From: a bacterium
GTDB taxonomy: Bacteria; Deinococcota; Deinococci; Deinococcales; Deinococcaceae
Reading direction: 5' to 3'
DNA: 64,000 bases
NCBI GenBank assembly: GCA_021810505.1
Contig: JAJZIR010000001.1
Location: forward strand, 186,001-250,000
Part shown: positions 1 to 64,000 of the stretch, piece by piece
Position numbering within the stretch: the first letter of the stretch is position 1
How the letters are laid out: the number at the start of each line of letters is the position of its first letter
Position numbers and translations under genes: made by a program
Notes under the pieces: model-generated
Told to the model about the DNA's origin: nothing
Seen by the model: the letters and a program-made list of their open reading frames with translations, nothing else
Database searches by the model: none

Positions 1-435
1 CTGGCCCTGGCCAAGACCTCGGGGAGCGCCGAGGAGGCCATCGACCTGGGCTTGCTGCGGCCTGCCGATCTCATCTGCATGAACCAAGACCAGCTCCTGC
101 TGCGAGCCAAGGCTGCCGTCGCCGAGCTCCTGCCCGGCTACGCTCCCAAAGTCCCCACCCAGATCGGCGTTCTGGGCTCCAGCGGACGTGCGGCCTTGCA
201 GAGCGGTGCCTATCAGATGCGGGAGGCCGGCTACATCAGCGAGTACGACCTGTTGCTGGCTTCTTCCCTAGCCAAGGTCCTCTGCGGCGGCGACCTGAAT
301 GGCCAGACCAACCTAGTCGGCGCGCAGTATCTGCTGGACCTGGAGCGCGAGACTTTCCTGGACTTGGCCGGCCGACCTCTTACCCAAGCCCGCATCGCCC
401 ACCTGCTCAGGACTGGGCGCCCCCTGAGGAACTGA
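1..435 (+). CDS. fadN: 3-hydroxyacyl-CoA dehydrogenase, C-terminal part (gene begins before the window)
   Basis: Only the last 144 codons are present; the frame is open from base 1 to a TGA. The tail is typical of the FadN/FadB type multifunctional beta-oxidation enzyme: a segment ILGSSGRAALQ-like, then an ERETFLDLAGRPLTQARI block and a C-terminus TGRPLRN, as in the FadN proteins of Bacillus fadNAE operons. The protein would oxidise 3-hydroxyacyl-CoA (and, in full length, hydrate enoyl-CoA). The position directly before fadA and fadE supports this. The catalytic Rossmann domain lies outside the window, so its integrity cannot be judged. Confidence 0.8.
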   Translation: MALAKTSGSAEEAIDLGLLRPADLICMNQDQLLLRAKAAVAELLPGYAPKVPTQIGVLGSSGRAALQSGAYQMREAGYISEYDLLLASSLAKVLCGGDLNGQTNLVGAQYLLDLERETFLDLAGRPLTQARIAHLLRTGRPLRN

Positions 436-436
436 G

Positions 437-988
437 GTGCAGACGGCCTGGAACAACCGTGGCGACCCGGTCCGCCTGCGCGAACCCCTGCTCGAGGACG
501 CCGAAGCCCTATTCGCGCTGATCGACCGAGACCGCCAGGACCTGCGCCGCTACCTGCCCTGGGTCGATCAGACCCTGACTGTGCAGGATGAGCTTAGGTA
601 CCTACAGCAGGAGGCCGAGCTCGCCGAGCTGGATGGCCGTAAGTCCTGGTTGATCGAGCTGGGCGGGCGGCTAGCCGGCCGTATCGGCTTTCATTACCTC
701 AATAGCAGCGATCAGACCGAGATCGGCTACTTTTTGGCCAGCCCCTGGCGGGGCAGAGGTCTGATGACCGAGGCGGTCCGGGCGCTGGCTCAGTACGCTT
801 TGGTCGAGCGCGGTATCGTCTGCTTGCAGATCTGTGTAGCCGAGACCAACCTGGCCAGCATCGCGGTGGCGCGCAGGGCTGGTGCCCACCTGAGCGGGCG
901 GAGGCCTTTGGGGGCGCATCGGGACGGCCTGCCCGAAGACGGCTTGATCTTTTCGCTCAGCAGAGAGGAGTGGTTGACCCATGCATGA
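437..988 (+). CDS. GNAT-family N-acetyltransferase, RimJ/RimL-like
   Basis: A 183-residue protein starting at a GTG one base after the fadN stop and overlapping the fadA start by 8 bp, so it is clearly part of the fad operon. It shows the GNAT fold order: an N-terminal [18 protein letters not shown] strand-helix, a central [20 protein letters not shown] acetyl-CoA pyrophosphate loop (R/Q-x-x-G-x-G/A), and the [20 protein letters not shown] block typical of the RimJ/RimL (ribosomal protein acetyltransferase) branch. The substrate cannot be read from sequence. Its presence between fadN and fadA is unusual; it may acetylate a metabolite or an enzyme, using the acetyl-CoA made by the pathway. Confidence 0.85.
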
Positions 989-2171
989 CGCGGTGATCGT
1001 AAGTGCGGTGCGGACCCCGGTCGGTCGAGCGGGGAAGGGGAGCCTGGCCGCGGTGCGCCCGGACGACCTAGCGGCTTTGGTCTTCACGGAGTGCCTCAAG
1101 GCCTCGGGACGAGCTGACCTGATCCCCGAGGACGTAGTCTTGGGCTGCGCGATGCCGGAAGCCGAGCAAGGCCTCAACATCGCCAGGATCGCCGCGTTGC
1201 GGGCCGGTTTCCCGGACTCGGTTCCGGGAGTGACGGTCAACCGCTTCTGCGCTTCGGGCTTGCAGTCGGTGGCGATGGCGGCAGCGGCGATCCAGACCGG
1301 CATGGTAGAGATCGCCCTAGCCGGTGGGGTGGAGAGCATGAGCTGCGTGCCGATGATGGGCCACCTCCCCCTCCCCAACCCCTACCTGGTGGATCACCGG
1401 CCAGGGGTCTACTTGAACATGGGTCTCACTGCCGAGAAGGTGGCCCGCCGCTACGGTGTCAGCCGCGAGGATCAGGACCGCTTCGCCCTGCGCAGCCACC
1501 GGCGGGCTAGCCAGGCCGAGCGGGATGGTCGCCTGCGGGCTGGCCGGGTTGCGGTGCCTGTCGCGGCTTCCAGGGCCGTGGATGGGCGGCTGCAGCCACC
1601 TCAGACGGCCGTGTTTGACCATGAGGAGTTGATCCGCCACGAGGCCAGCTTGGAGGTCATGGCCACGCTCCGGCCGGCTTTCGCCCAGGGCGGTTCGGTG
1701 ACTGCCGGCAACTCCAGCCCGCTCTCCGACGGCGCCGCGGCGCTGCTGCTGGTCGAGGCCAGCCGGGCGAAGGCCCTGGGCCTGCGCCCGCTGGCCCGCT
1801 TTCTCGGCTACCTGGCGGTGGGAGTGGATCCGGAGTACATGGGGATCGGCCCGGTGCTGGCCATCCCGAAGCTGCTCTCCCGCCTGGGCTTGCGCCAGGA
1901 AGACATCGCTTTGATCGAGCTCAACGAGGCCTTCGCTGCGCAGAGCTTGGCGGTGATCCGGGAGCTCGGCTTGGACGAGGACCGGGTCAACGTCAATGGC
2001 GGCGCGATCGCCCTGGGGCACCCTCTGGGCTGCACCGGCGCCAAGCTGAGCAGCGCTTTGATACACGAGCTGCGCCGCCTGGGCGGCGGTCTCGGCCTGG
2101 TCACCATGTGCGTCGGCGGTGGGATGGGGGCGGCTGGGGTCTTCGAGGTCTATCCCGCGGAGGCGGCGTGA
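981..2171 (+). CDS. fadA: Acetyl-CoA C-acyltransferase (3-ketoacyl-CoA thiolase)
   Basis: A 396-residue thiolase that cleaves 3-ketoacyl-CoA with CoA to acetyl-CoA and a shortened acyl-CoA. The acyl-accepting cysteine is Cys90 in NRFCASGLQ; further motifs are NEAFAAQ around residue 315, [16 protein letters not shown] around 345 (catalytic His) and the second active cysteine in [10 protein letters not shown] near 380. Length is normal for the family. The ATG start overlaps the end of the acetyltransferase gene, and the stop overlaps the GTG start of fadE, showing tight translational coupling. The fadN-A-E order is that of the Bacillus fatty-acid degradation operon. Confidence 0.95.
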
Positions 2172-3898
2172 ACGACTTGCCAGGCGGACACTTCCTGCTC
2201 GGCCGCCCTGAGCCGGGCGCGGTGACGATTCGGGAAGCTTTGGATCCCGAGCTGCTGCAGATCGAGCGGCTGGCCAAGAGCTTCGTGCAGCGGGAGATCC
2301 TACCGGTGATGGACCGCTTGGAGAACCAGGAGCAGGGACTGGCCCAGGATCTGCTGCGCCGGGCGGCTGCCTTGGGGCTGGCCGGTACCGAGGTTCCCTC
2401 GGCCTACGGCGGCCTGGATCTTCCCAAGCTGGCTTCCTTGTTGGTCGCTGAGTCCCTAGGCCCAGCCGGTGGCTTCGCGGTCACTTTTGGGGCGCACCAG
2501 AGCATCGGTGCGTTGCCGCTGGTGTACTTCGGGAGCGAGCAGCAGCGCCAGAAGTACCTACCCAGGCTGGTCAGCGCGGAGTGGGTGGCCGCCTACGCCC
2601 TGACCGAACCCGAGTCCGGATCGGACGCCCAGGCGGCCAGAGCGCAGGCTACCTTGCAGGAGGATGGGTCCTTTCTGCTGAGCGGGACCAAGATGTGGAT
2701 CTCCAACGCCGGTTTCGCTGATCTGTTTACCGTCTTCGCCCAGGTACCGACCGCGCAGGGTCCGCGCCTCAGCGCCTTCTTGGTGGAGCGCTCCTGGCCC
2801 GGCGTCTCCACCGGCCCAGAGGAGCACAAGCTGGGTATCCGCTCTTCCAGCACCCGCCGGTTGATCCTGGACGCGGTACCCGTCCCAGCCGACCACTTGC
2901 TCGGACAGGTGGGGCAGGGGGCCAAGATCGCCTTTAACATCCTCAACGTAGGGCGCTACAAGCTGGCCGCGGGGGCGCTCGGAGCGACCAAAGTCGCCCT
3001 GAGCCAGGCGGCTGGCTACGCCCTGCAGCGCCAGCAGTTCGGCAGGCCGATCGGCCGCTTCGGCCTGATCCAGGAGAAGTTGGCCCAGATTGCCACCCGG
3101 CTCTTCGCGGTGGAGTCGGCTCTCTACCGGCTGGTCGGAGCCATAGATGCCCGGATCGTGGCCGGGGTCCCCCCCATAGCCGCCACCGAGGAGTACGCGG
3201 TAGAGTGCTCGGCGCTCAAGGTCTTGGGCTCTGAGCTCCTAGATTTTGCAGTGGACGAGAACCTCCAGATCCACGGAGGTTACGGTTACAGCGCCGACTT
3301 GCCGGTGGAGCGGGCCTACCGCGACAGCCGCATCAACCGGATCTTCGAGGGGACCAACGAGATCAACCGACTGCTGATCCCTGGCCTGCTGCTCAGGCGG
3401 GCTGAGCGGGGTACCCTCCCGCTGCTCCCGGCTTTACGGGAAGCCCAGGCCAAGCTTCTAGAACCCCCGCGGCCCGTGCAAGACCCTCTGGGGGCGGCGG
3501 CCCAGACCATCGATTCGATCAAGGGGTTGACGCTGCTGCTGGCCGGCAAGGCCTTGCAGCGCTTTGGAGACCAGCTCGAAGAGCGCCAGGAAGTTCTGGC
3601 TCGCCTCGCCGATCTGTGTATGGCCGCGTACGCTGCCGACGCGGCGCTGCTGCGCACCGAGCGCCTGGGCCGCCCCGAATCGGCGGTAGCGATGACCCGG
3701 ATCTATGCCGCCGAGGCGGCGGCCCAGGCCGGTGCGGTCGCAGGGGAACTGGCCCCGGTGCTGGCGGAGGGAGACGAGGCTAGGCTGCTGCAGCGAGCTG
3801 GGCAGCGGCTGCAGCCACTGCTCGACCTCACAGCCCTGCGGCGCCGAGTGGCGCTGGAAGTCCTCGATCGGGGTGGACCGCTGGGATTCGGATCCTAG
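2168..3898 (+). CDS. fadE: Acyl-CoA dehydrogenase
   Basis: A 576-residue flavoprotein that introduces the first double bond in beta-oxidation. I place the start at the GTG overlapping the fadA stop (GTGA), preceded by a GGAGGCGG ribosome site; the open frame extends further upstream but only inside fadA. The N-terminus (DLPGGHFLL...) matches the long FadE type of Bacillus. Seen are the FAD-binding [12 protein letters not shown] segment (about 165), WISNAGFAD, the catalytic glutamate in IFEGTNEI (about 400), and a roughly 150-residue C-terminal extension that distinguishes this class from short-chain dehydrogenases. An ETF partner is not in the window. Confidence 0.93.
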
Positions 3899-3912
3899 CC
3901 GGCCGGAGTGCC

Positions 3913-6441
3913 CTAGGCCCAATAGACCAGGCCGACTTCAAAGGGGCTGGCCAGATCGGGGTGGTCCGGAAGGACCCGCGCTAGCAATTCGAAGCGGCCG
4001 TGTTCAGTCAGCTTCAGGCTCTTGTGATAACGGGCGACTCCCCCTTCGCCGGTCTCCACCAGGGGTAGGCTCAGGGTGTGGAGCGGCTGACCGGCGCGGC
4101 GGAACACCACCTCGACCCTTAAGGTCCGTGGGTCGAGGCCCGGTGCCTGCAGCCTGGCCTCGAATTCCAGCATCTCCCCGACTCTCAGCTGATTGGACTC
4201 CGGCTTTTGGATCTCCAGCTGAATTTCCGGCCAGCTGCGCACCAGATCGGCTTTCCAGGCAGCCAGGGCCCGGGCCCGGACGCAGTCCCGCTCCCGCATG
4301 GTCCGGAGTCGGGCGGTGAGCGGGGAGTAGTAGCGGTCGTGGTACTCGATCACCTGCCGCTGCATGCTGAAGTGCGGGCCGACGACCTGGATGGCTGCCC
4401 GGGCGTGGGAGAGCCACTCGGCCGCCTCGCCGGTTGCGGCCTTGCGGTAGAAGGTCGGGACGATCTCATTCTCCAAGGTCTCGTAGAGACTGAAGCTGTC
4501 GGCGTCGTCCTGCGCCTCGAACTGGCTATACTCTCGCTCGTCCCCGATCGCGTAGCCGATCTGTGGGTTGTACCCTTCGGCCCACCAGCCGTCCAGGATC
4601 GAGCAGTTGAGCGCCCCGTTGAGCGCGGCCTTCATCCCGGAGGTCCCTGAGGCTTCCAACGGTCTCCGCGGGTTATTCAGCCAGACATCGACTCCTTGGA
4701 CCAGGTAGCGAGCTACCGCGATGTCGTAGTTCTCCAAGATGACCACTTTACCCAGCAACTCTGGATCCTGGGCGGCCCGGTACAGCGTCTGAATGAATTC
4801 TTTTCCGGGATTGTCGGCCGGGTGTGCTTTGCCGGCAAACACGAACTGTACCGGGCGTTCGGGGTGGTTGATGATGCGCCTGAGTCGCTCTGGGTCGCGG
4901 AACAGTAGGGTCGCCCGCTTGTAGGTGGCGAAGCGGCGCGCGAAGCCGATGGTGAGGACGTCGGGTCGCAGCGTGTGGTCAGCCTGGTGGACGCGGCTGG
5001 CCGGGGCCTGATGGCGCAGGTACTGCTCGCGCAGCCGCCTGCGGATGAAGCGGATCATCTCTTCCTTGTCGGTGCGCAGCGCGGCGGCCAAATCGCGGTC
5101 GCCGATCTCGGAGATGCCGGCCCAGGTGGCCGGGTCCTCGATCCGCTCGGTCCAGTCTTCTCCCAGGTGGCGGTCCCATAGCTCCCTCAGCCTGGGTGAC
5201 AGAAAGCTGAGGGTGTGGATACCGTTGGTGACATGGCCGATCGGGATCTCGTGGATGTCCGCTCCGGGGTAGAGAAAACTCCACATCTGCCGGGAGACGG
5301 CGCCGTGCAGCTGCGAGACCCCGTTCGCAGCTCGGCTGAGGCGCAGGGCCAGCACCGGCATGCTGAAGGTGGGCCCCCAGCTCTGCGGGTGCAGAGCTAG
5401 ACCCATGAAGCTCTCCCGGTCGATCTGGAGCGCGGTGTACCACTCCGAGAAGTAGCGGTCGACCAGATCCTGGGTGAAAGCGTCGTTTCCGGCTGCCACC
5501 GGGGTATGTACGGTGAAGATGCTGCTAGAGGCCACCACCTCCAGCGCTTCGGCGAAAGACAGGCCGCCGGCGACATACTCACGGATCCGCTCCAAACCCA
5601 AAAAGGCGGCGTGCCCCTCGTTGAGGTGGAAGACCTCGGGCTCTTCTCCCAGCGCCCGCAGCGCCCGCACCCCAGCGATTCCCAGGATCATCTCCTGCTG
5701 GATCCGCATCTCCTGGCCGACCGCATAGAGCCTGGCGGTCAGGTCGCGGTCCTCACCCTGATTTTCGTCTAGGTTGCTGTCCAGCAGGAGCAGAGAGACC
5801 CGGCCCACCTGGAGGGTCCACACCTTTAAGTGCACTTCCCTCCCCGGGAGCTGCAAGCTCACTTTCACCTCTCGCCCGTCAGCTAGCTTGGCTGGACGGA
5901 CCGGGAGCTGCGAGAAGTCTAGATCCTCATAGAGCTCCTCCTGCCAGCCGTCGCGGTTGAGGAGCTGCTGGAAGTAGCCTTGTCGGAACAACAGGCCGAT
6001 ACCGATGAAGGGGAGGCCGAGATCGCTGGCGCTCTTGCAGTGGTCCCCAGCTAGGATGCCTAGGCCCCCGGAGTAGATGGGGAGACTTTCGGTAAAGCCG
6101 AATTCCATGCTGAAGTAGGCGACACGGCCGCAGGGCGATCCCTGGCGCCTGTACCAGGTATCTCGCGCTGTCATGTAGGCATCGAAGTCCTCCAGCGCAG
6201 CTTCGTAGTGGGTGACGAAGCTCGGGTCTTGGGCTAGCTCCTCTAACCTACGCTGCGGGACGCGCCACAGCGTCCGCACCGGGTTGTGGTTGGAGCGCTC
6301 CCAGGCTTCGGGCGAAATTTGTCGGAACAGCCCCTGCAGCTTGGGCGTCCAGGTCCAGTAGAGGTTGTAGGCGAGCTCTTCGAGTCGGCGGATGCGTCGG
6401 GGCAAATTGGGGGCGATAGAGATCGTCTCGATGACGTGCAT
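3913..6441 (-). CDS. glgP: Alpha-glucan (glycogen/maltodextrin) phosphorylase
   Basis: An 842-residue GT35 phosphorylase that releases glucose-1-phosphate from alpha-1,4-glucans. It is of the short bacterial/archaeal type that begins with a DUF3417 domain (PRRIRRLEELAYNLYWTW, about 13-120). The pyridoxal-phosphate lysine lies in EASGTSGMKAALNG (about 640), followed by ILDGWWAEGYN; phosphate-binding KRATLLFRDPERL is near 515. A good ribosome site (AAGGAGGAGC) precedes the ATG. It stands alone, tail to tail with fadE with only 14 bp between. Substrate (glycogen or maltodextrin) is inferred from family. Confidence 0.92.
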   Translation of the reverse strand: MHVIETISIAPNLPRRIRRLEELAYNLYWTWTPKLQGLFRQISPEAWERSNHNPVRTLWRVPQRRLEELAQDPSFVTHYEAALEDFDAYMTARDTWYRRQGSPCGRVAYFSMEFGFTESLPIYSGGLGILAGDHCKSASDLGLPFIGIGLLFRQGYFQQLLNRDGWQEELYEDLDFSQLPVRPAKLADGREVKVSLQLPGREVHLKVWTLQVGRVSLLLLDSNLDENQGEDRDLTARLYAVGQEMRIQQEMILGIAGVRALRALGEEPEVFHLNEGHAAFLGLERIREYVAGGLSFAEALEVVASSSIFTVHTPVAAGNDAFTQDLVDRYFSEWYTALQIDRESFMGLALHPQSWGPTFSMPVLALRLSRAANGVSQLHGAVSRQMWSFLYPGADIHEIPIGHVTNGIHTLSFLSPRLRELWDRHLGEDWTERIEDPATWAGISEIGDRDLAAALRTDKEEMIRFIRRRLREQYLRHQAPASRVHQADHTLRPDVLTIGFARRFATYKRATLLFRDPERLRRIINHPERPVQFVFAGKAHPADNPGKEFIQTLYRAAQDPELLGKVVILENYDIAVARYLVQGVDVWLNNPRRPLEASGTSGMKAALNGALNCSILDGWWAEGYNPQIGYAIGDEREYSQFEAQDDADSFSLYETLENEIVPTFYRKAATGEAAEWLSHARAAIQVVGPHFSMQRQVIEYHDRYYSPLTARLRTMRERDCVRARALAAWKADLVRSWPEIQLEIQKPESNQLRVGEMLEFEARLQAPGLDPRTLRVEVVFRRAGQPLHTLSLPLVETGEGGVARYHKSLKLTEHGRFELLARVLPDHPDLASPFEVGLVYWA

Positions 6442-6470
6442 GCTCCTCCTTAAAGCCTATCAGCTCGGCC

Positions 6471-6476
6471 AGTATA
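6471..6476 (-). promoter_or_regulatory. Candidate -10 box of glgP
   Basis: TATACT on the minus strand, about 30 nt upstream of the glgP ATG, leaving a short leader that carries the AAGGAGG ribosome site. No convincing -35 box lies 17 nt further upstream. Confidence 0.4.
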
Positions 6477-6755
6477 ACCCGTGCCAGCCGCGTTCTGAGC
6501 CCTTCCTGACCAGCCCTCAGATCGGAGTAGCTTGCGGATGGATTCACGAGCCGGTCACATTCATCTCCGTCCACCCCTCCCCGCGTCGGTGCGCTAAGCT
6601 CTGCTTGGCTCGGCGAGAGGATCAACGCCTAGGAGTGGCCTGGGAGGGAACTTGAGAAACTTCTTAGCTGGCAAGGAAGGACTGGGGAGTGGCTGGAGCC
6701 ATTCAGCCTGGCGTTCCAGCGGCGGCCGTGCAGGCCTGCCGGGAAGGGTCTCCTG
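6477..6755. other. Intergenic region between divergent glgP and aroH
   Basis: About 280 bases without a credible gene. It must hold the aroH promoter and leader, but I see no clear -35/-10 pair for aroH, no T-box signature, no trp-type attenuator and no strong hairpin. An open frame running in from glgP on the plus strand has no recognisable content. Confidence 0.5.
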
Positions 6756-7130
6756 ATGATGCGTGGGATTCGGGGCGCCACCACCGTCCCTCGCAACGGA
6801 GCAGAGGAGATCCTGGAAGCCACCAGCGAGCTCTTGGTGGAGATGTTGGGGCGAAACGGCCTGGCTCCGCAGGATACGGAGCGGATCTGCTCTATCATCT
6901 TCACTGTCACCCAGGACCTCAACGCCACCTTCCCCGCGGAGGCAGCCCGAGCGCTGGGTATGACCATGGTGCCTCTCCTCAACGCCCAGGAGATCGCTGT
7001 TCCGGGAAGGCTGCAGCGGGTGATCCGGGTCATGATGCACGTCGAGACCGCTGCCCGGCAGCGGGAGGTCCGGCACGTGTACCTCCGGGGTGCTGAGGTG
7101 CTGAGGCCGGACCTCCACAGCGCTCAGTGA
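6756..7130 (+). CDS. aroH: Chorismate mutase, AroH type
   Basis: A 124-residue monofunctional chorismate mutase (chorismate to prephenate, for Phe and Tyr). It matches the Bacillus/Thermus AroH trimeric family rather than the helical AroQ fold: it starts RGIRGATTV (Arg and Thr of the active site), has the central FTVTQDLNATFPAEAAR block, RVIRVMMHVET (active-site Arg near 90) and ends RHVYLRGAEVLRPDL. The ATG has an adjacent second ATG; a GAAGG sits upstream. It is convergent with trpC, overlapping it by 7 bp. Confidence 0.93.
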   Translation: MMRGIRGATTVPRNGAEEILEATSELLVEMLGRNGLAPQDTERICSIIFTVTQDLNATFPAEAARALGMTMVPLLNAQEIAVPGRLQRVIRVMMHVETAARQREVRHVYLRGAEVLRPDLHSAQ

Positions 7131-7966
7131 GCGCTTCGTCCCGGGAGCTTCGACTCGTCCAGGAAACGCTTTAGGGCCGCTCCCGGGTCCGCGTTGGCCA
7201 TCAAGCTGCTGCCGACGAGCACTGCGTCGATACCCGTTAGGTCTGCTAGCTCGGACCCAGCCTGATAACCGCTCTCGGCTACCAAGATCCCCCGGAAACC
7301 CGCCGACCGAGCCAGCCTGGCCAGCTGGGGGGCGGTGGACCGATCGACGGATAGCGTGGCTAGGTCGCGGTTATTGATGCCGATGATCTCCGCTCCGCTG
7401 TCCATGGCGCGCTGCAGTTCGCCTTGGTCGTGGACTTCGACCAAGGCGTCCAGGCCCAGCTCTCTCGCCCAGTCCAGGAAAGCCGAGAGGCTCTCGCCCA
7501 GTGCCGCGGCGATCAGCAGAGCTGCGCTGGCGCCGGCCCAGGCGGCTTCTATCAGCATGCGGGGATGGACGATGAAGTCTTTGCGGAGCACCGGATAATC
7601 GGGCAGAGCGGCGCTCACTTCCAACAGATCGGAGAGTCGGCCGCGGAACCGGGTGGGCTCGGTGAGCACCGAGATAGCCGCGGCGCCCGCGCTGGCGTAC
7701 GCCAGCGCGGTCTCTGCGGCCACCGCCGACGCCCGGATCGGCCCCTGGGAAGGGCTGGCCCGCTTGACCTCGGCGATCACGCTCAGCTCCGCCCCCCCCA
7801 GGGCGTCGCGCAGGCGACCGAGTGGGCGGGGGGCGGGCCATTCCGCTGCCGGCTGCCCGGAGTAGTCGGTGAAGCGCTGCCGGCAGAGCTCCCCGAGGAC
7901 CCCCGGAACTCCGCCCAGTTCCAGCCGGCCCAGCACCCGGCGCACCTCCGCTTCAGAGGGAGGCAA
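7124..7966 (-). CDS. trpC: Indole-3-glycerol phosphate synthase
   Basis: A 280-residue TIM-barrel enzyme that closes the indole ring in tryptophan synthesis. Seen are AEVKRASPSQG (catalytic Lys, about 65), VLRKDFIV (catalytic Lys, about 125), EVHDQGEL (catalytic Glu), IGINNRDL, and the phosphate-binding VAESGYQ and LVGSSLM. It starts at a TTG preceded by GAGGCGAG and overlaps hpt by 14 bp. It is not in a trp operon here; it is the last gene of the SDR-speD-speE-hpt-trpC run, so it is likely co-transcribed with polyamine and purine salvage genes. Confidence 0.93.
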   Translation of the reverse strand: MPPSEAEVRRVLGRLELGGVPGVLGELCRQRFTDYSGQPAAEWPAPRPLGRLRDALGGAELSVIAEVKRASPSQGPIRASAVAAETALAYASAGAAAISVLTEPTRFRGRLSDLLEVSAALPDYPVLRKDFIVHPRMLIEAAWAGASAALLIAAALGESLSAFLDWARELGLDALVEVHDQGELQRAMDSGAEIIGINNRDLATLSVDRSTAPQLARLARSAGFRGILVAESGYQAGSELADLTGIDAVLVGSSLMANADPGAALKRFLDESKLPGRSAH

Positions 7967-8507
7967 GCTCGGCCTCGCCCAGCGAGGTGATGAAGGGGAG
8001 ATTGCGGCCGAATTGATCGTGGTCCAAGCCGTATCCGTATACGAACGCGTCCGGAATCGTGAAGCCGACGTAGCGCAGCGGGATCTCCACCGCTCTGCGC
8101 GACGGCTTGTCTAGAAGAGTGGCGACTTCCAGGGAGGCCGGCCCCCGTCCGCTGAGGTAGCGCAGGAGGTACTGCATGGTCAGCCCCGAATCGATGATGT
8201 CCTCGATGACCAAGACGTCTCGGCCGGCGATGGGCAGGCTAAGGTCTTTGGTGAGCCGGACTTCTCCGCTGCTGCGCAGCTGGCTTCCATAGGAGGTGAC
8301 CGCCAAGAAATCGACCGTGATCGCTAGGTCGAGCTGGCGGGCCAGGTCGGCGAAGAACGCGAAGGCCCCGGTCAGGACGCAGATCAGGTGCAGGCGGGTA
8401 TTCCGGTAATCGTCCTCGATCGCTCGGGCCACCTCGCGCACCCGCAGCGCGATGGCCTCGGCAGAGATCTGCACCGCCCCGCCCCCCACCTTCGGTCCAC
8501 CGGTCAT
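7953..8507 (-). CDS. hpt: Hypoxanthine(-guanine) phosphoribosyltransferase
   Basis: A 184-residue purine salvage enzyme that joins hypoxanthine or guanine to PRPP. The PRPP loop is VLVIEDIIDSGLTM (about 97-110); other family signatures are VLTGAFAFFADL with the preceding Ile-Cys-Val strand, TSYGSQLRSSGEV and the C-terminal VGFTIPDAFVYGYGLDHDQFGRNLP block. The ATG overlaps the speE stop (ATGA) and the gene runs 14 bp into trpC, so all three are coupled. Full length. Confidence 0.92.
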   Translation of the reverse strand: MTGGPKVGGGAVQISAEAIALRVREVARAIEDDYRNTRLHLICVLTGAFAFFADLARQLDLAITVDFLAVTSYGSQLRSSGEVRLTKDLSLPIAGRDVLVIEDIIDSGLTMQYLLRYLSGRGPASLEVATLLDKPSRRAVEIPLRYVGFTIPDAFVYGYGLDHDQFGRNLPFITSLGEAELASL

Positions 8508-9451
8508 CGGGGACCCACCGGGCCCTGCTGCGCCCTCCCCTCGGCGTCCAGCCAGAAAGGATCGGCGTCGCGCGAGACCATCTGCTCTTCGCGCAGGGCT
8601 TTTTGGAGGTCACCGGGCAGGGCGTACTGCGCGCGGATCAGCTCTGGGGTCAGGTAGCGTAGCGCTAGGCCGCGCTCATGGCAGCGCTGCGCGTACAGAG
8701 AAACTTCCAGCGAGGCCGGGTCGGTGGCCTGACTGGCCAGCAGAAAACCAAACTGCAGGAAGTAGCTGGGGATGTAGGTGCGGTAGCTGCGCACATGACG
8801 GAACACCTGGGCGACGGTGTGGTGGATGACCGAGTGTTCCCGGTGGTGGGTGGGGAGGATCATGCCCGCCTGAAGGGCGACCACTCCGCCCGGCTCCAGC
8901 CGCTCCGAGAGCAGGCGATACCACTCCTCGGTGAACAGGAAGCGTGCCGGCGAATCGGCTCCCACCGGATCGGTCAGATCCACCAAGATCACGTCGTAGC
9001 GCTCGGGGTTGGCCTCCAACCACCCCCTGGCGTCTGCGGCGATGACCCGGGCCCTGGGGTCGCTGAAAGCCCCCCTGTGCCACTCCGGTAACCATTCTCG
9101 GGCTAGCTCCATCAGCTCGCCGTCGATGTCCACCATGGTGCAGCGCTCTATGCTGGGGTGGCGCAGGACCTCGCGCAGGGTAGCCCCCTCGCCGCCGCCC
9201 ACGATGCAAGCAGACCTGGGGGAAGGGTGAGCCAGCATGGCTGGATGGACCAGAGTGTCGTGGTAGACGTACTCATCCGACTCGCTGGACTGCACGTCCT
9301 TGTCTAGGACCAAGATTTTCCCGAACCCCTGGCTGCGGAATAGCGTGAGTTCCTGGTAGCGGGTGCGCTTCTGGACGATCACCTCGTCCATGCGCCGCAG
9401 CATGCTCTCGAAGGGCGTGATCTCCTCCAGAAAAAATGAACCGTACCGCAT
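8504..9451 (-). CDS. speE: Aminopropyltransferase (spermidine synthase family)
   Basis: A 315-residue enzyme that transfers aminopropyl groups from decarboxylated S-adenosylmethionine. Motifs: YQELTLFRSQGFGKILVLD near 32, DVQSSESDEYVYHDTLVHPAM, the nucleotide site CIVGGGEGATLREVL (about 83), VDIDGELMEL, and the catalytic VDLTDPVG aspartates (about 158). The segment wording is strikingly like the Thermus thermophilus SpeE that uses agmatine and triamines, and an aspartate-threonine-aspartate (DLTDP) replaces the usual D-x-SDP putrescine motif. Agmatine as acceptor is therefore plausible but inferred. It follows the SpeD-like gene by 9 bp. Confidence 0.9.
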   Translation of the reverse strand: MRYGSFFLEEITPFESMLRRMDEVIVQKRTRYQELTLFRSQGFGKILVLDKDVQSSESDEYVYHDTLVHPAMLAHPSPRSACIVGGGEGATLREVLRHPSIERCTMVDIDGELMELAREWLPEWHRGAFSDPRARVIAADARGWLEANPERYDVILVDLTDPVGADSPARFLFTEEWYRLLSERLEPGGVVALQAGMILPTHHREHSVIHHTVAQVFRHVRSYRTYIPSYFLQFGFLLASQATDPASLEVSLYAQRCHERGLALRYLTPELIRAQYALPGDLQKALREEQMVSRDADPFWLDAEGRAQQGPVGPR

Positions 9452-9460
9452 GGGATCCCT

Positions 9461-9859
9461 TCAGGTGGTGGAGCAGAGCTCGCGCAGCCTGGGGTGGTGT
9501 ACCTCCTGGCTCGCCCCCAAGGCTGCGATGAGCTGCTTGATGGTCCGCCGCGCGTCTGCATCGGCACAGTAGAAGTAGAGGTCGATAGTGGCCGAGCGGT
9601 GGTCTTCTGGCCAGGTATGCATGGTCACCATGGCCACCGAACTCATCGCGGTAGCCGAGAGGCCCTGCGGTTCGAATTTGTGCGCGAGATACTGGATCCC
9701 GTTTGGATCGGCGCCCAGATCCAGCAGGGCCCTCCGGAGCGCTTCGCGGATCAGGTCGAGATCTTCCAGCGCGCGGCCGTTGCAGCCGTACAGCTCTACG
9801 ACCCAGCGCCCGCCGGCAGCTACGTGGGGGTGAGCTTCAAGCACGGCTGAGTGTAGCAC
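9461..9859 (-). CDS. S-adenosylmethionine decarboxylase-like protein lacking the pyruvoyl serine
   Basis: A 132-residue SpeD/SpeH-fold protein. Recognisable are an N-terminal WVVELYGCNGRALEDL strand (about 19-34) and the near-invariant HTWPE at 81-85, followed by ATIDLYFYC. In active enzymes Glu-Ser-His stands six residues before HTWPE; the Ser becomes the pyruvoyl cofactor. Here residues 75-77 are Val-Ala-Met, and I confirmed this at codon level. The protein should not self-process, so it may be an inactive paralogue that partners a true SpeD elsewhere, or it may have a new role. GTG start 9 bp after the SDR stop; weak ribosome site. Directly upstream of speE. Confidence 0.82.
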   Translation of the reverse strand: MLHSAVLEAHPHVAAGGRWVVELYGCNGRALEDLDLIREALRRALLDLGADPNGIQYLAHKFEPQGLSATAMSSVAMVTMHTWPEDHRSATIDLYFYCADADARRTIKQLIAALGASQEVHHPRLRELCSTT

Positions 9860-9868
9860 GGCCGCTGC

Positions 9869-10618
9869 TCAGACTGGCCGGCCGGCCATCATGAAACTGG
9901 CCGTCATCCCCCCGTCGACCACCAGGGTAGTCCCAGTGATGAAACTGGCCCGCTCCGAGAGCAGGAAGGCGATGGCTTCGGCCACCTCCTCCGGGCGCCC
10001 CAGGCGCCGCAGCGCGTGCAGGTCCTCCCAATCGGCCAATGTCTTGGCTGGGTCTGGGTTGGCTGCGATCGCAGCCAGCAACCCCTCGGTGGCGATCGCT
10101 CCTGGAGCGACGGCGTTGACCCGGATCCCCCGGGAGGCAAGGTCTAGCGCCATCGCCCTGGTCAGGGAGATCAGCCCTCCCTTGCTGGCGCTGTAGCTCA
10201 GGTTATTCTGCTCGGCGTGCATCCCCTGGACGCTGGCGACGTGGACGATCGATGCCCCTGAGGGCATCTGGGGTAGGAGCAGTTGGGTGAGGCGCATGGG
10301 TGCTGTCAGATTGACCGCCAGAACCCGCTCCCAGCCAACTAGGGCGGTGTCGGCAGCGTTTCCCGGAGCGGCGGTCGCCGCGTTGTGGACCAGCGCGTGG
10401 ACTGCCCCGATCTGCCCTCCAGCTTCCTGGAGAAAGCGGTCGTCGGCGAGGTCCCCGCGCAAAAACCGGGCGGGAAGCGCGGCCGCGGCCGCTTCGACTG
10501 CCCCGTCTCGATCGATCAGCCACAGGGAATAGCCGCTCTCCTGCAGGCGCCGGGCGGTAGCCAGGCCGATTCCCCGGGCCGCTCCGGTCACCACCGCAAC
10601 CTTCTTTTCATCTTCCAT
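9869..10618 (-). CDS. Short-chain dehydrogenase/reductase
   Basis: A 249-residue classical SDR. The NAD(P)-binding TGAARGIG (11-18), NAAT in place of the common NNAG, a catalytic Ser in [14 protein letters not shown] (Tyr-x-x-x-Lys, about 153-157), NAVAPGAI and the C-terminal [13 protein letters not shown] are all present. Asp after the second strand (LIDRDG) suggests NAD preference. The substrate is unknown. It is first in the run leading to speE-hpt-trpC. The ATG directly follows TACACT with 6 nt between, so the mRNA is probably leaderless. Confidence 0.9.
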
Positions 10619-10624
10619 GCGTAG

Positions 10625-10630
10625 AGTGTA
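10625..10630 (-). promoter_or_regulatory. Leaderless -10 box for the SDR-speD-speE-hpt-trpC operon
   Basis: TACACT on the minus strand ends exactly 6 nt before the SDR ATG, so transcription would start at or next to the start codon. The same geometry recurs at eight other genes in this window. Confidence 0.6.
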
Positions 10631-10644
10631 CGGAGGAGAGTGCC

Positions 10645-10890
10645 GTGGAATACAACTTCGCTCACGCGATCCTGGAGGGCCGCTCTTTCGAGGAGCTCCA
10701 ACCCACCGAAGTGCTGGACCGCTCTTCGGCTCTGCTCAGAGGCTGGATGCGGGGGGATCATAGCATGGAGCGCCCCAAACTCTACGACCACTACGCCCTG
10801 CTGTTGGTGGCCTTGATCGAACAGCTCAGCCGCTTGGAGCGGCGCCTAGATCACCTGGAACACGGTGGGGCAGGACAGGGGGAGCGGTGA
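10645..10890 (+). CDS. Small protein of unknown function
   Basis: An 81-residue protein I do not recognise. A GTG start follows a GGAGGAG ribosome site, and the stop overlaps the GTG of the next gene (GTGA), so it is co-translated with the TPR protein. The sequence is acidic and polar at the N-terminus, then has an alternating hydrophobic helix around [22 protein letters not shown] (leucine every three to four residues), which could form a coiled coil. No cysteines, no signal peptide, no metal motif. Confidence 0.65.
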
Positions 10891-11996
10891 GCGCTGCGCT
10901 GCTGGGGGGCCTCCTAGCCCTAGCGGCCGGCACGCTGAGCCCATCGCAGCAGCGGCAGTTAGCCGACCTGCAGGCGCAGACCCAGCAGGCCCTGTCTACT
11001 CAGCCTGCAGTGGTAGGGAACCCGGTCTGGAGTAAGCTCCTGGCCGAGGTGCGCGTCCTGGCCACGCAGGCGCCGGCCCCGCAGGTCTTGCTGCTCAAAG
11101 CGCAGATCTACACCGATCTCAAGTGGTGGATCCGGGCCAAGAGCTCTTGGGCGGCTTACGCCGCTTCGGTATCCCAGATCGGCAGCCGGAACCGCGCAGC
11201 CTATGCCGATGTGCTCGACCAGCTAGGTTACTCGCTGCTCAAGCTCCGCAAGCCGCAGACTGCCGCTGCCCTGCGGGACTTTCAGGAGGCGGTGTCGGTG
11301 GATCCAAGCGACTTGCAGGCGCGCTACAACCTGGCCGATGCCTACCTGCGGGCCGGTCAAGTCGCAGAGTCGCTCGCCGCCTGGCAGTCGGTCCTAGCTC
11401 AAGATCCGAGCAATGCCAGGGCGCAGTACTTCATCGCGGTCGATCGGCGGCTGTCCGAGTTTGGCCGCGCCGCCGCCGCCGCTTTCGGTGACGGCTACGA
11501 TGCCTATCAGAAGGGAAACTATCCGGCTGCCAAAGCCGACTTCGCCCGGGCGGTAGCGGCCGCCCCTGGGTTTCGAGATGCTTGGCTCTATCTAGGGCAT
11601 ACCAATGTCGCTTTGGGCCGCTACGCCTCGGCCGTGCACGACTTTCGGCAGGTGGAGAAGCTCGGCCTCGCCAGCGCTGCGGTGCGCTACGACTTACAGA
11701 CCGCAGAGGACGCCTCGTTGTATGGCCTGAAGGCGGTCCGGGCTTTCCAGAAGGGGTATGACCTAGCCCAGCAAGGCCACCTGCACCAGGCTGAAGTGCA
11801 ATTTGCCCTAGCGGTTTCTCTGAGCCCCGCCTACGAACAGGCTTGGGACTGGGTGGGGCGAGTGCACTACCAGCTCGGTGAGTATGCCAGCGCCGCTGTG
11901 GCCTATCACCAAGCCCTACAGCTCGACCCTCAGGATGCGGCGGCCAAGTACTGGTACGCTCAGGCCGAGGCCAAGGCGTCCGGGAGCGGCGGCTGA
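10887..11996 (+). CDS. Tetratricopeptide-repeat protein, probably exported or membrane-anchored
   Basis: A 369-residue protein with a hydrophobic N-terminus (residues 3-15, Leu/Ala/Gly rich but without a basic n-region), then at least four to five TPR units: around 110-145 (DVLDQLGYSLLKL... ALRDFQEAVSVDP), 146-178, 205-240, 241-270 and 300-365, each with the typical A-x-x-x-Y/LG-x-x-x-x-x-x-G-x-Y-x-x-A spacing and -DPS or -SP turns. It is likely a scaffold for protein-protein interaction in the envelope. No enzymatic domain is visible. It is coupled to the small gene before it. Confidence 0.8.
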   Translation: MSAALLGGLLALAAGTLSPSQQRQLADLQAQTQQALSTQPAVVGNPVWSKLLAEVRVLATQAPAPQVLLLKAQIYTDLKWWIRAKSSWAAYAASVSQIGSRNRAAYADVLDQLGYSLLKLRKPQTAAALRDFQEAVSVDPSDLQARYNLADAYLRAGQVAESLAAWQSVLAQDPSNARAQYFIAVDRRLSEFGRAAAAAFGDGYDAYQKGNYPAAKADFARAVAAAPGFRDAWLYLGHTNVALGRYASAVHDFRQVEKLGLASAAVRYDLQTAEDASLYGLKAVRAFQKGYDLAQQGHLHQAEVQFALAVSLSPAYEQAWDWVGRVHYQLGEYASAAVAYHQALQLDPQDAAAKYWYAQAEAKASGSGG

Positions 11997-12049
11997 AAGG
12001 CTAACCTGCTCGGAGCTGTCCGGAAGCCCTGCGTGGAACCGGAGGAAGC

Positions 12050-13141
12050 GTGTCCGACCTAGCTGCCCAACCTATCCAAGAAGCCTTCCGCCGACAGTTT
12101 CGCGCTCCTGCCGCCGCCTGGGCGCATGCACCTGGGCGCGTCAACCTGCTCGGGGAACACACCGACTACAACGGGGGATTCGTGCTCCCGACCGCCCTCC
12201 GGCAACAGACCTGGGTAGCGCTGGCTCCTTCCCGGGATGGCCAGCACCGCTTCCACGCCGCCTCATTGGGCAAGCAGCTGGCTGTTCCGGTGGGGGAGGC
12301 CGGCGAGGACTTTGCTCGCTACCTCACCGGCTGCCTGGTGGTCGCCGGCATGCAGGCTTACCCGCTCTGGGTCTATATCCAGTCCGATGTGCCGGTCGCA
12401 GCCGGCCTGTCCAGCAGCGCCGCCCTGGAGGTCGCCTTCCTGCGGGCCTTGCGCCGGCTCTACCAGAGACCCTGGGACGATCTCGCCGTAGCCCAGCTGG
12501 CGCAGCGCGCCGAGGTCGAACAGGTCGGGGTCCGGGTGGGGATCATGGACCAGATGGCTAGCAGCCTGGCCGATGACCGTCACATGCTCTGGTTGGACAC
12601 CCAGAGCCTGGAGACGCGGCTCCTGCCCCTCCCACCTCAGTCCGAGGTCCTAGTCCTAGATAGCGGTACCCAGCGCCAGCTGGCTTCCAGCGGCTACAAC
12701 CAACGCCGCTCCGAGTGCGAGCAGGCCTGCGCCTTGCTGGGCGTGAGCTCGCTGCGCCAAGTCGAGCGCGTCTCGGACCTCGCAGCCCTGCCCAGCCCGC
12801 TGTTGCAGCGAGCTCGCCACGTCGTCAGCGAGAATGCCCGGGTTCTGGCCGCCCTCTCCACCGATGCGCCCGGCTTCGGCCGCCTGATGAATGCTTCTCA
12901 CCAGAGCCTGCGCGACGACTATGCGGTGTCGGTCCCCAGCCTCGATGCCCTGGTCGAACTGCAGCAGCTGCACCCGGAGGTCTACGGAGCACGGCTGACC
13001 GGCGCGGGATTCGGTGGCTGTACCGTGGCGCTGGTCCGAGAGGGTGCGGCGGCGCGGGTCGGGGATCAGGTGCTGGCCGGCTACCGGAGCCGAGGCTTTT
13101 CGGGAGGTCGCCGCGTTACGCCGCCACCTGCTGATCTATGA
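12050..13141 (+). CDS. galK: Galactokinase
   Basis: A 363-residue GHMP kinase that phosphorylates galactose at C1. The galactokinase signature APGRVNLLGEHTDYNGG (27-43) contains the sugar-binding Glu, His and Asp; the ATP loop is VPVAAGLSSSAALEVA (about 119-134); the third GHMP motif is GARLTGAGFGGCTVALV near 325. GIMDQMASSLAD supplies the catalytic Asp. A GGAGGAAGC ribosome site precedes the GTG. No galT or galE is adjacent. The next gene starts inside its 3' end in another frame. Confidence 0.93.
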   Translation: MSDLAAQPIQEAFRRQFRAPAAAWAHAPGRVNLLGEHTDYNGGFVLPTALRQQTWVALAPSRDGQHRFHAASLGKQLAVPVGEAGEDFARYLTGCLVVAGMQAYPLWVYIQSDVPVAAGLSSSAALEVAFLRALRRLYQRPWDDLAVAQLAQRAEVEQVGVRVGIMDQMASSLADDRHMLWLDTQSLETRLLPLPPQSEVLVLDSGTQRQLASSGYNQRRSECEQACALLGVSSLRQVERVSDLAALPSPLLQRARHVVSENARVLAALSTDAPGFGRLMNASHQSLRDDYAVSVPSLDALVELQQLHPEVYGARLTGAGFGGCTVALVREGAAARVGDQVLAGYRSRGFSGGRRVTPPPADL

Positions 13142-13481
13142 CGGCAGCTGCGCCTTTTGCCGGCGCTGCGCTGGCCTAGCGGTCCGACTCGGCGTCCCGG
13201 TAGCCCCCTCGCAGCTCCCAGGGCTTCTTGTCCGCGCGGGGCTGAGCCAGCAGCAAGCTCGGCGCTCCATCTGGTGGTTGGCCGGCCAGGACCGCCTCCC
13301 CGGTGCGGCCGCTATTCTGGCCGCCCTGGAAGCGGCTGGCTACCCGTTGCCGCGCTGGCTGGTCACCCCCTCGGTTCTGCGGCGGCTCGACCGCTGGTAC
13401 TGGGCCGCCTCCAGGTCCCCGGCTATTCGAGGGCGCTGTGCGGCGCCTCGCGGGCGGCCCTTGCGGCACCCCGACTTTTAG
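13044..13481 (+). CDS. DCC-family thiol-disulfide oxidoreductase-like protein (start unresolved)
   Basis: The core reads LLIYDGSCAFCRRCAGLAV, the DxxCxxC signature of the DUF393/DCC family of thioredoxin-fold redox proteins, followed by about 95 residues ending at a TAG. The core begins at about base 13128, where galK is still being read in another frame. No ATG, GTG or TTG lies between 13047 and the DCC motif; GTG 13044 is the nearest canonical start but adds 28 residues of atypical sequence. A GGGAGG at 13102-13107 points to a start near 13113-13131, perhaps a CTG. Function: presumably electron transfer or thiol exchange; partner unknown. Confidence 0.65.
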   Translation: MRRRGSGIRCWPATGAEAFREVAALRRHLLIYDGSCAFCRRCAGLAVRLGVPVAPSQLPGLLVRAGLSQQQARRSIWWLAGQDRLPGAAAILAALEAAGYPLPRWLVTPSVLRRLDRWYWAASRSPAIRGRCAAPRGRPLRHPDF

Positions 13482-13543
13482 ATCGGCGGACCGATTATCT
13501 CGGGGACATGTGCCGGTTCCGCACGCGCCGCTCGGTTGTGGGG

Positions 13544-13572
13544 TTGACAGCCAGAGCCTCCAGGACTAGGCT
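13544..13572 (+). promoter_or_regulatory. Promoter of the LacI-type regulator gene
   Basis: A perfect TTGACA (13544-13549), 17 nt spacer and TAGGCT (13567-13572), about 40 nt before the GTG start. The -10 box is weak, but spacing and -35 are ideal. Confidence 0.6.
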
Positions 13573-13577
13573 CTCTT

Positions 13578-13591
13578 TGGAAAGCTTTTCA
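13578..13591. promoter_or_regulatory. Candidate operator of the LacI-type regulator
   Basis: TGGAAAGCTTTTCA is a 14 bp near-palindrome (one mismatch) located just downstream of the predicted -10 box. Size, symmetry and flanks resemble operators of LacI/GalR proteins, so autoregulation is likely. I found no second copy before the transporter genes. Confidence 0.5.
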
Positions 13592-13610
13592 GTGGAGGGG
13601 AGGTGTAGCC

Positions 13611-14630
13611 GTGGCACGACATCCGGATCCAAGGAGCATCGTTGGAATCCGCGATGTGGCGCAGGCTGCAGGTGTCTCCCCGGCTACGGTCTCTCGCGTG
13701 CTCAACCGCAACGGCTCCAGCAGCGAGAAGGCGCGCCAGCGTGTTCTGGACGTGGTTGCGCGGATGGATTACCACCCTAACCCGCATGCCCGCGCCCTGC
13801 ACTCCGGCCGTACCCAACTGGTGGGGGTGATCCTCTCCGAGGTCCAGGGTCCAGCCTTCCTGCCTCTGGTCCAGGCCATCGAGGATGCGCTGTCCGAGCG
13901 GGGGATGCGCTTGTTGGTGGCCAGCAGCCGGCGGCATAGGGAAACCGAGATCGGCTTGGTCCAAGACATGTTTAAGAGGCGCCTGGATGGGGTGATCCTC
14001 TGGCCTGAGCAGCTGGATCGGGCCGACCTGGCCAGCCTAGCTGCCCTCGGTCGCTGCGTCGTGCTCGGCCCTAAGCTAGGAGTGGATGGCGTGCTTCTGG
14101 ACCAGGTCCAGGGTGCCGAGCTGGCCACGGAATACCTGATCCACCGCGGACACCGCCGTATCGCTCACCTGTCAGGTCCCGCGCGGTCCTCGGACGCGGC
14201 GGACCGGATTGCTGGCTACCGGAAGGTGCTGGCCCGTTTTGGGATCTGCCCGGAAGAGGGCTGGGTCGCCTGCGGGGACTACAGCGAGGAAGGGGGCTAC
14301 CGCGCGGCGGCAGAAGTCTTGCGCTCCCGCCCGACCGCGATCTTTGCTGCCAACGACCAAATGGCTCTGGGCGCGCTCGCCCAGCTCAGGCGCCAGGGGT
14401 TGAGGGTCCCGGATGATCTATCCCTGGTCGGCTACGACGATATCGCGGCGGCCTCTTATACCGACCCACCGCTCACCACTATCCGGCAGCCTTTCCGGCT
14501 CGCCGGCAGGATGGCCGTGGCCAAGCTGCTGCGGCTGTTGGGGGAAGCGGTGCAGGGCCCGGAAGGTACCCTGCAGATGCAGTTGATCGAGCGCGCGTCG
14601 GTGCAGGGCTGCTTGCTGGGGGCCTGGTGA
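13611..14630 (+). CDS. LacI/GalR-family transcriptional regulator
   Basis: A 339-residue repressor: N-terminal helix-turn-helix IRDVAQAAGVSPATVSRVLN (about 13-32) with the hinge helix ARALHSGRTQLVG near 62-74, then a periplasmic-binding-like sugar-sensing domain (VILSEVQGPAFLPLVQAIE, FAANDQMALGAL, DDLSLVGYDD, LTTIRQP) typical of GalR/CcpA relatives. A GGAGGGGAGG ribosome site precedes the GTG. It lies immediately before a transporter and a GH1 glucosidase, so the effector is probably a beta-linked oligosaccharide or glucose. That is inferred from position. Confidence 0.9.
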   Translation: MARHPDPRSIVGIRDVAQAAGVSPATVSRVLNRNGSSSEKARQRVLDVVARMDYHPNPHARALHSGRTQLVGVILSEVQGPAFLPLVQAIEDALSERGMRLLVASSRRHRETEIGLVQDMFKRRLDGVILWPEQLDRADLASLAALGRCVVLGPKLGVDGVLLDQVQGAELATEYLIHRGHRRIAHLSGPARSSDAADRIAGYRKVLARFGICPEEGWVACGDYSEEGGYRAAAEVLRSRPTAIFAANDQMALGALAQLRRQGLRVPDDLSLVGYDDIAAASYTDPPLTTIRQPFRLAGRMAVAKLLRLLGEAVQGPEGTLQMQLIERASVQGCLLGAW

Positions 14631-14747
14631 TGCTTGGGCTGGCTTGGACGCTGGCGGGCCGCGGGCCTCCCACCCGGTAGCCGCCGGGAGCGCGGGCACC
14701 GGTCATCTGGCGCCTAGGCCGACACGCACACCTTCAAGGAGGAAAAC

Positions 14748-16430
14748 ATGACGAAGTATTCTGTACTCTCTCGGATCGGTCTCGGCGGCGTAGCCTGCCT
14801 GCTCGGCGGGATGCTGGTGGCCCCAGCCCAGGCGGCCTCCATCCCCCGGGGGGGCACGCTGGTTTACGTCAGCGCTTGGGGAACCCTGGAGCAGGGGCGC
14901 AACTTTAACCCTTTCCTGCCCAACGGCTCCAACCTGCCCGGTACCTTCTCGTTGCTCTACGAGCCGCTGTTCTACGTCAGCACCGCCACCGGCCAAGTCC
15001 ACGACATCTTAGGGACCCAGTATCGCTGGTCAGACCACAACCTCAAGCTCACCGTCACCACCCGTTCAGGGGTGCAGTGGAGCAACGGAACCCCCTTCAC
15101 CGCCAAGGACGTGGCGTTCACTTTCAACTACATCAAAAAGTATCCCGCTCTGGACCTCTCCGGAATCTGGTCGCACAGCGGGTTGCAATCGGTCACTGCT
15201 CCCAACGACCACAGCGTGGTCTTTCGCTTCAGCAAGCCGAATACCCCACTCTTTCCTTTCCTGGCTGGCACCCAGATCGTCCCCCGCGCTCTGTGGAAGG
15301 GGATCACTGACCCTTCGCACTACGCTAACCCCAACCCGGTGGGAACCGGCCCCTTCCTGTTCAAGGGTCAACTCTCCTTGCAGAGCGTGACCTACGTGCG
15401 CAATCCCCACTTCTGGATGGCCGGTCGCCCTTACCTGCACGCGGTCCGCTTCCAGGCGGTCGCCTCGAACGGGGCGGCCGAGCTGGCCGTGCTCAAGGGG
15501 GCGGCCGACTTCACCTACGATGGGATCACCGACGTTACCAAGACCTTTGCTGCCCGCAACCCCGCGATTTACCACTTCTACTGGCCGGTGAATAGCCAGA
15601 ACGTGCTTTACCTGAACACCCAGGCCTATCCTCTCAACCTGGTGAGCTTGCGGAGAGCCATCGCCATGGCGCTCAAAAAGAGCGTCTTGGCTCAGAAGGC
15701 TTACTTCGGCGCCATCGCGCCGGCCAACGCCGCGGGGATCTACCAGACCCAGGCCAGCAAGTGGATGAACTCGGCCATCGAGGCCGCCTCCTACCACTAC
15801 CACCCCAACCAGGCCAAGGCCTTGCTCAAAAAGGCTGGATTCACCTGGAACTCTTCCGGCCGCCTGGTCGCCCCCAACGGCAAGGAAGTCCCGAGCTACC
15901 AGATCCTGGTCGGCGCTGGCTGGACCGACTTCATCACTATGGCTTCCCTGATCAGCCATGACCTGCACAAGCTGGGTATCAGCGCCTCGGTGCAGCAGGA
16001 GCCCTACAGCTCCTACGAGAGCACCCTCACTAGCGGGAGCTACCGGATGGCGATCTCCTGGGTGGGCGATACCGGTCCGAACCCGTACTACATGTACTAC
16101 GGCGCCTTCAGCCCGCAGTTCTCGGCCAGCAAGACCGGCCAGACCGCGGTCTCGGACTGGGAGCGCTACACCAACCCCACCATCACCGCTGCCCTGGCAG
16201 CTTTCCGAAAGACCAGCTCCTTGGCGGCGCAGCGCAAAGACATCACCGCGATCGCCAAGGTGGTGGAGAGCCAGGTTCCGATCATCCCGCTCACCCAACG
16301 GGTCAACTTCTTGGACTACAGCACCGCCAAGTTTGTCGGGTGGCCCAGCTCCAAGGACCCGTACAACGGCGGTTCTCCGGGAGACGGCTTGGGATCCTGG
16401 TACGACTACCTCAACGTGCACCTGAAGTGA
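14748..16430 (+). CDS. ABC transporter substrate-binding protein, family 5 (peptide/oligosaccharide type)
   Basis: A 560-residue exported binding protein with a signal peptide ending in AQA (cleavage after about residue 29; no convincing lipobox). The SBP_bac_5 signatures are present: FSLLYEPLFYVS, the long VQWSNGTPFTAKDVAFTFN (about 115-133), NPVGTGPFLF and the YRMAISWVGDTGPNPYYMYYG lobe. Family 5 proteins bind peptides, nickel or beta-oligosaccharides; location between a LacI regulator and a GH1 enzyme argues for cellobiose or similar, as in Thermotoga CbtA. ATG with an AAGGAGG site. First gene of a five-gene operon. Confidence 0.9.
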   Translation: MTKYSVLSRIGLGGVACLLGGMLVAPAQAASIPRGGTLVYVSAWGTLEQGRNFNPFLPNGSNLPGTFSLLYEPLFYVSTATGQVHDILGTQYRWSDHNLKLTVTTRSGVQWSNGTPFTAKDVAFTFNYIKKYPALDLSGIWSHSGLQSVTAPNDHSVVFRFSKPNTPLFPFLAGTQIVPRALWKGITDPSHYANPNPVGTGPFLFKGQLSLQSVTYVRNPHFWMAGRPYLHAVRFQAVASNGAAELAVLKGAADFTYDGITDVTKTFAARNPAIYHFYWPVNSQNVLYLNTQAYPLNLVSLRRAIAMALKKSVLAQKAYFGAIAPANAAGIYQTQASKWMNSAIEAASYHYHPNQAKALLKKAGFTWNSSGRLVAPNGKEVPSYQILVGAGWTDFITMASLISHDLHKLGISASVQQEPYSSYESTLTSGSYRMAISWVGDTGPNPYYMYYGAFSPQFSASKTGQTAVSDWERYTNPTITAALAAFRKTSSLAAQRKDITAIAKVVESQVPIIPLTQRVNFLDYSTAKFVGWPSSKDPYNGGSPGDGLGSWYDYLNVHLK

Positions 16431-16459
16431 GCTGAAGCTCTCGCTTCCGGAGGTGGTCT

Positions 16460-17440
16460 ATGCGCTATCTGCTCCAACGCGTCGCCATCCTGCTGATCAC
16501 CGGCTGGGCAGCGCTGACCATCAATTTCTTGATCCCACGCCTGATGCCGGGCAATCCCGTCGAGACCATGATCGCCAAGTTCCAAGGCCGCATCAGCACG
16601 ACGGCGATCCACGCTCTGGAGCTGCAGTTCGGTCTGCACTCCCACCAGGGTTGGTGGCTGCAGTACCTGGACTACTGGCGCAACATCCTCACCGGCCACC
16701 TGGGGGTCTCGGTGACCTACTACCCCCAGAGTGTCGGCTCCGTCCTAGCTCAGTCAGTCCCCTGGACCGTCGGCCTGGTAGGCCTCTCCACCGTCATCGC
16801 CTTCTTGGCCGGGACCCTGATCGGGATCCGCTCGGCTTGGCGCCGGGGTCGGCTCGGCGCCGACCTCTCGGTGCCGGTCGCGCTGTTCCTGAACAGCACC
16901 CCTTATTTCTGGTTTGCCCTGATCTTGCTCTACGCCTTCGCCTTCCTGCTCAGCTGGTTTCCGCTGTCCGGCGGCGCTGCCTCCTCGGGATCCCCCCAGG
17001 GCCTGGCTTACCTGGGGTCCTTGGCCTACCACGGGACTTTGCCCCTCTTGACCCTGGTGATCACCTCCCTGGGGGGCTGGCTGCTGACCATGCGCAACAA
17101 CATGCTCTCGACCGTCTCCGAGGATTACGTCGCCTTTGCCCAAGCCAGGGGTCTCCCGGAAGGGCAGGTGATGTACCGCTACGCTGCCCGCAACGCGATC
17201 CTTCCCAGCTTCACCGCCTTCGCTATGGCCATCGGCTTCGTCATCAGCGGCACGCTGTTGACCGAGATCGTCTTCTCGTATCCGGGTGTCGGCTTCATCC
17301 TCTATCAGGCAGTGACCAGCTTGGACTACCCGCTGATGCAGGCTATTTTCCTGTTCATCTCGCTGGCGGTCCTCGCGGCCAACTTCATCGCGGACCTGGT
17401 CTACATCTTGGTCGATCCCAGGGCTAGGGAGGGCCGGTGA
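16460..17440 (+). CDS. ABC transporter permease, DppB/OppB type
   Basis: A 326-residue inner-membrane permease with about six membrane segments. It starts MRYLLQRVAILLITGWAAL, has the PGNP motif (about 30) of OppB-type permeases, and the EAA loop YVAFAQARGLPEGQVMYRYAARNAILP (about 232-258) that contacts the ATPase. A CGGAGGTGG ribosome site precedes the ATG; the stop overlaps the GTG of the next gene. It forms the channel together with the permease half of the following fusion. Confidence 0.92.
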   Translation: MRYLLQRVAILLITGWAALTINFLIPRLMPGNPVETMIAKFQGRISTTAIHALELQFGLHSHQGWWLQYLDYWRNILTGHLGVSVTYYPQSVGSVLAQSVPWTVGLVGLSTVIAFLAGTLIGIRSAWRRGRLGADLSVPVALFLNSTPYFWFALILLYAFAFLLSWFPLSGGAASSGSPQGLAYLGSLAYHGTLPLLTLVITSLGGWLLTMRNNMLSTVSEDYVAFAQARGLPEGQVMYRYAARNAILPSFTAFAMAIGFVISGTLLTEIVFSYPGVGFILYQAVTSLDYPLMQAIFLFISLAVLAANFIADLVYILVDPRAREGR

Positions 17441-19305
17441 AAGCCGCTCTGCGCAGCCGCTGGGCCCAGGCCGGCCTGGTCATCCTGGCCATCTTCGTGC
17501 TCGTCGCCGCCCTAGCTCCGGTGATCGCTCCCTACTCCCCGACCAACAGCTCTTTTTCCCCACTGGCCTCTCCCAGCCTGCGCCACCTGCTCGGTACCAC
17601 CCAGCTGGGTCAGGATATCTTCTCGCAGCTGGTTTGGGGAACCAGGGGGACTTTGGAGATCGGCTTCCTGACCGGGCTGTTCGCCACCGCCTTGGGGGTC
17701 TTGGTCGGTATCGGCGGCGGCTACCTAGGCGGACCGACCGACTCGGTGCTGAACGCTCTGACCAACGTTTTCCTGGTGATCCCTGGGCTTCCCCTGATCA
17801 TCATCACCGCCGCCTACATCACCACCAAGAGCCAGCTGCCGATCATCCTGATCATCTCTTTCACCGGCTGGGCTTGGGGGGCCCGGGTGCTGCGCTCGCA
17901 GACGCTATCTCTGAGGCAGCGCGAGTTCATCCTGGCCGCCCGGCTGGTCGGTGAGTCGCCGCTGCGCATCGTCGTCTCGGAAGTCTTACCCAACATGCTC
18001 AGCCTGATCGCCGCCAACTTCATCGGTGCGGCCATCTACGGTATTCTCAGCGCCGCTGGCCTGCAGTTCATCGGCTTGGGGAATGTCAACGCGGTGACCT
18101 GGGGGACCATGCTGTTCTGGGCCCAGAGCCAGGGAGCGCTGCTCTCCGGAGCCTGGCTCTGGATCCTGGCACCTGGCGCCGCGATCGCTCTGGTGGGTAC
18201 CGCCTTGGGGATGCTCAATTTCGGAATTGACGAGCTCACCAATCCCAGGTTGCGCGCCGGAGTCAAGAAACTCCCTAAGCCCGTGCCGGCTGGGACGCCG
18301 GAGGTAGGGGCGTTGCTCTCGCTGCAGGAAATCGAGGCGGGCTACCAGACGGCAGCCGGACCGCTGACCGCAGTCCGCGGAGTGTCCCTGGCGGTGAAAC
18401 CCGGCGAGTTCCTCGGTATCGCAGGGGAGTCTGGGTGCGGGAAATCCACCCTCGCCTTCGCTGCCCTGGGCCTGCTCAGGCCTCCCGGAGCGGTGTACCG
18501 TGGCAGCTCCTATCTCGCCGGCGTGGACCTGCTGGCACTGACACCGGCTCAGCGGCGGCCCTACCTGTGGCGGGATGCTTCCTTCGTCTTCCAGGCTTCC
18601 ATGAACGCGCTCAATCCGGTCATTCGGGTGCGCGATCACGTCCTGGATACAGCCAGAGCCCACGGACTGCCTCCTGCCGAGGCGATCGAGCGCGCGACCG
18701 CTTTGCTGCAGCAGTTCGAGATCCCCGCCCACTTCCTGGACGCTTATTCCTTCCAACTCTCTGGCGGCATGAAGCAGCGGGTAGTTTTGGCGCTCTCTTT
18801 GCTGCTCAGGCCCAAGCTCATCCTCATGGACGAGCCCACCACTGCCCTGGACGTGGTGGTCCAACGCCTGATCATGCAGCAGATCGAGTGGATCCTCGGC
18901 GAACTGGGCGTCTCCATCGTCTTCATCACTCACGACTTCTCTCTTTTGGTCGAGATCAGCGACCGCATCGCCATCATGTACGCGGGTACCGTGGTGGAGC
19001 AGGGCCCCGCCGCCGAGATCTATGCCCACCCGCTCCACCCCTACACCCAAGGCCTGATTCGCTCTTTCCCTCCCATGAGCGGAGAGCGCCAGGTTCTGCA
19101 CGGGATCCCCGGCCACCCCCCTGGATTGGGAGAAAAGCTATCCGGTTGCCCATTCTTCGCTCGCTGTTCGGCCAGGTTGGAGGGGGTCTGTGACCAGGCT
19201 GTCCCCGCTCTGCTGGCTCAGGGCGACCAGCACACCGTCGCCTGCCACCTCTACGGCCAGCCGCCACCCGTCGCAGCGCCCACGGCCGTGGGGGAGGCTC
19301 GCTGA
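17437..19305 (+). CDS. Fused ABC transporter permease (DppC type) and ATPase (DppD type)
   Basis: A 622-residue fusion. Residues 1 to about 275 are a DppC-like permease (LGTTQLGQDIFSQLVWGTR, then the EAA loop REFILAARLVGESPLRIVVSEVLPN). Residues about 290-610 are an oligopeptide-type ATPase: Walker A GESGCGKST (about 334), Q-loop VFQASMNALNP, signature LSGGMKQRV (about 441), Walker B LILMDEPTTALD, switch ITHDFSLL, and the C-terminal oligopeptide extension with Cys residues (GCPFFARCSARLEGVC) that in relatives bind an Fe-S cluster. The joint is continuous reading frame without stop. Start GTG overlaps the previous stop; stop overlaps the next ATG. Confidence 0.92.
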   Translation: MKAALRSRWAQAGLVILAIFVLVAALAPVIAPYSPTNSSFSPLASPSLRHLLGTTQLGQDIFSQLVWGTRGTLEIGFLTGLFATALGVLVGIGGGYLGGPTDSVLNALTNVFLVIPGLPLIIITAAYITTKSQLPIILIISFTGWAWGARVLRSQTLSLRQREFILAARLVGESPLRIVVSEVLPNMLSLIAANFIGAAIYGILSAAGLQFIGLGNVNAVTWGTMLFWAQSQGALLSGAWLWILAPGAAIALVGTALGMLNFGIDELTNPRLRAGVKKLPKPVPAGTPEVGALLSLQEIEAGYQTAAGPLTAVRGVSLAVKPGEFLGIAGESGCGKSTLAFAALGLLRPPGAVYRGSSYLAGVDLLALTPAQRRPYLWRDASFVFQASMNALNPVIRVRDHVLDTARAHGLPPAEAIERATALLQQFEIPAHFLDAYSFQLSGGMKQRVVLALSLLLRPKLILMDEPTTALDVVVQRLIMQQIEWILGELGVSIVFITHDFSLLVEISDRIAIMYAGTVVEQGPAAEIYAHPLHPYTQGLIRSFPPMSGERQVLHGIPGHPPGLGEKLSGCPFFARCSARLEGVCDQAVPALLAQGDQHTVACHLYGQPPPVAAPTAVGEAR

Positions 19306-20249
19306 TGCCGGTCCTGCAATTGAGCGGTGTCAACAAGGTCTTCTCGGTCGGGCGCTTCCCGACCGTCCGCCACCTTCGGGTGCTGAACGCCGTATCCCTG
19401 GAGATCGCCGAGCGCGAAGTCCTCGGCTTGGTGGGAGAATCCGGTTCCGGGAAGTCCACGCTGGCCGGAGTGATCTCTCGGCTCAGCTTGCACGACGCCG
19501 GCGAGGTCCGCCTCGAGGGGGCGCTGGTTCCCAAGCGGCTCAGCCGGCGACAAGAGCTGGCCTACCGACGTAGGGTCCAACTGGTCTTTCAGGACCCCTA
19601 CGCCTCGCTCAACCCAGCCAAAAGCATCCACCATGCGGTGGCCAGACCGATGGCCATCCACCACCTACCGGATACCAGCGCCGACCTGCTGGAATCCTGC
19701 GGCCTATCTCCAGCCGCCCGCTACCTCCAGCGCAGACCCTTTGAGCTCTCAGGCGGGGAGCGCCAGCGAGCGGCCATCGCCAGAGCCCTGTCGGTGCGGC
19801 CGCGCCTGCTCTTGGCCGATGAGCCCACCTCGATGTTGGACGTCTCGATCCGCTTGGACGTCATGAACCTATTGGCTGACCTGCGCGAGCGGGAGGGACT
19901 TTCCCTTCTGTTCATCACCCACGACTTAGCGGCGGCCCGCTACCTCTCCGATCGGGTGGCGGTGATGTACGCCGGTCACTTGGTGGAGATCGGTCCGGCC
20001 CGCGAGGTGGTGGAGCGACCACTCCATCCCTACACCCAGCTCCTCAGGCAGGCTGCACCCAAGCCGGAGCAGGGCCTGGAGGCCGAGCACCTCGCCGTGG
20101 CCGGCGAGGTTCCGGACCTGGCCAACCTGCCGCCTGGCTGCCCCTTCGCTCCGCGCTGCCCCAAGGCGCAACCGACCTGCCGCGAGGCTTTGCCCGGCTT
20201 CGTCCAAGTGGCGGCAGGTCACCAGGTCCGTTGCGTGCTGTATTCCTAG
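19305..20249 (+). CDS. ABC transporter ATP-binding protein, DppF/OppF type
   Basis: A 314-residue ATPase that would pair with the ATPase half of the preceding fusion. Walker A GESGSGKST (44-52), Q-loop LVFQDPYASLNP, signature LSGGERQRAAIARAL (about 146), Walker B LLLADEPTSMLD, switch ITHDLAAARY, and the C-terminal PGCPFAPRCPKAQPTC block with the cysteines shared by oligopeptide-type ATPases. The ATG overlaps the preceding stop (TGATG). Complete. Confidence 0.93.
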   Translation: MPVLQLSGVNKVFSVGRFPTVRHLRVLNAVSLEIAEREVLGLVGESGSGKSTLAGVISRLSLHDAGEVRLEGALVPKRLSRRQELAYRRRVQLVFQDPYASLNPAKSIHHAVARPMAIHHLPDTSADLLESCGLSPAARYLQRRPFELSGGERQRAAIARALSVRPRLLLADEPTSMLDVSIRLDVMNLLADLREREGLSLLFITHDLAAARYLSDRVAVMYAGHLVEIGPAREVVERPLHPYTQLLRQAAPKPEQGLEAEHLAVAGEVPDLANLPPGCPFAPRCPKAQPTCREALPGFVQVAAGHQVRCVLYS

Positions 20250-20293
20250 GTCTCTCGCCGCCCCCTGCGGTCGGCTTTGGAGGTGTGGATCCG

Positions 20294-21631
20294 ATGACAT
20301 TCTTGCGCTTCCCAGAGGGTTTTCGCTTCGGGCTTTCCACCTCCGCGCACCAGATTGAAGGCTATTCGACGGCTGACGGCGGTGGGAGGTCGATTTGGGA
20401 CCACTTCGCGCACACCGAGGGGACGACGCAGGATGGAGACACCGCCGACGTCGCCTGCGACCACTACCACCGCTGGCGCGAGGACATCGGCCTGATGGAG
20501 CAGCTGGGGCTGAAAAACTACAGCTTCTCCTTGGCTTGGCCCCGGATTCTGCCTCAGGGTACAGGGAGGCTGAACCCAGCCGGTCTCGACTTTTATGATC
20601 GCTTGGTCGACCGCCTGCTCGAGGCTGGGATCGCCCCGACCGCTACGCTCTACCACTGGGATCTCCCCGTTGCCCTCCAGCAGCTGGGGGGGTGGCTGAA
20701 TCGCTCGGTCGTGGACTGGTTCGCCGATTACGCGACCATCGCCTTTGCTCGCTTGGGGGATCGTGTCCAGCAGTGGGTTACCATCAATGAGCCCCAGGTG
20801 GTCGCGATGCTCGGGCACGTGGGGGGGCAGCACGCCCCGGGCCTGCGCGACCTGTGGGGTGGCCTGCGGGTCAGCCACCACCTGATGCTGGCCCACGCCG
20901 AGGCGGTCAGCCGCTACCGGGCCACGGGCCAGTCCGGCCAGATCGGGATCAAGCTGGTGATGGGCCCGGCTGACCCAGCCAGCGACCAGCCGGCAGACAT
21001 AGCTGCGGCCGGCCGGGCCGACGCTTGGGGGAGCCGGTTGTTTCTCGATCCTTTGCTGCGCGGTTCTTACCCAGATATCCTGCTGGAACGCTTCCCCGAG
21101 GCGTGGTCGTGCATCCACCCCGGCGATCTGGAGCGGATCCTGGACAGCCTGGATTTCTTGGGAATCGACTACTACTTTCGCTCCGTCATCGCCGAGGGTT
21201 CGGGCCAGATGGGGGTGAAGCACCTCCGCGGCCCAGGGCCCAGGACCGCCATGGATTGGGAGATCTGGCCGCAGGGGCTGCGCGACCTGTTGCTGCGCTT
21301 GGCCAGAGACTACCCGCCCATCCCGCTGTACGTCATGGAGAGCGGCGCGGCTTTCGAAGACACCTTAGAAGGTGGCCGCGTCCACGACCGCGCCCGCCAG
21401 GAGTACTTGGCCAGCCACCTGGCCGCGGCGCACCAAGCCATCGCCCAGGGTGCTCCCCTGCAGGGCTACTTCGTCTGGTCCTTGATGGACAACTTCGAAT
21501 GGGCCTACGGTTATGCCAAGCGCTTCGGCCTAATCTACGTGGATTACCCCACCCAGCAGCGCATCCTCAAGGACAGCGCGCTGTGGTACCGCGAGGTCAT
21601 GCAGCGGGGAGGTCTGGAATTCGAGGGGTAG
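20294..21631 (+). CDS. Beta-glucosidase, glycoside hydrolase family 1
   Basis: A 445-residue cytoplasmic GH1 enzyme that would split imported beta-glucosides. I choose the ATG 10 nt after GGAGG, giving the usual GH1 opening FPEGFRFGLSTSAHQIEG. The acid/base glutamate is in VTINEPQV (about 165) and the nucleophile in VMESGAAF (about 350); most family members have E-N-G, here E-S-G. The closing YFVWSLMDNFEWAYGYAKRFGLIYVDY is textbook. It is the last gene of the LacI-linked operon, which supports a beta-oligosaccharide substrate. Confidence 0.93.
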   Translation: MTFLRFPEGFRFGLSTSAHQIEGYSTADGGGRSIWDHFAHTEGTTQDGDTADVACDHYHRWREDIGLMEQLGLKNYSFSLAWPRILPQGTGRLNPAGLDFYDRLVDRLLEAGIAPTATLYHWDLPVALQQLGGWLNRSVVDWFADYATIAFARLGDRVQQWVTINEPQVVAMLGHVGGQHAPGLRDLWGGLRVSHHLMLAHAEAVSRYRATGQSGQIGIKLVMGPADPASDQPADIAAAGRADAWGSRLFLDPLLRGSYPDILLERFPEAWSCIHPGDLERILDSLDFLGIDYYFRSVIAEGSGQMGVKHLRGPGPRTAMDWEIWPQGLRDLLLRLARDYPPIPLYVMESGAAFEDTLEGGRVHDRARQEYLASHLAAAHQAIAQGAPLQGYFVWSLMDNFEWAYGYAKRFGLIYVDYPTQQRILKDSALWYREVMQRGGLEFEG

Positions 21632-21639
21632 GGGAGAGG

Positions 21640-21927
21640 TCAGCTGCGCAGGAGCCGTACGATACGGTTCACCTCGGCGGGATCGATCGCTCCTTGCTGC
21701 TGGCAACCTTCTAGGTAATCGGAGAGCACTTTCTCCCCAGCTGCGTCCAAGGCCCTGCGGACCCCGATGAGCAGAGTGAGAACCTCTCCGCAGGGCCTTT
21801 CCGCCTCGATCATCCTCCGGAGCCCGCGAAGTTGCCCTTCGGCGCGCTTGATCCGGTTGAGGATCCGCCGCCTCTCCTCGCCGCGCAGTAGCTCTTGCTC
21901 CTGGGGAGCGGCCTCAGCCCCTGGCAC
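21640..21927 (-). CDS. CsoR/RcnR-family repressor, CstR-like (Cys-Tyr-Cys)
   Basis: A 95-residue all-helical DUF156 repressor. The family core is RILNRIKRAEGQLRGLRRMIEAERPC. Copper-sensing CsoR uses Cys, His and Cys spaced 25 and 29 residues apart; here these are Cys46, Tyr71 and Cys75. Loss of the histidine argues against Cu(I) and resembles CstR, which senses persulfides by linking its two cysteines. It is the last gene of the DUF302-disulfide reductase-repressor operon, starting (GTG) one base after the previous stop. Its likely operator is the inverted repeat at 23128-23170. Confidence 0.88.
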   Translation of the reverse strand: MPGAEAAPQEQELLRGEERRRILNRIKRAEGQLRGLRRMIEAERPCGEVLTLLIGVRRALDAAGEKVLSDYLEGCQQQGAIDPAEVNRIVRLLRS

Positions 21928-21928
21928 G

Positions 21929-22597
21929 CTAGGCTGCAGAGGTTGCGCGGAGTGCGGCTTCCAGGAAAGCTCGCTCGGGCTGCCCCCCTAGCACCCGTTC
22001 GGTGCGCTTTCCGGAGACGATGGTGTCGGGGACTCCGCGGATCTGCCAGCGCTCGGATAGCCCGGGGAACTCGCTGGCCTGAGTCCCGATGGCCAGCACT
22101 TGGGGGTGGTGGTAGGCGAGGCGGTAAGCGGTCAGCACTGCCGAAGGGCAGTAGGGGCAGGTCGGAGTGACGAAGGTCTGCAGGGTCAAGGGGCCGGCGA
22201 TAGCACTCAGCTCCCTCTGGAGCTGGTCCGATAACCCGCTCTCTCCAGTCCCCAGCATGACCAGGGCTTCGATCAGGGTGCTGAACTCATATCCGCTCGG
22301 CAAGCCCAGGAACCGCAGGTTGTCGCGTGCGCTCCCACCTTCGCGGAGCAGCGTGGTCGGAGCGCGGTCGATACCCAAGGCCTGCGCCTTTTCGGATCCC
22401 AGCGACTCTTGAATCAGCCGCAACTGGGGGTTGAGCTGCGCCACTTCTCTCAGGAGTTCCACCGTTTCGGCTTGGTGTCCAGTCTCCCGTCCGGGGAGCT
22501 GCAGGGCGGTCGTGAACACCACCATCTCGACGTCGTATCCGATGGGGGCCAGCAACTCTTGTACTTTCTGTGCGGTCTTCTGGTCAAGATAAGCCAT
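21929..22597 (-). CDS. Protein disulfide oxidoreductase (tandem glutaredoxin/thioredoxin fold)
   Basis: A 222-residue protein of the PDO family: two thioredoxin-like halves. The C-terminal half carries the redox motif TPTCPYCPSAV (about 143-153) and the cis-proline RGVPDTIVSG near 188. The N-terminal half (residues 1-110) has the fold pattern (VEMVVFTTAL, IDRAPTTLL) but no CxxC, so only one half should be redox-active. Such proteins reduce protein disulfides or persulfides. ATG with AGGAGATC upstream. Middle gene of the repressor operon. Confidence 0.85.
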   Translation of the reverse strand: MAYLDQKTAQKVQELLAPIGYDVEMVVFTTALQLPGRETGHQAETVELLREVAQLNPQLRLIQESLGSEKAQALGIDRAPTTLLREGGSARDNLRFLGLPSGYEFSTLIEALVMLGTGESGLSDQLQRELSAIAGPLTLQTFVTPTCPYCPSAVLTAYRLAYHHPQVLAIGTQASEFPGLSERWQIRGVPDTIVSGKRTERVLGGQPERAFLEAALRATSAA

Positions 22598-22654
22598 GCC
22601 GATCTCCTAAACGCCGGGGCGATGTGAAACCAGATACCCAGGGGATTGCTGGGA

Positions 22655-23092
22655 TCAAGCAGAGCTCGCAGCTAGGATATCCCGCACTCGCTGCAGCTTC
22701 TCTCTGGCTGACCTCGCCAGGTGGGCCGCCTCGGGAAGCTGTAGTACTGCGAGCATGACCTCTGGGTCGACGAATTCTACCTGGAAGGAGCCAGGGCCGA
22801 GCGCCCGGATGACGACGTTGCAAGGGAGGAGCAAGCCGGCGTCCACCTCCAGGTTCAGGAGCTGGTCCGCCAGGGCGGGGTTGCAGGCTCCCAGGACTCG
22901 GTAGTCGGCCATCTCCTTGCCGAGTTTCCGCTGCATGGTCGCAGCTACGTCGATATCGCTCAAGACTCCGAACCCCTCTCGGTGTAGGGCTTCGGTGACG
23001 ATTTCCACCACCTGGTCTAATTCCCCTGACAGGGTTATTCCAAACCCGTAGCGGGGCTGCGGGGGCTTTTCGGTTGCCGACGGGTAGTGCAT
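22655..23092 (-). CDS. DUF302 family protein
   Basis: A 145-residue DUF302 protein: the domain spans YGFGITLSGELDQVVEIVTEALHREGFGVLSDIDV (about 15-50) and the hallmark KLGKEMADYRVLGACNPALADQLL (about 56-80), ending with a short helical tail. The family has no firmly known biochemical role but recurs with sulfur and heavy-metal resistance genes. I place the start at the ATG behind GGAGGGAATC; a GTG four codons upstream is the alternative. First gene of the operon, directly downstream of the inverted repeat. The conserved ACNP cysteine could be a thiol sensor or carrier; that is conjecture. Confidence 0.85.
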   Translation of the reverse strand: MHYPSATEKPPQPRYGFGITLSGELDQVVEIVTEALHREGFGVLSDIDVAATMQRKLGKEMADYRVLGACNPALADQLLNLEVDAGLLLPCNVVIRALGPGSFQVEFVDPEVMLAVLQLPEAAHLARSAREKLQRVRDILAASSA

Positions 23093-23110
23093 GATTCCCT
23101 CCACCCCAGC

Positions 23111-23116
23111 AGGTTA
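23111..23116 (-). promoter_or_regulatory. Candidate -10 box of the DUF302 operon
   Basis: TAACCT on the minus strand about 20 nt before the DUF302 ATG. Seventeen nt upstream the -35 position has no good match and falls near the edge of the 43 bp inverted repeat, as expected for a repressed promoter. Confidence 0.35.
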
Positions 23117-23127
23117 TCACTTCTTTG

Positions 23128-23170
23128 ACGAGATTTCCATATACCCCCCATGGGTATATGGAAATCTCGT
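23128..23170. promoter_or_regulatory. 43 bp perfect inverted repeat, probable CsoR/CstR operator
   Basis: Arms of 19 bp, ACGAGATTTCCATATACCC (23128-23146) and its exact complement (23152-23170), separated by 5 bp. The centre, ATACCC-CCCAT-GGGTAT, has the form of known CsoR/CstR operators, in which a G/C tract is flanked by A/T. It lies between the DUF302-PDO-repressor operon and the divergent KirBac gene and could control both. The arms are AT-rich compared with the genome. A terminator is unlikely because both neighbours are transcribed away from it. Confidence 0.75.
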
Positions 23171-23256
23171 ACGGGACTTGATTCTCTGGCAGGGCGGCTG
23201 AGCGCTCGGCGCCGTATGCCATAGTACGGTGTGCCAGTTCTTGTCCGAGGGGCCCG

Positions 23257-24255
23257 GTGAACCGGGCGCAGCCTCCCAACCCTGGGCAGCCCGAGGAGGA
23301 TTTGGGCCTTGGGCGGATCATCGCTCAGGAGAGCGGTCAGCGGCTGGTCGAGCCGGATGGTCGCCTGGGGTCTAACCGGATCGGTTTGCAGTTCTGGCCC
23401 TCGCTCAACCTCTATCACCACCTAATTGGCCTGCCCTGGTGGGTTTTCTTATCGCTGCTCGCCCTGCTCTTCCTATCCGTCAATGCTGCGTTCGCTACCC
23501 TGTACCTCTGGACCGGTTCCCTCTCGCTCTACGCCTCGCCGAGGCTGGGATTTGTTGGCCTGTGGCTGAAGGACTTCTTTTTCAGCGTCGAGACGCTAGC
23601 CACCATCGGCTACGGCCAGATTTATCCCGTGACGGTGCTGTCGAACCTGGTGATGACCGCGGAGTCCTTTCTGGGATTGCTGGGCCTCGCTGTCGCCACC
23701 GGCCTAGTTTTTGCCCGCTTTGCTAGGCCCAAGCAGCGCATCCTCTTCAGCCGCTCAGCCCTGATCGCCCCCTACGGCCAAGGCCGTGCCCTGATGTTCC
23801 GCATCGTCAACGGCCTGCGCACCCAAGTGATCGACCTGGAGATTCGGGTGGTATTCACGCTCTTTAGAGATGACCACGGGGCCCGGGTACGCCATTTCCA
23901 CACCCTGGAGCTGGAGCGAGCTTACGTCCCGCTGCTCCCCGGCCCCCTGACGGTTGTACACCCGATCGGGCCGGAGAGCCCACTGGCTGCTCTGGACCCA
24001 GGGTTCTTGCGATCCGGCGAGGCCGAGTTCCTAGTCCTGCTGTCGGGTTTGGATGACACGCTGTTCCAGCCGGTGCGGGCCCGCGCGTCCTATCTGTGGT
24101 CTGACCTGGTGTGGGGGGCGCGTTTTCGGAGCATGTTTGTCCACGCAGCCGGCCACCTGGTGACCGACGTCCGCCTACTGAACGACGTCGAGTTGCTGGC
24201 AGAGCCACCTGCCGCCCCTCCCGTGCGCGCTCAGGAAGGCCCCGGCCCGCTGTAG
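23257..24255 (+). CDS. Inward-rectifier potassium channel, KirBac family
   Basis: A 332-residue channel: cytoplasmic slide helix (NLYHHLIGLPWW, about 51), first membrane helix (62-83), pore helix and selectivity filter TLATIGYG (about 113-120), second helix (VMTAESFLGLLGLAVATGLVFARFARP) and a C-terminal immunoglobulin-like Kir domain from about residue 155, with RIVNGLRTQVIDLEIRVVF and LELERAYVPLL blocks. Length agrees with KirBac. GTG start; GAGGGG upstream is a modest ribosome site. It conducts K+ across the inner membrane. Divergent from the CstR-like operon and sharing its intergenic operator. Confidence 0.92.
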   Translation: MNRAQPPNPGQPEEDLGLGRIIAQESGQRLVEPDGRLGSNRIGLQFWPSLNLYHHLIGLPWWVFLSLLALLFLSVNAAFATLYLWTGSLSLYASPRLGFVGLWLKDFFFSVETLATIGYGQIYPVTVLSNLVMTAESFLGLLGLAVATGLVFARFARPKQRILFSRSALIAPYGQGRALMFRIVNGLRTQVIDLEIRVVFTLFRDDHGARVRHFHTLELERAYVPLLPGPLTVVHPIGPESPLAALDPGFLRSGEAEFLVLLSGLDDTLFQPVRARASYLWSDLVWGARFRSMFVHAAGHLVTDVRLLNDVELLAEPPAAPPVRAQEGPGPL

Positions 24256-25400
24256 CGAGCTCGCGGCCGGACCGTGACGCCCTGCCTCTGGGCCTCGAGG
24301 CTGTGGGCCAGCCACCCGACAGCCCGTCCCAGGGCGAAGAGGGCGAGCGCCTCTCGCTCGGGTCGGCCCAGCGACCGGGTCACTGCGGCTAGGCCCAAGT
24401 CGAGGTTGGGGGATAGGCCGAGCCTCTGGCGGGCTACCCCGCAGAGCTCGGCCACAGCTCCTGCCCTGTCGGCGTGGCTTTCTAGGACCCGTTCGGTGAG
24501 CAGCCTTCCCCTCGGGTCCCCTTCCGGATAGAGCGGGTGGCCAAAGCCGGGGACTTCTCCCCAGCGCTCCAGGGCGGTCGCCATAGCCCGCTCGGCTCCG
24601 TGCACTTCCGCCCCGGCTAAGAGCGCCGCGCAGCGCACGCTCATCTGACCGTGATGGCTCCCCTGGAGCGCGCACCAGCCGGCTAAGGCCGCGTGGTACA
24701 GAGTTGCCCCGCTGGAGGCTGCGCAGCGGGCGGTGAAGCTGGAAGCGTTCAGCTCGTGATCGGCGCTGAGAATCAAGGCGGTCCGGAGCAGCTCTTCCTG
24801 CGCCCCGCTGGCTCGCCAGGCCCGGCCCAGGCGGCGGTGCAGCGGGAGTTCCGGCCTGGGTTCCAAGCCGCTTTGGCGCTCTGCGCTACTGTAGAGCAGC
24901 TCCAGCACTGAGACGGCACTGAGCAGCTGGCTTCGGGGGTCCGCAGCGCTGGCTGCCCAGTCTACATGGGCGGCCAGTACCAGGCGCATCCCCAATGCCG
25001 TTACCAGGTCTTGGTGCCCCGGCAGTTCTGGGGCAGGTCGCCTCGGCCCGGGCAGCGCGCTCTCCTCGACACCCGACCAGAGCAGGTTGGCGACCTGCTC
25101 TACGCTGGCTCGGCCTGCCAGGTCTAGCGCGTCTATCCCTCGGTAGTAGTAGCGCCCAGCCCCGATGTAGGTGAGTCCGGAGCTGAGGAGGGGAACACCG
25201 AAGTGCAGCGGATCGCTGAACGCGGTCAGCGGATTGTGCCGGCCGTCGCGCTCGGCCAGCAGGCGCTCTACGTCTTCTCGGGAATATTTTCCCCTACCCC
25301 GGGAGCGGATCAGGCCGCGGCTAGCGTAGGCGTAGAGGGTGGAAAGCTTGACGCCCAAGCGCTCCGCTGCTTCTTGGGCGGAAAGATCCTCGGCTTTCAT
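24231..25400 (-). CDS. Citrate synthase-like enzyme with N-terminal MerR-type DNA-binding domain
   Basis: A 389-residue protein. Residues 5-48 (LSAQEAAERLGVKLSTLYAYASRGL then GKYSREDVERLL) are a MerR-like helix-turn-helix; the rest is a citrate synthase fold with the full catalytic set: His in GSHHGQ (about 263), His in PGFGHPLYPEG (about 290), Asp in NLDLGLAAV (about 345), and RPRARYSGP at the end. It would condense acetyl-CoA (or propionyl-CoA) with oxaloacetate. I choose the ATG at 25400; a TTG 12 codons upstream is unlikely. TAGAGT sits 7 nt before it, so the mRNA is probably leaderless. Divergent to a second possible citrate synthase. Confidence 0.85.
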   Translation of the reverse strand: MKAEDLSAQEAAERLGVKLSTLYAYASRGLIRSRGRGKYSREDVERLLAERDGRHNPLTAFSDPLHFGVPLLSSGLTYIGAGRYYYRGIDALDLAGRASVEQVANLLWSGVEESALPGPRRPAPELPGHQDLVTALGMRLVLAAHVDWAASAADPRSQLLSAVSVLELLYSSAERQSGLEPRPELPLHRRLGRAWRASGAQEELLRTALILSADHELNASSFTARCAASSGATLYHAALAGWCALQGSHHGQMSVRCAALLAGAEVHGAERAMATALERWGEVPGFGHPLYPEGDPRGRLLTERVLESHADRAGAVAELCGVARQRLGLSPNLDLGLAAVTRSLGRPEREALALFALGRAVGWLAHSLEAQRQGVTVRPRARYSGPGPS

Positions 25401-25420
25401 ATTGATTACTCTATCAATAT
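25399..25420. promoter_or_regulatory. Inverted repeat over the citrate synthase start and promoter
   Basis: ATATTGAT (25399-25406), 6 bp, ATCAATAT (25413-25420): perfect 8 bp arms. It overlaps the minus-strand -10 box and start codon of the HTH-citrate synthase gene and abuts the -35 position of the divergent gene. It is a natural candidate binding site for the MerR-like domain of the synthase itself. Confidence 0.5.
25408..25413 (-). promoter_or_regulatory. Leaderless promoter of the HTH-citrate synthase gene
   Basis: TAGAGT, 7 nt before the ATG on the minus strand, with TTGATC exactly 17 nt further upstream (25431-25436) as the -35 box. Confidence 0.6.
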
Positions 25421-25442
25421 AGATATTTTTGATCAAGTTACC

Positions 25443-25448
25443 TAGAAT
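25443..25448 (+). promoter_or_regulatory. Leaderless -10 box of the Re-citrate synthase-like gene
   Basis: TAGAAT, five of six bases of the consensus, ends 6 nt before the ATG at 25455. No ribosome site is present. Confidence 0.6.
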
Positions 25449-25454
25449 CTCAAC

Positions 25455-26792
25455 ATGACTGGAAACCCTAGCGATCGCTCCGCCCTCTCCGGAGAGAGTA
25501 GCCCTGAGCTGTTTGCTGACAGCTTCCCTCTATCTGGATTTCCGGCCTTTGCCTGGGCCGAGCGCCCACCGCACTTGCCAGCACAAGCCTGGACCACCGA
25601 CACCACCCACCGGGATGGGCAGCAGGGGGGCCTTCCCTTGAGTACCTCCCAGGGGCTCCAGGTCTACCAGGCGATCTGCCGCTTCACCGCCGCGAGCGGC
25701 GCGGTAAGGCAGTGCGAGTTTTTCGTGTACCACCCAACCGACCGGTCCATGTTAGAGGCTGCGCTGGAATGCTACGCCTCCGGTGCACCGGTGGAACCGA
25801 CCACCTGGATTCGGGCCAGCCGCGAGGACGCGGCCTTGGTCGGTCACCTGGGAGTACGGGAGACCGGCATGCTGGCCAGCGCCAGCGATTACCACACCTT
25901 TTATAAATTTCGCCCGAGCGGCCGCGCAGCGGCGGCCCAAAAGTACCTGGCTGCGACCGAGGCGGTTCTAGATTGCGGCCTGCGTCCCCGGTTGCACCTG
26001 GAGGACGCCACCAGGGCTCCGGCCGAATTCTTATTTCCTTTCGTGGAGGCGGTCTTGGCGCTGGCTTCCAGGTACGGGCCAGCTCAGCGGCCCAGGTTCC
26101 GGGTCTGCGACACGCTGGGTGTGGGCCTGCCCTACCCGGGAGTAGCTTGGCCGCGCAGCGTTCCGCGATTGATCGGCGGCCTGCTGGACCTGGGCCTGCA
26201 GCCAGAAGATCTGGAGTTTCACCCCCACAACGACTTGCACTTAGCGGTGGCTAATAGCTTGGCGGCGGTGATGGCCGGCTGCGCTTGCGTCAACGGCACC
26301 GTTTTCGGCAAAGGGGAGCGTTCCGGTAACGTCCCGATCGAAGGGGTATTGGTGCACCTGATCGGGATGGGTTACTTTCCTTCGTCTTCGGCTCCCGACT
26401 TCCGCAGCCTGAACGACCTGGCGGATCTCTATGCGCGTTGGGGGCAGGGGCTCGCTGCCAAGTTCCCCCTGTACGGCCGGGATGCCCACAGGACCCGAGC
26501 CGGTATCCACGCCGACGGCCTAGCCAAATTTTGGCCGATGTACGCGCCCTTCGATGTCCCAGCTCTGCTGGGCCGGCCCCTGGAGGTGAGCCTGACCAAG
26601 GAGAGCGGCTTGGCCGGGCTGGCGCTGCTCATCCGCCAGCACACCGGTGCGGACTTGGAGAAGACCGACCCGTTCCTGGTCCAGCTACACGCCCAGTTGG
26701 AGGCGGAGTTCGCTGCTGGTCGCCAGGGAGCGGTCGAGTGGGAGGAACTCCGCGACCGCGTCCTGGCACACCTGGGTGCGGTCAGGTCCTAA
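25455..26792 (+). CDS. DRE-TIM metallolyase resembling Re-citrate synthase
   Basis: A 445-residue member of the isopropylmalate/homocitrate synthase superfamily. The HMGL-like barrel shows WTTDTTHRDGQQ (about 46-57; DRE-type Asp and catalytic Arg), CEFFVYHPTDR, TSWIRAS-like WIRASREDAALVG, HLEDATRAPAEFLFPFVE, RVCDTLGVGLPYPG, and the metal ligands in EFHPHNDLHLAV (about 255). This wording follows the branch that includes Re-citrate synthase of Clostridium kluyveri, not LeuA or NifV, and the LeuA regulatory domain is missing. Probable product: citrate. Its divergent partner is a Si-type citrate synthase with a DNA-binding domain, which supports a citrate role. Specific activity is inferred. Confidence 0.72.
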   Translation: MTGNPSDRSALSGESSPELFADSFPLSGFPAFAWAERPPHLPAQAWTTDTTHRDGQQGGLPLSTSQGLQVYQAICRFTAASGAVRQCEFFVYHPTDRSMLEAALECYASGAPVEPTTWIRASREDAALVGHLGVRETGMLASASDYHTFYKFRPSGRAAAAQKYLAATEAVLDCGLRPRLHLEDATRAPAEFLFPFVEAVLALASRYGPAQRPRFRVCDTLGVGLPYPGVAWPRSVPRLIGGLLDLGLQPEDLEFHPHNDLHLAVANSLAAVMAGCACVNGTVFGKGERSGNVPIEGVLVHLIGMGYFPSSSAPDFRSLNDLADLYARWGQGLAAKFPLYGRDAHRTRAGIHADGLAKFWPMYAPFDVPALLGRPLEVSLTKESGLAGLALLIRQHTGADLEKTDPFLVQLHAQLEAEFAAGRQGAVEWEELRDRVLAHLGAVRS

Positions 26793-27586
26793 GCGGCTTG
26801 GGGTAGATCGATTCCCAGCTCTCCTGGGTGGACCGTCCCGGCGCTGAGCAGCTCGTGCCCGTTCTCGGTGACCAAGACGGTGTGCTCGAACTGCGCGGAC
26901 AACGAGCGGTCCCGAGTCACGACCGTCCAGCCGTCCTTAAGGAGCTGGGTTTCCGGCCTGCCGGCGTTGATCATGGGTTCGACGGTGAAGACCATCCCCG
27001 GTACCATTCTGGGTCCAGAACCCGCCCGGCCCACGTGGGGGACATCGGCTCCCTCTTCGTGGAGCTGCCGGCCCAAGCCGTGGCCCAAGTATTCGGCCAC
27101 CACCCCGTATCCTGCCGGTTCAGCCAGGCCTTGGATGGCTGCCCCGATATCGCCGATGTGCCCGCCGGGCTTCACGGCGGCTAGGCCGACCAACAGGCTG
27201 TTCCAGGCGACTTTGAGCAAGCGCTTGGCTTTAGGGGAGACTTCTCCCACCGGGTAGGTGACACAGGCGTCGCCGTAGACGCCTTCCAGCCGGACGCCGA
27301 TATCGATCCCCACGATGTCGCCGGAGCTGAGCCGCTTGCGGCTGGGGATGCCGTGACAGATCCCCTCGTTGACTGCGACGCAGATGGTTTTCGGGAAACC
27401 GCGGTATCCCACATAGGCCGGATCAGCCCCCTGTTCGCGGATGAAGGCTTCGGCGGCGGCGTCCAGGTCTAATAGGCTGACACCGGGCCGGATGAGTGGC
27501 TGGATGGTCCGGAAGGTATGGGCGACTAGCTGGCCAGCCCGGCGCAGCGCGGCGATCTCGTCGGCGGATTTCGGTGCGAACGCCAT
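26789..27586 (-). CDS. map: Methionine aminopeptidase, type I
   Basis: A 265-residue enzyme that removes N-terminal methionine from nascent proteins. The pita-bread fold signatures are complete: CHGIPS (His near 79), the metal ligands Asp in DIGVRLEGVYGDACVTY, His in YLGHGLGRQLHEEG, Glu in VFTVEPM and Glu in QFEHTVLVTENG. The ATG at 27586 stands 6 nt after TAGGAT, indicating a leaderless transcript. Convergent with the Re-citrate synthase-like gene with a 4 bp overlap. It follows ispG on the same strand. Confidence 0.94.
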   Translation of the reverse strand: MAFAPKSADEIAALRRAGQLVAHTFRTIQPLIRPGVSLLDLDAAAEAFIREQGADPAYVGYRGFPKTICVAVNEGICHGIPSRKRLSSGDIVGIDIGVRLEGVYGDACVTYPVGEVSPKAKRLLKVAWNSLLVGLAAVKPGGHIGDIGAAIQGLAEPAGYGVVAEYLGHGLGRQLHEEGADVPHVGRAGSGPRMVPGMVFTVEPMINAGRPETQLLKDGWTVVTRDRSLSAQFEHTVLVTENGHELLSAGTVHPGELGIDLPQAA

Positions 27587-27592
27587 GGGGGC

Positions 27593-27598
27593 ATCCTA
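27593..27598 (-). promoter_or_regulatory. Leaderless -10 box of map
   Basis: TAGGAT on the minus strand, 6 nt before the map ATG. Between it and ispG lies a short inverted repeat CCAGGGG-TC-CCCCTGG (27602-27617) that could be a weak ispG terminator, though it lacks a T-run. Confidence 0.55.
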
Positions 27599-27622
27599 AC
27601 ACCAGGGGTCCCCCTGGGTTCT

Positions 27623-28828
27623 CTAGCCCGGATAGTGCTCTGCGACATAGCGCTCTAGCAACTCCTCGAAGCTCTGCACCAACGCGGGCCCCTGCAGGGT
27701 GGTGAGCAGCTTCCCGTCCTGGTAGACCGGGGCCCGCGGAGACTCTCCGGTCCCGGGGAGTGAGATCCCGATGTGCGCCTGCTTGGACTCGCCCGGTCCG
27801 TTTACTACGCAACCCATCACTGCCACCTGGAGCTGCTCGACGCCGGGGTGATCGCGCCGCCACTCCGGCATCCGTGCCGATAGGTACGCGGTGATCTCCT
27901 TGGCCAATTCCTGGAACATGGTCGAGGTGGTTCGCCCGCAGCCCGGACAGGCGGTGACCTGAGGGGTGAACTGGCGCAACCCCAGCGATTGCAGGATCTG
28001 TTGCGCTACCTCGACTTCTCGCCGCCTGGGGCTGCCCGGTTCCGGGGTGATGGAGACCCGGATGGTGTCGCCAATTCCTTCGCAGAGCAGCGGGGCCAGA
28101 GCGACGCTGCTGGCCACGATGCCCTTATCCCCCATTCCGGCTTCGGTCAGGCCTAGGTGGAGCGGGTAGTCGCAGCTAGCTGCCAGCTGCCGGTAGACCG
28201 CATGGAGTTCGGGTACGCTGGAGACCTTGGTGGAGAGCAGGATCTTGTCGTGGGGGAGACCGGCGGCTTCAGCAGCTTCAGCGCTCTCCAGAGCCGAGGT
28301 CACCAGCGCGTCGATCAGCACTTCGCCCGCCGCCTTGGGAGATCTCCTCTGAGCATTGGCATCCATCAGTCGGGTGAGGACGGCGGAATCCAGGCTGCCC
28401 CAGTTCACCCCGATACGGACCGGTTTTCCCTGATCGATCGCCACTTCGATCATAGTTTGGAAATTCTTCTGGTGCTGGCTGCCAGCGCCCACGTTGCCCG
28501 GGTTGATCCGGTACTTGGCTAAGGCCGAGGCGGCTTCGGGAGCCTGCCGGAGCAACTGGTGCCCGTTGTAGTGGAAGTCGCCGACCAGGGGAACATCCAG
28601 ACCTAGGTCGTCCAGCCTTTGCCGGATCTCGGGGATGGCCCGGGCTGCTGCCAGGGTATTGACGGTCACGCGGACCAGCTCGCTGCCGGCACGGGCTAGC
28701 TGCGCCGCCTGCAGGGCAGTAGCCTCGGCATCGGCTGTGTCGGTGTTGGTCATCGACTGGACCACGACTGGGTGGGAGCTGCCGATCTGCACGTTTCCGA
28801 CAGTGACAGTGGGGGTTTTGCGCCGCAT
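27623..28828 (-). CDS. ispG: 4-hydroxy-3-methylbut-2-en-1-yl diphosphate synthase (flavodoxin/ferredoxin)
   Basis: A 401-residue [4Fe-4S] enzyme of the non-mevalonate isoprenoid pathway (MEcPP to HMBPP). N-terminal TIM barrel: [51 protein letters not shown]. The C-terminal cluster domain has [10 protein letters not shown] (two Cys near 297), then [11 protein letters not shown] (third Cys and the conserved Asn-Gly-Pro-Gly-Glu) near 335. ATG with TAGAGT 6 nt upstream, so leaderless. The neighbour map is on the same strand but with its own promoter. Confidence 0.94.
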
Positions 28829-28834
28829 GCTGCT

Positions 28835-28840
28835 ACTCTA
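28835..28840 (-). promoter_or_regulatory. Leaderless -10 box of ispG
   Basis: TAGAGT on the minus strand, ending 6 nt before the ispG ATG; there is no ribosome site. Confidence 0.6.
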
Positions 28841-28912
28841 GACTGGCCGGTTGCGGTGCACTGTGGCCAGTCCCCCGGCCCGGAGTTCGCCGCCCCCCCC
28901 AGCTTGACGCGT

Positions 28913-28948
28913 TAGAATGGTGAAGGGCAGGCGTGCTCTGACAGCACG
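28913..28948 (+). promoter_or_regulatory. Candidate nuo operon promoter region
   Basis: TAGAAT (28913-28918) is the best -10 box between ispG and nuoA; a TTGACG lies too close upstream to act as its -35. A small hairpin, CGTGCT-CTGAC-AGCACG (28932-28948), follows in what would be the leader. The arrangement is suggestive only. Confidence 0.3.
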
Positions 28949-28988
28949 TGAAAACTTGCACGACGTGTGACCGGAGAGGAGGCCGCAG

Positions 28989-29329
28989 ATTCAATACCAG
29001 AACTTGCTGATCATGTTGGTGGTGGCCGGTGCGATCGGGCTGTTGGCCTTGATCGTCGGCTCCTTGCTCGGGCCCAAGAAGGGGAGCCGGACCAAGCTGA
29101 TGCCCTACGAGTCCGGAAACGACCCTTCCGGTACGGCCAGGGAGCGCTTTCCGGTCCACTTCTACATCGTGGCCATGCTGTTCATCGTCTTCGACATCGA
29201 GACGGCTTTCTTCTATCCTCTGGCGGTGGCGTTCAAGCAGTTTGGAGCCTTCGCTTTCTGGGAGGCCCTGGTCTTCGTGATTCTGGTCTTGATCGGCTAC
29301 TTCTATGTCCTCAAGAGGGGGGTGCTCGA

Positions 29330-29339
<10 letters not shown>
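28989..29339 (+). CDS. nuoA: NADH-quinone oxidoreductase subunit A (probable ATT start)
   Basis: A 116-residue, three-helix membrane subunit of complex I. The core [21 protein letters not shown] and [28 protein letters not shown] is nearly that of Thermus Nqo7. The frame opens after a stop at 28968; the only possible starts are ATT 28989, six nt after a strong GGAGAGGAGG site, or TTG 29004, 21 nt from it. ATT gives (M)QYQNLLIML, which lines up with the IQEYVGTLIY of Thermus. First gene of the nuoA-N operon; its stop overlaps nuoB. Confidence 0.9.
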
Positions 29340-29865
<526 letters not shown>

Positions 29866-29869
<4 letters not shown>

Positions 29870-30425
29870 GGTTAGAGGAGCTGGGGGTCCGCTGTCCGGG
29901 CCTGCTGCCAGCGGTGCAGCTGGAGGCGGGCGCTCTGCTGGCAGCTGCGCAGCGCCTGCGCGCCGAGGGCTACCTGCTGCTGGACATCGTGGGCGTCGAT
30001 TACCTGCACTACCCAGAAGCGCAGCCGGAACGCTTCTGCGCGATCTACAACTTCTATCAGGTCGACCAGGCTGAGCGGATCTTCCTGCGGATTCCCCTGG
30101 CGGACGGCGCCGCGGTGCCCTCGCTGGCTGGGCTTTGGCGCTCCGCCATGTACCTGGAGCGCGAGGTTTTCGACCTGTTCGGGATCGCCTTCGAAGGGCA
30201 TCCCGATCTGCGCAAGATCTTGACCCCTGACGACTTGGAGGGGTACCCCCTGCGCAAGGACTTCCCCTTGGGAGAGACGCCGACCCTGTTCAACGAGGGG
30301 CGCTTTCTGGATCCGGCGGCTTTCCGGGCTGGCCTGAGCGGTTCTCAAGCTGGCCTGACCGGCTGGAAGGGGGGAGACCGCAAGGGTGTCGGGGCCCCGG
30401 CTCCTCAGGGTCTGAGGAGGCCGTC

Positions 30426-30429
<4 letters not shown>
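29866..30429 (+). CDS. nuoC: NADH-quinone oxidoreductase subunit C
   Basis: A 187-residue peripheral-arm subunit (30 kDa family). Signatures: [37 protein letters not shown] and the strongly conserved [21 protein letters not shown] place the start at the GTG overlapping the nuoB stop; a GTG four codons earlier sits too close to the ribosome site. The C-terminal tail ([19 protein letters not shown]) is divergent. Not fused to nuoD, unlike in enterobacteria. Confidence 0.93.
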
Positions 30430-31631
<1,202 letters not shown>

Positions 31632-31656
31632 CCGTTCCGACTTTGTGGAGGAGAGT

Positions 31657-32250
31657 TTGAGATACTTTGACGATAAGCCTGAGCTGGTCGCGGCTATCCT
31701 GGCTAAGTACCCTCCCCAGGGCCGGCGCAGCTCCTTGATGCCGCTGCTGCGCGAGGTTCAGACTGCCCTGCACTACGTCCCCGCCGAACAGATCGAGGAG
31801 ATCGCCGAGATCGTCGGCGTCACCGCTACCGAAGTCCGTGCGGTGATGAGCTTCTACTCGACCTACTCCACCGTCCCGCAGGGCAAATACCACCTGCAAG
31901 TGTGCGCGACGCTTTCCTGCGCTCTGGCTGGCAGCGATGAGCTCTGGGACGACCTGTGCGAGACCTTGGGGATCTCGCCCGGGGAGGTGACGCCGGACGG
32001 ACTGTTCAGCGTCCAGAAGGTCGAGTGTCTGGGGAGTTGTGGCACTGCGCCGCTGGTCCAGGTCGGTGAGCTGGGCTACCACGAGCGGCTCAGCCGCCAG
32101 GACCTCCATGCTTTGCTGGACGCCCTGCGCCGGGGAGAGTACCCCGGTCCCCATAGCCCCCTGCCGGTTTTCGTGCACTCTGGGCAGCAGGAAGACGCGG
32201 CAGGGGCTCGGCATGGGGCCGAGCTGAAGCCGCTCGGGGAGAACCTGTGA
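31657..32250 (+). CDS. nuoE: NADH-quinone oxidoreductase subunit E
   Basis: A 197-residue [2Fe-2S] (N1a) subunit of the NADH-oxidising module. Ligands: CATLSC (about 84-89) and CLGSC (about 125-129). The TTG start follows a GTGGAGGAG site and gives (M)RYFDDKPEL, matching Thermus Nqo2 (MGFFDDK); the GTG four codons earlier is within the ribosome site itself. The C-terminus (residues 165-197) is a non-conserved tail. Overlaps nuoF by 4 bp. Confidence 0.94.
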
Positions 32251-33586
32251 CCGCGACCGCTCCCAGGCCGATCACCAGCGGATTGGATCCCCGCTTCGCC
32301 CTCTCTCTGTACGCCCATGTGGGCGAGCAGGGCAGCTGGACCCTAGAGTCCTACCGGGCTAGGGGTGGGTACCAGGCGGCCCGCCGGGCATTGTCCATGG
32401 ATCCTGACCGGATCATCGACGAGGTCAAAGCTTCGGGGCTGCGCGGCCGCGGTGGGGCCGGGTTCGCTACCGGCCTCAAGTGGTCGTTCATGCCCCTTAA
32501 GGACGGCCGCCAGCACTACCTGCTCTGCAACGCCGATGAGTCCGAGCCCGGCAGCTTCAAAGACCGCTACCTGATGTCGGAGGATCCCCACCAGCTGATT
32601 GAGGGGATGCTGATCGCCGGCTACGCCATGCGGGCGACGGTCGGTTACATCTACATCCGCGGCGAGTACATTTTGGCTGCCGAGCGCCTGGAGGGCGCCA
32701 TCTCGGAGGCTAGGGCGGCCGGAATCCTCGGATCCAAGGTTTTGGGGAGCGACTTCGACTTCCAACTCCAGGTACATCGCGGCGCTGGCGCCTACATCTG
32801 CGGCGAGGAGACCGCCTTGATGAACTCGCTGGAGGGCCTGCGGGCCAACCCCCGCCTGAAACCCCCCTTCCCGGCGGCCGCCGGACTTTACGGCTTGCCT
32901 ACGACCATCAACAACGTCGAGACCCTCTGTGCGGTGACCCATATCCTGCGCTACGGTGCGTCTTGGCATGCCCAGATGGGTAGCGGCAAGAGCTTGGGCA
33001 GCAAGCTGTACCAGATTTCCGGTCCAGTGCACCGTCCAGGGGTTTACGAGCTGCCCATGGGGACGACCTTCGCTGAGCTGATCGAGGACTGGGCGGGCGG
33101 CCCCACCGAGCCGATCAAGGCCATCATCCCCGGCGGTTCCAGTTGCCCGATGCTGCCCTATCAGCAGGATATCCTCGACTTGCCGATGGACTACGAGGCG
33201 GTCGCCGCCAAGGGCAGTATGCTCGGTACCGGCGGGGTCATCCTGATCCCTCAGAACTACTGTATCGTCAACGCGACCTGGAACCTGGTCCGCTTTTACG
33301 CCCACGAGTCTTGCGGGAAGTGCACCCCCTGCCGCGAGGGCATTGCGGGTTGGATGGTACATGTCTACGAGAAGCTGGTCCGCGGTCAGGGCCGGCCAGA
33401 GGACGTCGACCTGATCCTGGATATGTCCGACAATATCGCTGGGAAATCCTTTTGCGCCCTGGCGGACGCTTGTTTGGGACCGGTGCAGAGCTCCATCGCC
33501 CTGTTCCGAGAGGAGTATGACCATCTGGCCAGCACCGGCCAACCGCTGTATCCCAGGCAGAGCCGCTGGCTCGGTGGAGGTGCCCG

Positions 33587-33590
<4 letters not shown>
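32247..33590 (+). CDS. nuoF: NADH-quinone oxidoreductase subunit F (NADH- and FMN-binding)
   Basis: A 447-residue subunit that oxidises NADH through FMN. FMN/NADH site: [19 protein letters not shown] (about 64-82) and [33 protein letters not shown]; the N3 [4Fe-4S] ligands are [12 protein letters not shown] (about 352) and the later Cys in [10 protein letters not shown] (about 397). GTG start overlapping nuoE. The wording follows Thermus Nqo1 closely. Confidence 0.96.
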
Positions 33591-35709
<2,119 letters not shown>

Positions 35710-35713
<4 letters not shown>

Positions 35714-36840
35714 CTGCCGCCCACTTCTGGATCACCCTGCTCAAGGCGGTTCTGGTCGCTCTGGCTCTGCTGACCACCTTCGCCTACATGACCTTAGTGG
35801 AGCGCCGTTTGCTGGCCAGGATGCAGATCCGCAGGGGTCCGAACCGAGTGGGCCCCCTGGGTCTACTCCAGCCGCTGGCCGACGCGATCAAGAGCGTCTT
35901 TAAGGAAGACGTCTTGGCTACCAACCGCGACCGCGTGGTCTTCTTCCTGGCTCCTCTAATCTCCATCACCACCGCCCTCACCGTCTTCGGCGCTATCCCA
36001 GCTGGGCGGCCTGGTGGCTTCTTCGGAGCCAACCCTTGGGTCTTCAACCTGGACATCGGGGTGATCTTCATCCTGGCCTTCACCAGCCTGGGGGTCTACG
36101 GGATCTTTCTAGCAGGCTGGGCTTCTGGCTCCAAATACTCGCTGCTGGGCGGCTTGCGCTCCTCGGCGCAGGTGATCAGCTACGAGCTGGGCCAGGGCCT
36201 CTCCATCTTGGGGCTGCTGATCCTGGTGGGCAGCGCTAACCTGCGCAGCATCGTGCACTGGCAGTACCACCACGGCTGGTTGATCGCCTTTCAGCTGATC
36301 GGCTTCGCCTGCTTTTTGATCAGCAGCTTCGCCGAGACCAACCGCACCCCCTTCGACCTGCCCGAGGCGGAGCAGGAGCTGGTAGCTGGTTACCTGACCG
36401 AGTACAGCTCGCTCAAGTGGGCGCTGTTCCAGATGTCCGAGTACGTCAACATGATCACCGCTTCCGCCCTGATCTCTACGCTCTTTCTCGGCGGCTACCG
36501 GGGCCCGGCTTTTCTCGACGCCGTCGTACCGGGTATCAGCGGCTGGCCTTACCTCTGGCTGCTGCTCAAGATCGCCTTGTTCCTGTTCCTGTTCATCTGG
36601 GTCAGGGCGACTTTTCCCAGGCTGCGCTACGATCAGCTGATGCGCTTCGGCTGGAAAGTGCTCTTTCCGGTGGCACTGCTGAACGCGTTGCTCACCGCCG
36701 CTTTCGTCGGCCTGTTGCCGGGCCTTTCGCCCTGGATTCTCGGCCTGGTATCGCTGCTCATCCTCATTGCCCTGCTGGCGCTGGGAGACCGCTTGCTCGC
36801 CGGCAATAGGAAGCTGGCCCGCGGCTCCGCTGGGGACTAG
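35710..36840 (+). CDS. nuoH: NADH-quinone oxidoreductase subunit H
   Basis: A 376-residue membrane subunit at the junction with the peripheral arm; eight membrane helices expected. Seen are [21 protein letters not shown] (about 29-49), [36 protein letters not shown] (about 136-159), and [22 protein letters not shown] (about 208-229), the quinone-tunnel and E-channel segments. Overlaps nuoG by 4 bp; nuoI follows after 9 bp. Confidence 0.95.
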
Positions 36841-36849
36841 GAGGACACC

Positions 36850-37380
36850 ATGGGAGTACTCGATCTAGCCAAGGGCATGGGGGTGACGCTGGGCAAGCTG
36901 TTCAGCAAGCCGCTCACCGTGTCCTATCCCGAGAGCCGGGTGCAGCTCAAGCCCCGCTTCCGCGGCCGGCACGTGCTGACCCGCCATCCGGATACCGGCT
37001 TGGAAAAGTGTATCGGCTGCTCGCTCTGCGCCGCAGCCTGCCCGTCTTACGCCATCTACGTGGAGGCGGCTGAGAACGACCCGGCGCACCCAGTCTCGCC
37101 CGGAGAGCGCTACGCTAAGGTCTACGAGATCAACATGCTGCGCTGTATCTTCTGTGGCCTCTGTGAGGAGGCTTGTCCTACCGGGGCTATCATCTTGGGC
37201 AACGAGTTCGAGATGGCCGACTACCGCTACGGCGATTTCGTCTACGGCAAAGAGGACATGCTGGTGGGCCAGTACGGCTCTAGGCCTCAGCGCCGGGAGG
37301 CCGAGCGGCAGGGGACGCCGGTGCGGCTGGGTCTCTCGGTGCAGCCCAGGGAGGAGTTGGAAGGGGTGCGCTACCCGTGA
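36850..37380 (+). CDS. nuoI: NADH-quinone oxidoreductase subunit I
   Basis: A 176-residue ferredoxin-like subunit with two [4Fe-4S] clusters (N6a, N6b): [13 protein letters not shown] (about 55-67) and [16 protein letters not shown] (about 98-113). Between them lies [27 protein letters not shown] as in Thermus Nqo9. ATG behind AGGAGGACACC. The Arg-rich C-terminus ([11 protein letters not shown]) is an extension. Overlaps nuoJ by 4 bp. Confidence 0.95.
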
Positions 37381-37931
37381 TCCTGTTCCTGATCCTCGCG
37401 CTGCTCTCCCTGGTCGGCGGGGTCTTGACCATCGCCGCGTCCAACGCCATCCACGCCGTTCTGGGCTTGGTAGGGACGCTGATCAGCCTGGCCATGCTCT
37501 ACGTCACCTTGGACGCCCACTTCCTGGCCGCCGTCCAGGTGATCGTCTACGCCGGTGCGGTGATGGTGTTGTTCTTGTTCGTGGTGATGCTGCTCAACGC
37601 CGCCAGGCCGGTGTCCAGCCGCGACCCCATCCCCTACGTCCGGGAGCTGGCGGTGATCTTCGGCGTCCTCCTGGCCGGATCGCTGCTGCTGGTCCTGAAC
37701 GGCTACGCGCCGCCCCGCTCGCTGGCCAACGCCGCGTCCGATCTGGCCGGAGGTGCCCCTGGTCCGGTCGGTGCGGTCCTGCTCAGCAAGTTCTTGCTGC
37801 CCTTTGAGGCGGTCTCGCTGCTGCTGCTGGTGGCGGTGATCGGCTCGGTCGCGTTGGTGCTACGCCCTCAGGTCCAAGAAGATCCCGCTCCGGAACCCGC
37901 AGCACAGCCGGGCCGCGGAGAGACCGCGTGA
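37377..37931 (+). CDS. nuoJ: NADH-quinone oxidoreductase subunit J
   Basis: A 184-residue membrane subunit with about five helices. It has the family pattern [53 protein letters not shown] (about 22-75; given here as a description of the region), including the pi-bulge helix with Tyr-Ala-Gly-Ala-Val-Met. A proline-rich cytoplasmic tail closes it. GTG start overlapping nuoI. Confidence 0.9.
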
Positions 37932-38230
37932 TCCCCACTTCGGACTACTTGCTGCTCTCCGGGCTGCTGTTCACCCTAGGGATTGTCGGGGTGTTGATCC
38001 GGCGCACCGCCGTGCTGGTGTTCCTCTCGGTCGAGCTGATGCTGAACGCGGCCAATTTGGCCATGGTCGCCTTCGCTAGGGCTTGGGGGCAGCTGCAGGC
38101 CCAGAGCGCTGTCTTCATCGTAATGACCCTGGCGGCAGCGGAGGTCGCCATCGGCTTGGCCATCCTCATCGCAATCTTCCGGAAGCGGGTCTCCACCGAG
38201 GTGGATCCGCTCTCGGAGATGAAAGGTTAG
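37928..38230 (+). CDS. nuoK: NADH-quinone oxidoreductase subunit K
   Basis: A 100-residue subunit, normal length, with three helices. The two essential membrane glutamates are recognisable: VFLSVELMLNAANLAMVAF (about 33-51) and MTLAAAEVAIGLAILIAIF (about 64-82). GTG start overlapping nuoJ. Part of the proton-translocating E-channel. Confidence 0.95.
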   Translation: MIPTSDYLLLSGLLFTLGIVGVLIRRTAVLVFLSVELMLNAANLAMVAFARAWGQLQAQSAVFIVMTLAAAEVAIGLAILIAIFRKRVSTEVDPLSEMKG

Positions 38231-38232
38231 CC

Positions 38233-40086
38233 GTGCTGCCCGTCTACCTCCTGCCGCTGCTGCCCTTCTTGGGGTTTTTGGTCCTGATCCTATTCGGTCG
38301 CCGCTTTCCCGGGCCGCTTGCCGGCGCCTTGGCCAGCGCGCTGGTCGGTTTGGCCTTCGTGGTCGCGCTGATCGATTTCTTCTCGGTCCGTTCGGTGCCG
38401 ATGCACGAGCTGCTCTGGAGCTGGCTGCCCGGGATCGGCGGCAAGGGACACAACTTGGAGATCGGATTCTACCTGGACCGGCTTTCCTCGCTGATGACCC
38501 TGGTCGTGACCGGAGTCGGCTTTCTGATCCACGTCTTCTCCATCGGGTACATGGAGCACGACCCCAGGTTTCCGCGCTTCTTCGCTTTCCTCAATTTCTT
38601 CGTCGCCCTGATGCTGATCCTGGTTCTGGCCGACTCCTACCCCTTGATGTTCGTGGGTTGGGAGGGGGTAGGCGTGGCTTCCTACCTGTTGATCGGCTTC
38701 TGGTTCGAGGGCAAGATCAACGCCAACGCTGCCAGGAAGGCTTTCGTGATGAACCGGATCGGCGACTTGGGTTTCTTGCTGGGGATCTTCCTGATCTTCC
38801 GCCAGTACGGGACCACTGTCCTGCCCAGCTTGGCCAAGATGCCGATCAAGACCGACTCGGCGCTGGAGCTGATCTGCCTGTTCCTGCTGGTCGGCGCGAT
38901 CGGGAAGAGCGCGCAGCTCCCTCTGACCACCTGGTTGGCCGACGCCATGGCCGGGCCCACCCCGGTATCGGCTCTGATCCACGCCGCCACCATGGTCACC
39001 GCTGGGGTGTACCTGGTGGCCCGCAGCCACTTCTTCTTCTCGCAGGCCCCGGTGGCCAGCAGCTGGGTGGCTTGGGTGGGCGGACTGACTGCGCTCTACG
39101 GCGCGCTGTCGGCTATGAACCAGTACGACATCAAGAAGATTCTGGCCTACTCCACCATCTCCCAGCTGGGCTACATGTTCATGGCTGTCGGGGTGGGCGC
39201 GTATTGGGCTGGCATGTACCATCTGGTCACCCATGCCTTCTTCAAGGCGCTGCTGTTTCTGGCGGCGGGCAGCGTCATCCACGCGCTGCAAGGCGAGCAG
39301 GACACCCGCAAGATGGGGGGGTTGGCCAAGACCATGCCGCTGACCGGGGCGGTGGGCCTGATCGCAGTCTTGGCCATCTCTGGGATCCCGCCGTTCTCTG
39401 GCTTCTTCTCCAAGGAAGCCATCTTGGGGGCCTCCTTCGCCTACAGCCCTTGGCTCTGGGCAGTCGGGACCTTCACCGCCCTGCTCACCGCCTTCTATAT
39501 GCTGCGCTGGTACCTGCTGGTTTTCTCTGGTACCTACCGCGGCCAAGCCCATCCCCACGAATCCGGGCCGGTGATGGCTGTGCCGCTGGTCGCCTTGGCC
39601 ATCTTGGCGGCTCTGGGCGGTGTGATTGGCCCCCAGCTCTTGGGCAGCAACTGGCTGGAGAATTATCTGAAGCCGGTGTTGGGTTTACCTTCCCTGCACA
39701 ACCCGGCCACGACCGAGCTCAGCTTGATCGCTATCGCGGTGCTCCTGGCTCTGCTGGGTTTCCTGTGGGCTTACCTGCGCTACCGCTCGGGCCGGCTCAC
39801 CGATCTGCGGGGTTTTGGCCCCATCTCGGCCAAGGCACTCTACCTAGATGACCTCTATGCCGGCTCGGTAGCCAGCCCCAGTAAGGCGATTTCTGGCGCT
39901 CTAGAGCGGACGGACCGAGTCTTCGGTGGAGGTATGAGCGCGACCGGCGAAGTGCTCACCGAACCGGGCCGCTGGACCAACCTGTGGCAGAGCGGCTTTG
40001 TGCGGGTTTACGCCCTCTCCATGCTGCTGGGTACCCTGCTGCTGGTGCTCTACTTGGCAGTCCGGATGCTGGGAGGTAGCCTGTGA
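38233..40086 (+). CDS. nuoL: NADH-quinone oxidoreductase subunit L
   Basis: A 617-residue antiporter-like subunit with the long lateral helix. Markers: MEHDPRFPRFFAFLNFF, FVGWEGVGVASYLLIGFWFE (about 140-159, the essential Glu), AFVMNRIGDLGFLLG, KSAQLPLTTWLADAMAGPTPVSALIHAATMVTAGVYL region (about 218-255, key Lys) and SKEAILGASF. I start it at the GTG after GAAAGG, two bases past nuoK; the frame upstream lies inside nuoK. Overlaps nuoM by 4 bp. Confidence 0.95.
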   Translation: MLPVYLLPLLPFLGFLVLILFGRRFPGPLAGALASALVGLAFVVALIDFFSVRSVPMHELLWSWLPGIGGKGHNLEIGFYLDRLSSLMTLVVTGVGFLIHVFSIGYMEHDPRFPRFFAFLNFFVALMLILVLADSYPLMFVGWEGVGVASYLLIGFWFEGKINANAARKAFVMNRIGDLGFLLGIFLIFRQYGTTVLPSLAKMPIKTDSALELICLFLLVGAIGKSAQLPLTTWLADAMAGPTPVSALIHAATMVTAGVYLVARSHFFFSQAPVASSWVAWVGGLTALYGALSAMNQYDIKKILAYSTISQLGYMFMAVGVGAYWAGMYHLVTHAFFKALLFLAAGSVIHALQGEQDTRKMGGLAKTMPLTGAVGLIAVLAISGIPPFSGFFSKEAILGASFAYSPWLWAVGTFTALLTAFYMLRWYLLVFSGTYRGQAHPHESGPVMAVPLVALAILAALGGVIGPQLLGSNWLENYLKPVLGLPSLHNPATTELSLIAIAVLLALLGFLWAYLRYRSGRLTDLRGFGPISAKALYLDDLYAGSVASPSKAISGALERTDRVFGGGMSATGEVLTEPGRWTNLWQSGFVRVYALSMLLGTLLLVLYLAVRMLGGSL

Positions 40087-41516
40087 TCAGCGTCTTCCTG
40101 TTTTTGCCCTTGTTGGGGGCGCTGCTGGTGTCGCTGGCGTCCAAGCCGGCCAAGTTTCCTCTGGCTTGGCTGTTCGCGGCGGCTACCTTGATCCTGGCCC
40201 TAGCGCTGTGGGTGGCTGGGCCGACTTCGGTCAGCCTCCCCTGGGTTCCCGCCCTGGGCCTGACCTACTCGCTGTCCATGGGTGGGGTGAGCACCCTGCT
40301 GGCGGTGATCGCCGCGTTCATGACCCTGCTGGCGGTGATCTATGCCGGGGCCAAGGTGGAAGGTGGCCCCGGCATGCTGGCCTTGGTCCTGGCGATGGAG
40401 AGCGGCTTGTTGGGCATCTTCCTCTCCAGGGATCTGCTGCTCTTCTATGTCTTCTTCGAGTTCACCCTGCTGCCCTCCCTGCTGCTGCTGGCCCGCTTCG
40501 GCGGGCAGGACCGCCTCAGAGCCCTGATCGCCTTCGGCATCTACACCACCATCGGGTCGCTGTTCATGCTGGTGGCGATTATCGCCCTGCGCAGCGCCAG
40601 CGGCGCGCCGACCTTCGCGCTCAGCGCTATCTTGCAGGCCACCGCCAAGCACGCCCTATCCGGGACTGCGCAGCGCTGGCTGTTCCTGGGATTTCTGGCC
40701 GCCTTTGCGGTCAAGCTCCCTATCTTCCCGCTGCACGCCTGGATGCCGGATTACCACCAGCAAAATCACCCCAGCGGCGTGGCCGACGTGATGGGTACTC
40801 TCTACAAGGTAGGGGGCTACGGCATCTACCGTTTTGCCTTGCCGCTCTTCCCCAAAGCTGCGGCGGACTTCCAGTTGGTCCTGATGGCTCTCGCCGCCTT
40901 TAGCACCCTGTACTTCGCCTGGATCGCCTTTCACCAGAGCGACTACAAGCGCATCCTGGCCTACGCTGGGCTCAGCCACATGGGCCTGGTGGCCCTGGGC
41001 CTGTTCAGCCTCAACCCGGTGGCGATCACCGGCAGCATGTTCCTCTTGGCCTTCCAGAACGTCTACACCGGCAGTTTGTTTCTGGCGGTGGGGATGCTGT
41101 GGTCCAGAGTCGGCTCGCTCAGCCCCGACCAGGGCGGTCTGATGGTGGACGCCCCCGTCCTCTCCGGCCTGACCATGGTGCTGTGGTTCGGCGCCATCGC
41201 CGTGCCGGGGTTGGTGGGTTTCGTCGGCGAGTTCAGCGTGCTGCTGGGCAGCTACCAGGTCAACCCCTGGCTGGCTTTCATCGCTGGCCTCTCGATCATC
41301 GCCGCGGGTTCTTACGCGCTCTTCGCCTACCAGCGCAGTTTCTGGGAGGCTAGGCCCGAGGGCCGGCCGAAAGTCCCGGACTTGGGCGTTCTGGAAGGTA
41401 CCCTGCTCGGGATCTCGGTGGTGGTAGTGGGTTTGTTCGGCATCTACACCCAGCCTGCCCTGCGGCTGATCCAGCCAGGAGTCCTGGCGCTCGGCCACCT
41501 GATCGGAGTCGCCTGA
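40083..41516 (+). CDS. nuoM: NADH-quinone oxidoreductase subunit M
   Basis: A 477-residue antiporter-like proton-pumping subunit. Markers: LLLFYVFFEFTLLPSLLLLARFGG (about 120-143, essential Glu), AFAVKLPIFPLHAWMPDYHQQNHPSGVADVMGTLYKVGGYG (key Lys, His; about 212-252, described as a region), AYAGLSHMGLVALGLF and PGLVGFVGEFSVLLG. GTG start overlapping nuoL; the stop shares a base with the nuoN ATG (TGATG). Confidence 0.95.
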   Translation: MISVFLFLPLLGALLVSLASKPAKFPLAWLFAAATLILALALWVAGPTSVSLPWVPALGLTYSLSMGGVSTLLAVIAAFMTLLAVIYAGAKVEGGPGMLALVLAMESGLLGIFLSRDLLLFYVFFEFTLLPSLLLLARFGGQDRLRALIAFGIYTTIGSLFMLVAIIALRSASGAPTFALSAILQATAKHALSGTAQRWLFLGFLAAFAVKLPIFPLHAWMPDYHQQNHPSGVADVMGTLYKVGGYGIYRFALPLFPKAAADFQLVLMALAAFSTLYFAWIAFHQSDYKRILAYAGLSHMGLVALGLFSLNPVAITGSMFLLAFQNVYTGSLFLAVGMLWSRVGSLSPDQGGLMVDAPVLSGLTMVLWFGAIAVPGLVGFVGEFSVLLGSYQVNPWLAFIAGLSIIAAGSYALFAYQRSFWEARPEGRPKVPDLGVLEGTLLGISVVVVGLFGIYTQPALRLIQPGVLALGHLIGVA

Positions 41517-42940
41517 TGCCGCTTCCCCATATCAGCGTGATGCTGCTGTTGCCTTTCATCATCTTGCTGCTCACCACCGCTGCCTGTACGGCGCTGGGTT
41601 TCTTGGTGCACCGGCAAGCGGTGACCTGGACCGCCATGGCTGGCCTGATCATCACGGCGGCCAGCCTGATTCCCCTGTGGGACCGCCACCTCAGCAGCTT
41701 TGGGGGCGCCCTGCTCGGTGACCCCTTTGGGATCGCTCTCAGCCTGGTCATCCTCCTGGGCGCGCTCCTGGCCCTGCTGTCCAGCCTGGACTCGGCCAAG
41801 CGCAGCTCCCTGAGTTTCCCGGAATATGACCTGATGCTGCTCCTGGGCGTGCTGGGGAGCGTGCTGCTGGCCATGGCCGGCAACCTGATCGTTCTGCTGA
41901 TCGGCCTGGAGATTATGAGCCTCTCGGCCTACGTCTTGGCCACTTTGCAGGCCTCCCGCAGCAGCGAAGAGGCTGGCATGAAATACTTCCTGCTCGGCGC
42001 GGTGGGCAGCGCGGTGCTGATCTACGGGATCGCCCTGGTCTACGGAGCTACCGGCCACTTCGGCCTTTCTGGGATCGCGGCCGCCCTGGGCCACGCCGCG
42101 GCCAGCAACCTGCCGGTCTTGCTGCTCGGCACGCTGATGCTGTTGGTCGGTTTCGGTTTCAAGGTCGCGCTGGTGCCCTTCCACCAGTGGACTCCGGATG
42201 TCTACAGCGGCTCGCCGACCCTGGTGACGCTGTACATGAGCGTGGTGATCAAGACCGCCGCCTTTGCTGGATTGATCCGGGTCTTTCAGATGGCCCTGAG
42301 CGGCGTGCACGGCTGGGTGATTCCGGCCGAGGTGATCATCGCCCTCACCCTCATCCTGGGGAACTTCGCCGCCCTGCGCGAGGAGAATTTCAAGCGGATG
42401 CTGGCCTACTCGGCGGTGGCCCACAGCGGGTATCTGGCTCTGGCCTTGGTCGCCAAGTCCTCGCTGGCTGAGCCGGCCCTAATCTACTACCTGCTCACCT
42501 ACACCCTGATGAACGCCGGCGCCTTCGCGGTAGTCGCTGTTCTGCAGCGGGACGACAGCGGCGTGACCATCTCCGACTTGCGCGGCCTCTACAGCCGCAG
42601 ACCGGGTCTGGCGGTGGCTCTGGCCGCTCTGCTGGCTTCGCTCAGCGGCCTGCCCCCCTTCGCCGGATTTTTCGGAAAATTCGTGCTGTTCTCGGCTGCC
42701 CTGCAGAGCGGTTTCGTGGGCCTCACCGTGATCGCCGCGGTGACCAGCATGGCTGCGCTGTTCTACTACCTGCGCCCGGCCGCTCTGATGTTCTTCTCGG
42801 AACCAGCCCAGACTCCCCAGCTTCCGGCTGCGCCCCGCCAATACAGCGCGGTGGCTGTCTGGGTGGCGGTGGGGGGGACGCTGCTGATCGGCGTGCTCCC
42901 CAACCTGGTGATGCAGCTGCTGCAACGGCCGTTGACCTGA
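41516..42940 (+). CDS. nuoN: NADH-quinone oxidoreductase subunit N
   Basis: A 474-residue antiporter-like subunit, last of the operon. Markers: NLIVLLIGLEIMSLSAYVLA (about 122-141, essential Glu), GMKYFLLGAVGSAVLIYG, FGFKVALVPFHQWTPDVYSGSPTLVT (about 213-238, key Lys), KRMLAYSAVAHSGYLAL and LSGLPPFAGFFGKFVLF. ATG overlapping the nuoM stop. The next gene begins only 6 bp later, so read-through transcription is likely. Confidence 0.95.
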   Translation: MPLPHISVMLLLPFIILLLTTAACTALGFLVHRQAVTWTAMAGLIITAASLIPLWDRHLSSFGGALLGDPFGIALSLVILLGALLALLSSLDSAKRSSLSFPEYDLMLLLGVLGSVLLAMAGNLIVLLIGLEIMSLSAYVLATLQASRSSEEAGMKYFLLGAVGSAVLIYGIALVYGATGHFGLSGIAAALGHAAASNLPVLLLGTLMLLVGFGFKVALVPFHQWTPDVYSGSPTLVTLYMSVVIKTAAFAGLIRVFQMALSGVHGWVIPAEVIIALTLILGNFAALREENFKRMLAYSAVAHSGYLALALVAKSSLAEPALIYYLLTYTLMNAGAFAVVAVLQRDDSGVTISDLRGLYSRRPGLAVALAALLASLSGLPPFAGFFGKFVLFSAALQSGFVGLTVIAAVTSMAALFYYLRPAALMFFSEPAQTPQLPAAPRQYSAVAVWVAVGGTLLIGVLPNLVMQLLQRPLT

Positions 42941-42946
42941 GCGCGC

Positions 42947-44815
<1,869 letters not shown>

Positions 44816-44852
44816 GCGCCTCGGATCCCTTCCCAGCTTTCCCGCTTCGCCG

Positions 44853-44858
44853 TACACT
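44853..44858 (+). promoter_or_regulatory. Leaderless -10 box of the downstream membrane protein
   Basis: TACACT, 7 nt before the ATG at 44866, located just after the ABC-F gene. Confidence 0.5.
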
Positions 44859-44865
44859 GCAGGGT

Positions 44866-45543
44866 ATGCTGCCTCCCCTCCGCGTCTTGGCTCTGTCTTG
44901 GAGGCGGTTCAACCGCTACCTGTTGCCGATGGTCGGGTCGACCCTGCTGATTCTGGCCCTGTCGATCTTCTCGCTGGGGATTCTGTTTGGCCCCCTGATG
45001 ACCGGTTTCCAACAGGCTACGCTGAAAACCCGCGGTGGTGGGCCCTGGTCTCTGGCCACGGTATTCTCCTACCTGGCGTGGCGCACCGTGGCCATGGGGA
45101 TTTTCGTGAACTTGCCGGCACTTCTGAGCCTGCTCTTGCCTTCCGGAAAAACTCCAGGCGGCTCCCTGGCCGGCTGGGTGTTGGCCCTGGGGATCGCGAT
45201 CGCCTGGGATTTTTTGACTTTCTACGGGACGGTTCTGATCGGAGAGTTCTCCAGCCTGGGTTCAGCGCTGCGAGCTAACCTGGCGCTGATGGCCCGAGGC
45301 GGTTGGGTCAATCACTTCTGGCTGTTCCTCGCCGCGGGCCTGCTCACCTGGCTGAGCGAGTGGCCACTCCGCTTCTTCCTGGGTCCCAAAGGCCTAAGGG
45401 GCCCCGCTGACCTGCTGCTGGTCTACTTGGTCGCCGATCTGCTGTTTACCACCTACCTGCAACTGCTCAGCCCGGTCGCCTTGGAGCTGCTCCGCCCCGA
45501 GCCGGTCACTCGGGGTCCGGGTCTGAGCGACCAGACCCGGTAA
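44866..45543 (+). CDS. Integral membrane protein of unknown function
   Basis: A 225-residue protein with about five to six hydrophobic segments (near 18-45, 68-95, 106-130, 150-172, 185-215). No motif that I recognise. The ATG is chosen because TACACT stands 7 nt before it; a GTG at 44812, overlapping the ABC-F stop, would add 18 residues and is the alternative. The C-terminus is arginine-rich. Its last 91 bp overlap the end of the convergent methyltransferase gene, an unusually long tail-to-tail overlap. Confidence 0.75.
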   Translation: MLPPLRVLALSWRRFNRYLLPMVGSTLLILALSIFSLGILFGPLMTGFQQATLKTRGGGPWSLATVFSYLAWRTVAMGIFVNLPALLSLLLPSGKTPGGSLAGWVLALGIAIAWDFLTFYGTVLIGEFSSLGSALRANLALMARGGWVNHFWLFLAAGLLTWLSEWPLRFFLGPKGLRGPADLLLVYLVADLLFTTYLQLLSPVALELLRPEPVTRGPGLSDQTR

Positions 45544-46586
45544 CGGCCGTCGGTGGCCAGTTCCGACCAGTCCCCCAGCTCGCTCAGGCGCTTGGGGTAA
45601 GGCAGAAAGGCGTTGGCTACCATCAGGACCTCCTCGCAGCAGCAGCTGGCTTGCTCTAGGAAACGGAGCCCCAGGTTCAGAGATAGCTGGCTGCCCTGGT
45701 GGAAGGGGGGGTTGATCAGGGCTAGATCGAAGCGGCTACCGGCTGGGAGCTCCGAGCAGATATCGCTGTGCAGGCAGGTTCCGGTCAGACCGGAGGCGAT
45801 TAGGGTCTGCTGGCTGCTGCGCACCGCTGCTAGGTCGTCATCGAGCAGCACGGCCGCTGCGCCGGCCTGAGCCGCACAGGCCCCCAGGATCCCGCTGCCG
45901 CTTCCTAGGTCCAAGACCCGCAACCCTTCCAGCCTCCCCTTGACCGCGGACAGCAGCAGCGCGCTGCCCGGATCCGTACCGGATTGCCCGAAGACCCCCG
46001 GCAAGGTGCAGACCGTGAGGCCGCGCTCGCTGCGGTAACTCCAGGGAACCTGCACCTCCCCCAGAGGTAGCGGTTCGCTGCAGCGGGCTATTCTGAGTCC
46101 CTGAGAGCGGCGCACCACCTCACAGCGCGCGAAGCGCTCGCCTGCCCACTCCAGGTAGCGGCTGAAGCCTCGGCGCTGCTCGCCGGCCAGCAGGCAGCGC
46201 CCGCTCGGCGCGGTGCAGCGCGCCGCTGCGTCCAGGACCTGTGCGACGGCGGCGTTGCCTAGGTGGGCCGGCAGGATGGCTAGGCTCAGATCGTAGCGCC
46301 CTTCTAGATCCCAGGGCAGAGCGGCCAGGGCGTTCAGTCCGTTGCGCGCGGCTGCGTTCAGCGCAGCTTTGGAGCGCTCTACCAGCTGCGGAGGCCGGGG
46401 CAGGATTTTGGCCAGCAGGCCGCTCTGGGCGCTGAGGTCCAGGGCGCTGCCTCCCGGCTCCTCTAGGACCTGTTCGGCTAACAGCAGCTGCAGGGCGGAG
46501 AGCTCCGGGTATCCCAGCAGGCCAGGGGAGGTCCACAGCTCCCCCCCGCCCAAGCGCTCTGGTAGCTGGAGGAAGTGTCCGTCCAC
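45453..46586 (-). CDS. Class I methyltransferase, RsmC-like
   Basis: A 377-residue protein built like RsmC (16S rRNA guanine-N2 methyltransferase): a degenerate N-terminal methyltransferase-like half (about 1-175) and a catalytic C-terminal half with VLDLGSGSGILGACAAQAG (motif I, about 222), AVLLDDDLAAV, and the target-base motif ALINPPFHQG (about 283). AdoMet-dependent methylation of rRNA or tRNA guanine is likely; the exact base is not determinable. I start at the GTG 6 nt after TAACAT (leaderless pattern); a GTG two codons upstream also exists. The final 25 residues are an unusual extension read through the neighbouring gene's end. Confidence 0.83.
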   Translation of the reverse strand: MDGHFLQLPERLGGGELWTSPGLLGYPELSALQLLLAEQVLEEPGGSALDLSAQSGLLAKILPRPPQLVERSKAALNAAARNGLNALAALPWDLEGRYDLSLAILPAHLGNAAVAQVLDAAARCTAPSGRCLLAGEQRRGFSRYLEWAGERFARCEVVRRSQGLRIARCSEPLPLGEVQVPWSYRSERGLTVCTLPGVFGQSGTDPGSALLLSAVKGRLEGLRVLDLGSGSGILGACAAQAGAAAVLLDDDLAAVRSSQQTLIASGLTGTCLHSDICSELPAGSRFDLALINPPFHQGSQLSLNLGLRFLEQASCCCEEVLMVANAFLPYPKRLSELGDWSELATDGRYRVWSLRPGPRVTGSGRSSSKATGLSSCR

Positions 46587-46592
46587 CCCCAC

Positions 46593-46598
46593 ATGTTA
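46593..46598 (-). promoter_or_regulatory. Candidate leaderless -10 box of the RsmC-like gene
   Basis: TAACAT on the minus strand, 6 nt before the GTG at 46586. Confidence 0.45.
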
Positions 46599-46695
46599 AC
46601 CGGCCACAGCGGCTAGTCGACCCTGCGCAGCGTGCTACAGTGGACTGTGCGAGGGGACTGGCCAGTCGGGAGGGGCGCTGCCCCCCAGGTAGCTG

Positions 46696-47088
46696 TTGCA
46701 GCAGCCTGAGCTGAGCGGTCCAGCCGCAGCGGCGGGGGCCTGTCCCCGCTGCCAAGGGAGCGGCGTCCCCTTGTCTTCCCTTCCCCCTGCTTCTAGGCCC
46801 CCGCCGCTGCGCTTCCCGCCAAGGCCGGCGCGTTCTTGGCCGGCCTTGGCGGGATTGTTGGCCCTGGAGCTGCTTTTGGCTCTTCTGACGCCCCTTTCAG
46901 GCCGTGGCGCTCTGGGAATCGCCGCCGTCACCCTTGCCTTGGCCGGCCTGGGCTGGCTCCGGGTTGCAGCGGTCCGCAGCTACAACAGCCGGGTCTGGCC
47001 CCAGCGGCTGCGCCGCTGGCAGCAGACGCTGGTCTGCAGCCGCTGCGGCCAAGTTTGGGCTGATTCTGGAGAACAACCGCAGCCTTGA
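46696..47088 (+). CDS. Small membrane protein with split zinc-ribbon cysteines
   Basis: A 130-residue protein of unknown function. The N-terminus has CPRCQGSG (about 16-23) and the C-terminus CSRCGQVW (about 113-120), with two hydrophobic segments between them (about 48-66 and 71-88). The two CxxC knuckles could come together on the cytoplasmic side as one zinc ribbon. The frame opens at a TAG at 46690, so only TTG 46696 or CTG 46693 can start it, with a weak AGGT upstream; TACAGT at 46633-46638 could be its -10. Convergent with the lipoprotein gene. Confidence 0.6.
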   Translation: MQQPELSGPAAAAGACPRCQGSGVPLSSLPPASRPPPLRFPPRPARSWPALAGLLALELLLALLTPLSGRGALGIAAVTLALAGLGWLRVAAVRSYNSRVWPQRLRRWQQTLVCSRCGQVWADSGEQPQP

Positions 47089-47098
47089 CCCCGTCCGC

Positions 47099-47776
47099 TC
47101 AAGGTTGGAAAGCCACTAGGGTGGTGGTCACGGCTGGTACCGGCCCCTGCAGGCGGCTTATCTGCTCTACCAGTCCAACCCGTTCGGAGTAGTAGCTGGT
47201 GACGAGCACCGTTTCCCGAAAAGGAACGGCTTGCCCCGCCGCCTGCTCGGTCCCAGAGAACAGCTCCGTCGACTTCACCTCCTCGCTTTCGAAGCTGCCG
47301 GCCGGTGTGCTTACCCGTTTTTCGCCCACGACCACACTGGTGACGGTGACAGTAGCCTTGAGTCCGACCGAGACGTTCCCGGACTGACTCTGGCTGCGCA
47401 CGGCGTAGCTGTAGCGCCAGCGCAAGCCTACTCTCCAGGGGCCGGCCGGCAACAAGACACCTTGGATGGGGCCGGTCTTGAACTGACTGGTCACCGTCGG
47501 GTTGCCGAGGAGAATGCCTCCCCGGACGCTGCTGATCCCGGCGGCGTTGCACAGCAGCTCGGTCTTGAGCGTGCTGTGCGGCGTCGTCTCTCGGAGGGTG
47601 ATATCGCCAGATTTCACCGAAGTGACCTCGACGGAGAGCCCTGAGGATTTTCCGGAGGAGCTGACCGCGTAGCGGGAGATCTGCCCAGGGGCTGCGGGAT
47701 AGTAGGGGACCGAGCAGCCCATGGAGACAGCGCTCAGGAATAGGCCGCCGACCAGCAAGGGATGGATTCGGGCCAT
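47099..47776 (-). CDS. Lipoprotein of unknown function
   Basis: A 225-residue exported lipoprotein: signal MARIHPLLVGGLFLSAVSMGC with lipobox VSMG-Cys21, cleaved before Cys. The mature part is beta-rich with alternating polar and hydrophobic residues and features such as SVGLKATVTVTSVVVGEKRV, TPAGSFESEEVKST and SYYSERVGLVEQIS, reminiscent of DUF3108-type envelope beta proteins where a secreted domain follows the thread T-P-A-G-x-F/Y. That resemblance is only suggestive. ATG 6 nt after TATACT, so leaderless. Confidence 0.8.
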   Translation of the reverse strand: MARIHPLLVGGLFLSAVSMGCSVPYYPAAPGQISRYAVSSSGKSSGLSVEVTSVKSGDITLRETTPHSTLKTELLCNAAGISSVRGGILLGNPTVTSQFKTGPIQGVLLPAGPWRVGLRWRYSYAVRSQSQSGNVSVGLKATVTVTSVVVGEKRVSTPAGSFESEEVKSTELFSGTEQAAGQAVPFRETVLVTSYYSERVGLVEQISRLQGPVPAVTTTLVAFQP

Positions 47777-47782
47777 GCTGGG

Positions 47783-47788
47783 AGTATA
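47783..47788 (-). promoter_or_regulatory. Leaderless -10 box of the lipoprotein gene
   Basis: TATACT on the minus strand, exactly 6 nt before the ATG; five of six consensus bases. Confidence 0.6.
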
Positions 47789-47828
47789 CAGCCGCGCCTG
47801 CTCGGGCGCTATGACATATCAAGAAAAA

Positions 47829-47880
47829 AATCACTACCTAGGAAATATCATGAAATTATTCACTACTAATCGGCCAATTG
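47829..47880. repeat. AT-rich intergenic element, copy 1
   Basis: An AT-rich stretch at the 3' end of truB (the last truB codons lie inside it). It aligns over about 52 bp, with one gap and roughly 63% identity, with 59530-59580: shared words are TCAC-x-A, TAGG-AATATC, TGAA and TTCACTA. Its function is unknown. No coding potential beyond the truB tail. Confidence 0.45.
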
Positions 47881-48773
47881 CGCAGGGGACGGAGCTGATA
47901 CCCGTCCCCCTGGACGATTCCGATGAGCCCCTCTGGTCCGTAGGCTAAGAATACCCCGCTGCGGCTAGCTGCCACCTGCAAACCTCGCCGCAAGCTCTCG
48001 GCCTGCGCTGCGCTGAGCTGCAGAGTGTCCATCCCCAGCGCTGCGGCCGGCGAGAGCGCCCGCTCCGGATGGAAATCTTCCAGGAGCTGGGCTTGCTCTA
48101 GGCCGACTTGGCCGGAGCGCAACCGGACCAGACCGCCCAGATGGGCGGTCGTACCTAGGCGGGCGGCCAAGTCGGCGGCCAAGACGCGGACGTAGGTGCC
48201 GCTGCTCACCTGGTAGCGGACCAGCAGGGTGGGGAAGCGGCCCAAGGCAGGGGGGAGGCGGGGCTGAGAGGCCAGCTCCTTGGGAAGCTCTCGCTCGGCC
48301 GCCCCTAAGTCCGAGTAGAGCCCGACCAGTTCGGCGGCCAGCACTTCCACGCGGCGCGGCGCCAACTCTAGCTCCTTACCGGAGCGGGCTGCCCGGTGGG
48401 CGGTCTGCCCCCCAGACTTGACCGCGCTGTAGGCCGGTGGAGTCTGCAGCTGCCAACCCAGCTGCCCCTGGAGGGCCGCAGCAGCCTGCTCCCGAGTCGG
48501 GCTAGGGACGGCTTTCGCCGAGAGCAGCGGCCCCTCGGCGTCCAGGGTGACCGTGCTGCCCCCCAGGCAGATCCAGGCTAGGTATTCCTTGGAGTGACCC
48601 ACCAGGTAGGGGACTGCCCGGGTCCAAGGCCCGCTGCAGACCAACAGCAGCCCAGTGGCTAAGGGGTCCAGCGTCCCGGCGTGCCCGACCTGGCGCTGAC
48701 CCAGGGTCCGCCGGATCTGCACGACTGCGCCGTGAGAGCTGAGCCCTAAGGGCTTGTCGATGGCGTAGATCAC
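47856..48773 (-). CDS. truB: tRNA pseudouridine-55 synthase
   Basis: A 305-residue enzyme that makes pseudouridine 55 in the T-loop of tRNAs. Opening MIYAIDKPLGLSSHGAV, then the catalytic aspartate in VGHAGTLDPLATGLLLV (about 34-50), YLAWICLGG, and the substrate-binding VSSGTYVRVLAADLAARLG (about 211-229); a small C-terminal PUA-like region follows. GTG start; the upstream sequence has only a weak GAG-rich ribosome site. The last codons enter the AT-rich repeat. Confidence 0.93.
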   Translation of the reverse strand: MIYAIDKPLGLSSHGAVVQIRRTLGQRQVGHAGTLDPLATGLLLVCSGPWTRAVPYLVGHSKEYLAWICLGGSTVTLDAEGPLLSAKAVPSPTREQAAAALQGQLGWQLQTPPAYSAVKSGGQTAHRAARSGKELELAPRRVEVLAAELVGLYSDLGAAERELPKELASQPRLPPALGRFPTLLVRYQVSSGTYVRVLAADLAARLGTTAHLGGLVRLRSGQVGLEQAQLLEDFHPERALSPAAALGMDTLQLSAAQAESLRRGLQVAASRSGVFLAYGPEGLIGIVQGDGYQLRPLRNWPISSE

Positions 48774-48799
48774 CGCTCTACTCTGACACGCCCGGTGAC

Positions 48800-48830
48800 A
48801 GCGTCCCCGGGGAATCTCCCCGGGGACGCT
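48800..48830. terminator. Strong hairpin downstream of hsp20
   Basis: AGCGTCCCCGGGGA, a 3-nt loop and its exact complement give a 14 bp perfect stem between the hsp20 stop and the truB start. No T-run follows on either strand, so it may stabilise the hsp20 mRNA 3' end or act as a Rho-assisted or intrinsic U-less terminator. Confidence 0.5.
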
Positions 48831-48842
48831 GGGCCGCGGCGC

Positions 48843-49259
48843 TCAGCTGGCTTGCTGCACGGCGATCTGGCGCTTCATAGCCGCTTCGGAGCGCGGCACC
48901 TTCAAAGTCAGTACGCCGTTGGCGAAAGACGCCTCGATCTTGTTCAGGTCGTACTTGTTGGGCACACTGAAGCTGCGGACGAACTTGCCGTAGATCCGCT
49001 CGTTGCGGTGCGCAGTCATGCCATCCATAGCTGGCTCTTTGCGCTCAGCTTGGACCGATAGGGTGTTGTTCTCCGCCTCCACCTGGATATCCGAAGAGGC
49101 CACTCCAGGGAGATCCACCTGCAGCTCCAGCCCGTTCGGGCTCTCGTAGATGTCGACCGGTGGGGCCCAGCGCTGCGGGGTATTGGCGAGCTCGCGGAAG
49201 GTCTGGTCCATCCTGCGCTGCAGTTCCTCGATGTCTCTGAACGGATCGTATCGCATCAT
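48843..49259 (-). CDS. Small heat-shock protein, Hsp20/alpha-crystallin family
   Basis: A 138-residue chaperone that holds unfolding proteins. N-terminal MMRYDPFRDIEELQRRMDQ, alpha-crystallin domain from about 33 to 128 (PPVDIYESPNGLELQVDLPG, IYGKFVRSFSVPNKYDLNKI, ASFANGVLTLKVPR), short tail lacking a clear I-x-I motif. Two adjacent ATG codons follow a GGAGGTGATC site that is nearly a perfect anti-16S match. Controlled by the strongest promoter in the window, inside an inverted repeat. Divergent from pyrR. Confidence 0.94.
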   Translation of the reverse strand: MMRYDPFRDIEELQRRMDQTFRELANTPQRWAPPVDIYESPNGLELQVDLPGVASSDIQVEAENNTLSVQAERKEPAMDGMTAHRNERIYGKFVRSFSVPNKYDLNKIEASFANGVLTLKVPRSEAAMKRQIAVQQAS

Positions 49260-49283
49260 ACTACGATCACCTCCAACGACATC

Positions 49284-49312
49284 AATATATAACTTGATAA
49301 TAGCTTTGTCAA
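49284..49312 (-). promoter_or_regulatory. hsp20 promoter
   Basis: TTGACA (49307-49312), 17 nt spacer, TATATT (49284-49289) on the minus strand: a near-consensus housekeeping-sigma promoter, about 25 nt before the ATG. Confidence 0.8.
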
Positions 49313-49319
49313 GATATAT
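49287..49319. promoter_or_regulatory. HAIR-like inverted repeat over the hsp20 promoter
   Basis: ATATAACTTGA (49287-49297), 11 bp, TCAAGATATAT (49309-49319): 11 bp arms with one mismatch, covering both promoter boxes. The inner CTTGA-N11-TCAAG has exactly the core spacing of the HspR element (CTTGAGT-N7-ACTCAAG), though the GT/AC bases are lost. HspR controls heat-shock genes in Deinococcus. Confidence 0.55.
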
Positions 49320-49368
49320 GACCCAAGATATCGAGGATTGCAGCCAGCACCTCCTAGGACTAAGCTGA

Positions 49369-49403
49369 GGGCGCCTTGAATGCGGTCCAGTGAGACCGCG
49401 CCC
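49369..49403 (+). promoter_or_regulatory. PyrR-binding RNA hairpin in the pyr leader
   Basis: GCGGTC-CAGTGA-GACCGC forms a 6 bp upper stem closed by a CNGNGA hexaloop, the PyrR recognition loop; a lower stem GGGC/GCCC (49369-49372 with 49400-49403) and a 5' side bulge complete the usual architecture. Directly after it a second CNGNGA loop, CGTC-CAGAGA-GGCG (49403-49416), contains the classic TCCAGAGAGG word. UMP-bound PyrR is expected to bind here. Confidence 0.7.
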
Positions 49404-49429
49404 GTCCAGAGAGGCGAAAAGGAGTAGGC

Positions 49430-49486
49430 GTGCGATATCTAGGGTTTTGCGGCCACCTCGCGGCGGCAGCGGCAGATGAAGCGTAA
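49430..49486 (+). CDS. pyr operon leader peptide (18 codons)
   Basis: A short frame starting at a GTG 5 nt after AAAAGGAG and ending at a TAA inside pyrR, 11 nt past the pyrR ATG. It encodes [18 protein letters not shown]. pyrR itself has no good ribosome site, so its translation probably depends on ribosomes finishing this peptide. The strong ribosome site lies immediately after the PyrR-binding hairpins, so PyrR binding could block it. I recall a translated leader for the pyr operon of Thermus; the peptide sequence itself is not known to me. Confidence 0.6.
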
Positions 49487-50018
49487 AGCGCGTATCTTGG
49501 AGGCGGACGAGATCCACAGGGCGCTGGTGCGCATGGCGCATGAGATCTTGGAGCACAACCGTGGCGCCGCCGACTTGGCGCTGATCGGTGTGCACACCCG
49601 CGGTGTCCCCCTGGCCGGTCGCTTGGCCGCCCAGATCGCCTCCCTGGAAGGAAGCGCCCCACCGGTCGGCCAGCTCGACATCACCCTGTACCGCGACGAC
49701 CTCAGCGAGATCGCTACCCAGCCGGTCCTGCACCGCACCGAGGTGCCCTTCGACGTGGCCACCAAGCACTTGGTCTTGGTGGACGACGTCCTCTACACCG
49801 GGCGAACCAGCCGGGCGGCTCTGGACGCCCTGATCGACCTGGGGCGTCCCCGCTCCATCCAGCTGGCCATCTTGGTCGACCGGGGTCACCGCGAGTTGCC
49901 CATCCGTGCGGACTATGTGGGCAAGAATCTGCCCACTAGCCGCAACGAGGTGGTGAAGGTGCGCCTGTACGAGGTGGACGGGGGCGAGGATCAGGTCGAG
50001 CTTTGGGAGCGGCCATGA
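49476..50018 (+). CDS. pyrR: Pyrimidine operon regulator / uracil phosphoribosyltransferase
   Basis: A 180-residue PRT-fold RNA-binding regulator of pyrimidine synthesis. [28 protein letters not shown] start, VGVHTRG-type [14 protein letters not shown] (about 43), and the PRPP loop [18 protein letters not shown] (about 99-116). It senses UMP and binds the leader RNA hairpins just upstream. ATG inside the leader peptide frame; its stop overlaps the pyrB ATG (ATGA). Confidence 0.95.
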
Positions 50019-50938
50019 GGGACCTGCTCGATTTTGCCGGCTGGTCTAAGCCGGACGCCGAAGATCTGTTCGCTACCGCCGACGTGATGGCAGAAGTCTT
50101 GAGGCGGCCGGTCAAGCGGGTCCCTGCCCTGCAGGGTTTCACCGTATGCACCGCTTTTTTCGAGAACAGCACCCGCACCAGGACCTCATTCGAGCTGGCC
50201 GCCCGGCGGATGAGCGCTGACGTGGTGTCCTTCGCGGCCGGCACCAGCAGTCTGGCCAAGGGCGAGAGCTTGCGCGACACCGTGGAAACCTTGGTGGCCA
50301 TGGGAGTAGATCTGATCGTGGTCCGCCACTCCGCCTCGGGAGCTGCCCATTTGGTCCGCCGCTTCGCTGGGGTCCCGGTGATCAACGGCGGGGACGGTGC
50401 CCGAGCTCACCCCACTCAGGCTCTTTTGGACGCTTATACCCTGCGGGCGCACTGGGGGGAGCTATCCGGAAAGAGGGTGGTCATCCTGGGGGACGTGCTC
50501 CACTCCAGGGTGGCTCGCTCCAACTTGGAGCTGCTGCCCTTGCTGGGAGCGAAGGTGGTGCTCTGCGGGCCGGCTAACCTTTTACCCCAGTCACTCTCTG
50601 GTCCGAATCTGGAAGTCAGCCCTGACTTAGACAGCGCTCTGGACGGCGCGGACGCGGTGATGGCCCTGCGGGTCCAGCGCGAGCGCTTGGAAGGAGGTCT
50701 TGGCGTCAGCCTGCCTGAGTACGCTGCGCGCTACCAACTCAACCGCTCCCGCCTGGACCGGGCTGGGCCGCGAGCGCTGCTGCTGCACCCCGGCCCGATG
50801 AACCGCGACGTCGAGATCAGCTCCGATCTGGCCGGAGATCCAAGGTCCTGCGTTCTGGAACAGGTCCATGCCGGATTGGCCATCCGCATGGCTGTGCTGT
50901 ATCACCTACTGGTCGGTAAGAAGGAGAGGGCCGCTTGA
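50015..50938 (+). CDS. pyrB: Aspartate carbamoyltransferase catalytic subunit
   Basis: A 307-residue enzyme that condenses carbamoyl phosphate with aspartate. Carbamoyl-phosphate loop [14 protein letters not shown] (about 51-64), [21 protein letters not shown] (about 125-145), and [11 protein letters not shown] (about 259). ATG overlapping the pyrR stop with GGGAG before it; a GTG/ATG run four codons earlier is less likely. No pyrI regulatory subunit is present in the operon. Confidence 0.95.
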
Positions 50939-52194
50939 TGCCGAGGACTGCGATCACCGGTCTGCGCCGCGAGGCTGGCGGTAGCCCCCACACCCTCTAC
51001 CTAGAGGGCCCTACCATCTTGGGCTGGGATCTGGACCTAGAGGTCTCAGCCACTTGGGACGGCCGCGGTGGCCTGGCCCTACCGGCTTTCACCGACCCCC
51101 ACGTCCACCTGCGCGACCCCGGTCAGCCGCACAAGGAGACTCTGAGGAGCGGCCTGGCGGCGGCGGCGGCGGGTGGCTACGGCACGGTGGTCTCCATGCC
51201 CAACACCCTGCCAGCCACCGACCAGCCAGAAGCGGTGCTGTCCTTACGGGTCCGAGCCGATGCGCTGGGGCTCTGCCGCCTGATCCCGGCTGCAGCGTTG
51301 ACCCTGGGCCAGGAGGGGAGGGTGCTCAGCGACGCTTCCCTGCTGGCTGAGGCCGGAGCCGCCTTGCTCACCGACGACGGCAGAACCAACGAGGACGGCG
51401 GCCTGCTGCGCTACGGCCTGCAGGCCGCTAAGGCGGCTGGCCTGCTGGTAGCAGTGCATGCCGAGGACGCCAGCCTGCGCCGCGGCGGCGTCATGCATGA
51501 AGGTCAGGTGAGCGAACGTTTAGGGCTCCCCGGTAACCCCGCCGCCGCCGAAACCGCCAGGATCGCCCGAGACCTGGAGATCTGCGCGCTGACCGGAGCG
51601 CGCTTGCACCTGCAGCACCTCAGCGCAGCTCGCTCGGTCGAGCTGGTGCGTGCAGCCAAGCGGGCCGGACTGCCGGTGACCTGTGAGGTCACCCCCCACC
51701 ACCTCACCCTCACCGATACGTCCCTGCTCCAGCTCGACGCCGTCTACAAGGTCGCGCCGCCCCTGCGCACCGAGGCGGACCGCCAGGCCTTGCTGGCTGG
51801 TTTACGGGACGGCACCATCGACTGCTTGGCCAGCGACCACGCTCCCCACAGCCCCGCGGAGAAGGAGCAGGACCTGCTCGCCGCCCCCTTCGGGATCGCT
51901 AACCTCGAATTGGTCTTTCCGCTGCTGTACAGCGAGCTGGTGCTGAAGGGGGCCGCCTCGCTGGAGCAGCTCACCGGCTGGCTGACCAGCGGCCCCAGGA
52001 AGGTGCTGGGGCTCCCGGAGTGCACGTTGGAAGCCGGCCAACCGGCCGACTTGGTGGTGATGGACTTGGCGAGCGAGCGCCCGGTCGATCCGGAGCGGCT
52101 GCGCACCCAGGCCAAGCTGGGCCCCTGGAACGGCCGGCAGCTACGCGGCTGGCCGGCCCTCACCCTCTATCAGGGCAGGGTGGTGCATGGCTGA
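50938..52194 (+). CDS. pyrC: Dihydroorotase
   Basis: A 418-residue class I dihydroorotase. Metal site [18 protein letters not shown] (His-x-His about 58-60), the [16 protein letters not shown] strand, the conserved [21 protein letters not shown] (His), [11 protein letters not shown] (His-His), and [15 protein letters not shown] (catalytic Asp, about 298). All metal and catalytic residues appear present, so this is an active enzyme rather than the inactive PyrC' of some operons. ATG overlapping the pyrB stop (TGATG); overlaps pyrK by 8 bp. Confidence 0.95.
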
Positions 52195-52942
52195 GCAGCT
52201 CCAAGACCATCCCCTGGAGCTGCTCAGCTGCCTGCAGCTGTCCGCGGCCAAGGCGCTGCTGCGCTACCGGGCCCCTTCTCTGGCCGGCGCCTTGCAGCCA
52301 GGGCAATTCCTGAACCTCAAGATTCCGGGCTACCTGCTGCGCAGGCCCATGGCACCGGCCAGCCAGGAAGGTGAGTCGCTCGAGCTGCTGGTGTTCTCCA
52401 GGGGCCCGGCCACTCTGGAGCTGATGGGGGGGCGCCGAGAGGTCATGGCGCTAGGCCCCTTGGGCCGGCCTTTCCCGCTCCCTCCGCCCGGAGCCGGCCC
52501 GGCGCTGCTGGTCTCCGGGGGATCCGGGGCCGCTCCCCTCCTGTTCCTGGCCGCTCGGCTGCGGGCTATCGGTGTCCCGGTGTTGGCTCGGCACGGCTCT
52601 AGGGACGGGAGCGAGTTCTCCTTGGCTCAGCGCTTCGCCTCCTTGGGTTGCTCAGCGGAATACTTCAGCGAGGACGGCTCCGCCGGCACCCAGGGCCGCC
52701 CCACCGACCGCCTGCCCGAGCTCTCGGGGGTGTCTTGCGCCTACGCGGTGGGTCCTCGGCCGCTGATGCACCAGGTCGCCTCGGCCTGCCAGCGCGCTGG
52801 GGTGCCCGCCTGGATATCCCTGGAGGAGCCGATGGCCTGCGGCGTCGGGGCTTGCCTGTCCTGCGCGGTCCAGACTGCGCAGGGCCAGCGCCACGCCTGC
52901 GTGGACGGGCCGGTCTTCCCTGCGGCCGAGGTGGTCTGGTGA
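52187..52942 (+). CDS. pyrK: Dihydroorotate dehydrogenase electron-transfer subunit
   Basis: A 251-residue FAD/[2Fe-2S] protein linking PyrD type 1B to NAD+. FAD region LRRPMAPAS (about 45-53), NAD-binding [19 protein letters not shown] (about 105-123), and the [2Fe-2S] loop [13 protein letters not shown] with a later HACVDGPVF (about 224-245; Cys-x4-Cys-x2-Cys-x11-Cys). ATG 8 bp inside pyrC; stop overlaps pyrD. Its presence defines the NAD-dependent dehydrogenase class. Confidence 0.92.
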
Positions 52943-53853
52943 CTGCCGATCCTACCGGCTTGGAGGTGGAGCTGTTTGGGCTGCGCTTCGCGAACCCGGT
53001 GCTCACCGCTAGCGGGACTTTCAACTTCGGCCGGGAGTACGCTCAGGCTTTCCCGCTGCGCCGGCTGGGCGGCGTGATCACCAAGGGGACCAGCCCCCGC
53101 CCCAGGCTCGGCAACGCCGCTCCCAGGATCGCCGAGACCCCCGCGGGCCTGCTCAACTCCATCGGCTTAGAGAACAAAGGGGTCGACGCCTACCTGCAGG
53201 GCGAACTGCCCTGGCTGCGGGAGCAGGGGACCAGGGTGGTGGTCAACGTCTTCGGTGACACCCCGGCCGAGTTCGCCGAGGTAGCGGCTAAGCTGGCTGG
53301 CCACGCCGACCTGCTGGAACTGAACCTGTCCTGTCCCAACGTCCACGGCGGCTCGCTGCCTTTCGCCTCTGATCCGGCCGCGGCCGCCGAGGTGGTAGCG
53401 CGCTGCGCCGACGTTACCGACCTCCCCCTGCTGGCCAAGCTCGCCCCCAACTCCGAGCTGCTGCGGGTAGCCGAGGCCTGCGAGCAGGCTGGTGCCTCGG
53501 GCCTCAGCGCCATCAACACCCTGTTGGGGATGCGGATCGACCTGCAGACCCGCCGGCCGGTCTTGGGTACCGGGATGGGCGGCCTGAGCGGTCCAGCCAT
53601 CTTGCCCCTGGCGGTGCGCTGCATCTACCAGCTGCGCCAGAGCAGCTCGCTGCCGATCCTGGGCATGGGCGGCGTGCGCAGCTGGCGCGACGCCGCTGAG
53701 CTGGCCATGGCCGGAGCTGACCTGGTGGCGGTGGGGACGGCCACCTTCAACGACCCCTGGGCGGCTCCCCGGCTGATCCAAGAGCTCGCAGAGGGGCTCG
53801 GGCAGCTCGGCCTCAGCTGGACCGAGCTGGTGGGGGCGGCCCACCGAGATTAG
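52939..53853 (+). CDS. pyrD: Dihydroorotate dehydrogenase, class 1B
   Basis: A 304-residue FMN enzyme oxidising dihydroorotate to orotate, working with PyrK. Signatures: LRFANPVLTASGTFNFGREY (about 14-33), GVITKGTSPRPRLGN, LNSIGLENKGVDAYL, LELNLSCPNVHGG (active-site Cys, about 132), LAKLAPN and LSGPAILPLAVRCIYQL. I start it at the GTG overlapping the pyrK stop; the frame runs upstream through pyrK without meaning. Convergent with the Rrf2 gene, overlapping by 4 bp. pyrE and pyrF are not in the window. Confidence 0.95.
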   Translation: MTADPTGLEVELFGLRFANPVLTASGTFNFGREYAQAFPLRRLGGVITKGTSPRPRLGNAAPRIAETPAGLLNSIGLENKGVDAYLQGELPWLREQGTRVVVNVFGDTPAEFAEVAAKLAGHADLLELNLSCPNVHGGSLPFASDPAAAAEVVARCADVTDLPLLAKLAPNSELLRVAEACEQAGASGLSAINTLLGMRIDLQTRRPVLGTGMGGLSGPAILPLAVRCIYQLRQSSSLPILGMGGVRSWRDAAELAMAGADLVAVGTATFNDPWAAPRLIQELAEGLGQLGLSWTELVGAAHRD

Positions 53854-54293
53854 GCCTCGGTGGCAACCAGCCTGGTCAGCGCCGGGGTGAGCAGCTGCTG
53901 CTGGCCGATCAGGTCGGCTAGGGTGGTCTGGGCCAGCACCTGGTGCACCGCCCCCTCCACCCGCCTCCAAAGGCCCTCGGTGGCGCAGGCGCCGAAGCGC
54001 GCGCAGAAGAGCCGGTCTTCTAAGCAAGAGACCGGGGAGAGGCTGCCCTCCATCGCGACCACTACCTCCCAGGCGTCGATCCGCTCGGCGGGCCGGCTCA
54101 GGCGGTAGCCTCCGTGGGCGCCGCGCACCGAGTGGATGAAGCCGGCCCGCCTCAGGCTGGCGGCGATCTGCTCCAGGTAGTGCTGGCTGATGCCCTGGCG
54201 CTCAGCGACGTCCTTGAGCGGGACCGGCCCGGCCTCCTTGCCGATCTCGATCAGGGCTCTCAGCCCGTACTGCGCTTTGGTCGATATCCACAT
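53850..54293 (-). CDS. Rrf2-family transcriptional regulator with Fe-S ligands
   Basis: A 147-residue winged-helix regulator: MWISTKAQYGLRALIEIG, recognition region KDVAERQGISQHYLEQIAASLRRAG (about 27-51), HGGYRLSRPAERI, and the cysteine loop VSCLEDRLFCARFGAC (about 93-108; spacing C-x6-C-x5-C) that binds an Fe-S cluster in IscR, NsrR and RirA. It is therefore a probable iron-sulfur, NO or redox sensor. ATG preceded by GAGGT. It is divergent from gyrB and overlooks an inverted repeat that covers its own promoter. Confidence 0.9.
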   Translation of the reverse strand: MWISTKAQYGLRALIEIGKEAGPVPLKDVAERQGISQHYLEQIAASLRRAGFIHSVRGAHGGYRLSRPAERIDAWEVVVAMEGSLSPVSCLEDRLFCARFGACATEGLWRRVEGAVHQVLAQTTLADLIGQQQLLTPALTRLVATEA

Positions 54294-54310
54294 GCTGCGG
54301 ACCTCGACTG

Positions 54311-57062
<2,752 letters not shown>

Positions 57063-57070
<8 letters not shown>

Positions 57071-57830
57071 CGTCTGGGGAGCCGCTCTTCAGGCAGAACA
57101 CCGGCTGCCCCTCCCAGCTCAACTCCGCGGCCAGCTGGGGCACTGCGGCGGTCTGGGAGATCAAGCTGGCGATGGCCAGGTCCTCGTGTAGGTTGAGCTT
57201 GCCCAGCAGCTGCCCGGCGTTGGATTGGACCAAGGCTTCCTGGGGATCCGGGAAAGCTCGGATCAGGGCCATAGCCATCCTGGCGCCGTCGCGTAGCTCC
57301 ACCTGGCGATCCCGGGCGATCAGCCTGGCCAGGAAGCCAGCGCAGGCAGTATCCTCCAGCGTCTCGTTGCCTTCCTGGCCGGCGCAGACGATGGCGATCT
57401 CTTCGGTCACCAGGGTACTGGCCAGAGCGGTGACTGCTCTGGCGTTGTAGAAGCTTCCCAGCAGGACCGTCTTGGCCGACTTGACCTGATCTAGAGCCTT
57501 GGGGCCGTTCTCGGTGGTGAGCATGATGTCCCGCTCGAAGCGGATGCGGCGCAGCTCGGCCGGGCTGGCGCCGAAATTGAAGCCCTCAGGGGGCATGCCC
57601 TGGCGCTCGCCGGCTAGGAGCAGCTGCTGGCTGTGGGCGAACCCCCGGGCAGCCTTGAGCGAGGGGCTGATGTAGACCGTTTGGACCCCCTGCTCGAACA
57701 GGATGGCGGTCAGGGTGGTGGCCCTCAGGACGTCGACCAGGATCACGACGTCCGGATAGGGCCCCTTGGGGAGCAGGTCGACCTTGAGCCTGACCGCCTG
57801 GGTGTTGGGGGAAGTCGCCGAGTCCGGCAC
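57063..57830 (-). CDS. comB: 2-phosphosulfolactate phosphatase family protein (ComB)
   Basis: A 255-residue Mg2+-dependent phosphatase of the ComB fold, which in methanogens acts in coenzyme M synthesis and in bacteria probably makes sulfolactate or acts on another phosphate. Markers: DVVILVDVLRATTLTAILFEQG (about 27-48), LLAGERQGMPPEGFNFGASPAEL, LTTENGPKAL (about 104-113), IVCAGQEGNETLEDTACAG. I start at the GTG that follows TACAAT by 6 nt; the frame is open 41 codons further but without a start signal. No other coenzyme M gene is near. Confidence 0.88.
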
Positions 57831-57836
57831 CCGGCG

Positions 57837-57842
57837 ATTGTA
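57837..57842 (-). promoter_or_regulatory. Leaderless -10 box of comB
   Basis: TACAAT on the minus strand, five of six consensus bases, exactly 6 nt before the GTG. Confidence 0.6.
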
Positions 57843-57912
57843 GCATGCCGCCGCCCGCGGCCCGCCGGTCCCTGGTATCCTGCACGGCAGCCTATGGACT
57901 GTTCTCGTTTGA

Positions 57913-59499
57913 ATGTCGCCGGCCGCTGTTTTCGCGCGGGAGTGGCCTGGCATGCCTAACTACCAAGACGCTTTCCGGGCAGGTCAGCTGCGCAGCTTCC
58001 ACCGCCTCGCCGCTGGGGACTTGGCGGGAGCGCTGGCCCGGCGGAGCCCAGTGGATAGAGAAGCCCTGAGCGCCGCCCTGCGCAGCTATCACCGGCGGGT
58101 CCTGGGGCTGCGCGACTCCACCGAGGCGGCGCTCAGGGCCCTGGCCGAGCCGGGCTCTCTGGCGGTCGTGGCTGGCCAGCAGCCTGGCCTGCTGGGGGGG
58201 CCAGCGTACAGCGTGCACAAGGCGGTCGATGCGGTCCTGTTGGCGCGAAAATTGGACCGCCCAGGTAGGCGGGTGGTGCCGGTCTTCTGGGTGGCCAGCC
58301 AGGATCACGACCAAGAGGAGATCGCCTCAGCCCGGCTGCTCGATTTTTCCGAGCGCCTGATCCAGATCAGGCTGCCCCTGCCGCCCAGGCGCCCCAGCGG
58401 CCGGATGCAGCTGCAACCCAGCTGGGTCGAAACGGTCCGCCGAGAGCTATCCGGCTTCTCCACCAGCCCGGCCTTCCTGAAGCTCGGGCTTGGGGGCGTC
58501 GAGGAGGCTGCGGCTGGGGCCGCCACCTTCAGCGACTGGTTTACCCGCTGGCTCTACGGCCTCCTGGCGGAGCAGGGCCTGCTGATGGTCGACCCCATGC
58601 AGCCCGAGCTGGCCTCTCGGATGGTCCCCGGCCTGCTCCGGGAGCTCGCCGATCCCTTGGCCGGGCCAGAGTCCATCGAGCGGGCCGCTGTGGAGCTGCA
58701 AGCGTTGGGTTTCCCCCCTCAACTCCGCCGGCAGGAGGGGGCCACCAATCTCTTCTTGGAGCTGAGGAGCGGGGAGCGCCAGCTGTTGCGCTACCAGGAG
58801 GACCGCTTCCTCGCCGACCGCAGCTACAGCGCGGGCGAACTCGCCGCCCTGCTGGCCGAAGACCCTACCAGGATCACCCCGGGAGCGGGCCTCAGGCCGG
58901 TGCTCCAGGACTACCTGCTCCCGACTGCCGCCCTGATTCTGGGACCGGGGGAACTGGGCTACTTGCTGGAGCTAGCAGGTGTCTACGCGCTCCACCGCTT
59001 GGAGCAGCCCCTGCTTTGGCCCAGGCTGCAGGTCACCTGGGCCGAGCCGGTGGTCTCCCGGCTGCTCGGGCGCTACCAACTCCAGCCATCCGATCTCGAG
59101 GGGAATGTCCAGGCCGTAGGGGAGCGTTTGGCTTTGGAGCGCTCCGGCCTGCGCGCCGAGTTTGCGGAGCGGGCTGCGCGCTTAGAGGTGGATATCGCCG
59201 AGCTCCAGTCCGCGCTGATCCGGGCTGAGCCCAGCCTCAGCCGCGCAGCGCAGCGCTCCGTGCACAGGATGCAGGGCCAGGTGCAGCGCCTGCAACACTT
59301 GGTTTCCAGAGAGGCTCTGCGCCGGGATGATCAGCTGCGCAGCGACCTGGATAGGCTGCGCTTACACCTGATGCCCGGCGGGGTGCGCCAGGAGCGCTCG
59401 CTGAGCTTTTTGACCTTTCTGCTCAAGTACGGGCCGCAGCCCCTCGAGAAGCTCCTCAGCCTGCCCCCAGGCGCTCAGTCAGTGGTCGCTCTAGACTGA
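57913..59499 (+). CDS. bshC: Bacillithiol biosynthesis cysteine-adding enzyme
   Basis: A 528-residue BshC: it joins cysteine to glucosaminyl-malate in the last step of bacillithiol synthesis. Recognisable are VVAGQQPGLLGGPAYSVHKAVDAVLLARKL (about 77-106, HIGH-like and nucleotide site; given as a region), VPVFWVASQDHDQEEI (about 118-133), LMVDPMQPELASRMVPGLL, GPGELGYLLELAGVYALH, a helical coiled-coil region near 400-460, and the C-terminal RQERSLSFLTFLLKYGPQPLEKLL. Start ATG 57913 is the first; ATG 57952 with GGGAG before it is the alternative. bshA and bshB are not in this window. Confidence 0.9.
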   Translation: MSPAAVFAREWPGMPNYQDAFRAGQLRSFHRLAAGDLAGALARRSPVDREALSAALRSYHRRVLGLRDSTEAALRALAEPGSLAVVAGQQPGLLGGPAYSVHKAVDAVLLARKLDRPGRRVVPVFWVASQDHDQEEIASARLLDFSERLIQIRLPLPPRRPSGRMQLQPSWVETVRRELSGFSTSPAFLKLGLGGVEEAAAGAATFSDWFTRWLYGLLAEQGLLMVDPMQPELASRMVPGLLRELADPLAGPESIERAAVELQALGFPPQLRRQEGATNLFLELRSGERQLLRYQEDRFLADRSYSAGELAALLAEDPTRITPGAGLRPVLQDYLLPTAALILGPGELGYLLELAGVYALHRLEQPLLWPRLQVTWAEPVVSRLLGRYQLQPSDLEGNVQAVGERLALERSGLRAEFAERAARLEVDIAELQSALIRAEPSLSRAAQRSVHRMQGQVQRLQHLVSREALRRDDQLRSDLDRLRLHLMPGGVRQERSLSFLTFLLKYGPQPLEKLLSLPPGAQSVVALD

Positions 59500-59529
59500 G
59501 CTGGGCGGTAGGTTTTTTGCTAATAATAT

Positions 59530-59580
59530 CACGAGTTAGGAATATCGTGAATACTTTCACTAATTCTCCGATAACCGCAC
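59530..59580. repeat. AT-rich intergenic element, copy 2
   Basis: Lies between the convergent bshC and ileS genes. It contains TCACGA-N10-TCGTGA and GTGAA-N4-TTCAC inverted repeats and aligns with the element at 47829-47880. Two tandem copies of AAGCCACCGAG follow at about 59585-59606. A T-run (59512-59518) after bshC may serve as a terminator, without a clear stem. Confidence 0.45.
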
Positions 59581-59627
59581 TGGAAGCCACCGAGAAGCCA
59601 CCGAGAAGTTTTCCTTATCCCAGCAGC

Positions 59628-62600
59628 TCAGGCCAAGCTCGCTGCTCCAGAGCTCTCCGCGACGGAAAACCGGGCAGCGCCCCCCGGGACCGCTGCCCAC
59701 TCCGGATCCACGCCGGCGAGCCGAGCAGGGGAGAGGGTGAGCTGCACCGCCAGGGTCTCTTCCGCGATGGTCTGCGCGAAGTGCGCGGCGGCCTCGCTCC
59801 AAGGTCCCTCCAGGGCTAGCTCGAGCGCGATCCGGTCAGACACGGCCAGGCCGGCCTCTTTTCTAGCTTGCTGGACAGCGCGGATCAGATCGCGAGCCCG
59901 CCCCTCGCGCTCCAATTCAGGGGTTACCGTGAGGTCGAGGGCGACCAGCTGCACCCCATCGTCCGCGGCGGCGTAGCCCGGGGCGGTCTGCAGGTCGATC
60001 AGAACCTCCTCAGAGGTCAGCTCAAAGCCGCCTAGGACCAGGGTCTCTCCGCTACGCAGGGCAGCGATCTGTTCGGGAGCCAAGCCATCCAGGAGTTCCC
60101 GCAGCAGCGGCAACCGAGCTCCGTAGCGGGGTCCCAACAGCTTGAGGTTGGGTCGCAGGCGATATTGGACCAGCGCGCTGCCGCTCTCTAAGGAGCGGAG
60201 CTCCCTGACGTTGAGCTCTTCTCGGATGAGGTCACCCAGGCGCTCCAGGACCACCTGGCGCCCTTCCGGTACCCGGATCCAAGCCACCGCCAGCGGCTGG
60301 CGCACTTTGAGGTTGCGCTCAGTGCGCAGGGCCCGGCCCAACCGGACCACCCTTCGGGCCAACTCCATGTCGGCGAGCAGTTCCGGGTCTGTGGGCTTGA
60401 GTTCGGGCCAAGAGGTCAGGTGGACCGAGCTTTCAGCCGAGCCAGACCGCCCAGCCAGGTTGCGGTAAATCAGCTCGGACAAAAAGGGAGTAAAGGGAGC
60501 GCTCAGCCGGCTCAGGTCGATCAAAGTGCGGTGCAGCGTGGCGTAGGCGGCCTGGTCTACCGCACCTTGGGTCCAGAAGCGCTTGCGGCTGCGCCGGACG
60601 TACCAGTTGCTGAGGTCTTCGACCACGAACTCCTCGATGGCGCGAGCGGCGGTGGTGGGATCAAAGGCTTCCAGGGAGGCGGTGACCTGTTCGGCGGTCT
60701 GGGCCAGCCGCTCCCCGACCCAGCGATCCAGCAGGGTGCGCTGCGCTTCCAGGGGGGCAGTGTCCAGGTCGGGAAGGTCCAGGTTGGCGTAGAGGACAAA
60801 GAAGGAATAGACGTTCCAGAGCGTGGCCAGGTAGCGCCTCTGGCACTCGGCCAGCAAGTTGGGACCGAAGCGGCGGGACAGCTCCGGGGGGGCCGAGCTG
60901 TAGATGTACCAGCGAACCACATCGGCGCCAAACTGCTCGAACATCGCGAAGGGTTCGACGATATTGCCCTTCGACTTGGACATCTTGTTGCCGGCCTCGT
61001 CCAGGATATGGCCGTGGCAGATGACCGCCCGGTAGGAGGTCTTTCCGAACAGCAGCGTACCCAGGACGTGCAGGGAGTTGAACCAGCCCCGGGTCTGGTC
61101 GACCGCTTCACAGATGAAGTCAGCTGGATAGCGGCTCTCGAAGTCGGCTGCCTGGGCGAAGGGGTAGTGGTGCTGGGCGAAGGGCATGGAACCGCTGTCG
61201 TACCAAACGTCGATCACGTAGGGAACTCGCCGGAGCGCCTCACCGGTGCTGGGGTGGTAGAGGATCAGCTGATCGATACCCGGGCGGTGGGGATCAAAGT
61301 CCGGAGACCTCTTAAAGCCTCCCCTGGAGAGCTCCTCCAACTCGGCGAAGGAGCCCACCACCCAGATGTCGCCGGAGTCCCCCTGCCAGATCGGCAGAGG
61401 CGTCCCCCAGTAGCGGTTGCGCGACAGGTTCCAGTCGACCAGGTTCTCCAGCCAGGCCCCGTAGCGGCCGTCTCGGATGTGGGCGGGGTGCCAGTCGATG
61501 GTCTGGTTCTGGGCCAGCAGCGCCTCCTTGCGGGCGGTGGTGCGGATGAACCAGGACTCGGTGGCGTAGTAGACCAGGGGAGTCCCGCAGCGCCAGCAGT
61601 GGGGGTAACTGTGCCGCAGCCGCTCCGAGCGCCACAGCAGGCTCCGGGCCCGGAGATCGGCTTCGATCTGGGGGTCGGAGTCCTTGAACCAGCTCCCTTT
61701 CCAGGGGCCGTAGCGGTGACGGCCGGTAGAGTCCAGGCCGCGCAGCACCGGCAGGCCGAGAGCGCTGCCCAGGCGGAAGTCGTCCTCGCCGAAGGCGGGG
61801 GCCAAGTGGACGATCCCGCTGCCTTCCTCGGCGGAGACGTAAGCATCCAGTACCGTATAGAAGGCATCGGCGCCCGCCCCCTCGGCTCGGTAGGCCTCCT
61901 GGTAGGGTGGCAGGTAGCGCAAACCGGCCAGCCGCTCGGCCGGAAAACGGGCCAGCACCTCTCCGCCCAACGCCTCGGCCCGGAGCGCGGCCGCGATCCC
62001 CACCTGCCCGCGCTGATCCCGGAGGGCGACGTACTCCAAGCGCTCGCCCAGAGCGGCCGCGGCGTTGTAGGGCAGCGTCCAAGGGGTTGTCGTCCAGACC
62101 AGCAGGGCCGAGCCGGCGGGGAGGCCCAGGTCTTCTGGCCGCTCCAGCGGGAAACGGACGTAGACCGAGGGATCCTCGGTGTCCCGGTAGCCCTCGCTGA
62201 CCTCGGCGCTGCTCAAGGTGGTGCCGTCCCTGGGGCAGTAGGGAACCACCCGGTCGCCTCGGTAGAGCAGACCTTCCGCCCAGAGGCGCTGGAGGCTCCA
62301 CCACACCGACTCGATGTAGTCAGGGGTGAGGGTCAAGTAGGCTTGCTCGAAGTCGAGCCAGTAGCCCATCCGCTCGGTGAAGTCCTGCCAGATCTGCTCG
62401 TAGGAGAACACGCTCTGCCGGCAGGCCGCGTTGAAACGGGCTACGCCGTAGTCTTCTACCTCGCGCTTGCTGGCGAAACCCAGCTGCTTTTCTACCGCCA
62501 ACTCGACCGGTAGGCCGTGGGTGTCCCAGCCAGCCTTCCTAGGGACGAAATAGCCCTGCATGTTCCGAAAGCGGGTGAACAGATCCTTATAGGCCCGGGA

Positions 62601-62777
62601 CTGGACGTGGTGGATCCCCGGAGCGCCGTTGGCGGTCGGCGGACCCTCGTAGAAGGAGTAGGTAGGGCCCTGGGGGTGGAGGCTGCGGCGAAAGACGTCT
62701 TCGCGCTTCCAGAATTCTAAGACCCGGCGCTCCTGCTCGGGAAGGTTCAGCTCAGATACCGGTTCGAACAAGGGCAA
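59628..62777 (-). CDS. ileS: Isoleucyl-tRNA synthetase
   Basis: A 1049-residue class I synthetase of the eukaryote-like (IleS2) form. HIGH site in EGPPTANGAPGIHHVQS (about 45-61), editing domain from about 180, KMSKS in EAGNKMSKSKGNIVEP (about 590), anticodon-binding helices DPTTAARAIEEFVVEDLSNWYVRRSRKRF. Of the zinc cysteines of Thermus IleRS, only CWRC remains; the first pair reads CPRD and the second site is gone. I start at TTG 62777 behind GAGGAGG; the longer frame runs into the T-box. Regulated by a T-box leader upstream. Confidence 0.94.
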   Translation of the reverse strand: MPLFEPVSELNLPEQERRVLEFWKREDVFRRSLHPQGPTYSFYEGPPTANGAPGIHHVQSRAYKDLFTRFRNMQGYFVPRKAGWDTHGLPVELAVEKQLGFASKREVEDYGVARFNAACRQSVFSYEQIWQDFTERMGYWLDFEQAYLTLTPDYIESVWWSLQRLWAEGLLYRGDRVVPYCPRDGTTLSSAEVSEGYRDTEDPSVYVRFPLERPEDLGLPAGSALLVWTTTPWTLPYNAAAALGERLEYVALRDQRGQVGIAAALRAEALGGEVLARFPAERLAGLRYLPPYQEAYRAEGAGADAFYTVLDAYVSAEEGSGIVHLAPAFGEDDFRLGSALGLPVLRGLDSTGRHRYGPWKGSWFKDSDPQIEADLRARSLLWRSERLRHSYPHCWRCGTPLVYYATESWFIRTTARKEALLAQNQTIDWHPAHIRDGRYGAWLENLVDWNLSRNRYWGTPLPIWQGDSGDIWVVGSFAELEELSRGGFKRSPDFDPHRPGIDQLILYHPSTGEALRRVPYVIDVWYDSGSMPFAQHHYPFAQAADFESRYPADFICEAVDQTRGWFNSLHVLGTLLFGKTSYRAVICHGHILDEAGNKMSKSKGNIVEPFAMFEQFGADVVRWYIYSSAPPELSRRFGPNLLAECQRRYLATLWNVYSFFVLYANLDLPDLDTAPLEAQRTLLDRWVGERLAQTAEQVTASLEAFDPTTAARAIEEFVVEDLSNWYVRRSRKRFWTQGAVDQAAYATLHRTLIDLSRLSAPFTPFLSELIYRNLAGRSGSAESSVHLTSWPELKPTDPELLADMELARRVVRLGRALRTERNLKVRQPLAVAWIRVPEGRQVVLERLGDLIREELNVRELRSLESGSALVQYRLRPNLKLLGPRYGARLPLLRELLDGLAPEQIAALRSGETLVLGGFELTSEEVLIDLQTAPGYAAADDGVQLVALDLTVTPELEREGRARDLIRAVQQARKEAGLAVSDRIALELALEGPWSEAAAHFAQTIAEETLAVQLTLSPARLAGVDPEWAAVPGGAARFSVAESSGAASLA

Positions 62778-62797
62778 GGGAACCTCCTCAAAGCGCG

Positions 62798-62822
62798 GCG
62801 CGTCCCAGCTGTCGGGACGCGC
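62798..62822 (-). terminator. Hairpin between the ileS T-box and ribosome site
   Basis: GCGCGTCCC, a 7-nt loop and GGGACGCGC form a 9 bp perfect stem directly after the T-box word. Only CTTTG follows, so it is at best a weak intrinsic terminator; it may instead act on translation, since the GAGGAGG site begins 9 nt downstream. Confidence 0.5.
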
Positions 62823-62826
62823 TCGG

Positions 62827-63035
62827 CGTGGTACCACCCGGACTTCATCCCCCTAAGGGGATCTCGAGCTTCCGCTGACGGGGGAGACCGGCCCGGTCTA
62901 GTGAGCCTATCGGCTGTTCTTCGGGCGGCGCAGGGACGTAGCCCTCAAGAGGGGATGCGGGCCGGCCCAGACCTCGCCGGGCTCGCACCGTCCCCGGCTC
63001 GCTGTGAGGTGGGCGCCCGGCCGCTTGGCCTCCTT
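62827..63035 (-). ncRNA. T-box riboswitch leader of ileS
   Basis: The T-box word GGGTGGTACCACG is at 62827-62839 (minus strand). Stem I can be drawn from AAGGAGG (63029-63035) paired with CCCCTCTT (62947-62954), with middle stems CGGGC/GCCCG and GCCCA/TGGGC, an upper stem GCCGGG/CCCGGC, and an apical loop with GGTGCGAG. The specifier position reads ATC (62954-62956), an isoleucine codon, as required for ileS. Uncharged tRNA-Ile should bind the specifier and the TGGT of the T-box and switch the leader on. Confidence 0.85.
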
Positions 63036-63058
63036 GGCGCCTTGCTTGGGGGCGAAGC

Positions 63059-63087
63059 TTGCAGGGCCCGGAAGCCCGGCGTATACT
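63059..63087 (+). promoter_or_regulatory. Promoter of the transaldolase-rho operon
   Basis: TTGCAG (63059-63064), 17 nt, TATACT (63082-63087) on the plus strand. The leader of about 70 nt runs to the tal ATG. The promoter overlaps the region where the divergent ileS leader must begin. Confidence 0.6.
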
Positions 63088-63162
63088 TCACCTGGTGCCA
63101 TGGTAGGCGGGAACCGAGTCCCCGTCAAGGATGGCGTTCTTCCCCAACAATAAGGAGGGTGC

Positions 63163-63819
63163 ATGAAATTCTTTATCGATACCGCCGTCGTGGAGGAAAT
63201 CCGCGAGGTCCACTCCTGGGGAGTCCTCTCAGGCGTGACCACCAATCCCAGCCTGGTAGTGGCTTCTGGCCGGAATTTCCACGAAGTTATCAAGGAGATC
63301 GCCCAACTGGTCGGCGGATCCATCTCCGCCGAGGTGACTGCCCTGGAGACCAAGGAGATGGTGGCGCAGGGTAAAGTGTTGGCCGCCCTACACCCGGCGG
63401 TGGTGGTCAAGGTCCCTTTGACCCCAGCCGGCCTGGGGGCCTGCGCGGCGCTGCGCGCTGAGGGAATCCGGGTCAACGTGACCCTGTGCTTCAGCGTCAA
63501 CCAGGCCATGCTGGCCGCCCGAGCCGGGGCCAGCTACATCTCGCCCTTCGTCGGCCGGATCGACGATATCAACGGTAACGGTATCGAGCTGGTGCGGGAG
63601 ATCGCCGAGGTCTACGCGCTGCACGACATCGAGACCGAGGTGTTGGCGGCCAGCCTGCGCCACCCCCGCCACGTCACCGAGGCGGCGCTGGCCGGGGCCC
63701 AGGTCTCTACCTTGCCCTACAAGGTCTTCAAGCAGATGATCAGCCACCCGCTCACCGACAAGGGCCTGGATCAGTTCATGCAGGACTGGGCCAAGGGAAG
63801 CTCCAAGCAGGCGAAATGA
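63163..63819 (+). CDS. tal: Transaldolase, small TalC/Fsa type
   Basis: A 218-residue TIM-barrel aldolase of the pentose phosphate route. [32 protein letters not shown] (about 1-32, described as a region) with the TTNPSL signature, the Schiff-base lysine in [12 protein letters not shown] (about 86), and the conserved [31 protein letters not shown] region. The length is that of the short transaldolase/fructose-6-phosphate aldolase subfamily. ATG with TAAGGAGGG upstream. Its stop overlaps the rho start (ATGA), a pairing seen in several Gram-positive genomes. Confidence 0.94.
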
Positions 63820-64000
63820 CCGGCCTCAAGCGGCGCGACGAGGGGTACAAATTCCAGGATCTACAGAACAAGATCCTCCCCGAGCTGCACCTGATCGCCC
63901 ACCAGGTGGGCGTCGAGAACTACCGCAAGATGAAAAAGGACGAGCTCAGCATGGCCATCCTGGAGCGCCAGGCTGAGAGCGAGGGGCTCAAGCTGGCCAG
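63816..64000 (+). CDS. rho: Transcription termination factor Rho, N-terminal part (gene continues past the window)
   Basis: The first 61 codons of a frame that is still open at base 64000. The segment [39 protein letters not shown] is the SAP-like helical N-terminal domain of Rho; the RNA-binding OSB fold and the hexameric ATPase core must lie beyond the window. ATG overlapping the transaldolase stop. Assignment rests on this domain and on synteny, so it is probable rather than certain. Confidence 0.78.

Follow-up and report, generated by a model that had tools for sequence, protein, structure and literature searches.

Introduction

The CsoR-family repressor described here resembles CstR of Staphylococcus and Streptococcus, to which we take 7MQ1 (annotated as CsoR in the PDB) to belong, in its two cysteines, in a residue other than His at the copper-ligand position (Asn in 7MQ1) and in its predicted sulfur targets; it differs by a low sequence similarity, by a separate position in a tree of few columns and by its other target genes. 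ScCsoR (SCO0620) of S. coelicolor possesses two cysteines, is released by polysulfide from a site of the form ATACC-N6-GGTAT and regulates a persulfide dioxygenase, a rhodanese and a sulfite exporter (PMC7533328). A two-cysteine repressor of the same family and an ATACC/GGTAT palindrome are found at our locus as well, but there the spacing is N7, the middle sensor residue is a Tyr, DUF302 and a protein disulfide oxidoreductase (PDO) are encoded in the operon and no dioxygenase gene is adjacent. The closest studied protein of the Deinococcota, TTHA1953 of Thermus thermophilus, responds to disulfide formation and not to NaHS, shows no metal response, has TACNNTACNNNNGTANNGTA as published consensus and targets Sox genes located far from its own gene (PMC10318464). 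It is, like our repressor, a CsoR-like protein with a sulfur regulon and two cysteines 29 residues apart, but it is by inference of the C-F-C type and its consensus differs from our operator. Finally, the SUL module of an Arthrobacter plasmid (PMC6305408) and its Rhodococcus and Streptomyces relatives carry DUF302 alongside a CsoR regulator, as does our operon; they contain in addition a sulfur dioxygenase, rhodaneses and TauE, and the aligned actinobacterial repressors have a Gly at the middle position.

We have analyzed a 64-kb stretch of DNA, hereafter the window, from a 2.3 Mb, 98% complete genome of the Deinococcota, kin to Thermus and Truepera, whose order includes Thermus, Meiothermus and the Trueperaceae, the relatives named below from a genome scan. 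On its minus strand, genes encoding DUF302, the PDO and a CsoR-family repressor with Cys46-Tyr71-Cys75 (C-Y-C) follow each other in this order. Judging from sequence comparison, we propose, with a probability of about 0.7, that they form an autoregulated sulfane-sulfur (persulfide/polysulfide) stress operon of a CstR-like kind.

Results

Organization of the operon and of its surroundings

The palindrome and the three-gene operon described in an earlier note on this DNA were both found in place. The palindrome, ACGAGATTTCCATATACCC-CCCAT-GGGTATATGGAAATCTCGT, is perfect over 43 bp (23128-23170), with 19-bp arms and a 5-nt centre CCCAT, and its central part (23140-23158) reads TATACCC-CCCAT-GGGTATA, where the C-Y-C repressor is predicted to bind. 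The DUF302 gene (22655-23104, 149 aa; GTG start at 23104, alternative in-frame ATG at 23092) starts about 24 bp from the palindrome edge, reading downstream along the minus strand, and is followed after 57 nt by the gene of the PDO, a tandem thioredoxin-fold protein (21929-22597), and, after 1 nt, by the repressor gene (21640-21927). This spacing suggests that the three genes are co-transcribed. In the gap between DUF302 and PDO, a consensus scan revealed a weak terminator-like hairpin (22637-22653, minus strand), which may be an attenuation element. Within the operon, no second operator better than 3 mismatches was detected, and a consensus scan of the window promoter gave no good sigma-70 match. 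On the plus strand, a divergent gene encoding an inward-rectifier K+ channel (23257-24255; PF17655, 65.3 bits) has the palindrome-bearing upstream region in common with the operon, and might use the operator region jointly with it.

No sulfurtransferase (rhodanese), persulfide dioxygenase or SQR gene, one of which would be expected in a CstR-like operon, was found here. The earlier remark that sulfurtransferase and SQR are missing is thus true of the operon but does not hold for the system as a whole, since sulfurtransferase, SQR or persulfide-dioxygenase-like genes adjoin the orthologous modules of relatives, and rhodaneses occur on three contigs of the host genome. One of these rhodaneses is fused to an ArsR domain, and next in the row come DsrE and an SQR-like flavoprotein, the latter so assigned by similarity to a model with a score below its cut-off (L232, 2720-4903, G000:C26); no core operator is nearby. 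A metallo-beta-lactamase (MBL)-rhodanese persulfide dioxygenase was not found in the host genome. The host's thioredoxin reductase, rhodanese and ArsR-rhodanese/DsrE/SQR loci were devoid of operators worth noting, which places the host sulfide oxidation genes outside the operator-marked regulon.

The operator core recurs at sulfur genes of the Deinococcota

The core was searched for as TATACCC-N5-GGGTATA with at most 1 mismatch, the reversed pattern being used as control. It was matched in 71 of 111 Deinococcota genomes, the control in 13. Among 61 relatives it was present in 34, corresponding to 20 of the 22 in which the window repressor has a close homologue versus 14 of the 39 in which it has none (Fisher p 3e-5, genomes being treated as independent despite their kinship).

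Domain assignments at the operator loci were verified on representatives. The core lies directly upstream of PDO-rhodanese-CsoR operons in Meiothermus (L152-L158) and of PDO-CsoR operons in Trueperaceae (L159, L160). These share with the window operon the operator, an orthologous PDO (57-60% identity), a C-Y-C repressor and the gene order; they differ in that rhodanese replaces DUF302 (Meiothermus), that the operator is directly upstream of PDO and that there are no long arms. SQR operons and MBL-rhodanese/TauE operons are also preceded by the core, as are PDO or MBL-rhodanese genes in Thermus and Marinithermus, an SQR-like gene in one Trueperaceae genome, and thioredoxin reductase in Thermus and in one genome of the same family as the host, in which a core divergent from MBL-rhodanese was found as well (L118, L119). 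As is typical of CstR-like sensors, the site at sulfur genes consists of a G/C-tract flanked by ATA and TAT. At several loci of the relatives, the right TATA of the core reads as a -10 box, with a TTGAC or TTGCG -35 about 17 bp upstream; because the right half of the core overlaps the -10, a bound repressor would be expected to occupy the promoter.

In Thermus (L034, L035, L036-L038), the core was found at PDO/MBL-rhodanese and thioredoxin reductase genes, and the CsoR-family proteins recovered were C-H-H and C-F-C. Operator and fingerprint are thus not strictly coupled, as Thermus has the operator without a C-Y-C protein.

Sensor residues and genomic neighbours of the repressor

The repressor belongs to the CsoR/RcnR (DUF156) family (PF02583, 72.1 bits for a cut-off of 22.8). 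Alignment confirmed that it has Cys46, Tyr71 and Cys75 in place of Cys-His-Cys, as had been read from the sequence in the earlier note. It therefore lacks the ligand set of copper sensors (Cys-His-Cys or Cys-His-His) and presents the two conserved cysteines without His ligand which characterize CstR-like proteins. Over the fetched loci, 39 fingerprints were C-Y-C, 20 C-H-H, 7 C-F-C and a few of other types. Sulfur genes were found within 3.5 kb of 23 of the 39 C-Y-C homologues, the operator at 29 and CopZ at none, these counts being lower bounds owing to short flanks. The C-H-H homologues had CopZ in 19 cases out of 20, usually with copA as well, and the operator in none; this contrast is descriptive, as retrieving loci through the operator or the window proteins enriches the sample in those very genes. 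The genes adjoining C-Y-C homologues encode PDO, rhodanese, MBL-rhodanese, SQR and TauE. Such a partition, with C-Y-C going with sulfur genes and operator and C-H-H with copZ, agrees with the proposal that the repressor is unlike a copper sensor and, together with the recurrence of the operator, lends support to its being CstR-like.

In the tree, the C-H-H proteins formed a well supported clade, which includes the second CsoR of the host genome, itself C-H-H and accompanied by copZ and copA. The window repressor grouped with the C-Y-C proteins of the Trueperaceae G023 and G035 (support 96/93), though its branch is long and the alignment short, and 7MQ1 fell outside that group, on a long branch of a tree with few columns. 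In other Trueperaceae loci (L333-L338), CsoR-family proteins had the Cys pair without intervening Tyr or His, and their gene was beside or overlapping a thioredoxin-like gene.

Alternatively, the repressor may be a general thiol-oxidation switch like TTHA1953, for which the signal would be an inter-subunit disulfide formed by peroxide or other oxidants, and the operon a disulfide-repair unit made of PDO and DUF302. TTHA1953 loses DNA on oxidation and responds to neither NaHS nor metals (PMC10318464), the core also precedes thioredoxin reductase, and the window operon is without sulfurtransferase, all of which would suit such a switch. However, where the flanks were of sufficient length, most C-Y-C homologues adjoin genes for rhodanese, SQR, MBL-rhodanese or TauE, proteins that deal with sulfane sulfur or sulfite rather than with disulfides, and we consider this alternative unlikely.

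PDO and DUF302

The PDO scored 198 bits against the TIGR02187 equivalog (cut-off 185). As the earlier note had anticipated from its single active site, alignment showed that the N-terminal CxxC is lost and that only the C-terminal CPYC remains of the two CxxC motifs. This one-site state is common to the operator-linked subfamily, while Thermus keeps the N-terminal CxxC. The host thioredoxin reductase, which is 65% identical to the operator-linked thioredoxin reductase of a relative, is a plausible reductant of the PDO.

DUF302 matched PF03625 (76.6 bits) and 1J3M/TT1751 (E 4e-22), and its Cys74 (GACNP) and Cys95 (LPCNV) were invariant in 17 DUF302 sequences from Deinococcota, Actinomycetota, Pseudomonadota and Haloarchaea; Pfam match and cysteines alike thus assign the protein to this family. 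A second, more divergent DUF302 is encoded in the host genome (G000:C16:137133-137315). In the literature, no reported DUF302 function was found despite the solved structures 1J3M and 1Q9U; in the papers retrieved, DUF302 is mentioned in passing, in sox clusters and in the Arthrobacter SUL module (PMC6305408).

In the two Trueperaceae G023 and G035, the operator is directly upstream of a DUF302 gene whose product is 42-48% identical to that of the window, and this is the sole operator match of either genome (up to 1 mismatch). The four other genomes examined from their genus possess a CsoR of another type and gave no operator match. Among plasmid DUF302 neighbourhoods, 6 of the 16 inspected (Rhodococcus, Streptomyces, Arthrobacter) contained a CsoR-family gene together with MBL and TauE, two Rhodococcus ones being near copies. 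On another Arthrobacter plasmid, DUF302 was found with MBL, rhodanese and TauE, and the published description of this plasmid includes a CsoR gene (SUL module, PMC6305408). An operator-like site is also located just upstream of a CsoR-DUF302 pair in Arthrobacter Hiyo8. The pairing of operator and DUF302 in two Trueperaceae and the actinobacterial plasmid clusters support the view that DUF302 probably belongs to the regulon.

As a caution, DUF302 recurs in copper clusters too, in Thermus, Meiothermus, Corynebacterium and Dinoroseobacter. In L127, L108, L125 and L329, the DUF302 gene of a copper cluster was near genes for a P-type ATPase, a multicopper oxidase, or Met-rich or SHOCT proteins. We suggest tentatively, as a possibility that we hold to be somewhat doubtful, that DUF302 is the principal effector of the CstR-like response, acting on sulfane sulfur as a carrier, reductase or sink of a new kind (and perhaps handling Cu(I)-thiols as well), with the one-site PDO and thioredoxin reductase recharging it, while the 43-bp element could also act as a two-way promoter-operator driving the K+ channel gene.

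A copper-responsive operon, in which DUF302 would handle Cu(I) and the repressor would sense copper as CsoR does, would fit the location of DUF302 near copA, a multicopper oxidase gene or a copper-type CsoR gene in Thermus, Meiothermus, Dinoroseobacter and Corynebacterium, and its two invariant cysteines, which could bind Cu(I). It was rejected as the main reading and appears very improbable: a Tyr replaces the copper-ligand His of the repressor, none of the 39 C-Y-C homologues is beside CopZ, the host has a separate C-H-H CsoR with copZ and copA, and the operator is absent from C-H-H loci. No copper export genes are present in the operon.

The long arms of the palindrome

No other perfect short-loop inverted repeat in the 64-kb window is as long as the palindrome with its 19-bp arms, the runners-up having arms of 16 and 15 bp. 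By arithmetic, chance would produce a perfect 19-bp arm, with a single spacing allowed, about 2e-7 times in 64 kb; if a 7-bp operator half-site is taken for granted, the probability that 12 more pairs match perfectly is about 6e-8. When about 45 distinct sites were lined up, symmetry was extended by 12 perfect bp at the window site alone; these extra 12 bp were absent from all of the about 45 other operator sites compared, where no more than about three symmetric pairs adjoined the core without interruption. The lengthened arms exceed what chance would give, yet the extension lies outside the conserved operator. The 43-bp perfect repeat proposed as operator is thus real and its core is of the CsoR/CstR type, but conservation is limited to the central 19 bp and the repeat as a whole is therefore unsupported as a conserved operator. 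Absence of the repeat from orthologous loci, which had been named in advance as an argument against the proposal, was observed for the arms but not for the core.

The extension may have arisen by template-switch correction of a quasi-palindrome, or possibly by selection for a symmetric two-way promoter toward the divergent K+ channel gene; there is no clear -35 box beside the extended palindrome. A dispersed palindromic repeat was discarded, the palindrome having a single copy in the genome (search allowing up to 3 mismatches) and its arm sequence occurring nowhere else in the window, as was a known RNA element, for lack of an Rfam match. Other perfect short-loop inverted repeats of the window, G+C-rich, are located at 46814-46854, 48799-48831 and 57004-57038 (arms of 16, 15 and 14 bp).

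That the palindrome is mainly an RNA hairpin, an attenuator or a mobile palindromic unit with an incidental likeness to an operator is the least probable explanation: folded as RNA, it would be highly stable (-52.7 kcal/mol, z -6.3), and its 12-bp outer arms are unique to the window site, but its core is a phylum-wide operator, it is neither repeated in the genome nor matched in Rfam, and judging from the relatives, transcription would begin within the right arm, leaving an mRNA without the full hairpin.

Discussion

For a sulfane-sulfur stress operon, the following mechanism can be envisaged. A tetramer of the C-Y-C repressor would bind the central TATACCC-N5-GGGTATA, covering the spacer and the -10 region, without need of the outer 12 bp of each arm. 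Sulfane sulfur or another thiol oxidant would modify Cys46, probably with Cys75 of the neighbouring subunit, and release the repressor. The PDO, re-reduced by thioredoxin reductase, would then act on persulfidated or disulfide-bonded proteins, stripping them of sulfur. DUF302, a presumably cytosolic protein with two invariant cysteines, may handle sulfane sulfur or shield thiols beside the PDO. Several observations stand against this reading: TTHA1953 responds to disulfide formation instead of NaHS and has another consensus, Thermus has the operator without a C-Y-C protein, DUF302 also occurs in copper clusters, the window promoter has no good sigma-70 match, and the place of the repressor in the tree depends on a short alignment, in which it forms a long branch. 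Because sulfurtransferase, dioxygenase and SQR are missing from the operon and its chemistry is deduced from sequence, we keep it apart from CstR proper.

The type of circuit is already known from CstR and ScCsoR, and the window operon has its operator and repressor clade in common with putative circuits of this type elsewhere in the Deinococcota; what is new is the partnership with DUF302 and the symmetric extension of the operator. The proposed operator and the sensor-residue rule (C-Y-C versus C-H-H) separate sulfur from copper regulons of the CsoR family across the Deinococcota. DUF302 is repeatedly placed under putative sulfane-sulfur repressors in two phyla, which provides a concrete and cheaply testable hypothesis for this family.

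What the first reader, a model, noticed from the sequence alone, without database searches (positions are those of the whole stretch)
24231..26792. DNA-binding citrate synthase divergent from a Re-citrate synthase-like enzyme
One gene encodes a Si-type citrate synthase with complete catalytic residues and an N-terminal MerR-like helix-turn-helix. The other, 54 bp away, encodes a DRE-TIM metallolyase of the Re-citrate synthase branch. Both appear leaderless, and a perfect ATATTGAT-N6-ATCAATAT repeat covers the start of the first and the -35 position of the second. The simplest reading is an enzyme that represses itself and its non-homologous counterpart in response to its substrate or product.
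Basis: partly seen in the sequence, partly recalled or inferred. Interest (0 to 1): 0.7.

Follow-up and report, generated by a model that had tools for sequence, protein, structure and literature searches.

The report
Citrate-synthase-derived repressor guarding backup citrate synthase
Across several bacterial phyla a citrate synthase look-alike carrying a DNA-binding domain sits back to back with an unrelated enzyme that probably also makes citrate, and the same short DNA operator is conserved between them, so the look-alike very probably works as the gene switch for its non-homologous counterpart.

Summary
An HTH-citrate synthase (HTH-CS, 24231-25400, -) is 54 bp from a divergent DRE-TIM enzyme (25455-26792, +). 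A perfect ATATTGAT-N6-ATCAATAT palindrome lies at 25399-25420.

I found the same divergent pair at 45 loci in at least four phyla. 35 of the 45 carry an exact TTGAT-N6-ATCAA between the genes (0.17% of shuffles do). A third half-site, TTGAC, serves as the -35 of the DRE-TIM promoter. The operator follows the HTH-CS, not the target. Proteobacterial HTH-CS genes divergent from other genes (a Si-type citrate synthase, a CoA transferase, others) carry GTCAATnTTGAT-N7-ATCAA in 13 of 13. Four DRE-TIM genes with the operator but no neighbouring HTH-CS all have one elsewhere in the genome.

The DRE-TIM enzyme falls in a 100/100-supported clade with a candidate Re-citrate synthase from a genome lacking Si-citrate synthase. 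It is neither the genome's isopropylmalate nor its homocitrate synthase.

Best reading: a citrate-synthase-derived one-component regulator, most likely a repressor, of a Re-citrate-synthase-like backup enzyme. DNA binding, ligand, direction of control and both enzyme activities are untested.

The parts
24231..25400 (-). HTH-CS: N-terminal MerR/HTH_17 winged helix fused to a citrate-synthase domain; proposed one-component regulator
   Evidence: Pfam; catalytic residues; AlphaFold2 model, mean pLDDT 89, winged HTH (residues 5-55), disordered linker, all-helical domain; best PDB fold matches are citrate and 2-methylcitrate synthases
25236..25400 (-). HTH domain (residues 1-55); recognition helix region S20-TLYAYASRG
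   Evidence: Pfam HTH_17 6-51; Y23, S27, R28 and G29 invariant in all aligned HTH-CS of both groups apart from one truncated row
25455..26792 (+). DRE-TIM metallolyase of the Re-citrate-synthase branch (DTTHRDGQQGG, R179-x-H181-x-ED, HPHND)
   Evidence: Pfam HMGL-like; alignments and tree
25399..25420 (.). Operator palindrome ATATTGAT-N6-ATCAATAT (core TTGAT-N6-ATCAA at 25402-25417)
   Evidence: conserved in homologous pairs
25420..25425 (+). Degenerate third half-site / -35 of the DRE-TIM promoter (TAGATA; TTGACA in relatives)
25443..25448 (+). -10 of the DRE-TIM promoter (TAGAAT), 17 bp from the -35, 6 nt before ATG
   Evidence: sequence; spacing as in relatives
25431..25436 (-). -35 of the HTH-CS promoter (TTGATC), inside a second TTGATCAA palindrome at 25429-25436
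   Evidence: sequence; TTGATCAA also in the same intergenic region of L008
25408..25413 (-). -10 of the HTH-CS promoter (TAGAGT), 17 bp from its -35, inside the operator
   Evidence: sequence

Best explanation
The HTH-CS is a one-component transcriptional regulator that evolved from citrate synthase: a MerR-type winged helix on a citrate-synthase-fold ligand domain, dimeric through that domain. It binds the conserved operator TTGAT-N6-ATCAA (plus a third TTGAC half-site) between the two genes. Because the third half-site is the -35 of a near-consensus promoter with normal 17-18 bp spacing, binding most likely represses the DRE-TIM gene; in this window the same operator covers the -10 and start codon of the HTH-CS gene, so it also represses itself. 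The DRE-TIM gene most likely encodes a Re-type citrate synthase, or a close relative condensing acetyl-CoA with a dicarboxylic 2-oxo acid, kept as an auxiliary to the housekeeping Si-citrate synthase. The retained oxaloacetate/citrate pocket suggests the signal is oxaloacetate, citrate or an acyl-CoA. Shown here: gene pair, operator, promoter geometry, co-occurrence in cis and in trans. Inferred: binding, repression, ligand, enzyme activity.
For: Divergent pair at 45 loci, no other conserved neighbour. Operator exact in 35/45, with at most 1 mismatch in 39/45, versus 0.17% and 1.9% of shuffles; by eye, L028 and the 7-nt-spacer variants L048, L053, L062 also have it, and L047, the one clear absence, has a decayed CS. 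TTGAC as -35: TANNNT at 17 or 18 bp in 28/39 against at most 2 at any other spacing. About one site per genome, reversed-pattern control zero. The operator tracks the regulator, not the target: 13/13 divergent proteobacterial HTH-CS genes with various partners, 0/3 co-directional ones. In trans: four DRE-TIM genes with operator and no neighbouring HTH-CS all have one elsewhere; of 12 genomes without either, 11 have none and the twelfth has one next to another gene with its own operator. The place next to the DRE-TIM is taken by a GntR regulator in four loci. Trees of the two proteins co-vary, r=0.77, best of 1000 permutations 0.26. DRE-TIM: clade with Re-CS candidates 100/100; R-x-H fingerprint; IPMS and homocitrate synthase are separate genes here; in Rhizobiaceae and Chelatococcus the same slot holds a Si-type citrate synthase.
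Against: No binding or expression data. All 37 DRE-TIM genomes searched keep a canonical citrate synthase, so a citrate-forming role is not forced. Other proteobacterial partners (CoA transferase, MFS plus 2-hydroxyacid dehydrogenase, DUF2332) do not make citrate. Activation through the same operator is not excluded. The window itself is a diverged member: degenerate third half-site, shortened wing.
Confidence: 0.66

Rival explanations
1. Same regulator and operator, but the DRE-TIM enzyme is not a citrate synthase: it makes another product (for example 2-methylcitrate, citramalate or an unknown alkylmalate), and the HTH-CS senses that product or an acyl-CoA.
For: All 37 genomes keep a canonical citrate synthase. 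The family differs from the Re-CS candidates at THRDGQQGG and HPHND. Other HTH-CS partners act on CoA esters or acids other than citrate.
Against: R179 and H181 are invariant in 42 members and shared with the Re-CS candidates; citramalate, isopropylmalate and lysine-type homocitrate synthases differ there. Rhizobiaceae and Chelatococcus place a citrate synthase in the same slot.
Confidence: 0.27
2. The HTH-CS is a true bifunctional trigger enzyme: an active citrate (or methylcitrate) synthase whose turnover state sets its DNA binding.
For: Six catalytic and substrate residues are complete in 37/45 DRE-TIM-linked and 14/16 proteobacterial HTH-CS. Closest folds are active citrate and 2-methylcitrate synthases.
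Against: The acetyl-CoA loop GPLHGGANE has become G-x-[RK]-HGG-x-T. Eight of 45 lack the full set although most of these keep the operator. In Caulobacter, citC, adjacent to the functional citB, does not complement gltA (PMC7083601); whether CitC has the HTH was not checked.
Confidence: 0.3
3. The operator activates rather than represses the DRE-TIM gene (MerR- or class II-like activation from a site touching the -35).
For: The HTH is MerR-like and MerR proteins often activate; the site sits just upstream of and touches the -35.
Against: The spacer is the normal 17-18 bp, not the 19-20 bp of MerR promoters (family knowledge), and the -35 is often a full TTGACA, which needs no activator.
Confidence: 0.2
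4. Chance neighbours with an incidental palindrome.
For: None beyond the single window.
Against: 45 conserved divergent pairs and an operator far above shuffled expectation.
Confidence: 0.01

Closest known systems
Si-type citrate synthase / 2-methylcitrate synthase (PF00285; e.g. M. tuberculosis CitA 8gi7, Salmonella PrpC 3o8j)
   Same: Fold, catalytic His/His/Asp, substrate arginines
   Different: Extra N-terminal winged HTH, altered acetyl-CoA loop, far below every NCBIfam citrate-synthase cut-off, linked to an operator
MerR / excisionase-like HTH_17 regulators
   Same: Winged HTH over the Pfam cut-offs, divergent gene, palindromic operator
   Different: No MerR coiled coil; ligand domain is an enzyme fold; promoter spacer 17-18 bp
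Re-citrate synthase (Clostridium kluyveri, Syntrophus, Dehalococcoides; described in PMC12016533)
   Same: DRE-TIM metallolyase; clade and R-x-H fingerprint shared with a candidate from a genome without Si-citrate synthase
   Different: About 38% identity to that candidate; found in genomes that keep Si-citrate synthase; gene under a citrate-synthase-derived regulator; stereospecificity unknown
Enzyme-derived regulators / trigger enzymes, including Caulobacter CitA as a cell-cycle regulator (PMC7083601)
   Same: A central enzyme fold used for control
   Different: Here a dedicated DNA-binding domain and a conserved operator; the Caulobacter CitA study reports control independent of catalysis, not a DNA-binding fusion
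CcpC / CcpE (LysR-type citrate-responsive regulators of TCA genes; PMC8514465, PMC11315280)
   Same: Function proposed: control of citrate formation by a TCA metabolite
   Different: Unrelated protein family and operator

Membership tests
Citrate synthase (PF00285) | Fold and catalytic His/His/Asp with substrate arginines | tested here: met
Citrate synthase (PF00285) | Canonical acetyl-CoA loop GPLHGGANE | tested here: not met
   window GSHHGQMSV; P, L, A and N positions changed across the family
Citrate synthase (PF00285) | Citrate synthase activity | not testable with these tools
   needs assay or gltA complementation
MerR superfamily regulator | N-terminal winged helix-turn-helix | tested here: met
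   HTH_17 and MerR_1 over cut-off; model shows helix-turn-helix plus two-strand wing
MerR superfamily regulator | Operator inside a promoter with 19-20 bp spacer | tested here: not met
   17-18 bp spacer, operator at and upstream of the -35
Re-citrate synthase | Groups with Re-citrate synthases apart from IPMS, HCS, NifV and CMS | tested here: inconclusive
   100/100 clade with candidates, but no proven Re-citrate synthase sequence was available
Re-citrate synthase | Dicarboxylate-binding pocket (R-x-H before the ED motif) | tested here: met
   R179 and H181 invariant in 42 sequences, same in L157-L160 and L152; that this is a Re-CS fingerprint is inference
Re-citrate synthase | Serves as the citrate synthase of genomes without Si-citrate synthase | tested here: not met
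   37/37 DRE-TIM genomes have a canonical citrate synthase
Re-citrate synthase | Re-face stereospecificity | not testable with these tools
   needs labelled substrate assay
2-isopropylmalate, homocitrate or citramalate synthase | Curated NCBIfam cut-off | tested here: not met
   best nifV_homocitr 136.7 against a cut-off of 462.9; all others below
2-isopropylmalate, homocitrate or citramalate synthase | Leu or Lys pathway neighbours | tested here: not met
   LeuA lies in the ilv cluster (L011), a homocitrate-synthase-like gene beside aconitase-like HacA/HacB genes (L012)

The most novel reading that the evidence does not exclude
Citrate synthase has given rise to a family of metabolite-sensing transcription factors, found from Deinococcota and Chloroflexota to Proteobacteria, with one conserved operator; in one large branch the regulator built from the Si-type enzyme controls the non-homologous Re-type enzyme for the same reaction, sensing the shared substrate or product in its old active site.
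Probability: 0.5. Interest if true: 0.8.

Novelty: new variant of a known kind. Interest (0 to 1): 0.66.

Why it matters
It turns a class of proteins annotated simply as 'citrate synthase family protein' into likely transcription factors with a defined operator, so the regulon can be predicted from sequence and tested directly. If the partner is a Re-citrate synthase, it shows two unrelated enzymes for one reaction wired together by using one as the sensor for the other, and it raises the question why aerobic-lineage genomes with a working Si-citrate synthase keep a regulated Re-type copy. No description was found in the open-access papers searched; subscription literature was not searched.

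Tried and rejected
Chance palindrome: rejected. IPMS, homocitrate or citramalate synthase: rejected as identity of the DRE-TIM by cut-offs, paralogues and tree. Pathway from neighbouring genes: no other conserved neighbour, so no pathway could be read. Single-protein scan of genome contigs found nothing; the alignment scan worked. Named Re-citrate synthase reference: the C. kluyveri paper is not held, no Re-CS model was among the NCBIfam hits and no Re-CS among the PDB hits; replaced by a genome without PF00285. A first tree included a wrong ORF (L161) and was redone. Caulobacter CitC as a tested HTH-CS: could not be verified. One HTH-CS alignment failed on a frame error and was rebuilt.
Full report
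OBSERVATION. The window holds, as reported, a 389-aa protein with an N-terminal HTH_17/MerR_1 domain and a citrate-synthase domain (24231-25400, -) and, 54 bp away on the other strand, a 445-aa HMGL-like (DRE-TIM) protein (25455-26792, +). The palindrome ATATTGAT-TACTCT-ATCAATAT at 25399-25420 is exact, has no other match with up to 3 mismatches in the window (0.01 expected) and none with fewer than 3 mismatches elsewhere in the 2.31-Mb genome. The window lies in a Deinococcota genome, inferred from relatives such as Calidithermus and Trueperaceae.

PROMOTERS. On the - strand TTGATC (25431-25436) and TAGAGT (25408-25413) are 17 bp apart, with 7 nt to the ATG. On the + strand TAGATA (25420-25425) and TAGAAT (25443-25448) are 17 bp apart, with 6 nt to the ATG. 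The palindrome therefore covers the start and -10 of the HTH-CS and abuts the -35 of the DRE-TIM gene. Leaderless transcription fits this genome, but relatives such as L008 have a ribosome-binding site before the DRE-TIM gene.

CONSERVED PAIR. The DRE-TIM protein has close relatives (52-71% identity) in Deinococcota, Chloroflexota, Verrucomicrobiota, Actinomycetota and in MAGs labelled Acidobacteria, Bacteroidetes and others. Of 68 loci, 45 have the HTH-CS next to it, always divergent. No other neighbour is conserved. Distances among the DRE-TIM proteins and among the HTH-CS proteins correlate with r=0.77 (best of 1000 permutations 0.26), so they travel as a unit.

OPERATOR. Between the genes, TTGAT-N6-ATCAA is exact in 35 of 45 pairs and within one mismatch in 39, against 0.17% and 1.9% for dinucleotide shuffles. 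Most of the rest have it with altered spacing (L048, L053, L062) or outside the position scored (L028). L047, the one clear absence, has a decayed CS domain lacking the catalytic residues. The common form is ATATTGATT-N4-AATCAATATTGAC. The final TTGAC is the -35 of the DRE-TIM promoter: TANNNT follows at 17 or 18 bp in 28 of 39 cases and at most twice at any other spacing tested. Genomes with the pair carry one such site, at the pair, with few extras; the reversed control pattern has none. In the window this third half-site has decayed to TAGAT, and the HTH wing is shorter, so the window is a diverged member.

THE OPERATOR BELONGS TO THE HTH-CS. Proteobacterial HTH-CS genes are divergent from a non-HTH citrate synthase (Agrobacterium, Chelatococcus, Ensifer, Pararhizobium), a CoA transferase (Azospirillum, Comamonas, Ewingella), an MFS transporter followed by a 2-hydroxyacid dehydrogenase (Thioclava, Caballeronia) or a DUF2332 gene (Roseomonas, Pseudoroseomonas). 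All 13 of these divergent genes (Niveispirillum, whose partner is unannotated, included) have GTCAATnTTGAT-N7-ATCAA with 0-2 mismatches; the 3 co-directional ones in Burkholderia and Caballeronia do not. Among DRE-TIM loci without an adjacent HTH-CS, four carry the operator (L017, L039, L041, L069) and all four genomes encode a full HTH-CS elsewhere. Of 12 genomes with neither operator nor neighbour, 11 have no full HTH-CS; the twelfth (G078) has one divergent from a different gene, with its own operator. In G127 the DRE-TIM gene and the distant HTH-CS each carry a site. In four other loci a GntR regulator stands next to the DRE-TIM gene. This is what one expects of a regulator and its operator.

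THE CS DOMAIN. The predicted structure (pLDDT 89) is a winged helix, a flexible linker and a citrate-synthase fold, closest to M. tuberculosis CitA and 2-methylcitrate synthases. Catalytic His/His/Asp and three substrate arginines are complete in 37 of 45 and 14 of 16 proteins, so the oxaloacetate/citrate pocket is under selection. The acetyl-CoA loop is altered. I read this as a ligand pocket, with residual catalysis possible. In Caulobacter two adjacent citrate-synthase paralogues are known, of which CitB but not CitC complements E. coli gltA (PMC7083601); whether CitC is an HTH-CS was not established.

THE DRE-TIM ENZYME. It is far below all NCBIfam cut-offs for IPMS, homocitrate and citramalate synthases. 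The genome has a LeuA in an ilv cluster, a homocitrate-synthase-like gene beside aconitase-like genes, and a canonical citrate synthase. A tree puts the family in a 100/100 clade with four Chloroflexota proteins at 38-40% identity, apart from IPMS/HCS/NifV/CMS-like sequences at about 23-27%. One of the four comes from a genome (G229) with no citrate-synthase gene at all, making it a good Re-citrate synthase candidate. Both groups have R-x-H before the ED motif, where lysine-type homocitrate synthases have R-x-S/T and IPMS and citramalate synthases differ. This favours a dicarboxylic 2-oxo acid such as oxaloacetate; it is inference. All 37 DRE-TIM genomes searched keep a canonical citrate synthase, so the enzyme is auxiliary.

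MECHANISM. Most likely the HTH-CS dimer binds the operator, blocks the -35 of the DRE-TIM gene and, here, its own promoter, and is released or tightened by a ligand of the citrate-synthase pocket. Regulator and operator identity: about 0.9. Repression: about 0.75. Re-type citrate synthase: about 0.6. Ligand among oxaloacetate, citrate and acyl-CoA: about 0.6. The last three are not tested here.

NOVELTY. Enzyme-derived regulators are a known kind. A citrate-synthase-fold regulator with a cross-phylum operator, wired to a non-homologous enzyme of probably the same reaction, was not found in the papers searched.

Noticed in passing
L096, L098, L130, L137 (HTH-CS at 7989, 7971, 2989, 2992): Proteobacterial HTH-CS divergent from a CoA transferase with the same operator; suggests acyl-CoA-related signals for this regulator family.
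   Followed up: partly
L191 (G078, the genome of L045, Dictyobacter aurantiacus): HTH-CS with the operator TTGATTTTTATATCAA next to a divergent gene whose protein resembles a carboxymuconolactone-decarboxylase-type protein (by eye), unlinked to that genome's DRE-TIM gene.
   Followed up: partly
L060:5726-5998: A 90-aa stand-alone HTH_17 protein directly upstream of a DRE-TIM gene in a genome without HTH-CS; possible relic or different regulator.
   Followed up: no
L160:5944-7338 (G229): Candidate Re-citrate synthase in a Chloroflexota genome with no PF00285 citrate synthase at all.
   Followed up: partly
L157:6188-7594 and L159:6415-7824: A further Re-CS-like clade in Chloroflexota genomes that also have a canonical citrate synthase on the same contig.
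   Followed up: no
window 21640-24255: CsoR-type metal-sensing repressor, a thioredoxin/glutaredoxin-like protein, DUF302 and an inward-rectifier-type K+ channel gene whose 3' end overlaps that of the HTH-CS gene by 25 bp.
   Followed up: no
L133, L134, L140: Burkholderia/Caballeronia HTH-CS lie co-directional with MFS and VOC genes and lack the operator.
   Followed up: partly
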